Position numbers and translations under genes: made by a program. The notes under the pieces were generated by a model that saw only the letters and a list, made by a program, of their open reading frames with translations, ran no database searches and had not been told where the DNA came from. Shown piece by piece: positions 1 through 64,000 of a stretch of 64,000 nucleotides of DNA (positions are counted from its first letter, which is position 1; the number at the start of each line of letters is the position of its first letter). Source of the DNA: Gemmatimonadota bacterium (GTDB taxonomy: Bacteria > Gemmatimonadota > Gemmatimonadetes > Gemmatimonadales > Gemmatimonadaceae); the NCBI GenBank assembly GCA_026387915.1, contig JAPLKS010000013.1:186001-250000 (forward strand), given 5' to 3'.

Positions 1-1678
1 CCCGCACCACCTCGACGCCGTTGATCAGCACCAGATGCATCCCCGTCGACAGCTGCAACGGCTTTTCGTACGTGGAGTTCTCCCGAATGCGCTGCGGATC
101 AAAGACGACAATGTCAGCAAACATCCCCGGACGGAGAAGCCCGCGGTCGGTGATCAACAGGCGCTGCGCGACCGCGCTCGTCATTTTGCGCACGGCGTCT
201 TCGAGCGGAATCACTTTTTCGTCGCGCACGTACTTGCCCAAGATGCGCGGATAAGTGCCGTACGACCGCGGATGCGCCAACGCCTTGGTGCTGTCTGGAT
301 CGCTACCACCGGCATCGGTGCCAATCTTCATCCACGGCTGCTTGAGCTGAAGCTTGACGTTGTCTTCGTTCATCAGGAAGTACATCGTGCCAATGTCCCG
401 CCCTTCGGACTTCAGCAAGTCCATGACAGTGTCGAGCCAGTCCTTGCCCATTCCTGCGGCAATCTCCGAGAGACGGTGGCCCGACCACTTTTGGTTTGCG
501 GGGCTGCGCAGCCCGGCAATCAGCACGCCCTGCGGCGTCGCTTGCTCGCAGAGACTCTCCCAAAAACTCGTGGGGTGCGCGACTTCCGCGCGAATCTTGG
601 CGCGCTCGGCGTCGCTCGAAATATTGGCGAACAATTTCCCGTCGGCCGACACCGAAGGCGGCAGACAGGCCGCGAGGCCGGTGCCACCGGCGGTGTACGG
701 ATACATGTTGGCCTGCACATCAAAGCCGGTCGCTCTCGCCGAATCGATTTTGGCGATCATCGCGGCTTCTTTGCTCCAGTTCCCAACGCCCGCCGCCTTG
801 AGGTGATAGATCTCAACGGGCACACCACCCTCGCGGCCAATGCGCAACGCCTCGTCCATAGCCTCGAGCACCTGATCGGCCTCGGAGCGCATATGCGTGA
901 TATAGATGCCGCCATAGGGCGCCATCGATTTCGTGACCTCGATCAACTCTTCGGTGCTCGCGTAGTTGCCCGGCGGATAGATCAGAGCGGTGCCGAGCCC
1001 GAAGGCGCCGTCTTCCATGGCATTGCGCATCGCGCCGCGCATGGCATCCATTGCGGCTGGGGTCGCCGCGCCCATCGCCATCCCCATGCCGAACACCCGA
1101 AGCGTGCTCGCGCCAACAAATGCGCCGACGTTTGGCGAGATGCCGTGGGTTTGCATCGCCCTGAGCCAGGCGTCGAATCCGTGCGGCCCCATAAACGGGC
1201 GGGCCGCCGCCGCGGCAGCGGGAGACGAATTCTCAAGTGAGCGCTCGCTGATTGGAGCACCCGTGTATGCCTCACCAAAAATCTCGGTCGTGATACCCTG
1301 CGTCACTTTGCTGACGTCGCGCCCGTCGCCCGAGACGTAGTTGCCGCCCGCCTGAATGTCGATAAACCCTGGCGCGACCACCAATCCGGTGGCGTCAATG
1401 CTGCGGCGCGCCACGAGCCGTTCGGCGGACCCACGTCGAACAATCTTGGCAATGTGATCCCCACGAATGGCCACGTCACCATAGAACCACGCGTTGCCCG
1501 CGCCATCCACAATGCGGCCGTTGGCAATCACGAGATCGTACGGTTCGTCCGCTGCGGGGCTGCCGCTCGTCGCCGAGGTGTGCAAGCCCGCGCACCCCGT
1601 CGCGAACGCGAACGCCATCGCACCCACGGTATGCACGGCTAGGCGGCGGTGCGTGAGGTAGTTCGTCTTGAGTGTCAT
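1..1678 (-). CDS. N-acyl-D-amino-acid deacylase family amidohydrolase, exported (partial at left edge)
   Basis: About 559 codons are open from ATG at 1678 to base 1, so the C-terminal end is missing. The N-terminus has a hydrophobic stretch ending in ATGC, giving a possible lipoprotein Cys29. The fold signature is amidohydrolase superfamily, D-aminoacylase subgroup: PGFID near residue 103, then ITHMRSE, EIYHLKAAG and GTDAGGSDP, which supply the conserved His, His and Asp ligands. The usual HxH after PGFID is absent; the sequence reads IDIQAGG, so Gln109 and Gly111 replace the two His. It may be a one-metal enzyme or act on an unusual substrate. It sits 4 nt after the serine hydrolase and is probably co-transcribed with it. 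Family assignment is strong; D-aminoacylase activity is inference. Confidence 0.85.
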   Translation of the reverse strand, partial: MTLKTNYLTHRRLAVHTVGAMAFAFATGCAGLHTSATSGSPAADEPYDLVIANGRIVDGAGNAWFYGDVAIRGDHIAKIVRRGSAERLVARRSIDATGLVVAPGFIDIQAGGNYVSGDGRDVSKVTQGITTEIFGEAYTGAPISERSLENSSPAAAAAARPFMGPHGFDAWLRAMQTHGISPNVGAFVGASTLRVFGMGMAMGAATPAAMDAMRGAMRNAMEDGAFGLGTALIYPPGNYASTEELIEVTKSMAPYGGIYITHMRSEADQVLEAMDEALRIGREGGVPVEIYHLKAAGVGNWSKEAAMIAKIDSARATGFDVQANMYPYTAGGTGLAACLPPSVSADGKLFANISSDAERAKIRAEVAHPTSFWESLCEQATPQGVLIAGLRSPANQKWSGHRLSEIAAGMGKDWLDTVMDLLKSEGRDIGTMYFLMNEDNVKLQLKQPWMKIGTDAGGSDPDSTKALAHPRSYGTYPRILGKYVRDEKVIPLEDAVRKMTSAVAQRLLITDRGLLRPGMFADIVVFDPQRIRENSTYEKPLQLSTGMHLVLINGVEVVR

Positions 1679-1682
1679 CGCG

Positions 1683-3221
1683 TCAGTTCCCCGCCCCACC
1701 ACTGCGCCCGCCACGGCCACCGCCGGCCGTCGCCTTGCGCGTGAGCAGCGAAATGTCGGGTGCCATGCCGTAGTACAACCCTGTCACTTTGTTGTCGGGG
1801 GTGACTTCAAACTTGATGAAGGCACTCAGCGCACTAATGGAACCGTTATTCCACCAACGGAAGTTGTTCGCGTTCCAGTATTCGAGCGTTCCGCGCACCA
1901 AACCGCGCGACATTTCGAGCTTGCCGTTCACGAGCGCCACGGTGGCCTCGCCGTACATGCTGTCCACAAACGTGCCCACGTACGTCGTGAGCGGCAGTGG
2001 CGCGGACACGGCGACATGCGGCGCCGTCGTATCAACCGGTGGCCGACGCGCCGCGGCTCGCGCGGTGGCCTCCGCGATGTAATCGCGCACTGGGGCGCCG
2101 AGGTGGCGGTCGAAGATGTAGTGCATCAGCAGGTCGGGCAGCTGCGTGTGATCCGTGTTGCTGAGCACGACGACACCGAGCTTCTTCTCCGGCATCATCC
2201 CGACCGCGGTCGTCATGCCGGGCGTGTTGCCGCCGTGCTGCCAGACCAACTCCTTCCGATAATCCTGCACGAACCATCCCATCCCGTAGGTATTGAACAG
2301 CGTCTGCTCGCCGCCACCGGGACCACCTGCTCCGACGAGCATCTGCGAGGTGTGGGTCTCCTTCAGTGCGGCGCTGCTCACCAAGCGCTTGCCGCCCACC
2401 ACACCATCGTTCATCTGAAAGCGCAGCCACTGCGCCATATCCACCGCATTCGAGAGAATAGATCCCGCCGGCGCGATGTTCTCGGCGTTGAACTGCCCCT
2501 TTCGCACCACGGTGTCCTTTTCCATGGAGTGCGGCGTGGCGACGTTCGGGGTCGTGACTCCTTTATACGTCGGCGCACTCGACGTCATGCCGAGCGGCGT
2601 GAAGATGCGCTGCTGAATGAGGTCGTCCCACGTGCTGCCCGCTGCGTTGCCGGCGGCGACACCAGCGGCGAGGAACATGATGTTTTGATACGACCACTTG
2701 GAGCGGAAGCTCGACTCGGGACGGAGGAACCGCACGCGGTGCAACACATCATCGCGCGACGTCCCGGCGTCAATCCAAATGAGCTCGCCACGGCCAATGC
2801 CACTGCGATGCGACAAGGCGTCACGCAGGGTGACCTGCGCGCTCGCCGCCGGATCGGCCAGCTTGAAGTCGGGCAAATACTTGGAGACAAGATCGTCGTA
2901 CTTCATCTTGCCGTCCGACACCATCATGCTCACGACCGTGGCGGTAAACGCCTTGCTGCTGGAGCCGATTTCAAAGAGGGTGCGTTCGTTGACCAGCGTC
3001 TGACTGCCGGCGGCGAGCACGCCGAATCCCTTGACGTAGAGCACCGTGTCGTTGCGCACAATGGCGACCGCGGCGCCGGGCACCCGAAGCGTGACCAAGG
3101 CCTTGGCCACATAGGCGTCGAATCCGGGATACGGTTCCTGCGCCGAGAGTGGGCGGGTGAAGGCCAGTCCGGCAATCAGGACTCCGGCCGCGAACTGCAT
3201 ATGACACCGTGTCTTCAGCAT
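1683..3221 (-). CDS. exported serine hydrolase, class C beta-lactamase/D-peptidase family
   Basis: About 512 residues. A signal peptide (cleavage after LSA near QEPYPG) leads into a PF00144-type domain with the nucleophile motif SSSK (SxxK), a tyrosine motif SYQN (YxN) and an HGGN motif near the end of the domain. A C-terminal extension of about 100 residues follows, ending in a short Gly/Arg-rich tail. The ATG at 3221 is chosen over an upstream in-frame start at 3296 because GAGG lies 5 nt before it and the signal peptide begins there. Families of this type include D-aminopeptidases, esterases and DD-carboxypeptidases. Its D-aminoacylase neighbour suggests work on D-amino-acid peptides, but substrate is not readable from sequence. 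A strong operator-like palindrome lies about 150 nt upstream. Confidence 0.88.
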   Translation of the reverse strand: MLKTRCHMQFAAGVLIAGLAFTRPLSAQEPYPGFDAYVAKALVTLRVPGAAVAIVRNDTVLYVKGFGVLAAGSQTLVNERTLFEIGSSSKAFTATVVSMMVSDGKMKYDDLVSKYLPDFKLADPAASAQVTLRDALSHRSGIGRGELIWIDAGTSRDDVLHRVRFLRPESSFRSKWSYQNIMFLAAGVAAGNAAGSTWDDLIQQRIFTPLGMTSSAPTYKGVTTPNVATPHSMEKDTVVRKGQFNAENIAPAGSILSNAVDMAQWLRFQMNDGVVGGKRLVSSAALKETHTSQMLVGAGGPGGGEQTLFNTYGMGWFVQDYRKELVWQHGGNTPGMTTAVGMMPEKKLGVVVLSNTDHTQLPDLLMHYIFDRHLGAPVRDYIAEATARAAARRPPVDTTAPHVAVSAPLPLTTYVGTFVDSMYGEATVALVNGKLEMSRGLVRGTLEYWNANNFRWWNNGSISALSAFIKFEVTPDNKVTGLYYGMAPDISLLTRKATAGGGRGGRSGGAGN

Positions 3222-3361
3222 CTGTACCTCATGTGAGGAAGTCCAACCAGCTCCACGCCACGCGCCCTGCTCGCTCCACGCCCTCCCCCGCCTCACGACC
3301 CGGAGCCATCGGCCGCAGATCAGAGAATGGGTTCATGCGCCGTCGAGGCGGCAGGCCCCTT

Positions 3362-3384
3362 AGTATACGATTTGGTATACCAAA
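3362..3384 (-). promoter_or_regulatory. operator-like palindrome with overlapping -10 box
   Basis: TTTGGTATACCAAA at 3371-3384 is a perfect 14-bp palindrome. A second GTATAC lies exactly 12 bp away at 3363-3368. Read on the minus strand, TATACT (3367-3362) is a good -10 box and the palindrome fills the 17-bp spacer, although the -35 hexamer is poor. The palindrome matches the TNGTNNNACNA pattern known for FadR-type GntR repressors. It would control the serine hydrolase/D-aminoacylase pair, with a leader of about 135 nt. No GntR gene is in the window. Confidence 0.6.
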
Positions 3385-3446
3385 ATACTCCCGAAGCTAT
3401 GACTCTTGGAGCGGACGCACAAGGGCAACGAAGGGGCCAAACGCAC

Positions 3447-3476
3447 GGCGCGCCACGGAGCGGACTCCGTGGCGCG
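3447..3476 (-). terminator. strong hairpin after the SusD-like gene
   Basis: GCGCGCCACGGAG (3447-3459) pairs perfectly with CTCCGTGGCGCGC (3464-3476) around a 4-nt loop. It lies 27 nt beyond the stop of the SusD-like gene. Only a weak T-run follows, so it may be a terminator or an mRNA 3' end stabiliser. Confidence 0.65.
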
Positions 3477-3503
3477 CGGTGTGCCTGCAAACCTGCGGTT
3501 GGG

Positions 3504-4907
3504 CTACGCCTTGCGGTCGATGCAGCCGGTGAACGCCGGGTTCACCTTCTCGCCGTCCGGCACGGGCATGTTCACGTCCGCGCCGTACACGCCACCCTTG
3601 AAGTAGACCCCCTTCGGGAAGACGTTGTCCTCGGTGCGGCCGTACTGACGGATCATGCGACGGAGGTCGCCGAGCCGCTGTCCGCGTCCGAAGGTCCAGA
3701 ACCCCTTCTCACGGAAGAACAGGGTGACGGCATCGCTCTTGGTGGCCGGCACGCTGGCCAACGCCGCCATGGCCGGCACCTGATAGACGCCAATCTTCGG
3801 TGCGGCCGCGCGCAGGGCGTTCAGCGTAGCCACCATGCCCGTGTAGTCATTGGCATTGAGCTGTGCCTCGGCCTCGAACAGGCGAGCGTCAATCCCGGAC
3901 GCGATCGGAAGCGGATCATCACGGTTCCAGATCTGTTGCACGAAATGCGGGGTCGCGCCGTCTTCGGCGATGACCTTCGGAACCGCCTGACTGCCGGGGA
4001 TGACCGGCACACGCGGATCCTTGGCCGATGCAAAGGGGAGCGCGTTCTTGATCAAGTTCGACGTGCCGTTCACGATGTCGAAGCTGTCGGCCACGCTCAT
4101 GCGCGCGGTGTTGCTGATGTTGCCCCAGATGCCGTTGTCGTCAGCGTTGTCGCCCGGGTTGCTCGTCCACACGTACTGGAACGCCGTGGGGATGCCGGAC
4201 ACGACCGCAGCGGCCGCCGCGTACTGACCCTGGTTGACCAGAATGCGCGCCTTGATGATCGACGAGGCCTGCCGGATGAAGAGGCTACCGGCATCACCGC
4301 CGACGTTGACGGCGAGCGCCGAATCCAGATGCGCCTTCGCCACGTCGTACACCTGTAGGTTCGTGAGCGGCGGCCCGAGCACCACCTGGCCCTTGAGCGC
4401 ACTGCCAAGCGGAATACCGTTGCAATAGGCCTCGGACATCGACATCTCGACGAAGCCGAGCGACATGTAAAGCTCGCCGATGTCCGCCGTGTTCGTGGGC
4501 ACGTAGGTCTTCATCGCATCGATGGCGGTGATCACGAATCCACGCGCCTGCGTGACCTGCGTGTACGGAATGGTCGGGTTATCGGTTGTGATCGCACGCT
4601 GGTCGATGTCCTGCCGCGTGTTTTGGAAATCGGCGTTCTTGAACTCGTCGGTCATGATGCCTGTTTCCTGCCACAGGCATTCGAGGCTGGCGCAGTTCAC
4701 CAGCAGCTTCACGCGACCGATGGCGCCAATCCGCAAGGCCGCGGCGGCCGACGGCGAGCCCGCCGCGTCAGAGCCGACGATGCCCGGGTTTTCTGGCTGG
4801 AGCAGTTCCTTGGTGTAGTCTTTGCACGCGAACGCCAAGAGCGAGGCGGCAGCAATAATGCAGCCCGTCGCTACGGCCGATCGAGCGCGATGATCATTTC
4901 GTGTCAT
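3504..4907 (-). CDS. SusD/RagB-like outer-membrane lipoprotein
   Basis: 467 residues. The N-terminus has a lipoprotein signal ending in LLAFAC, so the mature protein would start at Cys28. The first helical region (YTKELLQPENPG) and later FFREKGFWTFGRGQRLGDLRRMIRQYGR are the SusD/RagB pattern: helical TPR-like repeats and a conserved C-terminal 'R..dl.RL' segment. The usual length of the family is 450-550. It lies 24 nt after the SusC-like gene, the standard pairing in which SusD caps the SusC barrel and captures substrate at the cell surface. No glycoside hydrolases are nearby; the surrounding genes are peptidases and amidohydrolases, so an oligopeptide ligand is more likely than glycan. That ligand call is inference. 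Confidence 0.88.
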   Translation of the reverse strand: MTRNDHRARSAVATGCIIAAASLLAFACKDYTKELLQPENPGIVGSDAAGSPSAAAALRIGAIGRVKLLVNCASLECLWQETGIMTDEFKNADFQNTRQDIDQRAITTDNPTIPYTQVTQARGFVITAIDAMKTYVPTNTADIGELYMSLGFVEMSMSEAYCNGIPLGSALKGQVVLGPPLTNLQVYDVAKAHLDSALAVNVGGDAGSLFIRQASSIIKARILVNQGQYAAAAAVVSGIPTAFQYVWTSNPGDNADDNGIWGNISNTARMSVADSFDIVNGTSNLIKNALPFASAKDPRVPVIPGSQAVPKVIAEDGATPHFVQQIWNRDDPLPIASGIDARLFEAEAQLNANDYTGMVATLNALRAAAPKIGVYQVPAMAALASVPATKSDAVTLFFREKGFWTFGRGQRLGDLRRMIRQYGRTEDNVFPKGVYFKGGVYGADVNMPVPDGEKVNPAFTGCIDRKA

Positions 4908-4931
4908 GAATCTCGTCCTCGATGGGGTGAG

Positions 4932-7900
4932 TTAGTACTTGAGATTGAAACGGAGCGTGATGTACGTCGGCGGAGGGGCCGACTGGAAGTTCGTCTGGTT
5001 GTCATTCTGGGCGAGCCCCTGATTGATCTCGGGATCAATGTCGGAGAAGCCGGTCCAGTGATGAATGTTGCGGAGGCTGAGTACCACGCTGGAGCCCTTC
5101 TGCGCCCGCAACGACTTGGTGGCGATCCCCGGCAACTGATACACAAAAGACAACTCGCGGAAGCGCCAGAACTGGCCGTTCATAAAGTAGCCGGCCGCGG
5201 TCTTGTAGTTCGTGCCCCCGAGGTTCGAGCCGTAGGTCTTGGCAATGTTCCGCGCCTGCTCACCAAGAGGAGACTTCGGATCCTGCGTTTCGGCGCAGGC
5301 GCGCGGATCGGTGTTGCACTGGAAGTTGTTGCCGCCGTCCTGGACGTTGAAGCCGCCCTTGTAGTCGAACGACATGTTGATGCGCAACGTGTGCCGGAAC
5401 AGGTCGAAGCCGTTCTGGATGGAGAAAATGTCACGTGGAGCGGTCACGCCACGGAACTTGAGGGCGGAGTCCACGTGCACCTCGGACAGTGCATCGTCCT
5501 TGTTCCACTGCAGCACGCCGTCGTGATTGGCGTCGTTATACGTGAACGGACGGTACCACTGGCCGTTGATCGGGAGCCCCTCACGCTGCTGCGTGGTCAG
5601 GCCCTGCCCAATGACGCGGCGTGCATTGGTGGAGGCGTCGAAGCCGAGGTTGACCACCATGTTGGTGTTATGCGAGCCGTTGATCGTGACATCCCACCCA
5701 AAGTTGGGGCGGTCGAACAGCTGCGTGGTAATCTGCAGTTCGTGACCCGAGTTCCGGATCGAGCCCACGTTCTGGAGCACCGAGAGCTGCGAGGCCGCCG
5801 ACGAAGGGGCGAGCGGCACGCTGATCAGCGCGTCGTAGCTCTGGCGGCGATAGTAGGTGTAGTCCACGTGCACGAGGCCGTCGAAGAGCTGCGCGTCGAG
5901 GCCCGTTTCGTATTCCTTTGAGGTCTCAGGCTTCAGATCTGGCAGGCCCGGCTGCGCAGCCACGAGGCCCGGCGTATTGATGCCCGAGGTCGTGCCGCGC
6001 GTGGGGATGCTCGAGCTCGCCGCGGTGAACGTGACGAGTGCGGCCGTGGCGCCAGGCTGCACGCCGCTCGCACCAAATGCCGCGCGCAGGCGCAGCGACT
6101 GGAGCCACTTCTTCTGCGGGAAGAACGGCTCGTCGGATACCAACCACGAGGCGCTCAACTTGGGGTACACGACCTTCTGGAAGTTCGAGCCGAACGCGCT
6201 GTTCTGGTCGGTACGAACCGCGGCGGTCAAGAAGAGGCGATCGCGAAGGCTGGCCTGCTCCTGCACGAAGAAGCCCAGCGTCTTGACCACGGTCGGTTGG
6301 GTGTTGCTCGCCGTGCGCGTGGCCGCGGCGCCCACGCTGTTACCACCGGGCGGGAGCCCCGATCCGTTGGTGACAAGTCCGTCCGACTCAATGTTGTTGT
6401 ATTCCGCGCCGACCGTCGTCTTCAGGTTCAGCCACGACCGTGCGTCGTAGTTGACCGTGCTGGAGACTTTGGTGGTGAAGTTGCGCTGGTCAGTGCGACG
6501 GTCATCCACCACGCCGATGCGCTGCGTGCTGGCCACCGGGCACTCGTTCAGTCGGCAGATGCGGTAGTAGTCATAGCTGGCAAAGTCGATGCCCATCGTA
6601 AAGTCATTCTGCATCCACGAGTACGGACGCCAGAGGGCATTGCTGCTCAGGAGAAAGCGCTGCAAATCCTGCTTGTAGCTCTCCTGCATGACGTCGCCCG
6701 GCGCGTACTGGTAGTACTCGTTGAGCGGTGCGCCCTCAGCCGTCGTCGTGATTTTGCCTGGGCCAGGGCCGCGGAATCCGTAGTTCTGGAGGCCCGTGTA
6801 GAAGAGCGCCTCAAACGCGGCGTCGGACGGCATGATCCGGTTGTTCGACTTATTGAAGCCAAAGCTCACACCGATGTCCAGCTTGGGCGACATCGTCGCG
6901 TTAAGATTGGCGCGGAAGTTCACCGTTTGCTGCGCGAGCGGATGCAGCCAGTCGGACTTCACCGGCACCTTGGCGTCGGCAAACCGCTGCTGGTCGAACG
7001 CCGGCATCTGGATTGGCGCCCACTGGTCGGTGGCGTCGGTCGAGATAAAGTACCGAACTGCTTCAGATCCGCCGCTCACATTAAAGCCGTACGACTTGGT
7101 CTGCCCGTCGTGAATGAACGTGCGGGCCGGGTCGCGCAGCAGGAGATAGTGCGTCAAGCTGTCGGTGAGACAGGGCGAACCACCCTGCGCCGCGGGCGTC
7201 GACATCAACGCGAGCTGGCAACGGATTGGCGTGGTGGAGCCTGGAGCATGGCCCCAGTTCATATACATCATTGGATAGTTATTGCGATCCTGCACGCTGC
7301 CCATTTCGCCGAAGTACGACCAGCGGGGCGCACCGGCCCTGCCCTTCTTGGTCGTAATGACGATGACGCCGTTGGCCGCCGACGTGCCGTACAGCGTGGC
7401 CGCTGACGGGCCCTTCACAATCTCAATGTCCTGGATTTCCTCAGGATTGAGCGTATTCAACAGCGAGAAGTTGGTGCTACCATTGCCGGTCGTCGTGTTG
7501 GCGTTGAATCGGACGCCGTCCACCACGTAGATCGGCTGGTTGCCGAGACTAATCGAAGAGGTGCCGCGGATGCGCACTGTCGGCGCGCCACCGAGAATCG
7601 AGCCCGGGAGCATGACAACGCCCGGCGCCTTCGCCACCAAGAGGTCGGCGACCGAGGTGACCTTCATCTCCTCGACTTTCTTCCCCACGTCGCCGAGCGT
7701 CGTGATGGAATTGCCGAGCTCCACGCGCCGCTGCTGGCCAATGGCCGTGGTCACGACCTCCTGCAGCTGCACGACCGCGACGCTGAGCTTGAAGTCCAGG
7801 CTGGTGGTGGCACCGTCCGTCACCGTGGCCGGTTTGCGCAACGACTGGTAGCCCACGTGCATCACCATGACGGCGACGCTTCCGGCTGGGACATTGCGGA

Positions 7901-8108
7901 GCGTGAACTTGCCCTGCTCGTCCGTGGTGGCCGTGAGCAAGGTGTTAACCACGATCACGCGGGCATTCGCGAGCGCCGCAGCGGACTCGCCGCCCGTCAC
8001 GGTACCGGCAATTGTTCCTTGTGCTGCGAGCGGCAGGGCCGCCGCAACGAGCAGGAGCCATGCGGCGACGAATGCAACGTACGACCTCAGGCGGGTGAGA
8101 CTCGACAT
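4932..8108 (-). CDS. SusC/RagA-family TonB-linked outer-membrane receptor
   Basis: 1058 residues. The order is signal peptide (to about residue 29), a carboxypeptidase-regulatory-like beta-sandwich (about 30-115), a TonB-dependent plug domain (about 120-250, with PTVRIRGTSSIS, IYVVDGVR and the LYGTSAANGVIVITTKKG signature), then a 22-strand barrel ending in an aromatic C-terminal strand (FNLKY). These are hallmarks of SusC/RagA transporters, which import oligomers using TonB-ExbBD energy. AGGAG lies 8 nt before ATG. It leads the SusC-SusD operon. The TonB-box and STN domain are not obvious. Substrate is unknown. Confidence 0.94.
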   Translation of the reverse strand: MSSLTRLRSYVAFVAAWLLLVAAALPLAAQGTIAGTVTGGESAAALANARVIVVNTLLTATTDEQGKFTLRNVPAGSVAVMVMHVGYQSLRKPATVTDGATTSLDFKLSVAVVQLQEVVTTAIGQQRRVELGNSITTLGDVGKKVEEMKVTSVADLLVAKAPGVVMLPGSILGGAPTVRIRGTSSISLGNQPIYVVDGVRFNANTTTGNGSTNFSLLNTLNPEEIQDIEIVKGPSAATLYGTSAANGVIVITTKKGRAGAPRWSYFGEMGSVQDRNNYPMMYMNWGHAPGSTTPIRCQLALMSTPAAQGGSPCLTDSLTHYLLLRDPARTFIHDGQTKSYGFNVSGGSEAVRYFISTDATDQWAPIQMPAFDQQRFADAKVPVKSDWLHPLAQQTVNFRANLNATMSPKLDIGVSFGFNKSNNRIMPSDAAFEALFYTGLQNYGFRGPGPGKITTTAEGAPLNEYYQYAPGDVMQESYKQDLQRFLLSSNALWRPYSWMQNDFTMGIDFASYDYYRICRLNECPVASTQRIGVVDDRRTDQRNFTTKVSSTVNYDARSWLNLKTTVGAEYNNIESDGLVTNGSGLPPGGNSVGAAATRTASNTQPTVVKTLGFFVQEQASLRDRLFLTAAVRTDQNSAFGSNFQKVVYPKLSASWLVSDEPFFPQKKWLQSLRLRAAFGASGVQPGATAALVTFTAASSSIPTRGTTSGINTPGLVAAQPGLPDLKPETSKEYETGLDAQLFDGLVHVDYTYYRRQSYDALISVPLAPSSAASQLSVLQNVGSIRNSGHELQITTQLFDRPNFGWDVTINGSHNTNMVVNLGFDASTNARRVIGQGLTTQQREGLPINGQWYRPFTYNDANHDGVLQWNKDDALSEVHVDSALKFRGVTAPRDIFSIQNGFDLFRHTLRINMSFDYKGGFNVQDGGNNFQCNTDPRACAETQDPKSPLGEQARNIAKTYGSNLGGTNYKTAAGYFMNGQFWRFRELSFVYQLPGIATKSLRAQKGSSVVLSLRNIHHWTGFSDIDPEINQGLAQNDNQTNFQSAPPPTYITLRFNLKY

Positions 8109-8452
8109 GCGGTATTCTCCTAGGGATGGCGTCGGAGCGACAGCGGCGTCAGGAACAGTCCACTCGGCTTGCGACGGGCACGGTCACACCGCAAAAGAAA
8201 CGGGGTGCGACGCGATCGGGGGGGGCGATTGGCGTGCCGTGCTGGCCTTGGAACGCACGGATGTGCGACAGGCCGGCACTTTGAGACCGAGGACATTACG
8301 ACATCGGGAGAGTCCCGTCAAGCAAAACGGAAGCGCGCTCCGCAAAGTCAGACGCGCACGTCGGCGCCGGGAATGCGGCCGCACCCCCCTGAATGCATTC
8401 GCGGCAGCCCAAGGAACGGGCTGCCGCGAACGAGTCATGCACCGCGCCGCCG
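8109..8452. other. intergenic region between susC-like and amidohydrolase genes
   Basis: 344 bases lie between the susC-like start and the stop of the third amidohydrolase. It holds the SD (AGGAG) of susC at its left end and the hairpin at 8400-8428 at its right end. A further 10-bp palindrome, GAATGCATTC, sits at 8391-8400. No open frame here has a plausible start and family match. I could not identify a convincing susC promoter. Confidence 0.6.
8400..8428 (-). terminator. hairpin after the amidohydrolase operon
   Basis: CGCGGCAGCCC (8400-8410) pairs perfectly with GGGCTGCCGCG (8418-8428) across a 7-nt loop, 24 nt beyond the stop of the third amidohydrolase. No long T-run follows on the minus strand. 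Confidence 0.6.
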
Positions 8453-9748
8453 CTACGGTTTGATCGGCAGCGGACGCGATTTGTACTTGGCATACAGGCG
8501 CGAGTGACGATCATCGTCGGCCAGCATGCGGCCCTTGATGAACACCTCCACCACCTGCGTGCGCAGATCCATCGGGTCGCCGGTCGTAATGAAGAAGTTG
8601 GCGAGCTTGCCCTTCTCAATGGACCCGATCTCCTTCTCCACGCCAAAGATTTCGGCGGGCCAAATCGTGAGCGCCTTGAGGGCGCCGTCCGACGGCAGTC
8701 CGTACGCCATCGCCAGCGCGGCGTGGAACGCCACGTGGCGCGCGTTGGAGCCCGCTCCCGTGGAGAAGGCGAACTTCACGCCGGCCTCGTAGAGCAGGCC
8801 GGGCTGTGCATAGATCTCGTCGTATGGCACGTCGTCGCCGGGTGCCGACTCCAGCGATCCGAGAATAAGGGGAATCTTCTTGTCCGCGAGAAACTTTCGG
8901 ACCTTCCACGCCTCACTGGCGCCCGAAATCACGACGCGAATCCCCCACTTCTCACCGAACGCGACCGCGGCGCGAATGTTCGCTTCCCCGTTGGCGGTGA
9001 TAATGGCCGGAATTTGTTTGTTCAGGAGCGGCCGCATCGCTTCATAAATCAGATCTAGCTTGGCCGAGCCCGAGGCACGCGCCGTGTTGTACTCCTTGGA
9101 CTCGGTCATGAAGCGTTCAAAGTCAGCGACGAGCGTCGGACTCGCCGCAGCACCGCCTCGACCGCCACGCCCACCACCACGACCACCGCCGCCACTGCCG
9201 GGCAGGTTGATCACCATCCCAGCCGACTTGGCGACGGACAGATCTTCCCACGTCCAGCCCGCCGTATTGATGAGCGCCGCCTGGCCGCTAATCACACCAC
9301 CGGTCGGCGAGGTGATCGCCGACGTCACGCCGTTCATGCGCGTCACGCCGAGCAGTTCGCTCTCAACATTGAGGCCGACTAAGGCGCGAATGTGCGGATT
9401 GAACTCCCCCATCTCGGTGCGCAATCCCATGGTTTGGACGCCACCGACTTCACCAAGCCCGAGCCCCGTGTTGGCGTCGATCATGCCGGGGTAGATGTAC
9501 TTGCCAGTGGCGTCAATCACCTTGGCATCGGCCGGCTGTGCCGCCGGGCCCATTTCCACAATCCGGTTGTTGCGGACGAGGATGTTGGTGTTGGGCATCT
9601 TCTGCCCGCCGGGGTTCACGACCGTGCCGCCCTTGATGAAGAAGGTCCCTTCATCACCAGCGCCGGCCTGTGCCGCCGCGTTCGTCGCGCTCGCCGCCAC
9701 CAGCGCGGTCGCCACGAATAGCGCGAGATGCTTCGTCTTGAGATGCAT
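8453..9748 (-). CDS. exported amidohydrolase-fold protein lacking metal ligands
   Basis: 431 residues with a signal peptide (mature near AQAGAG). The architecture is that of imidazolonepropionase-like amidohydrolases: N-terminal beta domain, PGMID at about 88, TIM barrel, and a C-terminal IGSIEKGKLANF motif. However, HxH is replaced by Asn93 and Gly95 (DANTG), and the barrel positions that normally supply His and Asp read TANGEANIR, ISGASEAWK and FSTGAGSNAR. All expected ligands are missing, so hydrolysis by the standard mechanism is unlikely. A Gly/Arg-rich loop occurs at about 190-207. It starts with a TAATG overlap at the end of the intact amidohydrolase, so the two are translationally coupled and may form a hetero-oligomer. 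Confidence 0.85.
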   Translation of the reverse strand: MHLKTKHLALFVATALVAASATNAAAQAGAGDEGTFFIKGGTVVNPGGQKMPNTNILVRNNRIVEMGPAAQPADAKVIDATGKYIYPGMIDANTGLGLGEVGGVQTMGLRTEMGEFNPHIRALVGLNVESELLGVTRMNGVTSAITSPTGGVISGQAALINTAGWTWEDLSVAKSAGMVINLPGSGGGGRGGGRGGRGGAAASPTLVADFERFMTESKEYNTARASGSAKLDLIYEAMRPLLNKQIPAIITANGEANIRAAVAFGEKWGIRVVISGASEAWKVRKFLADKKIPLILGSLESAPGDDVPYDEIYAQPGLLYEAGVKFAFSTGAGSNARHVAFHAALAMAYGLPSDGALKALTIWPAEIFGVEKEIGSIEKGKLANFFITTGDPMDLRTQVVEVFIKGRMLADDDRHSRLYAKYKSRPLPIKP

Positions 9749-11073
9749 TAGCGCGTGCCTCCCTGCGTCTTGTCGGCAATCTTGCGAAGCGTGTTGGCTT
9801 CGGCGCGCTCGAAGAGCACTTTGCCGTCCACAATCGTGTATTCCACCATGGCGTCAGGCGCGAACGGGTGCGCGGAGAAGACCGCAATGTCCCCGTCTTT
9901 CCCCGTCTCGAGCGTGCCGACCATTTTGTCGACGCCGAGCTGCTTCGCCGGATTGAGCGTCACCATCTTGAGCGCTTCGTTCACGGGCATGTTGCCGTAG
10001 CGCACACCAATGCCCGCCTCTTGATACAGCCGGCGGATGCGTTCGTCGGAATCGGAGTTGACCGACACCACCACGCCGCGTTGCGACATCAGCGCCATGT
10101 TGAACGGAATCGCATCCCAGGCTTCGGCCTTGTACGCCCACATGTCGGCGAAGGTCGACGCCATCGCGCCGTGCTTGGCGATTTCGTCGGCGACCTTGTA
10201 GCCCTCGAGGACGTGCTGGAAGGTGTGCACCTTAAAACCATTTTCTTCGGCCACACGGATGAGCATCAGGATTTCGTCGCCACGATAGCTGTGCGAGTGC
10301 ACCTTGAGGTCGCCGTGCAGAATGTCGGTCAGCGCTTCGAGCCGCAGGTCGCGGCGCGGCATCATCGCGTTGGCGTTCGTCTTCACCGCATCGCGATACT
10401 CCTTCCACTCCTGATCGTATTCCTTGGCCTTCTGAAACCAGTAGCGCACCGTGAACTCCACGCCCATGCGGGTCATGGGGAACCGGCGCTGATCGGCCGG
10501 CGCCGTGGAGCTCGCCTGCGTAACGTTCTCGCCGAGCGCGAACTTCACAATGCGGAAGGCGCCCTTGAAGAGCATCTCGTCCGCCGACTGACCCCACCGC
10601 ATCTTGATGACGCGCGCTTGACCGCCGATGGTGTTCGCGCTGCCGTGCAGCAAGAGCGCCGCCGTCACACCGCCCGCGAGGGCGCGGTAAATAACCGGAT
10701 CGTCGTTCTTGATCTGCACCTGCACTTCGGGCGTCACCGACTCCGTGCCCTCGTTGATGCCGTTCTCGAGCGCGGAGTGCGAGTGCGCGTCAATAAGGCC
10801 CGGCATCACGAACTTGCCGGTGCCGTCAATCGTGCGGACGCCCGCGGGGATGGTGACGTTCGTGCCGACGGCCGTGATCTTGCCGCCGCGCACGAGGATG
10901 GTGCCGTTCGCAATGTCGCCGCGTGCGATCGTAATGATCGTCGCGTTCTTAATCGCGAGGTCCTGTGCCGCGAGCCGCGTGGGCGTGGCGGCCACTGCCA
11001 CCGCCGCACTCACAACGCCGAGGGCTCGGACTGCGAGGGTACATCCGTTGAGGATTCGCATGTGGGAGTCCAT
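9748..11073 (-). CDS. exported amidohydrolase with intact metal site
   Basis: 441 residues (ATG at 11061 would remove four residues and also give a good signal peptide). The protein has the complete amidohydrolase ligand set: His97 and His99 in PGLIDAHSH, a second HxH in KVHSHSYRGDE, His in VHTFQHVLEGYK, and Asp in VNSDSDE. It ends with the family's VGTLETGKDGDIAVF motif. Related proteins act on cyclic imides, imidazolonepropionate or dipeptides (prolidase/isoaspartyl types). It lies between two amidohydrolase-fold genes that lack these residues, 2 nt after the first and overlapping the second by 1 nt. It is probably the catalytic member of the set. The substrate cannot be told from sequence. 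Confidence 0.9.
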   Translation of the reverse strand: MDSHMRILNGCTLAVRALGVVSAAVAVAATPTRLAAQDLAIKNATIITIARGDIANGTILVRGGKITAVGTNVTIPAGVRTIDGTGKFVMPGLIDAHSHSALENGINEGTESVTPEVQVQIKNDDPVIYRALAGGVTAALLLHGSANTIGGQARVIKMRWGQSADEMLFKGAFRIVKFALGENVTQASSTAPADQRRFPMTRMGVEFTVRYWFQKAKEYDQEWKEYRDAVKTNANAMMPRRDLRLEALTDILHGDLKVHSHSYRGDEILMLIRVAEENGFKVHTFQHVLEGYKVADEIAKHGAMASTFADMWAYKAEAWDAIPFNMALMSQRGVVVSVNSDSDERIRRLYQEAGIGVRYGNMPVNEALKMVTLNPAKQLGVDKMVGTLETGKDGDIAVFSAHPFAPDAMVEYTIVDGKVLFERAEANTLRKIADKTQGGTR

Positions 11074-11075
11074 GG

Positions 11076-12482
11076 TTAGTAGAGACGGCCTTCAATAAAG
11101 ACGTGCTTGATCGGGTTCGTGGCGGCAAAGAGATCGTTGCCACTCACCACGACGAAGTTGGCCAACTTGCCCACCTCGATGGTGCCGACGGCAGCGGTGA
11201 TGCCGAGCACGGACGCCGGCGTGACCGTAGCAGCGCGGAGCGCATCGTCGGGGCTCATACCGGCCGCGATCGTCATACGAATACGGTCACGGAAGGTGGC
11301 GCCACTCTCGCCACCGTACGACGCGAGCGCGACCGGTACGCCGGCCTTGGTCAGCGCCGCCGCATTAGCCCGCACTTCATTGGAGTCCGCAGCCGTTGCG
11401 CTCGGCGCCTTCCCCGTTTTGCCCGAACCGACGGCGAGGAACTCGCGGCCGGTGATGGAGTCGGGCGACGGCCATTGCAAACTCACCACCGCCGTCGCGC
11501 CACTCGCCTTGAGGACCGCCGCACTCCGCCATCCTTCTTGCGAACCGACGACCACCGGGCTCTTGAGTCCTAGCTCCTTGGCGATCTCAGCCACGCGAGC
11601 AATCTGGCGCTCGGTGGAGGCCACGAACCACGACGACATTTCGTTCATGGCCGCCGACATCATGGCGCGGCGCATCGGGTCGTTTGACGGGCGCGCGGCG
11701 GGAACGCCGGCCTTGAATGCTTTGTCGAGCCGCGCTTCGTACTGCGCGTCGAGATATGCCTGCCGGATGTAGGCGACCACGCCGATTCCCGTCGCCGGGT
11801 AGGCACCACCGCGCTTGGATCCGAACGCCACGTCCTGCCCGGCGGCAGCACGCAACGACAGCGATCCGCCGGCCTGCGCGCCAGTCAGCGCGGCGCCGAC
11901 GCGGCCGGGGAAGATCCCGCCATCGAATACGAGGCCAACCGTCGTGACGCCGCCGGCGCGAAACGCCTTGAGTTGATCGTCGGTCGGCGCGAACATCTCG
12001 GCGGCTTCTGCGCCCGCATCAATTTCTGGGAGCACCACCGGCGGCTGCGGAGCGGCCGCACCGCCAAGCGGCTGCCCGCGACCACCAGCGACTGCCGCCG
12101 CGCCACCGCGGCCGCCGCGTCCACCAGCGGCAGCGGCAGATGCGTCTGCGGCAGCCGGCAACGCGCGCGATGGGCTCGGGAGGCCGATGCTCGTCGCGGC
12201 ATCGATCAGCCCTGCGTAAACGGTGTGCCCCGTGAGATCCAGCTTCACCGCGCCAGCGGGAATGGCGACGGTCGCGCCTACGGCAGCAATGCGTCCGTCG
12301 TGCGTAATGACCGTGCCCTTCTCAATCACCTTGCCTGGGGCGATGACGATGCGAACGTTGGTGAGGGCGTAGTCGGCCTTGATGGGCGCGACCGCCTTGC
12401 CGGGATCGGCGGTTTGGCCGAACGCGGTCGCGAAGGCGATCGGGAACGCCAGCGGAATTGCCAAGAGGAGTCTGCGGGCCAT
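11076..12482 (-). CDS. exported amidohydrolase-fold protein lacking metal ligands, with Gly/Arg-rich insert
   Basis: 468 residues from ATG at 12482, chosen because AGGAG lies 8 nt upstream and a clear signal peptide begins there. It has an amidohydrolase N-terminal beta domain and the GLID motif, but the HxH is Ala96 and Ser98 (DAATS). The remaining ligand positions read VVVGSQEGW and ALASYGGES, with no His or Asp. The C-terminal VGTIEVGKLANFVVV motif is kept. An insert rich in Gly, Arg and Ala follows at about 115-140. It is the first gene of a three-gene amidohydrolase operon. The fold is clear; a non-catalytic or structural role is inference. Confidence 0.82.
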   Translation of the reverse strand: MARRLLLAIPLAFPIAFATAFGQTADPGKAVAPIKADYALTNVRIVIAPGKVIEKGTVITHDGRIAAVGATVAIPAGAVKLDLTGHTVYAGLIDAATSIGLPSPSRALPAAADASAAAAGGRGGRGGAAAVAGGRGQPLGGAAAPQPPVVLPEIDAGAEAAEMFAPTDDQLKAFRAGGVTTVGLVFDGGIFPGRVGAALTGAQAGGSLSLRAAAGQDVAFGSKRGGAYPATGIGVVAYIRQAYLDAQYEARLDKAFKAGVPAARPSNDPMRRAMMSAAMNEMSSWFVASTERQIARVAEIAKELGLKSPVVVGSQEGWRSAAVLKASGATAVVSLQWPSPDSITGREFLAVGSGKTGKAPSATAADSNEVRANAAALTKAGVPVALASYGGESGATFRDRIRMTIAAGMSPDDALRAATVTPASVLGITAAVGTIEVGKLANFVVVSGNDLFAATNPIKHVFIEGRLY

Positions 12483-12602
12483 GCGTGGAGCTCCTGATTT
12501 CTGGGACAATGGGGAATCAACGGTACTACGCCCAGCGCTACGCAGATGCTGGGTTCGATCGAATGCGCATCTCATGGACACTAAAATGCCGCGTCTCCAG
12601 CC

Positions 12603-15470
12603 CTACCGCGAGCCGCCGTCGCCCCCCGGGCGAGCGGCTGGCGTGGTCGCGCCCTTGAGGATGCGCTGACGCTGGAGATACGTCTCGCCGTTCACAATCC
12701 AGTCGGCCGGTGCATCGCCCTTGAGGAAGTGCCCGAACCACTCGATTTGCCGCGTGTGGTAGTCGCGCTGACTCTCGGCGCGGGCCACGTTGTGATTTTC
12801 GCCTTCGTACACGAGGTACACCACCTGCTTGCCGAGGCGACGGGCGAAGTTGTAGAGCTCCTGGCTCTGATACGCGTTCACATTGCCGTCCGCGTCGCCC
12901 TCCTCGAGTAAGAGCGGAATGCGCAGCGAGTCCACGGCGAACACGGTGGAGTTCCTGATGAACGCTTGGCGGTCTTCCCACAACGAAACGTCCATGCGCT
13001 CCTGCCCCGTTTCAAAATGCTGCGCTTCGGCGAGTCCGGAGTTGCCCGAGGTATAGCCGTAGAACGACACGAGGTCGGTGAGCGGCGCGCCGGCAATCGC
13101 CGCCGCAAATGTGTCGGACCCGTGCACCGCGTAGAAGGCCGACTGATAGCCGCCCCACGAATGTCCCATCGCGCCGACCTTCTTGGCGTCGATATCTGCG
13201 ACGCGCGCCACCGCCGTCTTCACCGCTGACGTTACACAGTCGAGGCCAGACCACCCCGGATTTCGTTTTTGAAACAGGATATCGGGCCGGAGAACGAAGT
13301 AGCCCTCCTGACTAAAGTTCTGCGTGTTGTACACCGTGCGGTCACTCGGCCCCACGTACGCATGGAAGCCCTGCGACAGTTTTTCGTAGTAGTAGACGAG
13401 CATTGGATATTTCTTTCCCGGCTGGTAGTTGGCCGGATACGTCAGCATCATCTGGATCTTGTCGCCGCGCTTGTTCTTGTAATCCATCAGCACCTGTTTG
13501 CCCCAGCCGTAGTCGCCCTGGAACGGGTTTGTTTTCGACACCGCCTGCGCTGCACCCAACGCGTCGGAGGTCGCCACAAAATAATTCGGCGAATCGGCGT
13601 AGCTCTGCTCGAGAAAGAGATAGTGCTCGGCGTCGCGCGCCTTTTGAAGACCGCTGATCGCTTTGTCGCGCCAGACCAGGCGTTCCACTTTTCCGCCGGC
13701 GAGCTTGGCGTACCCACTCTTCTTATTCCATTCGCCAGTGGTGGACAACACGATCGGTTTGGTCGGATCAATTGTCGCTGCGCCGCCGCCACCGAACCCA
13801 CCGCGACCGCCTCGACCACCGCCGCCTTGGTCAGGATCGAGCGACACGTTGCGATAGACCGTCGAATCTTCCCGTCCACGCGTCAGGCGCTCGGCGGCGG
13901 AGCCGTCCACGTTCAGGCGCCACACATCAAATTGATCGTACACAAACACGGCCGTTTCCGACGGACCCCACCCCGCCACGCCGTACATACCGGCTTCTGG
14001 CGTCGGATGATCATCCTGGAGGTCGACGAAACTCGCCTTGGTTTTTTCCGTGAGATTCGCGCGCTTGCCGTTGGTGGCGTCAAAACTCCACCATTGCCCC
14101 TTCTGCGAGTAGAGCACATAGCGCCCACTCGGGCTGATCGATGCTGAGCCGATCGACTTACTGATCACGGACTCGCGCTTTCCGGTGGTTGCGTCCACAC
14201 GCATCACGTCGCGGTACGAGCGGCCAGAGAGCGATTCCTTGAAGTACGGGGATGCGTCGAGCGCCAGCGCCGCGGTCCGCGTTTCAGAGAACTGCAGATT
14301 CTCATAGGGATCGTCGGTCAGCTTCACCACGCCATTCGTGGCGAGGTGCCACACCACCGGCACCGTGCGCGTGCGATCCTGCACCGCGTTGACTTCCTGC
14401 TGGTGAAACTGGCGCACGTCTTTCCAGTGCCACACTTGCACGCGGGCGGGCGTTGCGCCGCCACGTCCCGCTGGCGCCGGCTTTGCCTCGCGCGGCGCCA
14501 TGCCGAAGATCAGAGCACTGCCGTCTCCATTCCACTGCAGGGCGCGGTACGACGGCACGCGCATGCCAGCGGGGAAGCGTCCGTCGGACGAGAAATCATA
14601 TACCACGCGGGCCGCGGTCGTTGAAGCGGCATTCTTCCACGCCACCACCACCTGGCTCGTGTCGGCGAATGCCGTATCCGTGCGACTGCGGAAGACGGCG
14701 AGGTCGGCGCTCTTCGCGCGCCAGAGGATACCGGAGTAGGTGTGGTCGCCCGCGTCGAGTGATCGAAGCGTGCCGGTGGTTGCATCGAGGAGCTGCACGC
14801 CGTTGCCGGTGCGACCCTCCACATCCACGGTCATGGCGAGGAGCGCTCCTGTATCGCTCCACGCAAAATCCGCCACGTTGCCAAAGGTGACCTGTGTGCC
14901 GCGGTCGAGGTCGCGCACCACGAGGTCGGCGCCGCGTGGCGCCGTGGCCCCTGGAGCGCCTGCACCGCGATAGCGCCGCAAGGCCACCTGCGCGCCATTC
15001 TTTGAGAGCGCAAAGGACTGTACGTCGTCGAAGGCGAGCGTTGTGCCGGCACGAAGGTCGACAATGCCAACCTTGTTGCGCGTTGCGGCACTGCCACCAT
15101 CTGCTGCCCCGCCCCGGCCGCCACGACCACCACGACCACCACCCGCCGCTGCGCCGGTGTCCGGCGCAATCGTGTAGACGAGCCAGCGGCTGTCGCGTGT
15201 GAACTGCGGCGACGTGCCCATACGTACGGTCTTTTCTGACGCGCCGCCGACCTGCCGGTAGCGGAGTTCATTGCTCCCGTTCACGCGGCGGATTTCGTAG
15301 GCCATCCACGTACCGTCGGGGGAGAGTTCGCCGGCGGCGGGCGTTTCCCATTTGCCGTAGTCCACTTCGGGCACACGCCCTTTCGCGGCCTGCGCGGAGA
15401 GGGGGGCAAAGACCGGTGTCGTGGCCGCAACGACCAGCCCGAGGGTAAGGATCACTCGAATGCCGCGCAT
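12603..15470 (-). CDS. exported S9-family (prolyl oligopeptidase-type) peptidase
   Basis: 955 residues. A signal peptide (to about residue 28) precedes a long beta-propeller-like region with repeated FSPDG/LSPDG-type blades (about 30-640), then an alpha/beta-hydrolase peptidase domain. The nucleophile is Ser771 in GHSWGG. The acid is Asp859 or Asp861 in EEGDADGN, and the base is His893 in GENHN. These match PF00326 dipeptidyl/acylaminoacyl peptidases, which cleave short peptides. Two Gly/Arg-rich inserts sit in the propeller (about residues 111-125 and 552-572). It is 120 nt upstream of the amidohydrolase trio and divergent from the M14 gene, which fits a peptide-degradation locus. GGGAG precedes the ATG. 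Confidence 0.93.
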   Translation of the reverse strand: MRGIRVILTLGLVVAATTPVFAPLSAQAAKGRVPEVDYGKWETPAAGELSPDGTWMAYEIRRVNGSNELRYRQVGGASEKTVRMGTSPQFTRDSRWLVYTIAPDTGAAAGGGRGGRGGRGGAADGGSAATRNKVGIVDLRAGTTLAFDDVQSFALSKNGAQVALRRYRGAGAPGATAPRGADLVVRDLDRGTQVTFGNVADFAWSDTGALLAMTVDVEGRTGNGVQLLDATTGTLRSLDAGDHTYSGILWRAKSADLAVFRSRTDTAFADTSQVVVAWKNAASTTAARVVYDFSSDGRFPAGMRVPSYRALQWNGDGSALIFGMAPREAKPAPAGRGGATPARVQVWHWKDVRQFHQQEVNAVQDRTRTVPVVWHLATNGVVKLTDDPYENLQFSETRTAALALDASPYFKESLSGRSYRDVMRVDATTGKRESVISKSIGSASISPSGRYVLYSQKGQWWSFDATNGKRANLTEKTKASFVDLQDDHPTPEAGMYGVAGWGPSETAVFVYDQFDVWRLNVDGSAAERLTRGREDSTVYRNVSLDPDQGGGGRGGRGGFGGGGAATIDPTKPIVLSTTGEWNKKSGYAKLAGGKVERLVWRDKAISGLQKARDAEHYLFLEQSYADSPNYFVATSDALGAAQAVSKTNPFQGDYGWGKQVLMDYKNKRGDKIQMMLTYPANYQPGKKYPMLVYYYEKLSQGFHAYVGPSDRTVYNTQNFSQEGYFVLRPDILFQKRNPGWSGLDCVTSAVKTAVARVADIDAKKVGAMGHSWGGYQSAFYAVHGSDTFAAAIAGAPLTDLVSFYGYTSGNSGLAEAQHFETGQERMDVSLWEDRQAFIRNSTVFAVDSLRIPLLLEEGDADGNVNAYQSQELYNFARRLGKQVVYLVYEGENHNVARAESQRDYHTRQIEWFGHFLKGDAPADWIVNGETYLQRQRILKGATTPAARPGGDGGSR

Positions 15471-15583
15471 GGTGTGCTACTCCCGAAAGGATGGAGAAGC
15501 ATGCATCATACGATAGAGCGAGAAGCATTTCCACACCGGGCGACGCCGAGTCTCTGCGCCAGCCCTCCGACTGGGAGTTCCTC

Positions 15584-18286
15584 ATGTTGGCGCAACACCG
15601 TTCGGCCGCCCTCGGCCGACTGCTGATTTCGTTGCTCGCCGCGAGCGGTTTTGCGTCTGGGATTGCTGCCGCCCAGCCCGCCCGTTCCGCGATCCCCACG
15701 CCACAATCGGTGTTCGGATTCGCCGTCGGCGCCGACAGCCAACTGGTGGACTACGAACAGTCGATCGGTTACTTCCGACGGCTCGCGGCCTCGAGCAATC
15801 GGATCAAGCTGCTGGAAGTCGGCAAGACGGCGTCCGGCAAGCCGTGGACGATGGCCGTCATTTCATCGCCGCAGAACCTGGCTAAACTCGATCACTACCG
15901 TCAAATCGCGCAGCGACTCGCGCACCCTGAGGGGCTGACCGACAGCGCGGCCCATGCGCTCGCTCGCGAAGGGCGCGCGTTTGTGGACATCAGCGGCGGA
16001 TTGCACGCGTCCGAAATTGCCGGATCGCAACACACGCCGTTGCTCGCCTGGGATGTGCTCTCTCGCGCCAATGAACCGGAGATCCGCGAGGTACTCGACA
16101 ATGTGATCTTCGTGCTATGGCCATCGATCAATCCGGATGGTCAGGACATTGTGGTGAACTGGTGCCGCGATCAATACGCTGGAAAGAACACCGGCCCCAT
16201 GGAGCTCTACGAGAAGTACGTGGGCCACGATAACAACCGCGACAGCTACATGATGAACGTCGTGGAGTCGCGCGTGATTCAGAAAGTGTGGCGCGAGTGG
16301 GAGCCCAACATCATTTACGTGCACCATCAGTCGTCGCCGGAACCGACGCGGATGTGGATTCCGCCGTTCGCCGACCCCGTGGGTTTGCGCGCGCCGGCCA
16401 TCCCAGCGCGCATCGTCAACTCGATTGGCACGTACATCGCACAGGAACTCGACGCCCACGGGCAGCCGGGTGGCGTACATATGCTCGCCACCTTCGACGC
16501 GTACTACCCGGGCTACATCGACTACATGCCCGTGTATCAGAACATCCCGTCGTGGTGGACCGAGACGCAGGGTGGAAACTGCGCCACGCCAAAACCCATC
16601 GGCCGTCCCGAGACGTTCCCCACCGAATACCGCGACCTGCGCCCGCAGGCGCTCTACCTGAGTCCGTGGGCCGGCGGTGAATGGCATCTGCGCGACGCGG
16701 TGAACTACATGGTCACCGCCTCACGTGCCACGCTCAAGTTTGCGGCAAAGTTTCGCGAAGAGATTTTGTACAATCGCTATCAGTCCGGGCGCGACGTGAT
16801 CAAGAAGTACCGCACGAGCGGACCCTACGCCTACATCGTCCCGCAAGAACAGCGCGACGCTATGGCACCGGTGGAACTCCTGCGCCGCTTTGCCTTTCAC
16901 GGCGTCCGCATCAGCCAACTCGATCGCGATGCCTCGGTGGATGGCACCAGCTATCCCAAGGGCACGTGGGTCGTTCCAATGGACCAAGAGTTCGGCGAGC
17001 TGGTGCGCGAAATCTTTGAAGTGCAGAAGTATCCCGACATGGGCGACGATCTTCCGTATGATGCCGCCGGCTGGACGCTGCCGTTCCAGATGGGTGTCAA
17101 TGTCGTCGAAGCCAAGACGCCGCTCTCCACGGAGTTCCGCTCCGCGATGAAGCCCGTCAAAGGCACCGCCGAAGCGTGGGGCAAGTCGGCAGACTTTCCC
17201 TTCACGACCAACGCCGTCGCGGCTGGCATTGTCGCTGCGAGCGGCGCCATCACGGGCAGCGGTGAACATATCCTGCTCGATCCCAAGCAGAACAACAGCT
17301 TCCGTTTTGTCACCAAGGCCCTCGCGGACGGTGCGACCGCACGCTATGTCGGCAACAGCGGCCGCGGCACTGAACGCTGGGCTGTGACTGGCGTGGCCCC
17401 TGCGAAGGCCGATGCATGGGCCGCCGAACTGTCGTTGCGCGCGGAGCGTGTGGCGTCGCTACCGGCATCAGCGTTGGCGCCCAAGCGCATCGCGCTCTAC
17501 AAGGCGGCGGCGGGCAACATGGATGAAGGCTGGACCGAATGGTTGCTCGACACGCACGGCTATTCGTACAAACTCATTGGCCCTGCCGACCTGCAGGCCG
17601 GTGAGCTCACCACGAAGTTTGATGTGATTGTGATGGCGTCACAGGCGTTCGGCGCGGGCGGTGCTGGTGGTGGACGCGGTGGTGCCGGTGGTGGAGCGGG
17701 CGGCGGTCGCGGAGGTCGCGGTGGCGGCGTCGTCGACAGCACGGCCATTCTTGCGGGCGAATCACGCACCAAAGCCGTGGACGCCTTTGTGTCGGACGGC
17801 GGTACGATTGTCGCTTGGAATCAGGGCGCCACGGCCGCGATCGCCGCACTGCGCCTTCCCGTGCGCAACGTGGTAGCGGGGTTGCCGCGCGCTGAGTTCT
17901 TTACCGGCGTGTCGATTATGCAGGTGAATGTGGACCCGCTCCATCCGGTGATGGCGGGCATGCCGGAAACAGCGGACGTCGTGGTGAGCAGTAGCCCAGT
18001 CTTCGCTACGCTCGACGGTTTCGACGGCTCCGTTATCGCCAAGTTCACTGCTTCCCCGCTCCGCTCTGGCTACCTCGGCGGCGCCAAGTACCTGCAGAGT
18101 CAGGCCGCTGCGCTCGACGTCAAGAAGGGCAAGGGCCACGTGGTGCTCTTTGGATTTCAGCCGCAATGGCGCGGGCAGCCGACCGGTAGCTTCCGTATGA
18201 TTTTCAACGCAATGATGTTCTCTGGCGAAGTGAGCGCCACCGCCAAGAGCACACCAGGATTCTGGAGTCCGCCGATCGTTCCGTAG
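15584..18286 (+). CDS. exported M14 zinc carboxypeptidase-like protein with C-terminal class I amidotransferase-like domain
   Basis: About 900 residues from ATG at 15584; GGGAG lies 7 nt upstream and a signal peptide follows, so the in-frame ATG at 15491 is not used. The M14 domain has His141 and Glu144 in GLHASE and His247/His248 in YVHHQSS, the expected HxxE and third His zinc ligands. A C-terminal region (about 620-900) has an alpha/beta pattern (KFDVIVMASQAF, AFVSDGGTIVAW, VVLFGFQPQWRGQ) like ThuA/class I glutamine amidotransferase folds. A 25-residue Gly/Arg-rich loop separates its first strands. M14 proteins with this layout are common in secreted peptidase sets, but activity is unproven. 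It faces the S9 gene across 113 nt. Confidence 0.88.
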   Translation: MLAQHRSAALGRLLISLLAASGFASGIAAAQPARSAIPTPQSVFGFAVGADSQLVDYEQSIGYFRRLAASSNRIKLLEVGKTASGKPWTMAVISSPQNLAKLDHYRQIAQRLAHPEGLTDSAAHALAREGRAFVDISGGLHASEIAGSQHTPLLAWDVLSRANEPEIREVLDNVIFVLWPSINPDGQDIVVNWCRDQYAGKNTGPMELYEKYVGHDNNRDSYMMNVVESRVIQKVWREWEPNIIYVHHQSSPEPTRMWIPPFADPVGLRAPAIPARIVNSIGTYIAQELDAHGQPGGVHMLATFDAYYPGYIDYMPVYQNIPSWWTETQGGNCATPKPIGRPETFPTEYRDLRPQALYLSPWAGGEWHLRDAVNYMVTASRATLKFAAKFREEILYNRYQSGRDVIKKYRTSGPYAYIVPQEQRDAMAPVELLRRFAFHGVRISQLDRDASVDGTSYPKGTWVVPMDQEFGELVREIFEVQKYPDMGDDLPYDAAGWTLPFQMGVNVVEAKTPLSTEFRSAMKPVKGTAEAWGKSADFPFTTNAVAAGIVAASGAITGSGEHILLDPKQNNSFRFVTKALADGATARYVGNSGRGTERWAVTGVAPAKADAWAAELSLRAERVASLPASALAPKRIALYKAAAGNMDEGWTEWLLDTHGYSYKLIGPADLQAGELTTKFDVIVMASQAFGAGGAGGGRGGAGGGAGGGRGGRGGGVVDSTAILAGESRTKAVDAFVSDGGTIVAWNQGATAAIAALRLPVRNVVAGLPRAEFFTGVSIMQVNVDPLHPVMAGMPETADVVVSSSPVFATLDGFDGSVIAKFTASPLRSGYLGGAKYLQSQAAALDVKKGKGHVVLFGFQPQWRGQPTGSFRMIFNAMMFSGEVSATAKSTPGFWSPPIVP

Positions 18287-18310
18287 GAGAGGAAGCAAGA
18301 CATCCGGGAA

Positions 18311-18360
18311 AACGAAAAGGGGCGGGCGTCACCGATCTGGTGACACCCGCCCTTTTCGTT
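18311..18360. terminator. bidirectional terminator between the M14 gene and tRNA-Met
   Basis: A stem of about 22 bp (18311-18333 with 18339-18360, loop GATCT, one bulge and one mismatch) has A-rich and T-rich flanks: AACGAAAAGG on one side, CCTTTTCGTT on the other. It can end the M14 transcript on the plus strand and the tRNA transcript on the minus strand. Confidence 0.85.
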
Positions 18361-18375
18361 GTTCGTGTTGCGTAG

Positions 18376-18449
18376 TAGCAGGAGCGGGACTCGAACCCGC
18401 GACCCCGTCATTATGAGTGACGTGCTCTAACCAGCTGAGCTACCCTGCC
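18376..18449 (-). tRNA. tRNA-Met(CAU), elongator type
   Basis: 74 nt that fold as a cloverleaf: acceptor GGCAGGG/TCCTGCT, D arm GCTC/GAGC, anticodon stem CGTCA/TGACG around loop CTCATAA, T arm GCGGG/CCCGC with TTCGAGT. The anticodon is CAU. The D-arm to variable-loop region closely resembles elongator Met rather than the lysidine-modified Ile2 tRNA. CCA is not encoded. Confidence 0.92.
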
Positions 18450-18479
18450 AAACTCTCGGAATTCTCCCCGAGCCTCCGG

Positions 18480-18518
18480 AAAATAACGACGGCCAGCCCC
18501 TTTCGGAACCGGCCGTCG
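18480..18518 (-). terminator. terminator of the initiator tRNA
   Basis: On the minus strand, CGACGGCC and GGCCGTCG (18518-18511 and 18494-18487) form an 8-bp stem followed by TTATTTT. It lies between the two Met tRNAs, so each may have its own transcript end. Confidence 0.6.
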
Positions 18519-18525
18519 ATATCAG

Positions 18526-18599
<74 letters not shown>

Positions 18600-18611
18600 T
18601 CATTACATCGA

Positions 18612-18639
18612 AAGCTAGTCCGGTTACGCCTGCAGTCAA
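18612..18639 (-). promoter_or_regulatory. sigma-70-type promoter for the initiator tRNA
   Basis: On the minus strand TTGACT (18639-18634), a 16-nt spacer and TAGCTT (18617-18612) precede the tRNA. Transcription would begin about 6 nt before its 5' end, the usual arrangement for tRNA genes. Confidence 0.5.
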
Positions 18640-18683
18640 GCGTTTTTCGCTCTTTTTGCCCCTGTTTCACACGCAAAACACGG

Positions 18684-20409
<1,726 letters not shown>

Positions 20410-20415
20410 CTAAAT

Positions 20416-21168
20416 CTAGCCGATCACAGCCCGTCGTGGCTCCCAGAGTGGGCTCTCCACCCCATACTCCGACCGGAGCACCTCGGCCATCCGCGCGTGC
20501 ACCTTGGCCGCGATGGTGTCGCGCTGGTCATAATCGAGCCCCGCCGTGGGAACGGGCTCAAGAAAATGGACGTGCACCGTGCCCCCGTACACCCGGAACG
20601 GGTTGCGGGTGAGCACCTGCATGGTGCCGTACACTACCGTGGGCACGACCGGGGCCGCGGCGTCGATAGCGAGCACAAAGGGGCCTTTCTTGAGCGGTCG
20701 GAGCGCGTACGACGTACCGCGCGTGCCCTCCGCAAAGACCACCACGGAGCCCCCTTCGCTAATGCGGCCCGCGACGTTGCGGTACGACTCGAACGCCGCC
20801 TTTCGATTAGCGCGCTCAATAAACACCATCCCCGCCGATCGCATGGCACGGCTGAACAGCGGAATGTTCGCGAGCTCGGCTTTGGCCACGAATTTCACGC
20901 GTGGCACCACGGTGGCCACCGCCAGCACATCAAACAGCGTGACGTGGTTGACCACAAACACGTGGCGCCCAATGCGCGCGCCCGGCACGTCGTGCACCAC
21001 GACCTTCACGCGCGACGCCCAGACAATGCACCGTGCCCACCAGCGCGGCGCCCAATCATAAATCGATCCGTCTCGGTCTTTGACGCCGAGCAAGGACGCA
21101 ATAATGACGAGGGTGCCAAAGAAGATCGTCGAGACGATCAGCGCGAATACCGCAGCGGCCGTGCGCAT
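20416..21168 (-). CDS. plsC: 1-acyl-sn-glycerol-3-phosphate acyltransferase
   Basis: 250 residues. An N-terminal hydrophobic helix (VFALIVSTIFFGTLVII) anchors it in the inner membrane. The acyltransferase motifs are NHVTLFD (HX4D) and FAEGTRG (EGTR). It would acylate lysophosphatidic acid to phosphatidic acid in phospholipid synthesis. Its ATG overlaps the thiL stop (TAATG), so the two are coupled although the pathways are unrelated. Confidence 0.92.
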   Translation of the reverse strand: MRTAAAVFALIVSTIFFGTLVIIASLLGVKDRDGSIYDWAPRWWARCIVWASRVKVVVHDVPGARIGRHVFVVNHVTLFDVLAVATVVPRVKFVAKAELANIPLFSRAMRSAGMVFIERANRKAAFESYRNVAGRISEGGSVVVFAEGTRGTSYALRPLKKGPFVLAIDAAAPVVPTVVYGTMQVLTRNPFRVYGGTVHVHFLEPVPTAGLDYDQRDTIAAKVHARMAEVLRSEYGVESPLWEPRRAVIG

Positions 21169-22124
21169 TAGGCCAAAAAGTGGTCGTGGCCACGCGGCGT
21201 TGGCACTCGCCGCCCACCGCGTAGCACATCCAACCCTGGGCCACGCTCGTCCTCGACGTCTACCACACCAATGCGCGTAATGGGGACACCAAACTCTTTC
21301 GCAAAGGCCGCCGCATCGAGCTGATCCGTGGCCGACACGAGCAACTCGTACTCTTCACCGCTTTGCGCGGCATCATCCATGGTGGCGCCGCTGATCACGG
21401 GAAGCCACTCGAGCTCGATCGTTAACCGTGCGCGACTCGCCGCCGCAATGTGCGCGGCGTCGCCAATCACGCCGTCGGAAATGTCGATGGCGGAGGTTGC
21501 ACCGTGCGCGGCGAGCCACCGCGCCTCGCGCAAGCGCGGCAATGGCCGTACGAATCGGTCCCGATGCAACGGTATGGGAACCACCCCACGCTGCAACGCT
21601 TGCAACGCCAATCGCGGACCGCCGAGCGCCCCAGTCACCCAGAGCGCCTGCGTGGGGATGGCGCCAGCGCGACTCAGCATTCGGTTTGGCAGAGCCGCCC
21701 CGAGCACCGTCACGCAAAAGTTCAGCTCGCTCCCACTGGAAAGGTCGCCGCCCATGATGGTGATATCACTGGCGCGAGCCGCCGCGCCAAAGCCGTCCGC
21801 AAAGGCCATACTCTCAGCGCGCCACCGGTCGGGCAGCGTCATGGAGATCAGCATGCCGAGGGGTTCGGCGCCCATCGCCGCGAGATCGCTGATGGCCGAC
21901 GCGGCGGCGCGATAGGCGATTTCGTTGCTGGAAAACCATCCGCGCTTGAAGTGGACGTTCTCCACTGTCGTGTCGGTGCTGACCACGAGTTGGCGCCCCT
22001 CCCCCACGTCGAGCACGGCGCCGTCGTCGCCGGTGCCGCGCGCGACCGACCCCCAGCGCGCGAGTGTCGCGCGCACGGTGTCGAACTCGCTGCCTGGCCC
22101 GAGCGGGAGGTGAATATTCGCCAT
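21168..22124 (-). CDS. thiL: thiamine-monophosphate kinase
   Basis: 318 residues from ATG 22124 (MANIHLPLG). ThiL phosphorylates thiamine monophosphate to the diphosphate cofactor using ATP. The AIR-synthase-like fold motifs are in order: GDDGAVLD, STDTTVENVHF, ISDLAAMGAEP, GGDLSSG and AIDISDG. No other thiamine gene or TPP riboswitch is near. The open frame extends further upstream but without homology, so the longer start is rejected. Confidence 0.93.
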   Translation of the reverse strand: MANIHLPLGPGSEFDTVRATLARWGSVARGTGDDGAVLDVGEGRQLVVSTDTTVENVHFKRGWFSSNEIAYRAAASAISDLAAMGAEPLGMLISMTLPDRWRAESMAFADGFGAAARASDITIMGGDLSSGSELNFCVTVLGAALPNRMLSRAGAIPTQALWVTGALGGPRLALQALQRGVVPIPLHRDRFVRPLPRLREARWLAAHGATSAIDISDGVIGDAAHIAAASRARLTIELEWLPVISGATMDDAAQSGEEYELLVSATDQLDAAAFAKEFGVPITRIGVVDVEDERGPGLDVLRGGRRVPTPRGHDHFLA

Positions 22125-22261
22125 GTTCGTGAAGGGGGATTCCGTGATCAAAACTAATCGCCTACACCGGCTTCCATAGCGCGTCGGCGTAGAAGCCCCT
22201 CTGCTGCGAGGGTCGGCGCCGCGGGGAGCACCAATCTTCGAGTATCGGCAGGCGCCAGCCG

Positions 22262-23803
22262 CTACACGACCGCCGAGTGCTCCACCACAGCCTGCAGCTG
22301 CGCCAGCCAAGGAGGCGAAAGCGGCACATCCGAGAGCTGCCAGACGGTGGGGAGCGCGAGCAGGATGTCGTCGAGCGTCACCCCGCGGACTCCCCAGCCT
22401 GCCCCCGCCATCTCGGCGGCGCGCCCATGTGCCCACGCACCAGCAGCCGCGCTGGTGGTGCTGTCACCGGTCTGAGCGAGGAGGGTGGCCACCATGCCAC
22501 CGAGCACGTCGCCACTTCCCGCCGTGGCGAGGGCGGGTGTGCCTGAGGCGCTCACCCATCGCTCCGTGGAGTTAGCGATCACCGTTGGCACCCCTTTGAG
22601 CAGCACGGTGCATCCCAGCTCACGAGCTGCCTGCTGAGCGGCATCAAATCGCTCCTCATCAGCCACCGCAGGGCTCACCCCCATCAGTCGGCCAAACTCG
22701 ACGGCGTGCGGTGTGATCACCGCCGCGCGCCCACGGAGGAACGCGGCGAGCTGCTCGCGACGCCCCTCAAAGGCATTGAGTGCGTCGGCATCCAACACGA
22801 CGGGTCCCGCGAACGCCCCGAGCATACGCTCAATCAACGCACCCGCTTCTGGCGAGCGACCAAGCCCCGGCCCAATCAGCATCGCGTGTGCCCACGCGCC
22901 GAGCGCGGCGGCTTCGGCGTCGTCGGTAGGCCAGGGCGCCGCCATTGCAGCAGGCTCGCCACCCTGCACCGCCACGAGACTCTGCGGCGCCACGCACAAC
23001 TTCACCATCCCGATCCCCGAACGCATGGCACCGCGTGCGGCAAGAATAGACGCACCGGCCATTCCCGCCGCACCGCCCACTACGAGCAAGCGGCGCCGTG
23101 TGCCCTTGTGCGCATCGGCAACAATCGGTGGCACCGCTCGGCGCACAAAGTCTGCATCGACCAGCGTGGGGAGATCGCTCCACCCCGACGCCACACGCCC
23201 CAGCCCGATATCCGCCACGAGTATTGCACCGGCCGCCGCGCGATTGCGCAGCAACCCGCGTTTGAGCGAGCCGTAGGTAACGGTGAGGTGCGCGCGCACA
23301 TGCACCCCCGCGCACTCGCCGGTGGTGGCATTCACGCCGCTTGGCACATCAACTGCGACCACGCGCGCCGCATGGTGCCGTTCGTGCATGAGCCGAATCG
23401 CATGCTCCACCGCATCGCGCGGCGCGCCCGTGGCACCAGTGCCGAGGAGCCCGTCGATGACAACCCCTTCGCTGCCGTCGGGTTCGCCCGACTGCACCAC
23501 CGAGAGCGCCTCGCGCTGCTCCACCTGTGCGTCTGCTGATCGCGCGGCGCCCGTGCTGTGCACGCGCACCTGCAGGCCCGAGCGCGCGAGGAGTGCGCCT
23601 ACACGCCAGGCATCGCCGCCGTTATTGCCCACACCTGCGTAGATCGCAACGCCGCGCGCCGCCTCAGCGGCAAAGCGTTGAAGCACGGACTGCGCCGTCG
23701 CGGCAGAAGCGGCGCGCATCAGTTCACGCGACAACGTGCCGTCCGCAATAGCGCGCTGGTCGAGTTCGGCAGCTTCCGCGGCGGTAACAACGCGCACGGT
23801 CAT
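22262..23803 (-). CDS. nnrD: bifunctional NAD(P)H-hydrate epimerase / ADP-dependent NAD(P)H-hydrate dehydratase
   Basis: 513 residues. The N-terminal YjeF_N domain (about 1-220) has the GVGNNGGDAWRVG motif and epimerises damaged NAD(P)H hydrates. The C-terminal ribokinase-like domain (about 230-513) has PHAVEFGRL and the catalytic ATAGSGDVLGGM motif and dehydrates them with ADP. ATG 23803 (MTVRVV) fits the family N-terminus and has an AGGA upstream; ATG 23815 is the alternative. It follows the Minf_1886-type gene directly. Confidence 0.92.
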   Translation of the reverse strand: MTVRVVTAAEAAELDQRAIADGTLSRELMRAASAATAQSVLQRFAAEAARGVAIYAGVGNNGGDAWRVGALLARSGLQVRVHSTGAARSADAQVEQREALSVVQSGEPDGSEGVVIDGLLGTGATGAPRDAVEHAIRLMHERHHAARVVAVDVPSGVNATTGECAGVHVRAHLTVTYGSLKRGLLRNRAAAGAILVADIGLGRVASGWSDLPTLVDADFVRRAVPPIVADAHKGTRRRLLVVGGAAGMAGASILAARGAMRSGIGMVKLCVAPQSLVAVQGGEPAAMAAPWPTDDAEAAALGAWAHAMLIGPGLGRSPEAGALIERMLGAFAGPVVLDADALNAFEGRREQLAAFLRGRAAVITPHAVEFGRLMGVSPAVADEERFDAAQQAARELGCTVLLKGVPTVIANSTERWVSASGTPALATAGSGDVLGGMVATLLAQTGDSTTSAAAGAWAHGRAAEMAGAGWGVRGVTLDDILLALPTVWQLSDVPLSPPWLAQLQAVVEHSAVV

Positions 23804-23816
23804 GATGCGGTGCATC

Positions 23817-24203
23817 CTACGCCGTAAAAGGACGATTCCACGGATAGTCGCGATCGAACGCCGTCGCAAAATCAAAGACGTTTGCAAAATCGTCGCGCGA
23901 ATCGTTGGGCTGCGAGAGGAGCAATCCCAGATCCACGAGCGTGAAGACGATGTCGCCAAAGTCGGCGCTGCGCGTCACGCCCCAGTGTGCGAGGACCATG
24001 CGGGCCAGCAGTCCGTAGCGCTCCAGCGCGAGATCGCGGCATCCCTCGGCGAGTTCCGCGCCGGTGAGATGGCGACGCTCCGGGAGCCGCGTCTGGCAAA
24101 ACTCGAGGGCGGCAAGCACAAATAGGTAGCCGGCCTCGGAAAACCGAGGCTCGCGCAACCGAATGCGGTCCATCACGCCATCGCGAAATGCCAGTTCAGC
24201 CAT
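23817..24203 (-). CDS. Minf_1886-family conserved protein
   Basis: 128 residues. The sequence has the conserved core of this small family: an N-terminal YLFVLAALEF helix, then DIVFTLVDLGLLLSQPNDSRDDF and a C-terminal FDFATAFD. The family is known from Planctomycetes, Verrucomicrobia and relatives, with no established function. No signal peptide or membrane helix. The start at 24203 has GGGTGG upstream. A TATTAT -10-like box lies at 24254-24249, but a matching -35 is weak. Confidence 0.75.
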   Translation of the reverse strand: MAELAFRDGVMDRIRLREPRFSEAGYLFVLAALEFCQTRLPERRHLTGAELAEGCRDLALERYGLLARMVLAHWGVTRSADFGDIVFTLVDLGLLLSQPNDSRDDFANVFDFATAFDRDYPWNRPFTA

Positions 24204-24314
24204 TGCCACCCCCGCGCGGCACCCGCCCACCGGGCCCGACGCACCTTCATAATATCGGCAGGGAGGCTAGTAAACGACCAGTCTCCGCCGCGGGGGTGGG
24301 GGGCTTCCGCCTGC

Positions 24315-25589
24315 CTACTTCCCTGGGTACAGCGGGAACGCGACCGTCAGCGCTTTGACCTCGGCGCGCACGGCCGCGAGCACTGCGGCGTCTTCGGGCG
24401 CCGTGAGCACGCGGTCAATAAAGCCGGCAATCCGCTCCATTTCCGCCGCGCCCATTCCGCGCGTGGTCACCGCCGGCGTGCCAATACGAATGCCGCTGGT
24501 GATAAACGGCGACTGCGTCTCGCGCGGCACTGTGTTCTTGTTGACGGTGATGCCCGCATTGTTGAGCGCGAGTTCCGCCACCTTCCCCGTGATGTTCTTG
24601 GAGCGCAGGTCCACGAGCATGAGATGGTTGTCGGTGCCGCCGCTCACAATCAGATAGCCGCGCGCCGCGAGTGCTGCGGCCAGGGTGCGGGCGTTGGCCA
24701 CGATCTGCGTGCAATACTCCTTGAACGCCGGTTCCAATGCTTCACGGAACGAGACGGCCTTCGCCGCAATCACATGTTCGAGCGGTCCGCCCTGTGTGCC
24801 AGGAAACACGGCTTTGTCCACCGCTTTGGCGTGCTCCGCTTTGCACAGAATCATGCCGCCGCGCGGGCCGCGCAGCGTTTTGTGCGTCGTGGTGGTGACC
24901 ACATCGGCGTACGGCACCGGCGACGGATACACTCCCGTGGCCACGAGCCCCGCGAAATGCGCCATGTCCACGAGGAGAATCGCGCCAACTTCCTTGGCGA
25001 TTTCCGAGAACGCGGCAAAGTTCACCACGCGCGAGTAGGCGCTATAGCCGGCAATGATCATCTTCGGCTTATGCTCACGGGCCTTGGCGCGCATCGCGTC
25101 GTAGTCAATGAGGCCGTTGTCGTCCAATCCGTACGACACAATGTTGTAGAGCAAGCCGCTGAAGTTCACCGGCGAGCCGTGCGTGAGGTGACCGCCCTGC
25201 GAAAGGTCGAGCCCCATCACCGTGTCGCCCGGCTTCAAGAACGCGAGGTACACCGCCCAGTTCGCCGACGCGCCCGAGTGCGGCTGCACATTGGCATGAT
25301 CGGCGCCAAAGAGTTTCTTGGCGCGGTCAATGGCGAGCTGCTCCACCTTGTCCACCACTTCGCAGCCACCATAGTACCGCTTGCCCGGCAACCCTTCGGC
25401 GTACTTGTTGGTGAGCGCCGTCCCCATGGCTTCGAGCACGGCGGGCGACACAAAGTTTTCACTGGCAATGAGCTCGAGGCCGTCGGTCTGCCGACGCACT
25501 TCTTCATCAATCAGCTGCGCGATTTCGGGATCACTCGCGCGCAGTGCGGCGCCGGTTTCCGCGCGGTCCCATGCAGGCCATCCACTCAT
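24315..25589 (-). CDS. glyA: serine hydroxymethyltransferase
   Basis: 424 residues. This PLP enzyme interconverts serine and glycine with tetrahydrofolate and supplies one-carbon units. Motifs are [24 protein letters not shown], the PLP-lysine segment [10 protein letters not shown] (Lys237) and GPRGGMIL. It overlaps rpiB by 4 nt (ATGA), so translation is probably coupled. Confidence 0.97.
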
Positions 25590-26035
25590 TGCGAATCTCC
25601 CTCGAGTTCAATTTTTTCGACGCGGCGTTCGTGTCGCCCACCGTCGAAGGGGGTGTCGAGCCAAGCCTGCAAAATGGCTTCGGCTTCTACTTCGGTTACA
25701 AAACGTGCGGGCAGCACCAGCACGTTGGCATTGTTGTGCTGCCGCGCGAGTGCTGCCACTTCGGGGTTCCACGCCACCGCCGCGCGCACATGCGCGTGAC
25801 GATTGGCCGCGTACGACATACCCAGCCCCGTGCCGCAGATCAGCACGCCACGCGTCACCTCGCCCGTCGAGACTTCCTCGGCGAGCGGATGCGCGTAGTC
25901 GGGATAGTCCGTAGACGCCTCGGAACTGGTGCCGAGGTCCTGCACCTCAAAACCAAGCGCGGTGAGCCGCGCCTTGAGCGATTCCTTTAGCGCAAAACCA
26001 GCGTGGTCTGACGCAATCGGGATTCGTTCTGCCAT
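25586..26035 (-). CDS. rpiB: ribose 5-phosphate isomerase B
   Basis: 149 residues from ATG 26035. RpiB/LacAB signatures are [11 protein letters not shown], the active-site Cys in [15 protein letters not shown] and [21 protein letters not shown]. It interconverts ribose 5-phosphate and ribulose 5-phosphate. It overlaps the leucine dehydrogenase stop by 1 nt (TGATG) and glyA by 4 nt; the rpiB-glyA order is common in bacteria. Confidence 0.95.
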
Positions 26036-27111
26036 CAGCTCTTCCGTGGCCACTGGGGCCAGGTCTTGGTGAGTCCGCGCACGGCGGCGAGGCGACGTTC
26101 GGCGAGTTTGTCGGCCGCATCGTACGTGAGCACGCCCTGCTCCTTGGAAATCTGATAGATGCCGAGCAAGGTGTCGAAGATTTCGTCGGCCTTCCGGAGC
26201 GCGCGCTCGCGCGTCCATCCCGCGAGTTCCGAGTACACGTTAATCACACCGCCGGCATTGGCCACAAAGTCCGGCCCGTACAGAATGCCGCGCTTTTCCA
26301 GCGCTTCGCCATGCTTCTTGGGCTCGAGCAGCTGGTTGTTGGCGCCGCCGCAGACGATCTCGACGTTCAGCTTTGGAATCGTATCATCGTTGAGAATCGC
26401 ACCGAGCGCGCACGGGGCAAAGATGTCGGCCTTCTGCGAGAAGATCGCGTCGCCTTCCACGGCCTTGGCGCCGCAGTCATCCACAATCGCCTGCACTTTG
26501 TCGGCGCGAATGTCGCTCACAATCAACTTGGCGCCCACCGCCGTGAGTTCCTTGGCGAGGTAGCGGCCCACATTACCGCACCCTTGGATCGTCACGGTTC
26601 TCCCCGTGAGATCGGTGGAGCCCCAGCGATGCTGCGCCGACGCGAGAATGCTGCGGAACACGCCGCGCGCTGTGACGGGCGACGGATCACCGGACTTGTT
26701 GGCGAGGCCGGCCACATAGTCTGTTTCCATGTGCACGTAGTCCATGTCGGCCGTGCCGGTGCCCACATCTTCGGCGGTCACATAGCGGCCACCGAGCGAT
26801 TCCACAAAGCGACCGTGCGCGCGGAAGATCATTTCGCGATTGGCGGTGCGATTGTCGCCAATGATCACCGACTTGCCGCCACCGAGGTTCAGGCCGGCCA
26901 CGGCATTCTTGTACGTCATGCCACGCGAAAGGCGGAGCGCATCGGTGATGGCTTCGTCATCGGTCGCGTAGTTCCAAAAGCGCGTGCCGCCGAGCGCGGG
27001 GCCAAGCGTGGTGTCGTGGATCGCGATAATGCCGCGGTAGCCAGTGGACTTGTCGTGACAGAGCACGACCTGTTCGTGGCCAAGCTCAGAGAGCGTGTCA
27101 AACACCTTCAT
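26035..27111 (-). CDS. ldh: leucine dehydrogenase (Glu/Leu/Phe/Val dehydrogenase family)
   Basis: 358 residues, matching branched-chain-type dehydrogenases (about 350-370) rather than glutamate dehydrogenase (about 420). It would deaminate leucine, valine or isoleucine to 2-oxoacids with NAD+. Motifs are GPALGGTRFW, the catalytic-lysine segment LNLGGGKSVI, TAEDVGT, and the Rossmann motif IQGCGNVGRYLA. Its neighbours include acyl-CoA dehydrogenase, hydroxyacyl-CoA dehydrogenase and thiolase, which fits a role in branched-chain amino-acid oxidation. Confidence 0.9.
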   Translation of the reverse strand: MKVFDTLSELGHEQVVLCHDKSTGYRGIIAIHDTTLGPALGGTRFWNYATDDEAITDALRLSRGMTYKNAVAGLNLGGGKSVIIGDNRTANREMIFRAHGRFVESLGGRYVTAEDVGTGTADMDYVHMETDYVAGLANKSGDPSPVTARGVFRSILASAQHRWGSTDLTGRTVTIQGCGNVGRYLAKELTAVGAKLIVSDIRADKVQAIVDDCGAKAVEGDAIFSQKADIFAPCALGAILNDDTIPKLNVEIVCGGANNQLLEPKKHGEALEKRGILYGPDFVANAGGVINVYSELAGWTRERALRKADEIFDTLLGIYQISKEQGVLTYDAADKLAERRLAAVRGLTKTWPQWPRKS

Positions 27112-27143
27112 GGAAAGCTCGAATGAAAGGGGGAAAGAACGTG

Positions 27144-28310
27144 TTACTCGGGTAGCCGAAGCGACCGCGCAATGACAATCCGCTGAATTTCTGACGTGCC
27201 CTCGTAAATCTCAGTGACCTTGGCGTCGCGGAACAAACGCTCCACGTCGTAATCCTTGGTGTAGCCGTAGCCACCGAATACTTGAATCGCCTGCGTGGTC
27301 ACCCACATCGCGGCTTCGCTCGCCATCAGCTTGGCCATAGACGTGTAGGCGCCCGGACTCTCGCCGCGATCTTTCATCATCGCCGCCGCATGAAGCAACG
27401 CGCGCGCCGCGGTCACGCGGCACGCCATGTCGGCCAGCTTGAACTGAATGCCCTGAAAATCGTGAATGGGCGCACCGAACTGCTTACGCTCGCTCGCGTA
27501 CTGAATCGCAAGATCCAGCGCACGCTGTGCGATGCCCACCGCCTGCGCCGCAATTCCCATCCGTCCGTGTTCGAGCGATTGCAGCGCGTACACAAAGCCC
27601 ATCCCTTCTTCGCCGAGCAGCCGGTCCGCTGGCACGCGGAGGTCGTCGAAGGTGAGTTGCACGGTCGGCGACGAGCGGAGCCCGAGCTTGTTCTCTTTCT
27701 TGCTCACGTGGAAGCCCGGCAAGTCGGGCGTAATAATAAAAGCCGAGATCCCGCGCCCACCGCGGCGCGACTCCGAGGTATCAGTGCGCGCCATCGCGAG
27801 AATCACGCCGGCGCAGTTGCCATTGGTGACCCACGCCTTGGTGCCATTGAGCACCCAATGGTCACCGTCGCGCACGGCCTGCGTGCGCAACGCGGCGGCA
27901 TCGGAACCGGCATCCGGCTCCGAGAGCGCGAAGGCACCGAGCATCTCACCGCGCGCCATCGGCGGCAACCAACGCTTGCGCTGCTCTTCGGATCCGTAGC
28001 GCAGCAACATCTGCGTGGGGAGCGAGTTGTGCACCGACATTAAAACGGCCGCCGAAGCATCGGCGGCCGCAATCTCCTCAAGAGCGAGGAGATACGTCAG
28101 GCTGTCCATGCCGAGTCCGTCGTACTCCTCGGGCAAGAGCATGCCGAGAAAGCCAAGTTCCCCGAGCTGACCAATGAGCGCGGGGTCAAAACGCGACTCT
28201 CTGTCGAGTTCCGCCGCCTTCGGCGCGAGTTCCGCCCGCGCAAAGGCGCGAGCAGTGCGTTGAATTTCGGCCTGATCAGCGGTCAGCGGCGTGAGTGATG
28301 CGTCAGTCAT
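27144..28310 (-). CDS. acyl-CoA dehydrogenase (short/branched-chain type)
   Basis: 388 residues. This is an FAD-dependent flavoprotein that forms the 2,3-enoyl-CoA. Family signatures are FALSEPDAGSD, the KAWVTNG segment, QVFGGYGYTKDYDVERLFRD and the catalytic Glu in IYEGTSEIQR. The short length, Glu position and gene neighbourhood favour butyryl-, isovaleryl- or 2-methylbutyryl-CoA substrates; the exact one is not decidable here. It lies 32 nt upstream of the leucine dehydrogenase gene. Confidence 0.93.
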   Translation of the reverse strand: MTDASLTPLTADQAEIQRTARAFARAELAPKAAELDRESRFDPALIGQLGELGFLGMLLPEEYDGLGMDSLTYLLALEEIAAADASAAVLMSVHNSLPTQMLLRYGSEEQRKRWLPPMARGEMLGAFALSEPDAGSDAAALRTQAVRDGDHWVLNGTKAWVTNGNCAGVILAMARTDTSESRRGGRGISAFIITPDLPGFHVSKKENKLGLRSSPTVQLTFDDLRVPADRLLGEEGMGFVYALQSLEHGRMGIAAQAVGIAQRALDLAIQYASERKQFGAPIHDFQGIQFKLADMACRVTAARALLHAAAMMKDRGESPGAYTSMAKLMASEAAMWVTTQAIQVFGGYGYTKDYDVERLFRDAKVTEIYEGTSEIQRIVIARSLRLPE

Positions 28311-28357
28311 TACAGATAATTACGGAAGCGGGGGGCGAGTCGTTCAGCGGGTGCAGG

Positions 28358-29206
28358 TTACTTGTACTCGTAGAAGCCACGTCCCGACTTACGTCCCAGC
28401 CAGCCGGCCGCGACGTATTTGCGAAGCAACGGACAGGCGCGGTACTTGGAGTCGCCAAGCCCGTCGTGCAGCACCTCGAGAATCGCGAGGCAGGTGTCGA
28501 GCCCAATGAGGTCGGCCAGTGCGAGCGGCCCCATCGGATGATTCATGCCGAGCTTCATGACCGTGTCCACCGCTTCCGGCGTGCCGACGCCTTCCATCAC
28601 GCAGTACACGGCCTCGTTGATCATCGGCAAGAGCACGCGATTGGCAATGAAGCCGGGGTAATCGTTGGCCTGCACCGGCGTCTTCCCCACCAGCGTGGCC
28701 AGCGACAATGTGCGCGTGACGGTCTCCTCACTCGTGGCCAGGCCGCGGATGATCTCCACGAGCTGCATCACGGGCACGGGATTCATAAAGTGCATCCCGA
28801 TCACATCGGCGGGCCGCTTTGTTTTGGCGGCAATCTCCGTGATGGAGATGGAGCTCGTGTTCGTCGCCAGAATGGCGCCAGCCGGCGCCAGACGGTCGAT
28901 GTCCGCGAAGATTTTGAACTTGAGCGCGGGATTTTCGGTGGCGGCTTCAATCACAAACGAGGCGCCGGCCACGGCGCCGAGGTCGGTGTTGGTCGCAATA
29001 CGCGCGAGCGTGGCGTCCTTGGCTGCGGCGTCGAGCGTTCCTTTCTTCACCTGACGGTCCAAGTTTTTCTCGACGGTGCCCTTGCCGCGCGCGAGCGCCT
29101 CGGCCGACACATCGATCATCGTCACGGAGAGGCCGGCCGCCGCGCAGACGTGCGCAATGCCATTCCCCATCTGCCCAGCGCCGATCACGGCAATCGTATC
29201 ACTCAT
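28358..29206 (-). CDS. hbd: 3-hydroxybutyryl-CoA dehydrogenase
   Basis: 282 residues. An N-terminal NAD-binding fold (IAVIGAGQMGNGIAHVCA) is followed by NTSSISITEIA, the catalytic-His motif IGMHFMNPVP and the C-terminal dimerisation domain (NRVLLPMINEAVYC, GLDTCLAILEVLHDGLGD). It oxidises or reduces 3-hydroxyacyl-CoA. Together with the acyl-CoA dehydrogenase and thiolase it makes most of a short-chain beta-oxidation set; no enoyl-CoA hydratase is in the window. Confidence 0.94.
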   Translation of the reverse strand: MSDTIAVIGAGQMGNGIAHVCAAAGLSVTMIDVSAEALARGKGTVEKNLDRQVKKGTLDAAAKDATLARIATNTDLGAVAGASFVIEAATENPALKFKIFADIDRLAPAGAILATNTSSISITEIAAKTKRPADVIGMHFMNPVPVMQLVEIIRGLATSEETVTRTLSLATLVGKTPVQANDYPGFIANRVLLPMINEAVYCVMEGVGTPEAVDTVMKLGMNHPMGPLALADLIGLDTCLAILEVLHDGLGDSKYRACPLLRKYVAAGWLGRKSGRGFYEYK

Positions 29207-29209
29207 TGG

Positions 29210-30127
29210 TCAGTTCTCCACAGTTGTCGCGGAGAGGAGGTCCTCTCCGGTTGCGCGCACAGCAACTCGGTTGCCACGCCGCAGTAATAGAAAAGTAGCG
29301 ACCAGCATCCCCGCCGCAGCGGCCAGCCCGCCTTCTGGCCCCCATGCCCCGCCGGTAAGCCAGACCGGACCATGATCGAGGAGCCGGTAACCGGGGGTCC
29401 CGAGCGGCAGCCCACTCACCGGCGCATGTAACGCGGCGGCCTGCATGAGGTTCCAGGCGAGGTGCGCCGTCCACGCTGCCACGAGACTCCCCGTGGCCAG
29501 TCGAACCGCCGCCAGCAGCACACCGGCCAATGCCACGGTCGCGGTGGACATCATCGTGGGCGCCGGATTGAACAGATGTAGCAGTGCGAACACGATGCTC
29601 GTGAGCGCCACCGCCCACCCCGCACCGAGCGACTCGCGAAGCGCGGTGAACGGGTAGCCGCGCATCGCCAGTTCCTCCACCAATGCCGCGGGCGTCAGAA
29701 TGAACAACGCCGACCGCGTGGCCACCCACCATGACTCGGGTGTCGCCACGTTCTCAAATGAAAAGCGCCCTGTCGCCAGTAACAGCGCACAGGGCACCAG
29801 TATGGCCAGCGCACCAACGGCGAAGCCGTAACTCGCCGAACGCACATTCCAGTCGGCGCGCGCGAGCCCAACGCGCGTCCATGCGGGTACGCCGCGGCCG
29901 TCGAGCCGTAGGCAAAACCAGCTGGCCGCCCCTAACGCGAGGAGCGCACCGAGTTGATCGAGTGGCACACGGTACTCGCGCGCCCACTGCACAAGCGGTG
30001 TGAGCGCCACCAGCGGATACACCAACCCGCCAATCAGTCCGCCGGCAACAAAGGTGACGCCAAAGAAGAGTACAATCCGCCACGGCGCGCGGAGCGCGCC
30101 GTCGGCGGTCTCAAACAGCGCGCGCAT
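29210..30127 (-). CDS. CPBP-family intramembrane metalloprotease-like protein
   Basis: 305 residues with about eight hydrophobic helices. The CAAX/CPBP core is visible: Glu151-Glu152 with Arg156 (EELAMR, EExxxR) and His184 in ALLHLFN; a second His-Asn motif, TAHLAWNLMQ, follows near residue 220. Bacterial members process or mature small peptides or anchor proteins, but most are uncharacterised. It lies 3 nt from hbd and 36 nt from the thiolase gene. Confidence 0.85.
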   Translation of the reverse strand: MRALFETADGALRAPWRIVLFFGVTFVAGGLIGGLVYPLVALTPLVQWAREYRVPLDQLGALLALGAASWFCLRLDGRGVPAWTRVGLARADWNVRSASYGFAVGALAILVPCALLLATGRFSFENVATPESWWVATRSALFILTPAALVEELAMRGYPFTALRESLGAGWAVALTSIVFALLHLFNPAPTMMSTATVALAGVLLAAVRLATGSLVAAWTAHLAWNLMQAAALHAPVSGLPLGTPGYRLLDHGPVWLTGGAWGPEGGLAAAAGMLVATFLLLRRGNRVAVRATGEDLLSATTVEN

Positions 30128-30163
30128 GCGGTCGCTCGCGTTGCGGGGCGTGCCGGACCGCGG

Positions 30164-31381
30164 TTAGACGCGCTCGACGCCGAGCGCCACCGCGTTGCCG
30201 CCGCCCAAACAGAGCGTCGCAAAACCCGTGCGCAGTCCGCGATCCTGCAACGCATACAGCAGCGTCACGAGAATACGCGCACCACTCGAACCAATCGGGT
30301 GCCCAAGCGCAATCGCACCGCCGTGCACATTCACGCGCGACGGATCCCAGCCGAGCCCGTCGCCATTGGCGAGCGCCTGGCTCGCAAAGGCTTCGTTGGC
30401 CTCAATGAGATCGTAGTCGCTGATCTTCATGCCGGTCTTCTTCATCATATTCTGCACGGCGAGAATCGGCGCAAAGAACAAATCCTGCGGATCGCCGCCA
30501 CCCGATGCATAGCCGGTGATGCGGGCGAGAATGGGAAGGCCATGCGCCTTCGCGTAGGCTTCGCTCGCTATCACGAGCGCCGCGGCGCCGTCGTTGAGCC
30601 CCGGCGCGTTGCCGGCGGTCACGGTGAGTTCTTCGGGCTTCATATCTTTGGGCGCGTCTTTCGCAAAGGCCGGCCTCAGCTTGCCCAGCGCTTCAACCGA
30701 CGTGTCTTTGCGCGGACTCTCATCGGTGTCGATCACCGTCGCGCCCTTTTTGCCCGCGATCTCAACCTTGGCAATTTCTCCGGCGAACTTGCCCGCTTCA
30801 ATCGCCGCGACCGCCTTTTGGTGCGACGCATACGCGAACTCGTCCTGCCGCTGCCGCGTGATGCCAGCCTTCTTGGCCGTATACTCGGCGTGTCCGCCCA
30901 TGTGGCGATCATAGAACGAGCACCAGAGGCCGTCGCGAATGAGACCGTCGGCCATCGACTGATTGCCGAACTTGATGCCGTTGCGCATCCCGCTCACATA
31001 ATGCGGCGAGTTGGACATTGACTCTTGTCCTCCGGCCACGAGCAGCTGTTCATCACCAGCGCGAATGGCCTGCGCTGCGAGCATCACCGCCTGCAACCCG
31101 GAACCACACACCTTGTTGATGGTGAGCGCGGGGACCGTGCCCGGCACGCCGGCTTTCATCGCGGCCTGACGCGCCGGCGCCTGGCCGACGCCGCCCTGCA
31201 ACACATTGCCCATGATCACTTCGCCAATCTCCGACGCATCAATGCCGGCACGCGCAATCGCGGCGCGAATGGCCACCGCCCCAAGTTCCGGCGCGGTGAG
31301 CGGCGCGAGTCCACCAAGAAAACGTCCGATGGGCGTGCGAGCGCCCGCGATGATGACGGGGATGCGCGACGTATCTGTCAT
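30164..31381 (-). CDS. acetyl-CoA acetyltransferase (thiolase)
   Basis: 405 residues from ATG 31381. Active-site Cys92 lies in NKVCGSGLQ, the His in GGAIALGHPIGSSG and the second Cys in TLCLGGGNAVA. It cleaves or condenses acetoacetyl-CoA, finishing the short-chain beta-oxidation block beside hbd. Its start overlaps the upstream gene's stop by 4 nt (ATGA), which fixes the start. Confidence 0.95.
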   Translation of the reverse strand: MTDTSRIPVIIAGARTPIGRFLGGLAPLTAPELGAVAIRAAIARAGIDASEIGEVIMGNVLQGGVGQAPARQAAMKAGVPGTVPALTINKVCGSGLQAVMLAAQAIRAGDEQLLVAGGQESMSNSPHYVSGMRNGIKFGNQSMADGLIRDGLWCSFYDRHMGGHAEYTAKKAGITRQRQDEFAYASHQKAVAAIEAGKFAGEIAKVEIAGKKGATVIDTDESPRKDTSVEALGKLRPAFAKDAPKDMKPEELTVTAGNAPGLNDGAAALVIASEAYAKAHGLPILARITGYASGGGDPQDLFFAPILAVQNMMKKTGMKISDYDLIEANEAFASQALANGDGLGWDPSRVNVHGGAIALGHPIGSSGARILVTLLYALQDRGLRTGFATLCLGGGNAVALGVERV

Positions 31382-32019
31382 TTGTACTTCCGGCTTGAGT
31401 TGAAGGCGATGGTAGCGCCAATGGATGGAAGAAACGACTCCACAACTGTCTCGGCCCAGCGCACCGCCGATGCTCCCGCGGTGGGGTTGCCGCTGCGCGG
31501 CGCAAAGACGAGACGGTCGAGCACAGCACCGGCCACCGCACCAATCCCCGCCCCAAAGGCGGTGGTGCCGAGCGATCCGGTTTGGTTGCCAATGGAGCCA
31601 ATAGCAAAAACGCCAGCCGTGGTACCAACCCACGCGCCGGCGACTCCAGTGACAAAAGCAATACGGCTACGCGTCGCGTCTTCGGGATCTGCAACCCAAC
31701 CCGTGACGACTTGCCCAACATAATGACCGAGGAAAAATCCCGTGATGCCCGCGTACGATCCCACGACCAACTCGCCGACCACGCGACCTGGCTCAAGGTC
31801 AGGACGCGTGATGGGCGCCGCCGCCGTTGCAGAGAGCGGCGTACCAGCCACCGACACCATGTCCAACGTCGGGCGCGCGGACCATCGAGGCAGTGTCACC
31901 GCGTGCGACGGCGGCGAATACCGAGCGCCAATCGGGAGCGGCGTACGCTGCGCGTCGGCTGACGACCAGCACAGGACGGTGAGTCCAACGCAGCCGAACA
32001 CCCGAACCGCGCGGCGCAT
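31378..32019 (-). CDS. exported protein of unknown function with glycine-zipper helices
   Basis: 213 residues. It has a signal peptide (ending near SADAQRT), a Pro-rich linker and three hydrophobic Gly-rich segments: VGELVVGSYAGITGFFLGHY, VTGVAGAWVGTTAGVFAIG and GAGIGAVAGAVLDRLVF. The last two resemble glycine-zipper membrane or pore-like helices. No family is recognised. It overlaps thrS by 1 nt (TGATG) and the thiolase gene by 4 nt, so it is a true operon member. Confidence 0.75.
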   Translation of the reverse strand: MRRAVRVFGCVGLTVLCWSSADAQRTPLPIGARYSPPSHAVTLPRWSARPTLDMVSVAGTPLSATAAAPITRPDLEPGRVVGELVVGSYAGITGFFLGHYVGQVVTGWVADPEDATRSRIAFVTGVAGAWVGTTAGVFAIGSIGNQTGSLGTTAFGAGIGAVAGAVLDRLVFAPRSGNPTAGASAVRWAETVVESFLPSIGATIAFNSSRKYK

Positions 32020-33983
32020 CAGGCCTCCGCCCCCATCGGCGTCAGAGCCCGCGTGCGAATCTCTTCGGAAAGGCGCGCAATAAAGTCATCCACCGACAAA
32101 ATCTCCTGCTTCTTGCCCGTGCCGCGCACGCGCACCGCGAGCGTGCCACCTTCAGCTTCGCGTCGGCCCAGCACCGCCATATACGGCACCTTCATGGTTT
32201 CGGCGTCGCGAATACGGTAGTTCAATGTCTCCGAACGGTCGTCGCACGACGCGCGAATGCCCGCGTCGCGCATCTTGCGCGCAATCTCCTGCGCCTGCGG
32301 GGCGAGGTCGTCGGCAATCGGCAACACGCGCACCTGCTCGGGCGAGAGCCACACCGGGAACGCACCGGCAAAGTGCTCAATGAGAATGGCGATGAACCGT
32401 TCAAACGACCCACTCACGGCGCGGTGAATGACCACCGGACGGTGCGACGCATTGTCCTCGCCCACGTACTCGAGGTCAAAGCGCTCTGGCGCGTTGTAGT
32501 CGAGCTGAATGGTGCCCAACTGCCAATGACGTCCAATGGAATCGGTAACGTCAAAGTCAATTTTGGGGCCGTAGAAGGCGCCGTCCCCTTCCTTCAACTG
32601 ATACGGACGGCCCGTGCTCTCGAGCGCGGCGCGCAACGCACCCTCGGCGCGATCCCACAATTCATCCGATCCAATGCGCTCTGGCGGACGGGTCGCAAAT
32701 TTGAGCGTCGCGGTGAGGCCAAAGGTGTCGTAATAGCCAAGAATGAAGTCCATCAAGAACTTCACCTCGCTGGCAATCTGATCTTCACGCAGATACACGT
32801 GACAATCGTCCTGCGCAAACTGCCGCACGCGCGTCAGGCCAGAGAGCGCGCCGGAGAGCTCATTGCGGTGCAGCACGTCAAAGGTGACGTAGCGCAGCGG
32901 CAACTCGCGGTACGAATGCTTGTGCGAACCATAGAACAGATGGTGCGACGGGCAGTTCATGGGTTTGAGCGACATGTCGTGCTCTTCGGTCTCGTTATTG
33001 AGCACGAGGAACATGTTCTCTTTGTACTTCCCCCAGTGACCCGACTGCTCCCACAGCTTCTTCGTGTACAGCAGCGGCGTTTTTACCTCGAGAAACTCTT
33101 CGCGCTGCCGTTCGGCGACAAACTGCTGGAGCGTGTTGTAGAGCGTGGTGCCGCGCGGTGTCCAGAAGGCCGCGCCTGGCGACACCGGAAAGAAATGGAA
33201 GAGATCGAGCTGCCGCCCCACCACGCGGTGGTCACGGCGCCGCGATTCCTCCATCTGGTGCAGATGCGCGTCGAGCTCTTCGCGTTTGAAGAAGGCCGTC
33301 GCGTAAATACGCTGGAGCATCTGCCGTTTTTCGTCGCCGCGCCAATAGGCGCCGGCCGCCGAGAGCAGCTTGAAGTGCTTGAGATACGACGTGTCTTGCA
33401 CGTGCGGGCCGCGGCAGAGATCCACAAAGGGGCCGTCGGTGTACGTGGAAATAATCTCGTCGCTCCCTTCAAAGTCCTCGAGACGCTCCAGCTTGAGCGG
33501 ATCGTCGGCAAAGACTGTGCGCGCCTCGCTCTGACTGACTTCGGCACGCACGAACGGGAGCTTTTCGGCCGTGACCTTCACCATCTCCGCCTCAAAGGCT
33601 TCGAGGTCCTCGGGGGTGAACGGCTTGGAGACCTCAAAATCGTAGTAAAAACCGTCGTCGATAGCCGGGCCAAAGCCGATCTTGGCGTCCGGACGCAGGC
33701 GGCGGACCGCGGTGGCCAGAATATGCGCGCCGGAGTGGCGCAGCACACCGAGCGCCCGCGGGTCCTTATCGGTGATCACCTGAAAGGCGCCCCCCTTTCG
33801 GAGCGGGGTGTGCAAATCCTGAATCTCACCGTCCACCGCCACGGCAATCGCCGCCAGTAGCAGGCGCGGGCCAATGGACCCGACCACCACGCTCGGCAGC
33901 GTCCCGTAGGGCACCTCTCGGGTGGCACCATCGGGAAGGACGAGGGTCAGAATCTGAGAGGCGTCGGCGGTCGAAACGGTCAT
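32019..33983 (-). CDS. thrS: threonyl-tRNA synthetase
   Basis: 654 residues, normal for a full-length bacterial enzyme. The order is TGS (about 1-70), the editing domain with RHSGAHILATAV and GPHVQDTSYLKHF (about 80-230), the class II catalytic core with the zinc ligand MNCPSHH, motif 2 RVRQFAQDDCHVY and HRAVSGSFERF, and a C-terminal anticodon-binding domain. It attaches Thr to tRNA-Thr. The gene overlaps its neighbours on both sides. No T-box leader is seen. Confidence 0.97.
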   Translation of the reverse strand: MTVSTADASQILTLVLPDGATREVPYGTLPSVVVGSIGPRLLLAAIAVAVDGEIQDLHTPLRKGGAFQVITDKDPRALGVLRHSGAHILATAVRRLRPDAKIGFGPAIDDGFYYDFEVSKPFTPEDLEAFEAEMVKVTAEKLPFVRAEVSQSEARTVFADDPLKLERLEDFEGSDEIISTYTDGPFVDLCRGPHVQDTSYLKHFKLLSAAGAYWRGDEKRQMLQRIYATAFFKREELDAHLHQMEESRRRDHRVVGRQLDLFHFFPVSPGAAFWTPRGTTLYNTLQQFVAERQREEFLEVKTPLLYTKKLWEQSGHWGKYKENMFLVLNNETEEHDMSLKPMNCPSHHLFYGSHKHSYRELPLRYVTFDVLHRNELSGALSGLTRVRQFAQDDCHVYLREDQIASEVKFLMDFILGYYDTFGLTATLKFATRPPERIGSDELWDRAEGALRAALESTGRPYQLKEGDGAFYGPKIDFDVTDSIGRHWQLGTIQLDYNAPERFDLEYVGEDNASHRPVVIHRAVSGSFERFIAILIEHFAGAFPVWLSPEQVRVLPIADDLAPQAQEIARKMRDAGIRASCDDRSETLNYRIRDAETMKVPYMAVLGRREAEGGTLAVRVRGTGKKQEILSVDDFIARLSEEIRTRALTPMGAEA

Positions 33984-34126
33984 CGGTCGGTTACCACGTC
34001 GAGCAGAGGTGTGATATGATCGGCAAATCGGAAGTAGAGCACCACGCCAAACGCCAGCACGAGGCTAAACGCCACCCAGAGGGCCAGCCCCCGAACACTG
34101 CTTCCACGACTGTTGGGCTCGGCCAC
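33980..34126 (-). CDS. 48-residue single-pass membrane protein
   Basis: The protein would start at GTG 34126, chosen because GGAG lies 8 nt upstream; the ATG at 34192 has no such site. One membrane helix (LALWVAFSLVLAFGVVLYF) is flanked by a basic N-terminal part and a short C-terminal tail. Its stop overlaps the thrS start by 4 nt (ATGA). No family is recognised. Translational coupling to thrS argues that it is expressed. Confidence 0.65.
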   Translation of the reverse strand: MAEPNSRGSSVRGLALWVAFSLVLAFGVVLYFRFADHITPLLDVVTDR

Positions 34127-34234
34127 GGCGAATCTCCGGCGGGGGATATGCCTATAACTTAACCCGCGCGTCTCGTTGGAGCTATGTGCCAAACCATAGC
34201 AAAGGGGGGGCGTGGGCGACTATTTTTCAACCAA

Positions 34235-36991
34235 ATGACGAATCCCAGTAACCCGTCCGAGATCCCGCCGCTCTACGACGCGGGGGCCACCGAGCGTGCC
34301 CTGTACGCTGAGTGGGAAGCCGCCGGCGTTTTCCGCGCCGACCCCAAGCGCTCGCGCCACAATGGCGGCGACCGTGATCCCTTCACGATTGTGATTCCGC
34401 CGCCCAATGTCACGGGCGTGCTCCATATGGGGCATGGACTCAACAACACGGCGCAGGATGTGCTCATCCGCTGGCGCCGGATGGTCGGCGATGAAGCGCT
34501 CTGGGTGCCCGGCACCGACCACGCAGGCATTGCCACGCAGAACATCGTGGAAAAAGCGCTCGCCAAAGAAGGCAGCTCGCGCGACGCCCTCGGGCGCGAC
34601 GCATTTGTGGAACGTGTCAAAGCACATGTGGCGCAGACCGGCGGCGTCATCCTCCAGCAGTTGCGCGCCGTGGGCGCCAGCTGCGATTGGGACCGCACCG
34701 CCTACACGTTCAGCCCCGAGCTCTCGCGCGCCGTGCGCGAAGTATTCGTGCGCCTCTACGACGACGAACTCATCTACCGCGGCCACCGCGTCATTCACTG
34801 GTGCCCGCGTTGCCTCACCTCGCTCTCCGACGAAGAAGCCGAGTTCGCCGACGAAACGGGCGCGCTCTATCACATTCGGTATCCCGTCAGCGATGACGCA
34901 TCACGCTTCGTCGTGGTCGCCACCACGCGCCCCGAAACACTTCCGGGCGACGTCGCGGTAGCCGTGCACCCCGAAGACGACCGCTACGCCGATCTCGTGG
35001 GGCGTACGCTGGTGCATCCGCTCAACGGGCTGCTCATCCCCGTGATTGCCGACTCGTACGTGGAACGTGAGTTCGGCACCGGCGCGCTCAAGATCACACC
35101 AGCGCACGACGCCAACGACTTTGAAGTGGGCAAGCGACACAACCTCGGCCAGCCCGTCATCATCACCCCCGACGGTTTTCTGCGCGACGACCCCGCCGCC
35201 GAAGGCGCGCGCACGCCGGCAGAGTTTGTGGGGCTCGACCGCGACGCTGGGCGCAAAGCGATTGTGCGTGCGCTCACCGCACGCGGGCTAGTAGACAAAA
35301 TCGACCAACGCGTGCACGCCGTGCGCCACTGTTACCGCTGCGACACTGTGGTGGAGCCGCGTTTGAGTGACCAGTGGTTTGTGAAGATGGCGCCTCTCGC
35401 CGCCCCTGCCCTGCAGGCGGTGCGTGATGGCAGCATTCGCGTGCTCCCCGAGCGCTGGGAAGCCGTGTATGTGAACTGGATGGAAGGAATCCGCGACTGG
35501 AACATCTCGCGGCAGATCTGGTGGGGACACCGCGTGCCCGTGTGGCGCTGCGATGCGTGCCAGTTTGAGAAGGCGTATCGCGACGATCCCACCGCCTGCG
35601 AAAAATGCGGTGGCGCGGTGACGCAGGAGACCGACGTTCTCGACACCTGGTTCTCGTCGTGGCTCTGGCCCTTCTCCACCCTCGGCTGGCCGAACGCCGA
35701 CGCCGAAGACCTGCGCGCGTTCTACCCCACCGACGTGCTGATCACCGCACCAGAGATTTTGTTCTTCTGGGTGGCCCGCATGATCATGGCCGGCTACTAC
35801 TGCCTTGGCGAAGCGCCGTTCCACACCGTGTATCTGCACGGCACGGTGCGCGACATGCAACATCGCAAAATGTCGAAGTCCCTCGGCAACGGCATTGATC
35901 CGCTCGACGTAGTGGCCACCTACGGCGCCGACGCCTTGCGCTACACGATTGTGCAGGGGATGGGACTCGGCGTGGATGTGATGCTCGACCCCACCGATCT
36001 CGATAAATCATTTGCCCCTGGGCGCAACTTTGCCACGAAGCTCTGGAACATCGGACGCTTCTTGCTGATGAGCGTCGGGAACGAACCGGTGCGTGCCTTC
36101 CACGATCTGCCGGAAGACGCCCTCACCGGCGCCGACCGCTGGATTCTGAATCGCCTCGCCGCGACGATTGCCGAATGCGAAACGGCCTTTGGCCCCGCGC
36201 GTCCACGCGACGGGCACTGGCCCGAAGCCGAGCGGAACGCCGGCCTCCGGTTGGATGCATACGCCGAAGCCGGTCGCCGCTTTGTGTGGAACGAACTCGC
36301 CGACTGGTATGTCGAAGCCACCAAGGGTCGTCTACAGCAGCCCGGCGATGACCGCGAAGTGGCGCGCGCTGTGCTCACCCACGTGTTCGACCAAGCCCTG
36401 CGGCTGCTCCATCCTGTGATGCCGTTTATCACCGAGACGCTCTGGCGCCGGCTTCCCACGTGGACGCCTGGCACCTTCATCGCGGTGGCAAAGTGGCCCA
36501 CGGCTCCCGCGCTTCGCACCGGTGACGAAGCCTTTGATCTTGCACAGCGCGCCATCACTGCTATTCGGCAGTTGCGTTCGGACTATTCCATTCCACCCGG
36601 TCAGCAGATTACCGCGCATCTCGCCGGTGCGAGCGACGCGGTGGCCATGCTGCTCACCGAAGTGGCGTTTGTGTCGCGCCTCGCCAAGTGCACCATCAGC
36701 ACCGACGCGGCGCCGAAGGGCGCGGCCGCGCACGCGTTACTGCGCGGCGGTGCCGAGCTCGTATTACCGCTCGCTGGCGTGGTGGATCTCGACAAGGAAA
36801 TCGCTCGGCTCCGTGCGGAGCTCGAGAATCTCGACAAACAACTCGGCGGACTACGCGGCCGGTTGAGCAACACCAAGTTCACCGACAAGGCGCCGCCGGA
36901 GCTCGTGGAAGCGGAACGTGCCAAGGAACGCGATTGGACCGCGCGCCGCGATCAACTCGACGCCAAAGTGCGCGCGCTGGTCGCCGAGTGA
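34235..36991 (+). CDS. valS: valyl-tRNA synthetase
   Basis: 918 residues from ATG 34235. The class I HIGH motif is HMGH in PNVTGVLHMGHGLN and the KMSKS loop is RKMSKSLGNGIDP. The editing domain carries TTRPETLPGDVAVAV, and a C-terminal coiled coil (EIARLRAELENLDKQLGGL) is typical of ValRS. It charges tRNA-Val and edits Thr-tRNA-Val. It opens a run of plus-strand genes joined by 4-nt overlaps. Confidence 0.97.
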   Translation: MTNPSNPSEIPPLYDAGATERALYAEWEAAGVFRADPKRSRHNGGDRDPFTIVIPPPNVTGVLHMGHGLNNTAQDVLIRWRRMVGDEALWVPGTDHAGIATQNIVEKALAKEGSSRDALGRDAFVERVKAHVAQTGGVILQQLRAVGASCDWDRTAYTFSPELSRAVREVFVRLYDDELIYRGHRVIHWCPRCLTSLSDEEAEFADETGALYHIRYPVSDDASRFVVVATTRPETLPGDVAVAVHPEDDRYADLVGRTLVHPLNGLLIPVIADSYVEREFGTGALKITPAHDANDFEVGKRHNLGQPVIITPDGFLRDDPAAEGARTPAEFVGLDRDAGRKAIVRALTARGLVDKIDQRVHAVRHCYRCDTVVEPRLSDQWFVKMAPLAAPALQAVRDGSIRVLPERWEAVYVNWMEGIRDWNISRQIWWGHRVPVWRCDACQFEKAYRDDPTACEKCGGAVTQETDVLDTWFSSWLWPFSTLGWPNADAEDLRAFYPTDVLITAPEILFFWVARMIMAGYYCLGEAPFHTVYLHGTVRDMQHRKMSKSLGNGIDPLDVVATYGADALRYTIVQGMGLGVDVMLDPTDLDKSFAPGRNFATKLWNIGRFLLMSVGNEPVRAFHDLPEDALTGADRWILNRLAATIAECETAFGPARPRDGHWPEAERNAGLRLDAYAEAGRRFVWNELADWYVEATKGRLQQPGDDREVARAVLTHVFDQALRLLHPVMPFITETLWRRLPTWTPGTFIAVAKWPTAPALRTGDEAFDLAQRAITAIRQLRSDYSIPPGQQITAHLAGASDAVAMLLTEVAFVSRLAKCTISTDAAPKGAAAHALLRGGAELVLPLAGVVDLDKEIARLRAELENLDKQLGGLRGRLSNTKFTDKAPPELVEAERAKERDWTARRDQLDAKVRALVAE

Positions 36992-38511
36992 GCACGCGCC
37001 CACCGGTGATGGCGTTGGCCGCGGTCGCGTGGGCCTTGGTCGTGGCGTGCGCGTCGATGGGTCAGCCACCGGGCGGCGCCAAGGACAAAAAAGCGCCGGT
37101 GTTACTGTCGGTGACGCCTGACACTGGCGCGCTGCGCGCCAAGGTGAAGGACGTAGTGTTCACCTTCGACGAAGTGGTGAGTGAACGCCCCAAGACGGCA
37201 CCGACGCTCGATCAAATCGTGGTGGTGTCTCCGTCAGACGGACCGCCAGTGGTGGACTGGCAGCGCACCAAGATCGCCATTCATCCCAAGAAAGGATGGC
37301 GCCCTAACACGGCCTACACCGTCACGCTGCTCCCTGGGCTCTCGGACCTGAGCAACAACGACATCAAGAAGGCGCTGTTCACGGTATTCTCCACCGGCGA
37401 TTCAATTCCCCGTGGCGTGGTGCGCGGCGTGGTGTTCGACTGGATTGGCCAAAAGGTGATTGCCGGCGCTCGCATTGAGGCAATGCTCGGCACCGACACC
37501 ACACTCGTGTGGCTCACCGCCTCCGATTCGCTCGGTCGTTTTGCGCTCGCGCAAACGCCGCCGTCGGCAGAGCTGCGGGTGCGCGCCTATTTCGACCAGA
37601 ATCGCAATCGGCAGAAGGATCGCAACGAACCGTGGGACACGGTGACGCTGACGCTCACCGATTCGGCGCGCCGCGACTTCTATGTGTTTTCGCACGACTC
37701 GATTCCGCCCAAGATGTCGGACATCGCGTTGGTGGATTCCACGGCGCTCCGCATCAAGTTCGACCGACCGATCAACCCGGCGTCGCCGCTCGCGGTGTCG
37801 CAGTTCGTCTTGCTGAACAAAGACTCGTCGGTACGCGCGATTCGCGCGCTTTATGCGTCCTCACGTTTTGATTCGCTCGCAGTGATCGCCAAAAAAGAAC
37901 GCGACGACTCGCTCGCCAAGGCCGACACCACGAAGGCCACCCGCACGGCGCGAGCCAAGGCGGATTCTGTGCGAGCGGTGGCGGTACGCGACTCCATTGC
38001 GCAGGCGCAGATTGATGCCGTGAAAGCGTCGCGCGACACGGTCAAACGCGAACCCGCGCCGAAACCCGCCCGCGCCGCCCCAGTGTCCGACTACGTGCTG
38101 CAACTCGTCGCGCCACTCAAGATTGGCGACACTGTACGTGTGCATCTCACCGGTGCCATCGCGCTCGACGGCGCCGTGCGAAAAACCGATAGCAAGATGG
38201 TGTACCGCCCCAAGCCGGCACCCAAGGACACGACGAAACGCGCCGGCGCCCCAGGCGCAAAGCCGGGCGCTGCACCGTCGGCGACGTCGACGCCATCCGT
38301 CACAAAGAAAACCGCAGCAGATTCATTGCCCGCAAAAAAGCCGAGTGCCGACAGCACCGCGGTGAAGAAGGCAACGACAGACAGCAGCGCGGTAAAAAAA
38401 CCGGCAGTCGACAGCACTGCGCTCAAGAAAGCCGTTGCCGATTCACTTGCCGCCAAAAAGCCTCCCGTGACGCCCATCGCCGGAAAACCACCGGAGTCGC
38501 ACACACCGTGA
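36988..38511 (+). CDS. lipoprotein with bacterial Ig-like domain and Lys/Asp-Ser-rich C-terminal repeats
   Basis: 507 residues from GTG 36988, which overlaps the valS stop by 4 nt (GTGA). A lipoprotein signal ends in LVVAC. The region 40-130 (KAPVLLSVTPDTGALRAKVK, FTFDEVV, NTAYTVTLLPGLSDLSNN) is the SbsA/Big_5-type Ig-like fold common at the start of Bacteroidota-type cell-surface proteins. The remainder is charged, with long stretches of Asp, Lys, Ala and Thr. The last 80 residues contain imperfect repeats of the form KKPxxDSxAxKK. The function is unknown; it is likely anchored in the outer membrane. Confidence 0.8.
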   Translation: MSTRPPVMALAAVAWALVVACASMGQPPGGAKDKKAPVLLSVTPDTGALRAKVKDVVFTFDEVVSERPKTAPTLDQIVVVSPSDGPPVVDWQRTKIAIHPKKGWRPNTAYTVTLLPGLSDLSNNDIKKALFTVFSTGDSIPRGVVRGVVFDWIGQKVIAGARIEAMLGTDTTLVWLTASDSLGRFALAQTPPSAELRVRAYFDQNRNRQKDRNEPWDTVTLTLTDSARRDFYVFSHDSIPPKMSDIALVDSTALRIKFDRPINPASPLAVSQFVLLNKDSSVRAIRALYASSRFDSLAVIAKKERDDSLAKADTTKATRTARAKADSVRAVAVRDSIAQAQIDAVKASRDTVKREPAPKPARAAPVSDYVLQLVAPLKIGDTVRVHLTGAIALDGAVRKTDSKMVYRPKPAPKDTTKRAGAPGAKPGAAPSATSTPSVTKKTAADSLPAKKPSADSTAVKKATTDSSAVKKPAVDSTALKKAVADSLAAKKPPVTPIAGKPPESHTP

Positions 38512-39941
38512 CCGATCCGCGTCGCGCATTGCCGGCGGTGGGCACTCTCCTCGAGTATGAGGGAGTGCAGGCCCTGCTCCGCGACGCCCCGCGTTCACTC
38601 GTCACCGACGCCGCGCGCGATGCCATTGAGGCGGCGCGCCGAGAACCCGCGGCCGCGCCAGTAGATGCGGCGGGGTGGTGTGCCGCCGTGCGCGCCCATG
38701 TGACGCGGCGCGAACGCTCGACGCTCCGGCGCGCCATCAACGCGACCGGCGTCGTACTCCACACCAACCTGGGACGCGCCCCGCTCGCGGAGGTCGCACT
38801 CGACGCCATTCGCGAGGTGGCCGGCGGATTCTCCACGCTCGAATACGACGCCACCACCGGCGCTCGCGGCTCGCGCCACGTGCACTGCGCGGCGCTCCTC
38901 GCCGAACTCACTGGCGCCGAAGATGCGCTCGTCGTGAACAACTGCGCCGCAGCGCTGGTGCTCGCGCTCAACACCTTCGCCGATGGCCGCGACGCGATCA
39001 TTTCGCGCGGGGAGTTGGTCGAGATCGGCGGTAGCTTCCGCGTACCCGACATTATGACGCGCAGTGGTGCGCGACTCGTGGAAGTGGGCACCACCAATCG
39101 CACCCATGCCGACGACTATCGGCGCGCCCTCTCCGCGACCACGGGCGCCATCGTCAGTGTGCACCGCAGCAACTTCGCGCTCGAAGGGTTTGTGGCGTCA
39201 GTGAGCGTGCGCGACCTCGCGCCGGTGGCCGCTGAGGGCGGAGTGCCGCTGCTGTACGATTTCGGCAGCGGGCTCATGCTCGACCTCGCCCCATGGGGAC
39301 TGCAGGGCGAGCCAACTGCGCGCGACGCGGTGCGTGCCGGTGCTTCGTTGGTCATGATGAGCGGCGACAAACTCCTCGGAGGCCCGCAGGCCGGCATCAT
39401 GCTCGGGAGCAAGGCGCACATTGGGGCGCTGCGTCAGAACCCGCTGGCGCGTGCGCTACGGGTAGACAAGCTCACCCTCGCCGCACTCCACGCCACACTC
39501 GCGCTGTATCGTGATCCGGCGCGGGCCGTACGTGAGATCCCCGCGCTCTCCATGCTCACCGCACCGGCCGACGGACTGAAAGCGCGCGCAGAGGCACTGG
39601 CCGCACAGCTGCGCGGCGGTCACCTGAACGTGGAAGTCGTGGCCACCGACGCAACCGTTGGCGGGGGCGCCTTCCCTACCGCGCGCATTCCCTCGTACGC
39701 CATTGCGGCCGACGCGGCGCTAGAGCCGGCATTGCGTGACCATGCGATGCCCATTGTTGGACGCGTGGCCGACGGACGCCTGCTCCTCGACCTGCGAGCC
39801 GTTGCACCCCACGACGACGCGCGACTTTCCGCGCGCCTCCTCGATGCGTCCACGCAGCACGCATCCACGCAGCACGCATCCACGCAGCACGCATCCACGC
39901 AGCACGCGACCGGTGACGCGCGGCCGGTTGCTGCCCCATGA
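38508..39941 (+). CDS. selA: L-seryl-tRNA(Sec) selenium transferase
   Basis: 477 residues from GTG 38508 (GTGA overlap with the lipoprotein gene). SelA is a PLP enzyme that converts Ser-tRNA(Sec) to Sec-tRNA(Sec) with selenophosphate. Signatures are INATGVVLHTNLGRAPL, EVGTTNRTHADDY, HRSNFALEGF and the PLP Lys288 in SGDKLLGGPQAG. Family length is about 460; the extra C-terminal tail here is built from four 15-bp repeats (ASTQH units) and is probably dispensable. selB, selD and tRNA-Sec are not in the window. It is one of five genes joined by 4-nt overlaps. Confidence 0.93.
   Translation: MTDPRRALPAVGTLLEYEGVQALLRDAPRSLVTDAARDAIEAARREPAAAPVDAAGWCAAVRAHVTRRERSTLRRAINATGVVLHTNLGRAPLAEVALDAIREVAGGFSTLEYDATTGARGSRHVHCAALLAELTGAEDALVVNNCAAALVLALNTFADGRDAIISRGELVEIGGSFRVPDIMTRSGARLVEVGTTNRTHADDYRRALSATTGAIVSVHRSNFALEGFVASVSVRDLAPVAAEGGVPLLYDFGSGLMLDLAPWGLQGEPTARDAVRAGASLVMMSGDKLLGGPQAGIMLGSKAHIGALRQNPLARALRVDKLTLAALHATLALYRDPARAVREIPALSMLTAPADGLKARAEALAAQLRGGHLNVEVVATDATVGGGAFPTARIPSYAIAADAALEPALRDHAMPIVGRVADGRLLLDLRAVAPHDDARLSARLLDASTQHASTQHASTQHASTQHATGDARPVAAP
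39846..39905 (+). repeat. four tandem 15-bp repeats in the selA tail
   Basis: Unit GCRTCCACGCAGCAC repeats at 39846, 39861, 39876 and 39891, with one base difference in the first unit. It encodes ASTQH four times. Copy-number changes keep the reading frame, so this is a candidate length-variable repeat. Confidence 0.95.
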
Positions 39942-40558
39942 CGCATAACCCGCATTCTGGCGTGCTCGCACGAGCCCAACTCGCGGTCACAGGAGACCAC
40001 TTGTCAAACATTCGCGAAGCGCGCGCCGCGGTCTTTCTGGACCGCGACGGAACGCTCATTCAGGATGTGGGCTATATCAAAGCGCCCGAGCAAGTGGAGC
40101 TGGTGAACAGCGCCGCCAACGCGGTGCGTCGCCTCAACTACGCGATGTGGGCCAGCATCATCGTCACGAATCAGTCCGGCATCGCCCGCGGACTGCTCAC
40201 CGAAGCTGATTATCGCGCGGTGCAGGCGCGCCTCGACGATCTGCTCGCCGAACGCGGCGCTTTTCTTGACGGCCACTACTTCTGCCCGCATCACCCCGAT
40301 TTCGGCGGTCCGTGCGAATGCCGCAAGCCAGGCACGGCCCTCTACACGCAGGCCGCGCTCGAGCTCGCCGTAAGTCTCAAGGATTCCGTTTGGGTGGGTG
40401 ATCGTTGGCGCGACATTGCGCCCGCGCTGCACTTTGGCGGGCGCGGCATTCTCGTACCCAACGCCGCCACGCCGCCCGACGACCTCGCCAAAGCACGCGA
40501 GCAACTGGAAGTAGCCGCGACGCTCACCGACGCCGTGCACATGATCCTGCACGTATGA
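39938..40558 (+). CDS. gmhB: HAD-family phosphatase, GmhB/histidinol-phosphatase type
   Basis: 206 residues. The HAD motif I is FLDRDGT (Asp35, Asp37), motif II VTNQSGIARG, and motif IV WVGDRWRDIAPA. A zinc loop, CPHHPD...CECRKP, is typical of D-glycero-D-manno-heptose-1,7-bisphosphate phosphatase and of histidinol-phosphatases. It would remove a phosphate in heptose (LPS) synthesis if it is GmhB; no other heptose gene is in the window, so the symbol is tentative. It overlaps selA and purN by 4 nt each. Confidence 0.82.
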   Translation: MTHNPHSGVLARAQLAVTGDHLSNIREARAAVFLDRDGTLIQDVGYIKAPEQVELVNSAANAVRRLNYAMWASIIVTNQSGIARGLLTEADYRAVQARLDDLLAERGAFLDGHYFCPHHPDFGGPCECRKPGTALYTQAALELAVSLKDSVWVGDRWRDIAPALHFGGRGILVPNAATPPDDLAKAREQLEVAATLTDAVHMILHV

Positions 40559-41139
40559 TGCGCCTCGCGGTGCTCGCCTCGGGGAGTGGCTCGAACCTCG
40601 AGTCCATCCTACAAACGCTTGCCTCACGCAGTGCGCCGCCCGCGCAGGTCGTGCTCGTCGCCAGCAACCGCGCGCAAGCCTTTGCGCTCGAACGCGCGCG
40701 GCAACGGCACATTGCCACGGCCGTTATTGCCAAACCGTCCGACGGCGCGGCGCTCGAAGCGCTCTTGCTCGAACATCGCGTGGACGTCGTCGTACTGGCC
40801 GGCTATCTCAAACTCGTGCCCGCCGAAGTCGTGCGTCGTTGGAGTGGCGCCATCCTCAACATTCACCCAGCGCTGCTCCCGAAGTTTGGCGGCGCTGGTA
40901 TGTATGGCCACCACGTGCACGAAGCCGTGCTCGCCGCCGGTGACACCGAATCCGGCGCCACCGTGCATCTCGTCACCGACGAATACGACCGCGGCGCCAT
41001 TCTCGCGCAGGCGCACGTCCCGGTGCTCCCTGGCGACACCGCCCAATCACTCGGCGCGCGCGTCCTGGCCGCCGAGCATGAACTGTATCCGCGCACCTTG
41101 CTTTCCTTTGTAGAACAACGCGCCAAGCGCGCGTCCTAG
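40555..41139 (+). CDS. purN: phosphoribosylglycinamide formyltransferase
   Basis: 194 residues from ATG 40555 (ATG 40558 is an alternative). GART signatures are VLASGSGSNLESI, the NIHPALLPKF catalytic Asn-His segment and the HLVTDEYDRGAI Asp-containing motif. It formylates GAR with 10-formyl-THF in purine synthesis. It ends 25 nt before purH, so the two probably share a transcript. Confidence 0.96.
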   Translation: MMRLAVLASGSGSNLESILQTLASRSAPPAQVVLVASNRAQAFALERARQRHIATAVIAKPSDGAALEALLLEHRVDVVVLAGYLKLVPAEVVRRWSGAILNIHPALLPKFGGAGMYGHHVHEAVLAAGDTESGATVHLVTDEYDRGAILAQAHVPVLPGDTAQSLGARVLAAEHELYPRTLLSFVEQRAKRAS

Positions 41140-41164
41140 CTCACTCCATCCTCGCGAACGCCCC

Positions 41165-42706
41165 ATGCCACGCGCCCTGCTCTCCGTTTCCGACAAAACC
41201 GGCCTCACCGACTTCGCTTCGGCTCTGCACACGCTCGGCTGGGAGCTACTCTCCACTGGCGGCACCGCCAAGGCGATTCGCGACGCCGGCATTCCGTGCG
41301 CCGACGTGAGCGCCGTGACGCAGTTCCCCGAGATGCTCGACGGGCGCGTGAAGACGCTCCACCCCGCCGTGCATGGTGGCCTGCTCGCGCGACGCGATTT
41401 GCCCGAACACATGGCCGCAATCGCGGCCCACGGCATTCAGCCTATCGATCTCGTCTGCGTGAACCTCTATCCGTTCCGCGCCACCGCGCGCCGAGCTGGC
41501 GTGGCACCGCACGAAGTGATTGAACAGATCGACATTGGCGGACCATCGATGATTCGCTCGGCGGCCAAGAACTTTGATAGCGTCTACACCGTGGTGGACC
41601 CCGCGGATTACGAGCGCGTGCTTGCCTCCATCACCGCCGGCGCGACGAGCGCTGATGCCGGCGATCTGCGCCGAGCCCTCGCCGCCAAGGTCTTTGAACA
41701 CACGGCGTCGTACGACGCCGCGATTGCACGCTGGTTTGCCGCACAGCGCGGCGACCGGTTCCCCGAGCGTCTCACGATTGCGCTCGAACACCAGCAGTCG
41801 CTGCGGTATGGCGAGAACCCCGGCCAGAATGCCGCGTTCTATGTTGACGAACCGGGCGCCGGACTCGGCGCCCTGCGTCAGCTTGGTGGCAAGGAACTTT
41901 CGTTCAATAATTTTCTCGACCTCGAAGGCGCGCTGCTCGCCTCCGATCCGTTTGCAGGCGAAACGGCCTGCGCGATCGTCAAGCACACCACCCCGTGCGG
42001 CCTTGCCACGGGAAGTTCTGCGGTGGAAGCCTACAAGAAGGCGCTCGCCTGCGATCCCACCAGCGCCTTCGGCTCGGTGATTGCGTTTACGGTGCCGGTG
42101 GACGTGGAAGCCGCAAAGGCCGTAGCCTCGCTCTTTGTGGAGTGCGTGGTGGCACCCAAGTTCGAGCCCGATGCGCTCGCCATTCTGCTTGAGAAAAAGA
42201 ATTTGCGCGTGCTCGAAGGTACGGCCACGGTGCCCGCGGGCTCGTTTGACCTCAAGACCGTGCGCGGCGGCGTGCTGGTGCAGGAGCGCGCCAGCGCCCG
42301 CCTCGACGACGCCGACTGGCAGGTGGTATCGGAGCGCAAACCGACGGCTGCCGAATACAAGGATCTCCTGTTTGCGTGGCGTGCGGTGGCGAGCGTGAAG
42401 TCGAATGCCATCGTGCTTGCCCGCGACGGCGCGACTATTGGCATTGGCGCCGGGCAGATGTCGCGCGTGGACGCCGCGTTCCTTGCGGCGCACAAGGCCA
42501 CCGCCGCCAGCCACACCACCGCGGGCTCCTCGCTCGGTTCGGACGCCTTCTTCCCCTTCCGCGACGGCATCGACCAAGCCGCCGCAGCTGGGGTCACGGC
42601 CATCGTGCAGCCCGGTGGCTCGGTGCGTGACGCCGACGTCATTGCCGCGGCCAACGAACACGGCATTGCCATGATCTTTACCGGCCGGCGCACCTTCCGG
42701 CACTAG
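41165..42706 (+). CDS. purH: bifunctional AICAR transformylase/IMP cyclohydrolase
   Basis: 513 residues. The N-terminal IMP cyclohydrolase domain (about 1-190) has LLSVSDKTGL, GGTAKAI and GRVKTLHPAVHGG. The C-terminal AICAR formyltransferase domain has GENPGQNAAFY, NNFLDLEGAL, IVKHTTPCG and GQMSRVDA. Together they make IMP, the last two steps of purine synthesis. It follows purN. Confidence 0.97.
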   Translation: MPRALLSVSDKTGLTDFASALHTLGWELLSTGGTAKAIRDAGIPCADVSAVTQFPEMLDGRVKTLHPAVHGGLLARRDLPEHMAAIAAHGIQPIDLVCVNLYPFRATARRAGVAPHEVIEQIDIGGPSMIRSAAKNFDSVYTVVDPADYERVLASITAGATSADAGDLRRALAAKVFEHTASYDAAIARWFAAQRGDRFPERLTIALEHQQSLRYGENPGQNAAFYVDEPGAGLGALRQLGGKELSFNNFLDLEGALLASDPFAGETACAIVKHTTPCGLATGSSAVEAYKKALACDPTSAFGSVIAFTVPVDVEAAKAVASLFVECVVAPKFEPDALAILLEKKNLRVLEGTATVPAGSFDLKTVRGGVLVQERASARLDDADWQVVSERKPTAAEYKDLLFAWRAVASVKSNAIVLARDGATIGIGAGQMSRVDAAFLAAHKATAASHTTAGSSLGSDAFFPFRDGIDQAAAAGVTAIVQPGGSVRDADVIAAANEHGIAMIFTGRRTFRH

Positions 42707-42840
42707 TCCGCCCCCCAGGGCCAGCCGAGGGGCGCCGCTGGGAGGGCGCCCTGGAGCAGGCGCTGGAGCTTCCCCTCTCGGTGACCTCCGATGAGATTTC
42801 AGGGTTATCCTCGTTATCGCTCCTCCGGAATTCAGATCTA

Positions 42841-45114
42841 ATGACGACATCGGCCCGCACGGAACTCGACTATCGCCCGTCCTATCTCGCCGCAGCCATC
42901 GCGGCGGGGATGGTGATGATCCTGTACATCCTCACCCTCTCGCCCGAAACGGCGATGTGGGACACGAGCGAGTACATCTCCGCCGCCTACGTGCTCGGCA
43001 TTCCGCATCCGCCGGGGAATCCGTTCTTCGTGCTGCTCGGGCGTGTGTTCACGCTGTTGCCCATCGCTCCTACGATCGCGATGCGCGTGAACCTCCTTGC
43101 CGCGCTCTCCAGTGCTGTGAGCGCAGGGATGTGGTTCCTCATCACAGAGCGCGTGCTCGTGGGCTGGTTCACGCAGCGCTGGCAGCGCATTGCCGGCGGC
43201 GCGTTGGCCGCGCTGATTGGCGGCACCGCGTTTACCGTGTGGTCGCAGTCGGTGGTGAATGAGAAGGTGTACACGGTGTCGCTCGCTGGGCTCGCGATCA
43301 TTGCATGGCTCACGGTGCGCTGGTGCGACGATCCGGACGGCCCCAAGGCCGACCGCACGTTGGTACTCATTGCCTACATCCTTGGACTCGGCTACGCGGT
43401 GCACATGGCCGGCATTCTTGCGATGCCCGCCGTAGGCCTCGCCGTGCTGATTCGTCGTCCCAAATGGATTCTCCGCTGGCAGCTGTTGCTGGCGTGCGCC
43501 GCCGCGATGTTCGTGGGCGGCTCGAGCTTTGCCACGCAGCCCATTCGCGCCGCGCACTTCCCCGCCGTGAACGAAGGCGAACCGACGGCCTGCCGCGCGG
43601 GGCTCAACGTCAACTGCACGTTCTCGAAGGGCACCTACGACGCGTTCATGTACAACTTCAACCGCGGCCAGTACGGCAAGCCCGAGTTGAGCGAGCGTCA
43701 GGCACCGTTGAGCGCGCAGATCGGCATGTGGTGGCTCTACTTCAAGTGGCAGTGGGTGCGTGACGCCCACGGCGAGCATGTGGCGCTCCAATTGGCGCTG
43801 GCGTCGGTGTTCCTCGTGCTCGGCCTGCTCGGCGGGTGGGTGCACTGGAAGCGAGACCCACGCAGCTTTGCGTTCTTTGGGCCGCTCATGTTCACGCTCA
43901 CGCTCGGCCTCATCTACTATCTGAACTTTAAGTACGGCGCGAGTCAGGACCCGGAACTCGGCGACACCGTGAACCGAGAAGTGCGCGATCGAGATTACTT
44001 CTATTTGTGGAGTTTCTCGGCGTGGAGCGTGTGGGCCTCGCTCGGCCTCATCTATGTATGGGAATCGCTGGCCGCGATCATTGGTCGCGAGAAGCACGTC
44101 CTCGGCCGCGAGACGATTGAACTGCCAACGAATCGCGCCTGGGCGCTGACCGCGCCGGTGCTGGTGCTGGCCTTTGTGCCACTGTTTGCCAACTGGCAGT
44201 CGTCCACGCGCCGTGGGCAAACCGACACCGCTGATTTTGCCATTGACATGCTTAACTCCGTTGAGCCGTACGGCATTCTCGTGACGGTGGGCGACAACGA
44301 CACCTTCCCGCTCTGGTATGCTCAGGAAGTGCTCGGCGTGCGCAAGGACGTGCTCATTGCCAACACCTCGCTGCTCAACACCGATTGGTACACGCGGCAG
44401 ATGATTCGCCGTCCCGTATACGATTATGACGAGGCCAAGGGGCCTGCGGTGTATCGCGGACAGAAGTGGATCAAGCCCACCGGCTCGCCGATGGAAATCA
44501 CGATGGATCAGGCCGACGCTGTACCGCTCGGCCAGGAAATTCGTGAGCCACAAATGTTCCAGGTGGGGAACATCCACGCGGTGGTGCAGCCACGATTCCT
44601 CGCGCGTGCCGACATTTTTGTGCTCCAGATGATCAAGGACGCCAAGCGGACGGTGTACTTCAGCCGTACGTCTGGCTCGTATGGCTCGGAGCTCGGGCTC
44701 TCGAACTATCTCGTCACGCAGGGGCTCGCGCGCAAGCTGATGCGCGACAGCGTCGTGGCCGGCGCGGACGTGATGAAAGTATCGCCCGAAGGCTGGGTGG
44801 ACGTCACTCGCACCGGCGCGCTTGTGAAGGAACTCCGTGCGCCGGCGTCGCTGATCCGCAAGAACGAGTGGGTGGACCGCCCGTCGGTGGGGATTCCCTA
44901 CCTGTACGTGTCCACCGCGTACCTGCTCTCGGAGGCGTACCGGTTGCAGGGGAACGCCACCGAATCGGCGGCGATGATGAAACAGGCACGAGCCGTGGCG
45001 CGTGCCACGCAGCTCGATCGCGAGTTGTTTGGTCCGGAGTCAGCGGAGCCGGCGCCAGTGATTCCGAGCGACTCGGCCAAGAAGACGACCGTGCCCGTCA
45101 AGCCAAAGCCGTAG
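42841..45114 (+). CDS. DUF2723 multi-pass membrane glycosyltransferase-like protein
   Basis: 757 residues from ATG 42841 (a GTG at 42781 would add residues that match nothing). The N-terminal half has about ten membrane helices and the family hallmark AMWDTSEYISAAYVLGIPHPPGNPFF, a DxxE-type periplasmic loop motif. The C-terminal soluble part has VGDNDTFPLWYAQEVLGVRKDV, also conserved. DUF2723 proteins are related to protein O-mannosyl/GT-C transferases and are frequent in Bacteroidota and Gemmatimonadota. They are thought to glycosylate exported proteins, but few have been tested. It ends 2 nt before the convergent Hpt gene. Confidence 0.88.
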   Translation: MTTSARTELDYRPSYLAAAIAAGMVMILYILTLSPETAMWDTSEYISAAYVLGIPHPPGNPFFVLLGRVFTLLPIAPTIAMRVNLLAALSSAVSAGMWFLITERVLVGWFTQRWQRIAGGALAALIGGTAFTVWSQSVVNEKVYTVSLAGLAIIAWLTVRWCDDPDGPKADRTLVLIAYILGLGYAVHMAGILAMPAVGLAVLIRRPKWILRWQLLLACAAAMFVGGSSFATQPIRAAHFPAVNEGEPTACRAGLNVNCTFSKGTYDAFMYNFNRGQYGKPELSERQAPLSAQIGMWWLYFKWQWVRDAHGEHVALQLALASVFLVLGLLGGWVHWKRDPRSFAFFGPLMFTLTLGLIYYLNFKYGASQDPELGDTVNREVRDRDYFYLWSFSAWSVWASLGLIYVWESLAAIIGREKHVLGRETIELPTNRAWALTAPVLVLAFVPLFANWQSSTRRGQTDTADFAIDMLNSVEPYGILVTVGDNDTFPLWYAQEVLGVRKDVLIANTSLLNTDWYTRQMIRRPVYDYDEAKGPAVYRGQKWIKPTGSPMEITMDQADAVPLGQEIREPQMFQVGNIHAVVQPRFLARADIFVLQMIKDAKRTVYFSRTSGSYGSELGLSNYLVTQGLARKLMRDSVVAGADVMKVSPEGWVDVTRTGALVKELRAPASLIRKNEWVDRPSVGIPYLYVSTAYLLSEAYRLQGNATESAAMMKQARAVARATQLDRELFGPESAEPAPVIPSDSAKKTTVPVKPKP

Positions 45115-45116
45115 GG

Positions 45117-45470
45117 CTAGGCTCCAGTCGCCAAGGCCTGCATCCAGGTCTTGGCCACGGCATATTCGCGCTGAATGGCGGCCACGCCATTCAGCGCGCC
45201 GTCGTTATCCCCTGTTTTGCCGGCGTGCTCGACCACGGCACAGGCCTCGCCCATAGAGTGCGCGCCGAGTTGGCGGGCGCTGGACTTGAGGGCGTGCGCA
45301 ATGCTGGCCACCTCGCTGACGTTGCCGCTCTCGCGCTCCTCATTGAGCTTGGCAAGCCGTTCCTCGGCAAACTGGATGAAGGTCTGCATCATCATCGCGA
45401 CCATTTCATCACCGCCGACGCTCTTGAGCAGCTCAATGGCCGACTCGGCGTCCTGGGGAACTTGCGACAT
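45117..45470 (-). CDS. histidine phosphotransfer (Hpt) domain protein
   Basis: 117 residues, starting at ATG 45470 (no clear SD). It is a single Hpt four-helix bundle with the phospho-accepting His59 in IAHALKSSARQLGA. Hpt proteins carry phosphate from a hybrid kinase receiver to a response regulator. It lies on the same strand as the hybrid kinase, with tRNA-Ser between them on the other strand, and is the natural candidate partner for that kinase. Confidence 0.88.
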   Translation of the reverse strand: MSQVPQDAESAIELLKSVGGDEMVAMMMQTFIQFAEERLAKLNEERESGNVSEVASIAHALKSSARQLGAHSMGEACAVVEHAGKTGDNDGALNGVAAIQREYAVAKTWMQALATGA

Positions 45471-45601
45471 GGGGGCGTGCTCCGTCGGTGCAGTAGAGTT
45501 CGTTCGATCGGCACGAGGGTGCAGCTGAACGTATTTTGAATCTAGACACCCGCACAAACCTTGCGCCACTAGGCCGCGCCCGTGAGGTTTCGGTGTCTTG
45601 G

Positions 45602-45686
45602 GGAGGGATGCGCCGAATTGGCTAAGGCAGCGGTCTTGAAAACCGCCGTCCGAAAGGACATGTGGGTTCGAGTCCCACTCCCTCCG
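45602..45686 (+). tRNA. tRNA-Ser(UGA)
   Basis: 85 nt: acceptor GGAGGGA/TCCCTCC, anticodon loop CTTGAAA with anticodon UGA, a long variable arm with stem GTCC/GGAC, and T arm GTGGG/CCCAC. The long variable arm is class II, as expected for Ser. CCA is not encoded. Confidence 0.95.
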
Positions 45687-45735
45687 TGGAACCAGCCGTC
45701 TTCAGAGTACACAGCACGATGTCGTTATTACCGTA

Positions 45736-46314
45736 TCAGACTGTGCTCGCGTCAGGCGTACCGCTGGGTGTGCTCGGGCCCTTCTTCGCGCCTGATACAG
45801 ACGCGAGCGCCATCGAAACGATGATGGCTTCCTGTTCGAGCACCCGAGCCAGCGTGCGCTGCAACTCCGCGTTGCGCGATTCCAGGTCGCCGTTCAGGGC
45901 GCGAATCGTGTCCCGCTGCAGCTTGATCTCCAGCTGATTGCGCACGCGGAGCCGCAGATGCGTGAGGTTGAAGGGCTTTATCACGTAGTCGACGGCGCTC
46001 ATCTGCAACGCGGCCGTCTGCCGTGCGGAGTCCGCCACGACCGTCACGAAGACGATGGGAATGTCTACGAGGGTTGGGTCAGCGCGAGCTTGTCGGGACA
46101 CTTCGAGTCCGTCGATGTCTGGCAACATGAAATCGAGCAACACCAAATCCGGCAGTTGCTCTTTCATGATGCGCAGGGCGTCGAGCCCGTTGGTGGCGGT
46201 CAGGATCGTATACTGATCCTTGAGGGCGAGGACAATCAGCCGGACGTTCAGCTCCTCGTCATCCACCACGAGGATCAGCGGGGGGCGTTGGGGGGGGGGG
46301 GGGGGGCAGAGCAA
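45736..46314 (-). CDS. receiver domain with coiled coil; probably the C-terminal part of the hybrid kinase
   Basis: 192 codons. A CheY-like receiver (LILVVDDEELNVRLI, phospho-acceptor Asp in LVLLDFMLPDIDG, and VDYVIKPF with the conserved Lys) is followed by a coiled coil (RDTIRALNGDLESRNAELQR). The only start is a rare TTG at 46314 with no SD, reading straight into a proline run encoded by the C17 tract. The next Met lies inside the domain. If the tract had 16 bases, the frame would join the upstream hybrid kinase and make one protein of about 858 residues (kinase-receiver-receiver). I read this as one gene split by the homopolymer. Confidence 0.7.
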   Translation of the reverse strand: MLCPPPPPQRPPLILVVDDEELNVRLIVLALKDQYTILTATNGLDALRIMKEQLPDLVLLDFMLPDIDGLEVSRQARADPTLVDIPIVFVTVVADSARQTAALQMSAVDYVIKPFNLTHLRLRVRNQLEIKLQRDTIRALNGDLESRNAELQRTLARVLEQEAIIVSMALASVSGAKKGPSTPSGTPDASTV

Positions 46315-48313
46315 AGAACTTGACGTGCAGCGGCTTGCTCACATAGCCGTCGAAGCCGGCCGCGAGGAATCGCTCGGCGTCGTCCTGCATGGCGAACGCG
46401 GTGAGCGCGATCACGCGCGTGTGCGCCCCGGTCACGGCCTCACGGGCGCGCAGGACCTTCAGCGCGGCCTGACCGTCCATCACCGGCATCTGGATGTCCA
46501 TCAGCACGAGGTCAAAGGCATCCTCCAAGAGCCGTTGCAGCGCCTCTGCGCCATCGGCGGCTATTTTCACCGTGTGACCCAGTTTTTGCAACAGCGCGCG
46601 CCCTAACGCCTGGTTGATGCGGTGATCCTCCACGAGCAGCACCGTCAGCGGCGCGCCGGACCAGTGGAGCGTCTGCGAAACCCGTTGCGCCGCGTCGATG
46701 CTGGTCACATCGGCCTCGCTCATCTCCAGCGGCAGCAGCACGCGGAAGGTGCTGCCCACCCCCTCCACGCTGTCGGCCGTGACGCTGCCACCCATCAGAT
46801 TGGTGAGCTGGCGGCAGATCGTGAGCCCCAACCCGGTGCCGCCAAACCGGCGCGTGATGCTGTGCTCGGCCTGCGTGAACGGCTCAAAGACCTCGAGCAT
46901 CGCCGAGGCAGACATACCGATCCCCGTGTCTGCCACAAGAATCTCGATCATTATCGTGCTTCCGTCGCGCTCGTGCACGTTCACCGAGACCGTGACGCCG
47001 CCGCGCTCCGTGAACTTGACCGCGTTGCCGACGAGGTTGAGCACGATCTGCGTGATGCGATGCCCGTCGCCGATGAGCTCCGCCGGCACCTCGCTCGCCA
47101 CCGTCAGCTTCAGCGAGAGCATCTTGTCCTCGGCACGCGGACGGATGATCCGTGCGGCGTCGGAAATACACGCGCGCAGGTTGAACGCGGACCGTTCGAT
47201 GTCCACGCGGTCGGCCTCGATCTTCGCCATGTCGAGCAGGTCGTCGATGAGCTGCCCCAACACGGTGCCCGACGTCGCGATGGCCTCCACGGATTCCGCC
47301 ACCTCCGGCGAGAGCACCTCCTCCTGCAGCAGTTGCGTGAACCCAAGGATCCCGTTCAGCGGCGTGCGGATCTCGTGGCTCATGTTGCGCAAGAAGACGG
47401 TCTTCGCGGCGTTGGCGGCGTCGGCCGCTGCGCGCGCCGCGGCGAGCGCCGCCACTTCTGCCATGCGCTCGGTGATGTCCTCGTACATCACCACGAACTG
47501 CCGGGGCAGCCCACGGAACGCGCGCACGCGCAGGTGCCGGTTGATGGTCGGCGAGAAGTACTCCCAGCTCTGCGGTTCGCCGGTCTCCACCACCGACGCC
47601 ATGCGGGCGATCTGCCGCACGTCCGCATCCGGAAAGACTTCGCGGATCGTTCTCCCGATCACGCGTTCCGGCTTGACGCCCACGTGGCGCTCGTAGGCCG
47701 CGTTGGCCTCGAGCACGCGAAAATCGACGACCTGGCCATCCGCGTCCGTGATGATCTCGTTGATGGAGCACCCTTCCTGCATTTCCTCAAACAGCAGCCG
47801 GTGGCGTGCGTCGCTCGCCACGAGGGCGCTATGCTTCTCCACCAGTCCGTTGTGCAGCCGCTGCAGGCGCTGGCTACTCTGCAAAAGGCTCACGTGCGCG
47901 ATCGCGCTCTCGCGTTGCAGCCCAAAGGCCGTTTCGTTGATCCGCTCGAGTTCGGCAATATCGAACTCGGCGAGCAACTGCACCTGCGTCCCCTCCCGCC
48001 ACGCATGCGCCCGCAGGGAGCGTGCGTGGCCGTCGGGATGACCGATCGTCATCAGCCCGCGATAGCCCTGCCCTTCGGCGGCGGCACACGTTAGCGCCGC
48101 AAAGGTCGGCTCGATAAAATACCCAGCCACCAGCGCACCAATCGGCATCGGGTCGTGCGTTTCAAAAAGTCGGCGAAAGCCGGCATTGGTCCACACCAGC
48201 GCGCCGTGCTCATCCACGGTTGCCGCGCAGACGGCTTCCAGCGCCGCCAGTGCTTCGACTGCTTCCAGTGCTTCGAATCCTTCCGTTGTGTCCCGCGCGG
48301 AGAGGCGCGTCAT
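46259..48313 (-). CDS. hybrid sensor histidine kinase (PAS-PAS-HK-receiver), frameshifted at its 3' end
   Basis: 684 codons as sequenced. The order is a PAS-like region (about 25-120), a PAS domain (about 165-285), a coiled coil, a HisKA domain with His313 in FLRNMSHEIRTPLNG, an HATPase domain with N box NLVGNAVKFT and G boxes DTGIGM and GGTGLGL, and a receiver with Asp606 in LVLMDIQMPVMDG. It has no membrane helix, so it senses in the cytoplasm. The last 15 codons read through a C17 run into proline and end early. It overlaps the B12-binding gene by 4 nt (ATGA) and is probably its direct partner. With one base fewer in the run it would fuse to the second receiver. Confidence 0.9.
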   Translation of the reverse strand: MTRLSARDTTEGFEALEAVEALAALEAVCAATVDEHGALVWTNAGFRRLFETHDPMPIGALVAGYFIEPTFAALTCAAAEGQGYRGLMTIGHPDGHARSLRAHAWREGTQVQLLAEFDIAELERINETAFGLQRESAIAHVSLLQSSQRLQRLHNGLVEKHSALVASDARHRLLFEEMQEGCSINEIITDADGQVVDFRVLEANAAYERHVGVKPERVIGRTIREVFPDADVRQIARMASVVETGEPQSWEYFSPTINRHLRVRAFRGLPRQFVVMYEDITERMAEVAALAAARAAADAANAAKTVFLRNMSHEIRTPLNGILGFTQLLQEEVLSPEVAESVEAIATSGTVLGQLIDDLLDMAKIEADRVDIERSAFNLRACISDAARIIRPRAEDKMLSLKLTVASEVPAELIGDGHRITQIVLNLVGNAVKFTERGGVTVSVNVHERDGSTIMIEILVADTGIGMSASAMLEVFEPFTQAEHSITRRFGGTGLGLTICRQLTNLMGGSVTADSVEGVGSTFRVLLPLEMSEADVTSIDAAQRVSQTLHWSGAPLTVLLVEDHRINQALGRALLQKLGHTVKIAADGAEALQRLLEDAFDLVLMDIQMPVMDGQAALKVLRAREAVTGAHTRVIALTAFAMQDDAERFLAAGFDGYVSKPLHVKFFALPPPPPPTPPADPRGG
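46290..46306. repeat. 17-nt G homopolymer (C17 in the coding strand)
   Basis: Seventeen consecutive G on the plus strand fall at the boundary between two receiver domains of the kinase. A change of -1 or +2 bases restores one continuous frame. Such tracts are either slippage-prone switches or a common sequencing/assembly error. Confidence 0.95.
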
Positions 48314-49401
48314 GTTGCGACTCCGTCGACCAGAGCCGTCGCGGCGCCGACCACCGCGCTCGCATCAACCGCGGTGGCGTCCGCCCCGACTTGTCGCAGC
48401 ACTGCAGCTCCGACCGTATTGATGGCCATTCCGCCGATCATCACCGGGGGCCGCGCGTCGCCGAGGCGTTCGGTGAGTAGCGCAAGGAAGCGCTTCAATG
48501 CAGGGAGCTGCGACTCCAACGTCACGGACATGCCGACGAGATCCGGTTTGAAGGCGATGACCTGCTGGAGGAGCGCCCTCTCGGGCACGTTCGCGCCAAG
48601 GAACTGCACGTGCCAACCGGAGAGATGGAAGGCGTCCGACACCATCTGCAGACCCACGCTGTGATGGTTCCCGGCTACGCATGCGAGCAACACGCGCCGA
48701 TCATTGTCGTCCGCCGGCATTGACCGCGACAGGCCGGCGGCCATCAACGACTGCACGATTGCCGTGGCGAGGTGCTCTTGTGCCACCGACACGACGTTCG
48801 CGTGCCAGCCCTCGCCGATACGGTAGAGCGCGGGCTGCATCAGGTGGCGTTCGACCTCGATGAGCGTCGCGCCGCGGTCCATGCACCCGTTCATCACGGC
48901 CCTCGCGTCGCGCTGGTTGCCGGCCAACAAGGCGTTATGGAACGGAACCGCCTCCGGCCACGACTGGTCTAACACCTCTGTGGCAGTGGGCGTCGTTCCC
49001 GCCGCAAGATACGCGGCGCGCGCCGACCGAAGCGCACCGGCCACGATGGCCCCGTGCGCCACGTCCATGTGCTCGGCGAAGTACTCGGCGAGCCATTCGA
49101 TGGAGAGCGAGAGATGCGCGACTGGCACCGAGCGTGCCGCGAGCACGCCGTGGGTCCAGCGCAGGTAATCGACCATCGACTGCAGGAACCCGAACTCCAG
49201 CACCGGCCGCAGGAACTCGAGGTGAAACTGCAGGTCCTCGCGCGTCGCCTCGCGTCCGCGCGCACCAAATCGCTCGTACTCGGCCGCGTACGTGGCGTGG
49301 AAGCGTGCGGCAACAGCGCGCACCGCGTCATCACGCAGTGACTGGAACTGCGCGACGCCTTCTGGGGAGAGTTGGTGCGTGATCTCGACTTGTTGCGCCA
49401 T
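48310..49401 (-). CDS. cobalamin-binding sensor with CarH-type photoreceptor residues
   Basis: 363 residues from ATG 49401. The N-terminal 140 residues are helical and unrecognised. Residues 145-225 form the four-helix cap, and 235-363 the Rossmann-type B12-binding domain. The cap has Trp199-His200 followed by Glu209-His210: exactly the Wx9EH pattern of CarH, in which the Trp covers adenosylcobalamin, the next His becomes the second cobalt ligand after light, and Glu stabilises the dark state. The lower-ligand motif is NHHSVG (NxHxxG, His247), a variant of DxHxxG. There is no DNA-binding domain. It overlaps the hybrid kinase by 4 nt. It is likely a light or B12 sensor that signals through the kinase; this role is inference from motifs and context. 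Confidence 0.83.
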   Translation of the reverse strand: MAQQVEITHQLSPEGVAQFQSLRDDAVRAVAARFHATYAAEYERFGARGREATREDLQFHLEFLRPVLEFGFLQSMVDYLRWTHGVLAARSVPVAHLSLSIEWLAEYFAEHMDVAHGAIVAGALRSARAAYLAAGTTPTATEVLDQSWPEAVPFHNALLAGNQRDARAVMNGCMDRGATLIEVERHLMQPALYRIGEGWHANVVSVAQEHLATAIVQSLMAAGLSRSMPADDNDRRVLLACVAGNHHSVGLQMVSDAFHLSGWHVQFLGANVPERALLQQVIAFKPDLVGMSVTLESQLPALKRFLALLTERLGDARPPVMIGGMAINTVGAAVLRQVGADATAVDASAVVGAATALVDGVAT

Positions 49402-49776
49402 TGCTCGTTGATACGAACGGTTCTCGGGCAGCGCGGACCGCTGAGGGACACAAGCGGAGGCGCGGGACGTACGCATGGGGATCACCGCATGCGTGCCAGC
49501 ACGTGAGGGCCGACTGTCGGGGCAACCAAATCCAGCCGACAGTGTCGAACGAGGAGCGCCGCTTGAAGGACCAGCAGTTCGCGACGCGAATTACTCTCTG
49601 AAACATCGCCCTTTCCCGCGGCAGGACAAGGGACAAAGTGTCCGCGCACCGTGCGGGCGTTCCGCACCCGTTGTCTCTCTCCCACCGTGATCGCCACTCC
49701 TGCATCGAAGGGGCCCGCACCGTATGATTCGTTGGTGGAGGCGCTTTGCTGTCGCGGCTTGGAAACGGAGGATCGC
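49402..49776. other. divergent control region between the B12-sensor and CpcT/CpeT genes
   Basis: 375 bases with no gene on either strand. It contains a 13-bp palindrome TTCGCGACGCGAA at 49578-49590 and a stem CTGTCGG/CCGACAG near 49517-49547. I could not identify a clear sigma-70 promoter for either gene. No cobalamin-riboswitch core (GCCACTG box) is visible. Confidence 0.6.
49578..49590. promoter_or_regulatory. odd-length 13-bp palindrome, candidate operator
   Basis: TTCGCG-A-CGCGAA is a perfect palindrome around a central A. It lies 177 nt upstream of the B12 gene and 187 nt upstream of the CpcT/CpeT gene, so it could serve both. No known consensus is matched. Confidence 0.35.
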
Positions 49777-50499
49777 ATGACCTTGGGCACCGTACCACGC
49801 ATCGTCGCCGCAGCGCTATGCCTCGCGCTGTGTCTCGCGCTGCGGGCCGCGCCCGACGCCGAACTCGCCACGATCGCCGCCTGGCTCCCCGGCACCTACG
49901 ACACGTTCGCACAAGCGTCCGCCGACGAGTCGAGCAGCGCGACGTACCAGCATGTGCGCGCGGTGCTCACGGTCACGCCCGTCGCCCTGACGGCACCGGA
50001 TCCGGATGCGTTCGCCTTTTACCTGGAGCAAGCGCTCGAGGGGCAGGAGCGCGAACCCTATCGGCAGCGCGTCATCGTGCTGCGGCGGCGGAACGGCACG
50101 ATCATCAACGAACTCTATCGCCCGCGGGACGCGCGATCACTCGTGGGCTTCGCTGGAGCGACGCCGCTCTCGCTTGGCGATTTCAACCGTGAGGCGGGGT
50201 GTGACGCGTCGTGGGAGCGTGCCTCGGATTCCACGTTCCGCGGTTCGGCCGGTATGCAGGAACGCTGCCCGTCGACGCTGCGCGGCGCGACACACGCGCG
50301 ATCGACGTTCGCGTTGAGTCAGGAGTTCTTCGTGACGCTCGACCAGGGCCTCGGCGACGACGGCGCCGTCCACTGGGGTCCGCCGCTCGGCGTGAAAGGG
50401 CATGTGTTCGTGAAGCGGCCGCATGCGCGAGCGGCAAGCGCCGAGGCCAGCGGCACCGCACACACCACGCCCTCTCGACGCGTGAAAGTAACCGGCTAG
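49777..50499 (+). CDS. exported CpcT/CpeT-family protein
   Basis: 240 residues from ATG 49777, with a perfect GGAGG 7 nt upstream. A signal peptide-like N-terminus is followed by the family pattern AAWLPGTYDTFAQA, EQALEGQEREPYRQRVIVL and a Cys in REAGCDASWE. In cyanobacteria these proteins attach bilins to phycobiliproteins. Here there are no phycobiliproteins; homologues outside cyanobacteria have unknown roles. It is divergent from the B12-sensor/kinase operon, so it may be a regulated output of that system. Family confident; function not assigned. Confidence 0.75.
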   Translation: MTLGTVPRIVAAALCLALCLALRAAPDAELATIAAWLPGTYDTFAQASADESSSATYQHVRAVLTVTPVALTAPDPDAFAFYLEQALEGQEREPYRQRVIVLRRRNGTIINELYRPRDARSLVGFAGATPLSLGDFNREAGCDASWERASDSTFRGSAGMQERCPSTLRGATHARSTFALSQEFFVTLDQGLGDDGAVHWGPPLGVKGHVFVKRPHARAASAEASGTAHTTPSRRVKVTG

Positions 50500-50535
50500 G
50501 GTTTCGGAGCGGATGCTGTAAGGCCCTCCAACAAC

Positions 50536-50565
50536 AAAGCCCCACGACACCAGTCGTGGGGCTTT
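50536..50565. terminator. bidirectional terminator between convergent genes
   Basis: AAAGCCCCACGAC (50536-50548) pairs perfectly with GTCGTGGGGCTTT (50553-50565) around ACCA. It separates the CpcT/CpeT gene from the amidohydrolase gene that converges on it. Confidence 0.88.
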
Positions 50566-50584
50566 GGCATTTCCGAGGCTCACA

Positions 50585-51862
50585 TCACTTCTTGTGCACC
50601 AACTCCCCATTCACATACGTCCGCTGCACCCATGACTTCACGCTGAGCGGAGGCCCGTTCAAAATGATGACGTCCGCATCCTTCCCGACCTCGAGCGTCC
50701 CAACGCGGTCGGCAATACCGAGGATCTTGGCCGGAACAATCGTCACCGCCTTGAGCACGTCGGCCTCCGACATGCCATAGCCCGCCGCAATGGCGGCATC
50801 CACGAGCAACCACTTCCCGCTCCCCGACGGCGCGAGCGAACCAAAGGCGCGCGAGAACGTCGCGATAGCGGTCGTGACGCCGGCCGCGGTCAGTCGACCC
50901 GCGAGCCGCTCGTCCACCGGCGGATAGTCGGTCTTGTCGGGGATCTCCTCGTTGCTCACATACGGATTTGAGAGCTGCCCGAGAATCACCGGAATGTGCC
51001 GCGCCGCGAGTTCCGTTCTGAACTCGTACGCCATAGCGCCACCGTCAATAATCACATCGAGGCCAAACTCTTCGCCAAGCCGCAGCGCGGAGCGGATGTC
51101 CGTGGCGTTGTTCGCCTGAATGCGCGCCGGGATTTCGCGCCGGAGCATCGCACCAAGCGCTTCGTTGCCGAGGTCGCGCGGCAGGTCGGGCTTGGCCTGC
51201 TTGTTACGCTGATACTCCTGCGCTTTGATGAGCGCCTGCCGAATGAGCGCCACCTCGGCCATACGCGTGTACGGGTCGCGGTTGCGAGCGCGCGCCGCTG
51301 TTTTTGGCGGCGTGCCGAGCGTCATGTCCATCGACGCCGGATTGCGCACCACAAGCGCGTCGAGCGAGTTGCCCGCGTTCTTGACAATGAATCCCTGCCC
51401 GCCAATGAGCGTGGCGTCGGCCGGACTCAGGTACATCGTGGTCACGCCGCCGGCGAGCAGTTCCTTATTGCGCAGCGGCGCAGGCTTGCCTTCACCGAAG
51501 GTGCCGTACGGGTTATAGCTCTCAAAGGCACGCAGCGCCGGCGTGATGGGATCGCTCGCTTCATTCTGGTCGCTGGCCTCTAGGCCAATCTGCGATGCGG
51601 CGTCAATCACGCCCGGCATCACGTACATCCCCTTTGCGTCAACAATCTCGGCGCCCTGCGGGATGGCAATATCCGCACCAACCGCGGCAATTTTTCCGCC
51701 GCGAATGATGACCGTCCCATTGGGAATAGCGGGGCCGCTAATGGGCAGCACCGTACCGCCGCGAATGGCAATGACCTTCTCCTGCGCGGCAAGCGGCTGC
51801 GTCGCGAGCGTCGCGGCCACGAACAACGACGCGAACATGGAAGTGATCGTCTGGCGGGTCAT
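50585..51862 (-). CDS. exported amidohydrolase-fold protein lacking metal ligands
   Basis: 425 residues from ATG 51862 (AAGGAGG 8 nt upstream). Signal peptide, then an amidohydrolase fold with PGVID at 83 and the C-terminal VGTLEVGKDADVIIL motif. The HxH is Ala89 and Gln91 (DAASQ), and the other ligand positions of its partner are replaced: RAHVH becomes RIQANN, LHHSTEAYK becomes IDGGAMAYE, and HTDAP becomes ATFSRAF. It starts 1 nt after the stop of the intact amidohydrolase. It is likely a non-catalytic partner. Confidence 0.85.
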   Translation of the reverse strand: MTRQTITSMFASLFVAATLATQPLAAQEKVIAIRGGTVLPISGPAIPNGTVIIRGGKIAAVGADIAIPQGAEIVDAKGMYVMPGVIDAASQIGLEASDQNEASDPITPALRAFESYNPYGTFGEGKPAPLRNKELLAGGVTTMYLSPADATLIGGQGFIVKNAGNSLDALVVRNPASMDMTLGTPPKTAARARNRDPYTRMAEVALIRQALIKAQEYQRNKQAKPDLPRDLGNEALGAMLRREIPARIQANNATDIRSALRLGEEFGLDVIIDGGAMAYEFRTELAARHIPVILGQLSNPYVSNEEIPDKTDYPPVDERLAGRLTAAGVTTAIATFSRAFGSLAPSGSGKWLLVDAAIAAGYGMSEADVLKAVTIVPAKILGIADRVGTLEVGKDADVIILNGPPLSVKSWVQRTYVNGELVHKK

Positions 51863-51863
51863 G

Positions 51864-53066
51864 TTAGTTCCCCTCCTTGGCGCGTTCAAAGATCACCTTG
51901 CCATTCCCCACCACCACATCCACACGCGAGCGTGGCTCGTACCACGCGCCATCAAAGATCACGATGTCGGCATCCTTGCCGACTTCCAAACTGCCCACGC
52001 GATCACTCACGCGCGCAATCTGCGCGGCGTTGAGCGTCACCATCTTGAGCGCTTCTTCCTCTGGAATGCCGTAGCGCATGGCGATCGCGGCGCAGAGGCG
52101 AAGCCATTTCTGATTGATCACGGGCGCATCGGTGTGCATCGCGATTTTGACACCGGCCTTCCAAAGCACATACGGACCAGCCATCGCATCATCGGTCGCC
52201 CCAATGCGAGGGCCCAGTGGAAGCACCACCGCCGACACGCCGCGCTTGGCGATCTCCGGAGCCACCTTATAGGCCTCGGTGGAATGATGCAGCGTCAGCT
52301 CAAAGCCGAACTCATCCTTGAGGCGCAGCAACGTCATCACATCCGTCGCGGCGTGCACGTGCGCGCGCACGTACGTCTTTTTGGTGAGGACGTCGGTCAT
52401 GGCCTCGTAGCCAAGGTCACGAGCCGGCGGTGCTCCCTTTTGGCCCTCGTCGGTGAACTTCTTTTGCGTGGCCATATACTCCTGCGTGCGAATCAAATAC
52501 TGACGCAGATTGGCGGCCACGCCCATCGTGGTGGTGGGATACCGGTCACGCGACTTGGCGCCCATCGCGAACTTCATGCCGCCTTTTTCGAGCAGGAGGC
52601 GTTGGTCGAGCTTGTCGCCAAAGGTCTTGATGACAATAGCCATGCCGCTCACATTTTCGCCGCTCCCGGGGCCAGTGACGATCGTCGTCACGCCGCCACT
52701 CACCGCATCATTGAAGTCGGTGTCGCCGAGGTCGAGCGCGTCAATAAAGCGATGCTGCGGGCCAATCAGCATCGGCGAGTCATTGAGGTCCGAAACTTTC
52801 GCGCCAATGTGTGAGTGATTGTCGATCATCCCAGGGATGACGTCCTTCCCCGCGGCCTCGATAATACGTGCGCCGGCTGGCGCGGCCACCGATGCCCCAA
52901 TGGCGGCGATCTTTCCGTCGCGAATGAGAATAGACCCATTCACGATGGGCGCACCCGACGCTGGGTGAATCGTGGCCCCGCGGATGAGCGTGACGTCGCC
53001 CTGACCGAGAAGCCACGACGGCGCACTCAACAGCACGAGCGCGGAGAATAGCCGAGCAGGATGCAT
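51864..53066 (-). CDS. exported amidohydrolase with intact metal site
   Basis: 400 residues from ATG 53066 (GAGG 6 nt upstream). Signal peptide, then the full ligand set: His84 and His86 in PGMIDNHSH, RAHVHAATD, LHHSTEAYK and MHTDAP. The C-terminal VGSLEVGKDADIVIF motif is present. It belongs to the imidazolonepropionase-like/dipeptidase group. It is the first gene of a two-gene unit with a degenerate paralogue. Substrate unknown; the M55 gene across the divergent region hints at D-peptides. Confidence 0.9.
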   Translation of the reverse strand: MHPARLFSALVLLSAPSWLLGQGDVTLIRGATIHPASGAPIVNGSILIRDGKIAAIGASVAAPAGARIIEAAGKDVIPGMIDNHSHIGAKVSDLNDSPMLIGPQHRFIDALDLGDTDFNDAVSGGVTTIVTGPGSGENVSGMAIVIKTFGDKLDQRLLLEKGGMKFAMGAKSRDRYPTTTMGVAANLRQYLIRTQEYMATQKKFTDEGQKGAPPARDLGYEAMTDVLTKKTYVRAHVHAATDVMTLLRLKDEFGFELTLHHSTEAYKVAPEIAKRGVSAVVLPLGPRIGATDDAMAGPYVLWKAGVKIAMHTDAPVINQKWLRLCAAIAMRYGIPEEEALKMVTLNAAQIARVSDRVGSLEVGKDADIVIFDGAWYEPRSRVDVVVGNGKVIFERAKEGN

Positions 53067-53312
53067 AACAACCCTCGGGGTGATATCACATGAAGAATGC
53101 CAGCCAGAAGCACAACCGTGCGGCGATACGCTAGAGTCTGCCGCTCTCAATGGCAAGGGTCACGCCCGCTCATGGAGCGCCGGCATGGCCCGCTCGGCCG
53201 CGACGCCCGTTGCGCCGTTTCGCCCGCCGCGGTGCGCTGTGTAGCGCCATGGCCTATGCGGCACCATACTTCCACCAGCCGATTATGCACCCTCCTTTCC
53301 GAGAGTATCTCG

Positions 53313-54218
53313 ATGCTGAAGCCGATCACCGCCGCGCTCTGCCTCCTCGCGCTGGCCGTCGCGCCGCTCGCCGCCCAACGCCCAGTCAAAGTCTTTATCT
53401 CCATTGATATGGAAGGCATTGGCGGGGTGGTGACTGCCGAACAACTCGGCCCCACCGGCTTTGAGTACAATCGCTTTCGCGAGTTTATGACCGCCGAAGC
53501 GCTCGCGGCCATCGCGGGGGCTCGCGAAGCGGGCGCCACAGAGTTTGTGGTGGCCGACTCGCACGGCAACATGCAGAACTTGCTCATTGAGCGCTTCCCA
53601 GCCGGCGTCACCATCATCCGTGGCTCGCCGCGTCCGCTCATGATGATGGAAGGGATCGACTCGACCTTCGCAGCCGCCTTCTTCATCGGCTACCACCCGG
53701 CGACCACCAACGCCGTTGGGGTGCGCGCCCACACCATTTCCAGCGCCACGTTCTCCAAAGTCTCGCTCAACAATCAGGCGTTGGCGGAGTCGGGGCTCAA
53801 CGCCACAATCGCTGGCTACTTTGGCGTGCCGGTAGTAATGATCTCCGGCGACGAGCAGGCGGTGGCCGAGTTGCAGAAATTCACCTCGGCATACGGCAGC
53901 GCTGAGGGTGCGGTGGTCAAGCGCCCGATTTCGTTTCATGCGGCGGCGGTGATGACGCCTGACGCATCGCAGGCGATCATCCGGGCAAAAGCCAAAGCGG
54001 CCATCACACGCTTGAAGGATTTCAAGCCAGTTCCGGCACGCGGGCCGTGGGCGTTGGAACTCAGCTACAAGAGCTACACGCCGGCCGAGATGATGGCGTA
54101 TATGCCAGGCACGGAGCGGGTGGACTCACACACGGTGCGTTTCAAGGCAGCGAGCATCATCGACATCTCGCGGTTTATTGAATTCGCGCTCTCGTACCGC
54201 GCTGACCTGACGCCGTAA
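53313..54218 (+). CDS. M55-family D-aminopeptidase, exported
   Basis: 301 residues from ATG 53313, where a signal peptide (to APLAAQ) begins; the ORF extends upstream without homology. DppA-type signatures are FISIDMEGIGG (Asp and Glu zinc ligands), VVADSHGNMQN and FFIGYHPAT. The family forms a decameric zinc ring and releases D-amino acids from D-Ala-D-Ala or D-peptides. It is divergent from the amidohydrolase pair across 246 nt. DppA usually lies in a dpp transport operon; none is seen here. Confidence 0.92.
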   Translation: MLKPITAALCLLALAVAPLAAQRPVKVFISIDMEGIGGVVTAEQLGPTGFEYNRFREFMTAEALAAIAGAREAGATEFVVADSHGNMQNLLIERFPAGVTIIRGSPRPLMMMEGIDSTFAAAFFIGYHPATTNAVGVRAHTISSATFSKVSLNNQALAESGLNATIAGYFGVPVVMISGDEQAVAELQKFTSAYGSAEGAVVKRPISFHAAAVMTPDASQAIIRAKAKAAITRLKDFKPVPARGPWALELSYKSYTPAEMMAYMPGTERVDSHTVRFKAASIIDISRFIEFALSYRADLTP

Positions 54219-54219
54219 G

Positions 54220-54819
54220 CTAGAACTTCAGCAGCTGCTCACTCCGGTCGCCCGCATGAAAGTACAGCGACCGGCGCTCCCCACTGGGCTCGCGATTGAC
54301 GATCACCAGGTTTTGTTGATCGTCAAAGCTGTCGAAGAGGAGCTGTACTTTGAGCCCCAAGCTCCGCGCCGGCGTGCTCGCCTTCCACTGCATGAGCACC
54401 CACCACACCGGCTGATCGCCGTCAAGGTCACCACCGCCGTCAATCACCTCGCCGGTGAGTGCCACACCGTCGGCGCGCACCACGAAGCGCGGCACCATAT
54501 AGGCCGCGATCGCTGCTTTCGAGGTGGCGTCGTCGGTGATCTTGCGCTTGAGCGCTTTTTCGAAGTCATCGCGAAATATTCGCACGCGCGCCAACACTAC
54601 TGGCCCGTCGAGCACGAGTCGAGTGGACGTAATGTGTGTGTTGTGACGCACGGTCAGCGTCGGCGCATCATTCATTAAGCGCCCCGTCGGCGCAGCAGCG
54701 GCGAGCGTCACCGCCCCCAGCCCCATGACCGCGAATGCGGCCACCTGCGGCCGCATTCGCGTCGCGAGCACCTGCCGCACGCGCGCCACTGTCGACGCGC
54801 GTGCTTGGTTCAGTCTCAC
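54220..54819 (-). CDS. DUF6702-like exported protein
   Basis: 199 residues from GTG 54819, which overlaps the M1 stop by 4 nt (GTGA). A membrane-anchor or signal helix (VAAFAVMGLGAVTLAAAA) is followed by a beta-rich domain with ITSTRLVLDGPVVLARVRIF and FRDDFEKALKRKI, the pattern of DUF6702, small proteins of unknown role often found beside M1 peptidases and HupE/UreJ-like proteins. It ends 2 nt from the convergent M55 gene. Confidence 0.7.
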   Translation of the reverse strand: MRLNQARASTVARVRQVLATRMRPQVAAFAVMGLGAVTLAAAAPTGRLMNDAPTLTVRHNTHITSTRLVLDGPVVLARVRIFRDDFEKALKRKITDDATSKAAIAAYMVPRFVVRADGVALTGEVIDGGGDLDGDQPVWWVLMQWKASTPARSLGLKVQLLFDSFDDQQNLVIVNREPSGERRSLYFHAGDRSEQLLKF

Positions 54820-56933
54820 GGCAACGGCTTCCGCTCTGGCGCCGTCCACGTGTTGTTCTGACGGTTCACGTCGGCCAGCACTTCGTCCGGATCGGCCACC
54901 ACTTTCTGGAGTGGCTTGTCCGAGAAGAATCCATAGGTGAAGCTCTTCTCGTCATACCGCCACACGTCCGCGGGGAGGGTGATCTTCCCCTTGGTGCCGT
55001 CGGCGTAGGTGATGCCGAGTTGAATGGGCATCACGAGCCCGCCCCGCTGCTCAACCGTAATGCGGTGATAGAACTTCCCCTTGCTCGTGCTCCCCACCAG
55101 CTCGGCGGCGTTCTGCGTGTTCACGTCGGCAATGGCCTGATCGTTGGCATAGGTGGTGTAGAACATGCCGCGCCAGAACCAGTTGAGATGCTCGCCCGCC
55201 CCGTTCACAATCGTACGGAAGAAATCGGCCGGCTGCGGTTTCTTGAACGCCCACTTTTCGGCGTATTCCTTGAAGCCGCGATCAAAGGCCGCGGGTCCGA
55301 GCACCTGCTCGCGGAGCATCACGAGCGTGGCGGCGGGCTTGCTGTACCCTTGATTGCCATAATTCGCAAAGACGAGATCCGACTCCGTCATCAACGATGT
55401 TTGATTGGCGTCCTGCATGTACGGCACAATCAACTTGGCCGGGCCGCGACGCGTGGGATAGGCGGGATCCCAGTCCTGTTCGGCGTAGTACTGCACGAAG
55501 GAGTTCATCCCTTCGTCCATCCATCCCCAGCGGCGTTCGTCGCTGGCAAGAATCATCGGGAACCAGTTGTGTCCCACCTCGTGAATGGTCACCGAGATCA
55601 AGCGATACTTGAGCGATTCGTCATACGTGCCGTCCGGACGCGGACGCGCGCCACAGAACGCGATCATCGGATATTCCATGCCGCCCACAGAACCGTGAAC
55701 GTTGCTCGCCACCGGATACGGATATTCGATGGTCATACGACCGTAGGTGACCATCGTCTGCTTGATGGCCTTGGTGCTGTATGTGTTCCAGAGCGGCATT
55801 GCGTCGCGCGGATACACCGAGTGCAGTTCAATCAGTCGGCCGCCTGGCTTGTAGCGAAAGCCCATGGCGTCCCACACAAACGTACGCGAACTCGCCCAGG
55901 CAAAGTCGCGCACATTCTTGGCGGTGAAGTGCCAAGAAATTGGCGCCGCCCCAGCCGGACGCGCAGAGGCCTTGGCCACTTCTTCCGGACGCACAATAAA
56001 CACGGGCGTGTCGGCCGCCATCGCCTGCGCCAAGCGCGAGCGCTGCACCGCCGTAAGGGCGTCATTCGGATTCTGCAACACACCCGTGGCGCGCACGATG
56101 TGATCGTGCGGCACCGTGACCGTCACATCAAAATCACCGAACTCCTGATAGAACTCGCCCTGGGAGTAGAACTGGTCGTTGGTCCAGCCGCTCACGTCGT
56201 CGTACACGGCGGCGCGGGGATACCACTGCGCAATCTCGTAGAGCCAACCGTCCTTCACTTTGTCGCGCGCATTGCGCTGGGTGTTGTGCCCATTCTCGGG
56301 AACGCGGTACGCCCAGTCCACCTCGAGCGACACGGCATGCCCACTCGCGAGCGGCGCGGGGAGATCAATGCGCATGGACGTGCCATTCACATAGAAGGCC
56401 GCCGGGTGCAGCGAACCGTCAGCCGCCACCGTCTGCACTTTCACGATGCGCATACCGAGGTCGGCCACATCCGTGTCGCCAAAGCCGAGCAGCTTGAGCG
56501 TGGCGGGCGACACCTGCGCGATTCCCTTGGGGAGCGCGCGCGCCGAGAGTGTGGCGCGCGAATCCTGCCGCTCCACATTCTGGTCGAGTTGGAACCAGAG
56601 ATAGCCGAGTTCGTTGGGCGCGTTGTTGTGATAGGTCACGCGCTCGTGGCCGGTAATCTCGTGACGCACCGTGTCGAGCGCGGCGCGCATAACGTAGTCC
56701 ACCTTCTGTTGCCAATATTTGGGGCCAGGTGCGCCGCTGCCGGTGCGATACTCGTTCGGCGTGGGCCACTGTTCCATGCCGCGGAAGTTCGACTGGTTCA
56801 CCTTTTTGGAGCTGTCCGCATTGAGCCACTGCGGCCCGTTCTGTCCTGGCGGCGGCGCGGGGCGTTGCGCCTGCGCATTCACCGCACCTACCACGAGCAG
56901 CGCAATGGCCGAAATCTTTTTTAACTGGTCCAC
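54816..56933 (-). CDS. exported M1-family metallopeptidase
   Basis: 705 residues. A signal peptide (to VNAQAQ) precedes a beta-saddle N-terminal domain and a thermolysin-like catalytic domain with HEVGH (His451, Glu452, His455) and the third zinc ligand Glu474, 18 residues later, as the M1 family requires. The usual GxMEN motif reads GGMEYP (VHGSVGGMEYP). It would remove N-terminal residues from peptides in the periplasm or outside the cell. It lies between a HupE-like gene and DUF6702. Confidence 0.93.
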   Translation of the reverse strand: MDQLKKISAIALLVVGAVNAQAQRPAPPPGQNGPQWLNADSSKKVNQSNFRGMEQWPTPNEYRTGSGAPGPKYWQQKVDYVMRAALDTVRHEITGHERVTYHNNAPNELGYLWFQLDQNVERQDSRATLSARALPKGIAQVSPATLKLLGFGDTDVADLGMRIVKVQTVAADGSLHPAAFYVNGTSMRIDLPAPLASGHAVSLEVDWAYRVPENGHNTQRNARDKVKDGWLYEIAQWYPRAAVYDDVSGWTNDQFYSQGEFYQEFGDFDVTVTVPHDHIVRATGVLQNPNDALTAVQRSRLAQAMAADTPVFIVRPEEVAKASARPAGAAPISWHFTAKNVRDFAWASSRTFVWDAMGFRYKPGGRLIELHSVYPRDAMPLWNTYSTKAIKQTMVTYGRMTIEYPYPVASNVHGSVGGMEYPMIAFCGARPRPDGTYDESLKYRLISVTIHEVGHNWFPMILASDERRWGWMDEGMNSFVQYYAEQDWDPAYPTRRGPAKLIVPYMQDANQTSLMTESDLVFANYGNQGYSKPAATLVMLREQVLGPAAFDRGFKEYAEKWAFKKPQPADFFRTIVNGAGEHLNWFWRGMFYTTYANDQAIADVNTQNAAELVGSTSKGKFYHRITVEQRGGLVMPIQLGITYADGTKGKITLPADVWRYDEKSFTYGFFSDKPLQKVVADPDEVLADVNRQNNTWTAPERKPLP

Positions 56934-57079
56934 GTCTATCTCCCGTTGTCGTCAACGAAGCTACGTGAGAGCGCCACATCGGTCGCGGGGGAGGTACGCC
57001 GACGCGGATGCGAACGTCGCCAAATCCTATCCACAAACAATATCACCGAGACCCGCAACTCAGTGAGGTTACTCCCCGC

Positions 57080-57712
57080 CTAGTCCCCCACCATCGCTAC
57101 GAGGCGGGTAAGGAGCAGCGTCAGCCCCGCGGCGCCGGCGGCCATCCCAATCGTGAGCACCCAGCTGCGGCGCGACACCCCGAGCCACCGAAGCGCCACC
57201 ACACCGAGGGCAAAGATGGCGCTCACAATTAGCAGTTGCCCCGCCTCAATCCCAACATTGAAGCCGAGCAGTGGAACAGTCACCGATTGCTCAGCGCCGA
57301 GAATCGCGCGCAATCCAGAGGCAAAGCCCAATCCGTGCACGAGGCCAAAGCCGCAGGCAATGCCAAAGCGCCCGCGCCACGCGGTCCGCTCTTCCCCACG
57401 GGTCGCGGGCGCCACGATCTGATTGCGCACCGCGAATGCGGCGGTGGCCACAATCGTCAGCGCGATGAGCGGCTCCACCAGCTTGGCCGATGGGCGCACT
57501 ACATCGAACGTGGCGAGCGCGAGTGTAATCGAGTGGCCAACGGTGAAGCCGGTGATGAGCCACGCCACTCGTTTCCACTTGCGCGGTCCATACGCCGCCG
57601 TCAGCGCCGCGACGAACAGGATGTGATCCCAGGCACCGAGCGCGACGATATGGTGAAAGCCGACGCGAAGATACAGCGCGAACTCGGACAGGCTCGGTAC
57701 CTCAGAAAGCAA
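57080..57712 (-). CDS. HupE/UreJ-family integral membrane protein
   Basis: 210 residues starting at TTG 57712, which matches the family N-terminus. About six membrane helices carry the conserved His residues: GAWDHILF, GHSITL and LVHGLGFA. Members are linked to Ni2+ or Co2+ handling in hydrogenase and urease systems. Neither enzyme is here; a similar gene near M1 peptidases and DUF6702 recurs in Bacteroidota-type genomes. Metal and role are inference. It is 21 nt beyond the serine hydrolase gene. Confidence 0.82.
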   Translation of the reverse strand: MLSEVPSLSEFALYLRVGFHHIVALGAWDHILFVAALTAAYGPRKWKRVAWLITGFTVGHSITLALATFDVVRPSAKLVEPLIALTIVATAAFAVRNQIVAPATRGEERTAWRGRFGIACGFGLVHGLGFASGLRAILGAEQSVTVPLLGFNVGIEAGQLLIVSAIFALGVVALRWLGVSRRSWVLTIGMAAGAAGLTLLLTRLVAMVGD

Positions 57713-57733
57713 CGTGACGGGTGGTGGCCCCTG

Positions 57734-59017
57734 CTATCTCACGAACTCGGCTACAAACGCACGCGTCAGCTCGTTGAGAAACGCACTATTGGTCGCGTTG
57801 GTCATCACCACGAGCCCCACGTTGCGCTCTGGGTAGAACACCATCGTCGCCACGAAGCCTTCGTCGCGTCCGCCGTGTGAGAAATTGAAATCGCGGCCGC
57901 TCCCGCCAACCTCAGCGCCGAGCCCCCACCACCCAACGTTTGGCCGTGCGAGCGGTCCGGTGGTGGGAAGCCGCACCTGCGGCCGCAGCATCTCACGCGC
58001 CATCGCGCTCGAGAGCAGGCCCCCGCTTTCGCCGCGATACGACCGCATCATCCCAATCCCCCACCGCGCCAGATCACTCGGCGTGGTCCACAACCCAGCG
58101 GCGGCCATCTCGGGATACACGTGCCACCGCCCCGCAACGGCAGTGTCGGGCTTTTCGTGCCCAGAGGCGGTCTCCGACGCGCGCGCGGCGGGGATCGGAT
58201 TCTCGTAGGTGCTTCGCTTCATCCCCATTGGGGCAAGCACTAACCGCTGCATCAGCGCGACAAACGGTTCACCGGTGGCGTCGGTGGCCGCGAGCTGCGC
58301 CACGGTGATGCCGCCGCCCGAATAGAGCCAGCGCGCGCCCGGCGTGGTGTCGTTGCGTACGGCGCCCGTGTTGGACGGGGGCACGCTGTCGAGCAACTGC
58401 GGCACGGTCGGTACCGGCTTCCCCACTTCGTAGCCGGGAAATCCCCACACGGTGAGTCCGGCAGAGTGACTGAGGAGTCGCCGTAAGGTGACCTTCTCTT
58501 TTTCGGTAAAGCGACTGTCGGGAAGCTTCCACGACTTGAGTGCGTCGTTGATGTTTGCGTCGAGCGAGAGCGTGCCCTTGTCCACAAGCGCCATCGCCCC
58601 CGACGTAAAGACAGGCTTGGAGATAGAACCCGCCAAGAAGAGCGTGGTGCTGTCGACCGGCGCGGGCTTGCCTGCCTCTTTGCTCCCATAGGCACGCACC
58701 CACGCCACTTTGCCGTCCACCACGAGGGCGACGCTCGCGCCGGTCACATGCAGTCGCGCCATTTCTTCGGCAACGGTCATGTGTGCGGCCGCTGTGGCCG
58801 CAGTGGTCGCAGGGGTCGCAGGGGTCGCAGTTGACGTCGGCGCCGGCGCGCGCTCGAGGGAGCGCACCATGTGGTCGGCGCGGTCAGCGACGGATTGCGC
58901 CGAGGCAACGGTGCTGAAGCTGAGGGCCGTGCCAAGCAACAGGGCGACACGACGCGAGGTGCCAAGGGAGAAGAGCATGGACTCAGAGTGGCTGAGGTGA
59001 GCGAGCGCAACACGCAT
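57734..59017 (-). CDS. exported serine hydrolase, beta-lactamase/penicillin-binding family
   Basis: 427 residues from ATG 59017, which overlaps the upstream gene by 1 nt (TGATG); ATG 58978 is an alternative with a shorter leader. A signal peptide, a Thr/Ala/Pro linker (about 60-78) and a PF00144 domain follow. Motifs: SISK (SxxK), YSGG at the usual YxN position, and HGGRDEG. The YxN variant lacks Asn, so activity may differ from classical class C enzymes. Substrate is unknown. Confidence 0.87.
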   Translation of the reverse strand: MRVALAHLSHSESMLFSLGTSRRVALLLGTALSFSTVASAQSVADRADHMVRSLERAPAPTSTATPATPATTAATAAAHMTVAEEMARLHVTGASVALVVDGKVAWVRAYGSKEAGKPAPVDSTTLFLAGSISKPVFTSGAMALVDKGTLSLDANINDALKSWKLPDSRFTEKEKVTLRRLLSHSAGLTVWGFPGYEVGKPVPTVPQLLDSVPPSNTGAVRNDTTPGARWLYSGGGITVAQLAATDATGEPFVALMQRLVLAPMGMKRSTYENPIPAARASETASGHEKPDTAVAGRWHVYPEMAAAGLWTTPSDLARWGIGMMRSYRGESGGLLSSAMAREMLRPQVRLPTTGPLARPNVGWWGLGAEVGGSGRDFNFSHGGRDEGFVATMVFYPERNVGLVVMTNATNSAFLNELTRAFVAEFVR

Positions 59018-59277
59018 CAGTCGTTCGACCGGCTCGACGGCGGTGACCCCGCCTCCAGGCGAGCGGTGAATCGCTGCAATTCTCCAGCACGCTCAACCTC
59101 AATGGCGATGGCCTCCACGGCGGCCTCGATGCGTTCGAGGCGCGCCTCAACGCCGAGCGGCTCCGACGGGAGCTGCAACTGCCGCATACGAACCACAGCC
59201 TCTGTGACGGCCTTCGTCACAACGACGATCGTCGTACAGCCGCCAATAATGAGAGCGATTTGTGACGCGGGGTTCAA
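59017..59277 (-). CDS. small membrane protein with coiled coil
   Basis: 86 residues from TTG 59277, chosen because GAGG lies 8 nt upstream; TTG 59322 is an in-frame alternative. One helix (IALIIGGCTTIVVVTKAV) is followed by a coiled coil (VEARLERIEAAVEAIAIEVERA). No family is recognised. It overlaps the serine hydrolase gene by 1 nt. Confidence 0.6.
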   Translation of the reverse strand: MNPASQIALIIGGCTTIVVVTKAVTEAVVRMRQLQLPSEPLGVEARLERIEAAVEAIAIEVERAGELQRFTARLEAGSPPSSRSND

Positions 59278-59357
59278 CAGACTCGCCTCGGGGGTTGAGA
59301 TTCGAGATTCCTTACGGATCAAGGAATACTATGGTGTCAGCCCCGAGGCGGCTTCCC

Positions 59358-60026
59358 CTACCGCGGCCCCATCGCCTGCGCGGCCTCATTCAGCCGAGCC
59401 TCAAGCTCGCTCACGCGGCGTTCCAACTCAGCCGATGCGCCGCCCGCGCCGGCCGCGCTATCCGCTCCGCCCGAGCCGCCTGCAGCGCTCGAGGCCGCCT
59501 CTACCGCCCCGCGCCTTACGAAGCGGACATACCCAAGCGCCATCGTGATCGCCAACGCTCCCGCCATCACGAGGAATCTGGCGACCGAGCTGTCATCGGA
59601 GCCGATGATCCACCCCACACCGTAGAGCATCGTGAACACGCCGCCGAGCAGGAGCCCATTGCTGATCACGGGGAGTTGATCGGCGCGCACGAGGGAAACG
59701 GCCATCAGGATGGTGGCGAACACCATCAAGATGACGCTGGTGCTGCGAACCCACGGTTTGCGTGCCTCTGAGGCTTTATCGAGGAGCGCGGCGCGTTCGC
59801 GATTCAGCTCCTTGATTTGATCGCGGTCAGAAGCCGGCAACTCACTGGCGGGCCGCGACTCTCGAAGGGCTTGCTCGCGTCGCGAAAGATCGCGGAGCTG
59901 CGTTTCGTATTGGTCAGGCGGGGCGTGAAAGGTGTACACCCCAACGCCCACAAACGCCGTCAGCATGAGCCCGAGAAAGAACGAGAAGATGATCCGGAGC
60001 CCGTCGCTTTTACCTGAGGTGGCCAT
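59358..60026 (-). CDS. membrane protein of unknown function with coiled-coil periplasmic loop
   Basis: 222 residues from ATG 60026 (GGAGG 9 nt upstream). The first helix (FSFFLGLMLTAFVGVGVYTF) is followed by a 60-residue charged coiled coil (SRREQALRES, DRDQIKELNRERAALLDKAS), then three more helices and a low-complexity Ala/Gly/Ser stretch ending in a coiled coil (ELERRVSELEARLNEAA). No family is recognised. It is 80 nt from the small membrane gene, on the same strand. Confidence 0.7.
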   Translation of the reverse strand: MATSGKSDGLRIIFSFFLGLMLTAFVGVGVYTFHAPPDQYETQLRDLSRREQALRESRPASELPASDRDQIKELNRERAALLDKASEARKPWVRSTSVILMVFATILMAVSLVRADQLPVISNGLLLGGVFTMLYGVGWIIGSDDSSVARFLVMAGALAITMALGYVRFVRRGAVEAASSAAGGSGGADSAAGAGGASAELERRVSELEARLNEAAQAMGPR

Positions 60027-60124
60027 GCCTGTCATCCTCCGCTACGTGGGGGGCGGCGTCGACGCACACACCGGTACTGGCCGCCTCTTCGCGTCCAGCG
60101 CGCTGGCCGAACACCACCGAAAGA

Positions 60125-60499
60125 CTAACTATTGCCCCGCGCCAGGTCATCGAACTGGTCTTGATGGGCGTTCGTAAGACGGGCCAATGCCTGCGCCAGC
60201 TCCGTAATGCGCGCCTCGGCAAGCAAGAGGCGACTCGCGATTGGGCTGTCGAGGGAAAACCGCGCGAGTTGCGCGCGGACATCCGAACTCTCCGCCACAT
60301 CGAGGCGCTCGAGTGCGGCCACGAGCGACTCGCGGTTCGACGCATGCAACCATTGAACCCGTTTGCCGTGGCGCAGTTGGCGGATGTAGCTCGGGTTCAC
60401 GCCCCACATGCGGGCGGCCTCCACGTGCGACAAGCCGCGCGTTTTTTCTAAGAACTGCTCCACGAGCGTGGCCGCGTCCACGCTGGGCAAAATGGACAT
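60125..60499 (-). CDS. small helix-turn-helix protein
   Basis: 124 residues from ATG 60499 (GGAG 10 nt upstream). A helix-turn-helix pattern, GLSHVEAARMWGVNPSYIRQL followed by RHGKRVQWLHA, lies at about 20-50; the remainder is helical. It looks like a XRE-like or MarR-like small regulator but does not match a named family by eye. It precedes the membrane-protein genes and may control them. Confidence 0.6.
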   Translation of the reverse strand: MSILPSVDAATLVEQFLEKTRGLSHVEAARMWGVNPSYIRQLRHGKRVQWLHASNRESLVAALERLDVAESSDVRAQLARFSLDSPIASRLLLAEARITELAQALARLTNAHQDQFDDLARGNS

Positions 60500-61026
60500 A
60501 GGGTTCAGACTCCTTCGAGAAGGGGGATTGCTCGATGGCTCCGACCATGCAATACGTATCAAACAGCAACGGCTTCGAAATGCGTGCTAAACGGCACTGC
60601 CGAAAACCAAACCGCGCCAACTACGAAAAATCCCGCCGCAGTGACGAGCCTTAGATAGTCATTAGTAGAGGCGGAGGTGGACGCGACCGTCCCGCCGAAC
60701 GCGATCCTGTCGTCGGCAAAGCAACGGATGCCAGCGTCTGCGGCTCCATCTGTCGGTTCAGATCCCTGGGGGGGGAAGCGATCGACCAACTGGGGATAGC
60801 CTACAACGAACTATTTGTTAGCTCTCTTTGGTAATCCCAGCAAGAGCTAAGTAACCGGTAACTTGGATACCTTATTATGGTGGCCCGGTACAAGCGACGT
60901 CAAGGTAATGCCTCGCGGGAGCCCTCCGAGCGGCTGTTAGAGCCCTGCAAGTCGCCCTGCCGGCGAGCTTTACACACCCCCCGCACCCGGTCATCTTTCT
61001 TGTTCTGTGCGCCGTTTGCGCCCAGA
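60500..61026. other. gene-poor, AT-richer region before tRNA-Ser(GCU)
   Basis: 527 bases. Between about 60540 and 60890 the composition is clearly less GC-rich than around it, with several in-frame stops on all frames. The only candidate is the weak small frame at 60559-60789. Near 61000 it becomes GC-rich again ahead of the tRNA. I see no repeat, transposase remnant or clear promoter. Confidence 0.5.
60559..60789 (-). CDS. doubtful 76-codon frame with one hydrophobic segment
   Basis: The frame would begin at TTG 60789 without a good SD and holds LRLVTAAGFFVVGAVWF as a possible membrane helix. Codon use is less GC3-biased than the neighbours. It may be spurious or a small membrane protein. 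Confidence 0.2.
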   Translation of the reverse strand: MVDRFPPQGSEPTDGAADAGIRCFADDRIAFGGTVASTSASTNDYLRLVTAAGFFVVGAVWFSAVPFSTHFEAVAV

Positions 61027-61116
61027 GGAGACGTGGCAGAGAGGCTGAACGCGGCGGTTTGCTAAACCGTTATACGGGGTCAACCTGTATCGAGGGTTCG
61101 AATCCCTCCGTCTCCG
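61027..61116 (+). tRNA. tRNA-Ser(GCU)
   Basis: 90 nt: acceptor GGAGACG/CGTCTCC, anticodon loop TTGCTAA with anticodon GCU, a long variable arm and T arm GAGGG/CCCTC. Class II, discriminator G. CCA is not encoded. Confidence 0.95.
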
Positions 61117-61120
61117 TTCT

Positions 61121-61161
61121 GCGGGCCCGCCGACAGTTTCGGTGGGCCCGCGTCTTTTTTT
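61121..61161 (+). terminator. intrinsic terminator after tRNA-Ser(GCU)
   Basis: GCGGGCCCGCCGA (61121-61133) pairs with TCGGTGGGCCCGC (61139-61151) across a 5-nt loop with one mismatch, followed by GTCTTTTTTT. It closes the tRNA transcript just before gltX. Confidence 0.92.
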
Positions 61162-61179
61162 CCGGTATCTTTGCTCCCT

Positions 61180-62643
61180 ATGACTGCCTCCGCCGTCCGC
61201 GTCCGCTTTGCCCCCTCCCCTACGGGCTATCTGCACGTGGGGGGCGCACGCACCGCGCTCTTCAACTGGCTGTTCGCCCGCCAGCTGGGAGGCGTCTTCC
61301 TGCTCCGCGTGGAAGACACCGACAAAGCGCGTAGCACCGAGGAATCCACCGCGGCCATTTTCGAAGGGCTGCGCTGGCTGGGGCTCGCGTGGGACGAAGA
61401 GGTGGTCTACCAGGGATCGCAGCCTTTTCTCGAACGGCATCAGCGCGATGCCCGCGCGATGCTGGAGAGCGGACACGCCTACCGCTGCTTCTGCACTGCC
61501 GCCGAACTCGACGAGCGGCGCAAAGAAGCCGAGGCTCGCAAAGATTCCTTTAAGTACGATCGCCGTTGCGACCGCCTGAGCGCGGATGATGTTGCCGCGC
61601 GCGTGGCCGCGGGCTCGCCATTCGTCATTCGCTTTCGTGTTCCGGAAGGTAGCACCGGCTGGCACGACATGGTGCACGAGGACATTGCGTTCCCCAACAA
61701 GGACATCGAAGACTTCGTCATCCTCCGTTCCGACGGCACCCCCATCTACAACTTGGCGGTAGTGAGCGACGACATCTTCATGCGCATCTCGCACGTGATG
61801 CGCGGCGACGATCACATTTCCAACACGCCCAAGCAGATTCTGCTCTATCAGGCGCTGGGGGCCGCGCTCCCCGTGTTCGCGCATTTCCCCATGATTCACG
61901 GGCTCGACGGCAAAAAGCTCTCCAAGCGCCACGGCGCCACCGCCGTGGGCGACTATCAACACCTCGGCATTCTCCCCGAAGCCATGTGCAACTTCCTCGC
62001 ACTTATGGGCTGGAGCCCTGGGGGCGATCGCGAAGTCATGACCATGACGGAGATGACCGAATTGTTCAGCGAAAGCGGCTTGCTCAAAAAGGCGGCGGTG
62101 TTCGACACAAAAAAGCTCGAATGGATGAATGGCCAGCACATTATTCGCCTTCCCCTCGACGACATTGCCGCGCGCGTGTTGCCATCGATGGTGGCCACGG
62201 GGCTCGTCACGGCCGCTGAGCTTGAGGCCAAGCACGCGTGGTACCTGAGCCTGATCGACTTACTGCGCGCCCGCGCCCGCACCCTCGGAGAGATCGCCGA
62301 GATGGCGAAGCCCTTCCTCGTGCAGACCGTGACGTACGACGCCGCAGCCGCTGCCAAAGCGTGGAAGGATCCCGCGGAAGCACGCGCGGTGCTCAGTGCC
62401 GCGCACGAAACGCTGGCCGCCTGCGGCACGTGGGAACGTGCGGCGCTCGAAGCGGCGCTCACCGCACTCGGTGAAGCCAAAGGACTGGGCGCCTCCAAGC
62501 TGCTGGCGCCTATTCGCGTCGCGCTCACCGGCCTGAGCAATAGCCCAAGCATTTACGACATGCTGCCGATTGTTGGCCGCGAGCAGACGCTCGCACGACT
62601 GGCGGCCGCCGAGCAGCATCTCGCCGGACAGACGGCCGCGTGA
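61180..62643 (+). CDS. gltX: glutamyl-tRNA synthetase
   Basis: 487 residues from ATG 61180 (an upstream TTG is not conserved). The HIGH-type motif is APSPTGYLHVGGART and the KMSKS-type motif KKLSKRHG. It charges tRNA-Glu; discriminating versus non-discriminating type cannot be told here. No SD is visible and the gene begins 19 nt after a strong terminator with TATCTT 9 nt before the start, so a leaderless transcript is possible. It overlaps the lexA-like gene by 4 nt. Confidence 0.96.
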   Translation: MTASAVRVRFAPSPTGYLHVGGARTALFNWLFARQLGGVFLLRVEDTDKARSTEESTAAIFEGLRWLGLAWDEEVVYQGSQPFLERHQRDARAMLESGHAYRCFCTAAELDERRKEAEARKDSFKYDRRCDRLSADDVAARVAAGSPFVIRFRVPEGSTGWHDMVHEDIAFPNKDIEDFVILRSDGTPIYNLAVVSDDIFMRISHVMRGDDHISNTPKQILLYQALGAALPVFAHFPMIHGLDGKKLSKRHGATAVGDYQHLGILPEAMCNFLALMGWSPGGDREVMTMTEMTELFSESGLLKKAAVFDTKKLEWMNGQHIIRLPLDDIAARVLPSMVATGLVTAAELEAKHAWYLSLIDLLRARARTLGEIAEMAKPFLVQTVTYDAAAAAKAWKDPAEARAVLSAAHETLAACGTWERAALEAALTALGEAKGLGASKLLAPIRVALTGLSNSPSIYDMLPIVGREQTLARLAAAEQHLAGQTAA

Positions 62644-63257
62644 TTCGCGCTGCGCTCTCGCCTATTGAGCAGCAGGTGTACCACTTCCTGCTCGACTATC
62701 TCGCGGAACACACGTTCCAGCCGAGTGTGCGGGACATTGGCGAGGCGCTGCGCATTCCGAGCACCAAGTCCGTCGTGGATCTGCTTGGTGCACTTGAGCG
62801 CAAAGGCTATGTCACGCGTGAACCCGGACGCTCACGCGGGGTGACGCTGGTGGGCTACGCCGGCGGACTCGGCACTGCGCCGGTGCCGGTGCTGCGCCCG
62901 GTGGCCGGCGCGGCCGAGTTGTTGCCCGACGGCTACCTGACGCTCGACCGCACGATGATGCCGACCGCCGAGGTGTTTCTCGTGCGCGTATTTCCGGGCG
63001 ACGCGCCCGCGTTCGGCATTCGCGAAAATGATTTGGTGATGGTCCACCCGTCACAGCGCGCGCGCGAGGGCGATGCGGTGGCGGTGCGCGTCGGCGGCGC
63101 GGTCCTCGCGCGCGCGATGGAACGTCGGGGCGCCACGCTGGTGCTGGACAACCCCGGTGCCGGCGCTGAACTCGAGCTCGGCCCCGGCGACGACTACTCG
63201 GTGCTCGGCGTGATTATCAGTGTGATTCGCCTCCCTGCTCCGCCAGCACTCGGATAA
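62640..63257 (+). CDS. lexA: LexA-family repressor without the catalytic Ser-Lys dyad
   Basis: 205 residues from GTG 62640 (GTGA overlap with gltX). The N-terminal winged helix (LSPIEQQVYHFLLDY, PSVRDIGEALRI, STKSVVDLLGALERKGY) is LexA-like, and a VAG cleavage-like site (Ala89-Gly90) precedes the S24 fold. However, the GDSM serine position reads GDAP, and the lysine of the TVKR segment is Arg158. Both catalytic residues needed for self-cleavage are gone. It may be a non-SOS repressor of LexA origin or a stable paralogue. SOS control is therefore uncertain. Confidence 0.82.
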   Translation: MIRAALSPIEQQVYHFLLDYLAEHTFQPSVRDIGEALRIPSTKSVVDLLGALERKGYVTREPGRSRGVTLVGYAGGLGTAPVPVLRPVAGAAELLPDGYLTLDRTMMPTAEVFLVRVFPGDAPAFGIRENDLVMVHPSQRAREGDAVAVRVGGAVLARAMERRGATLVLDNPGAGAELELGPGDDYSVLGVIISVIRLPAPPALG

Positions 63258-63325
63258 CGATTCTCGTCTGCCGCAACGCCGGTCTCGTGTCACGGCACAG
63301 CCGATGGAGCACGGCCGCCGATCGA

Positions 63326-63571
63326 CTAGGGCTTCGGCTTGTTGCGTTTGTGGTACATCTCGAGATACAGCTGCTCAACTTTGTCGCGCGCCCAGGGCGT
63401 GCGGCGCAGGAACTTGAGGCTCGAGCTCACACTAGGATCGGTGGTGAAGCAGGCGATCTTCACGCGCCGCCCCATCCGCTCCCAGCCGTACCACTCCACC
63501 ATCTCGGTGAGCATACGCTCAAGGGTGACGCCGTGGAGCGGGTTGCTGGAGTGATCGTGTGGGGTGGTCAT
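63326..63571 (-). CDS. VF530-family (DUF2132) DNA-binding-like protein
   Basis: 81 residues. The family core is conserved: NPLHGVTLE, YGWERM, CFTTDPSVSSSLKFL and RRTPWARDKVEQLYL. A structural member is described as a small DNA-binding protein, but its role is unknown. It converges on lexA and is divergent from the UPF0178 gene, 47 nt away. Confidence 0.92.
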   Translation of the reverse strand: MTTPHDHSSNPLHGVTLERMLTEMVEWYGWERMGRRVKIACFTTDPSVSSSLKFLRRTPWARDKVEQLYLEMYHKRNKPKP

Positions 63572-63618
63572 GAACGTGAACGATTGCCTACTGACGCGCG
63601 CGGCGCCAGCTTGCGCCC

Positions 63619-64000
63619 ATGAAACTTTGGATTGACGCCGACGCCGCGCCCATGATGGTGAAGGAGGTCTGCTTCCGCGCCTCCGACCGGCTCAAGCTCG
63701 ATGCCGTCTTTGTGGCCAACCAGCGGGTGCCCCTGCCGCCGGGCTATACGCACCTCACCGCCGTGCGCGTGGACTCGGGTGCCGACGAAGCCGACCGGTA
63801 TATCGCCGAGCACGCCGAGGCTGGCGATGTGGCCGTCACGGCCGACATCCCGCTCGCGGCGTTGCTTGTGCCCAAGGGTGTGGTGGTGATTGATCCGCGC
63901 GGCGAGGAGTACACGCCGGAGATCATCGGCGAGCGACTCTCGGTGCGCAACTTCATGGACGAGCTGCGCGGGCAAGGGGTTGAGACGGGCGGGCATGCGC
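63619..64000 (+). CDS. UPF0178 (YaiI/YqxD) family protein, partial
   Basis: 127 codons are open to the right edge, so the C-terminus is missing. The start [11 protein letters not shown] and [25 protein letters not shown] and NFMDELR segments match the YaiI/YqxD family, which resembles PIN-type nuclease folds but has no established function. It is divergent from the VF530 gene. Confidence 0.93.

Follow-up and report, generated by a model that had tools for sequence, protein, structure and literature searches.

A putative stand-alone photocobilin with reversed domain order, encoded in overlap with a PAS hybrid histidine kinase gene in a Gemmatimonadota bacterium

The window analysed here, 64,000 nucleotides of a Gemmatimonadota contig (GenBank assembly GCA_026387915.1, JAPLKS010000013.1, positions 186,001 to 250,000), carries on its minus strand a photocobilin-type sensor gene (48310..49401, 363 aa, ATG at 49401), the product of which would consist of a photoglobin domain followed by a cobalamin-binding domain (CBD). 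The end of the sensor gene (stop codon TGA) and the start of a PAS hybrid histidine kinase gene (ATG; 46259..48313, minus) overlap by 4 nt (ATGA, 48310..48313, minus), in agreement with the original prediction. That prediction had also described the sensor as "fused" to a kinase pathway; sensor and kinase are, however, two genes. By Pfam, the kinase comprises a PAS-coiled coil, PAS_4, HisKA, HATPase_c and REC, and its N-terminal PAS-coiled-coil module (residues 1-170; 47804..48313, minus) is the element common to the partner genes of relatives. Also on the minus strand lie genes for a receiver-domain response regulator (45736..46314; PF00072, 5e-24) and an HPt phosphotransfer protein (45117..45569; PF01627, 4.6e-13), the latter a candidate operon member only; a tRNA-Ser on the opposite strand lies between the two. 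Divergent from the sensor gene is a CpeT/CpcT-family (bilin lyase family) gene (49777..50499, plus), whose start was set at the ATG preceding a signal-peptide-like stretch.

A 17-base C run (46290-46306, minus) marks the kinase/receiver junction. At the same place, a sister MAG (L006, i.e., G066 contig 136) has 12 C and about 80 extra bases upstream, which include a normal kinase C-terminus. Either the assembly has collapsed here or the tract varies in length. Because the L006 junction differs, the 3′ end of the window kinase and the 5′ end of the receiver gene are unreliable, and the window's version of the junction was not relied on. The sensor gene itself differs from its L037 homologue by 80 substitutions at third codon positions and 50 and 33 at the others, a bias which we count in favour of the photocobilin explanation. 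The L006 sensor gene has a 4-nt deletion, which we count against it. In addition, the L005 sensor gene has a one-base insertion inside a G run, which may be a sequencing artefact.

Pfam matches B12-binding_2 (PF02607) at sensor residues 155-222 (1.6e-12) and B12-binding (PF02310) at residues 236-342 (3.6e-20), which, together with structure matches, delimit a CBD at residues 155-342 (48376..48939, minus). No HTH was found in the sensor by Pfam, in line with the earlier claim of a light-type CBD lacking a MerR-type DNA-binding domain. In the whole-sensor AlphaFold model (mean pLDDT 89.6), the CBD comes closest to that of Chloracidobacterium MerR (CtMerR); SasPcob and CarH follow, and methionine synthases are scattered among these matches.

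The published light-response signature of B12 photoreceptors consists of the motifs GxxW, EH, GxxH and GxxxP (PMC11796333). The sensor contains all four (G196/W199, E209-H210, G244/H247 and G269/P273), and all eight positions, W199, E209, H210 and H247 among them, are invariant in an alignment of 10 homologues from several Gemmatimonadota families. Sequence and alignment place the Wx9EH motif (W199-H200-x8-E209-H210) at 48772..48807 and the G244-NHHSV-G250 motif with the lower-ligand His247 at 48652..48672; W199, H200, E209, H210 and H247 stand exactly where they had been predicted, on the minus strand, which the prediction had left unstated. When the sensor protein is shuffled, Wx9EH alone turns up by chance in 1.1% of cases, and Wx9EH followed by [DEN]xHxxG in 0.016%; among the ORFs of the window that reach 100 aa, no other contains this pair. 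The lower-ligand motif, usually D/ExHxxG, is NxHxxG in the sensor; of the aligned sequences, the four closest carry NxHxxG and the rest D/ExHxxG. Judged from its sequence, the sensor carries a light-type CBD with the complete published signature.

The sensor shares with CarH (Thermus thermophilus, PDB 5C8A/5C8D) the CBD fold and the Trp131/His132/Glu141/His142/His177 set, present as W199, H200, E209, H210 and H247. His200, at the CarH His132 position, is kept in 2 of the 10 aligned homologues and is thus not a family feature. CarH His132 forms the bis-His light state, and we take His200 to be its equivalent in the sensor. Unlike CarH, the sensor has no MerR DNA-binding domain and possesses a photoglobin; its two domains are those found in photocobilins, so that the earlier label "CarH-type" does not hold.

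The N-terminal region, initially regarded as a novel helical domain, is by profile and predicted fold a photoglobin (residues 1-130; 49012..49401, minus), and a CarH without its HTH but with a novel N-terminal domain was rejected for this reason. In phmmer, the C-terminal SasPcob globin aligns with sensor residues 17-117, weakly for the sensor alone (E 0.04). A photoglobin profile built from 18 Gemmatimonadota sequences matches SasPcob (8j2w, 1.4e-11) and AbPcob (8j2y, 1.1e-6) in the PDB, followed by a long run of phycobiliproteins starting at 8.1e-4; taken singly, 5 of these 18 sequences hit the Pfam Phycobilisome model, the best at 4.8e-7. The predicted fold (pLDDT 92.9) best matches SasPcob and phycobiliproteins at TM scores of about 0.7-0.8 by query length, with no Foldseek E-value below 0.001.

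With the SasPcob chain numbering fixed via the CBD anchors Trp61, Glu71-His72 and His108, Asp56 and Trp82 of the sensor fall on SasPcob Asp270 and Trp296, which are key biliverdin contacts (PMC10979010). The register of the alignment is supported by the AbPcob His at the Asp270 position, which falls into the same column, and Asp56 and Trp82 are invariant among the ten aligned globin-CBD fusions. SasPcob His137, a biliverdin salt-bridge partner, is replaced by Ala in the sensor according to the alignment. The only cysteines of the sensor are Cys173 and Cys241, and the photoglobin domain contains none, so that a bilin, if bound, would be held non-covalently, as it is in SasPcob; covalent attachment in the N-terminal domain was ruled out on this ground.

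Thus, the sensor combines a CBD and a photoglobin within one polypeptide, the combination that characterizes photocobilins. The globin is N-terminal and the CBD C-terminal in the sensor and nine aligned relatives, whereas the two solved photocobilins have the CBD first. The CBD-first order is shared by the solved members but is not stated to define photocobilins. From its profile matches and predicted structure, the sensor is best read as a stand-alone photocobilin with reversed domain order. Light-type CBDs are known to be fused to other domains, including a biliverdin-binding domain, at either the N- or C-terminal side (PMC11796333); because fusions occur on both sides there, the reversed order may already be contained in that survey. 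In other relatives, globin and CBD are encoded by adjacent separate genes (L045/L059, L047/L058, L056 and L060).

The closest known system is SasPcob (Saccharothrix syringae, PDB 8J2W/8J2X; PMC10979010), which, like the sensor, has a light-type CBD and a photoglobin with no output domain and possesses the W, EH and lower-ligand His residues, in addition to the matched Asp270 and Trp296. The sensor differs from SasPcob in having the globin first, His200 after the Trp (Gln in SasPcob), NxH in place of ExH, a PAS hybrid kinase gene coupled to its own, and a CpcT-family neighbour. AbDPcob, a photocobilin-diguanylate cyclase (PDB 8J2Y; PMC10979010), contains the same two sensory domains and acts on an enzyme. 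However, it has a fused GGDEF output and a His at the Asp270 position, whereas the candidate output of the sensor is a separate kinase. AerR of Rhodobacter capsulatus, with CrtJ, also has a CBD without a DNA-binding domain and provides a precedent for a CBD photoreceptor working through another regulator (PMC6199135), but it lacks a photoglobin and its partner is a transcription factor. The sensor matches AerR 7te2 weakly (4.8e-4) and has no Pfam match to SCHIC; AerR/SCHIC membership was tentatively set aside. BBAG-2 globins and B12-binding proteins are encoded by separate genes clustered with a bilin reductase (PMC10151467), unlike the sensor, which is a single protein whose gene has a kinase and a CpcT-family gene as neighbours.

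The gene coupling was compared across relatives, all sampled from Gemmatimonadota; a scan of genome contigs yielded two same-genus loci only. On G118 contig 23, a sensor of 80% identity is paired with the same kind of kinase. On G118 contig 28 and in G040, with sensors of 61 and 55% identity, the partner overlaps the sensor gene by 4 nt, has 222-226 aa and shows homology to kinase residues 1-167; it comprises the PAS-coiled-coil and a C-terminal CxxC...HGxCPxC, with no kinase domain. In L039 and L040 a kinase gene directly follows the sensor gene, and in the more distant L056, L058 and L060 the CBD gene overlaps by 4 nt the PAS-coiled-coil kinase gene that comes after it. The short overlap thus recurs in relatives of other Gemmatimonadota families. 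Since the partners share the PAS-coiled-coil module with or without a kinase, this module is the conserved element, and the kinase appears from these genes to be its commonest but not its sole output. Searched against the PDB, the PAS module of the partner returned nothing informative.

The divergent neighbour matches PF06206 at 6.9e-26 (91.7 bits vs. a gathering score of 21), and in the PDB it matches the phycocyanobilin lyase CpcT alone (4o4o, 1.5e-8), which, together with the co-occurrence described below, identifies it as a CpeT/CpcT-family member and putative lyase. Such a gene occurs in 4 of 148 genomes of the bacterial family, namely G000 (the window's genome), G066, G118 (contig 28) and G104, and in all four it lies beside a sensor gene or, in G104, a decayed one; a close sensor or remnant is found in 5 of the 148. 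The chance of the fourfold co-location is about 3e-7 if the genomes are assumed to be independent, which they are not, as they come from two genera, with G066 almost the same as G000. On G118 contig 28, the CpeT-family gene comes after the PAS gene, the two sharing 4 nt (8047-8050 of L036), so that its link with the sensor survives rearrangement. Its product has an N-terminus that, judged by eye, resembles a signal peptide, a feature that fits poorly with lyase action on a sensor in the cytoplasm. In G104 (C15:20062-20913; L062, L068, L072), a decayed sensor gene with stops lies beside an intact CpeT-family gene, which suggests that the CpeT-family protein may serve a function independent of the sensor.

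Elsewhere in the window's genome, a heme oxygenase is fused to a photoglobin-like domain (L043:9506-10777, contig 13), a fusion found again in L066. Downstream with a short overlap follows a CBD protein (L043:10771-11556) with an N-terminal CxxC...HGxCPxC, and this gene pair is a second candidate B12/bilin sensor. PF01126 heme oxygenase was not found in G066 or G040, both with close sensors, so that a biliverdin supply is not general. In the relatives L045, L056, L057, L060, L064, L065 and L040, photoglobin/CBD genes are adjoined by genes for ABM-family monooxygenases resembling HmoB and MhuD, which degrade heme, and such monooxygenases are a possible alternative bilin source. The window's genome encodes a PduO-type cobalamin adenosyltransferase and none of the BtuR/CobO type. 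Control of a photosystem was ruled out, as no reaction-centre gene was found in this genome or in six related ones.

From the combined analysis, we propose that the sensor is most likely an AdoCbl (perhaps also biliverdin) light sensor that would regulate the co-encoded kinase by contact. In the dark, AdoCbl would be bound with His247 below the cobalt and the adenosyl group against Trp199/Glu209/His210, and a CBD dimer would form. Green light, or red light taken up by biliverdin in the N-terminal globin, would break the Co-C bond and loosen this dimer, which may alter its contact with the kinase PAS-coiled-coil module and thereby change kinase autophosphorylation and the phosphorelay. The module is taken as the partner because the genes are coupled. 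Chromophore binding, photochemistry and kinase control are here inferred by analogy with SasPcob and AbDPcob; photocobilins are reported to be capable of acting on an enzyme in trans (PMC10979010).

As a whole, the reading as a stand-alone photocobilin of photoglobin-CBD order that senses light by AdoCbl and biliverdin and controls the co-encoded kinase by contact is, in our estimation, probable. Against it we count the missing kinase in the partners of two close homologues, as well as the non-conserved His200, NxH for D/ExH, and Ala at the His137 position. Its fuller version, in which the reversed-order photocobilin uses AdoCbl and bilin to switch the PAS kinase in trans under both green and red light, with a dedicated non-cyanobacterial CpcT/CpeT bilin-handler, is offered tentatively, with the balance somewhat against it. 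The globin may instead be a structural or interaction module with little or no bilin, leaving light sensing to AdoCbl alone. The low biliverdin occupancy of AbDPcob (PMC10979010), the close relatives without PF01126 and the cysteine-free photoglobin domain point this way, but the Asp270 position, lost in AbPcob, is kept in the sensor and invariant in the fusions, and both the CpcT-family neighbour and the HO-photoglobin fusion in the genome speak for bilin; we consider it unlikely.

The sensor might also respond to the supply of cobalamin or a tetrapyrrole (or to redox supply) and not to light, and report ligand occupancy to the PAS protein. The absence of reaction-centre genes from the genomes checked and the CxxC...HGxCPxC of the L036, L038 and L063 partners, typical of metal or redox sites, are consistent with such a role, which nevertheless seems quite improbable given the invariance of Trp, Glu-His and the rest of the light signature, residues that in light sensors form the wall of the adenosyl pocket. 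Least credible by far is a role as corrinoid protein in a methyltransferase system, the adjacent kinase being there by chance. Weaker matches of the CBD to the MtbC, MtgC and MetH models speak for it, but CarH is the best NCBIfam match of the sensor, at 61.8 bits far under the cut-off of 400; a methyltransferase corrinoid subunit was rejected because the locus has no gene for a methyltransferase partner, and the photoglobin domain and the retention of signalling neighbours across families likewise argue against it.

Photocobilins, a recently discovered class of photoreceptor, and photoglobins are already known, as is the link of the two with B12-binding proteins and heme oxygenase; stand-alone photocobilins have been purified and solved, with regulation via protein contact proposed from in vitro work (PMC10979010). 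The combination of reversed order, overlapping PAS kinase gene and exclusive CpcT-family neighbour is undescribed in the literature examined, which did not include the 2022 photoglobin paper, and our search returned nothing relevant on cobalamin photoreceptors with kinases or in Gemmatimonadota. The natural targets of stand-alone photocobilins are not established, and the conserved short overlaps name a candidate, i.e., the PAS-coiled-coil module, usually kinase-borne. The exclusive CpcT/CpeT-family neighbourhood and the HO-photoglobin fusion tie non-cyanobacterial photoglobins to bilin handling. Because the sensor and partner module are small with no obvious membrane segments, light-controlled phosphorylation is directly testable.

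Two further proteins were noted. A CarH/LitR-like MerR-CBD protein is encoded in the same genome (L044:6728-7717, minus; contig 4), which thus holds an ordinary CarH-type candidate besides the sensor. At L051:3960-4742, adjoining a CBD gene, a stand-alone protein has two tandem photoglobin-like domains, in the second of which the Asp56 position is lost and Trp82 is kept.
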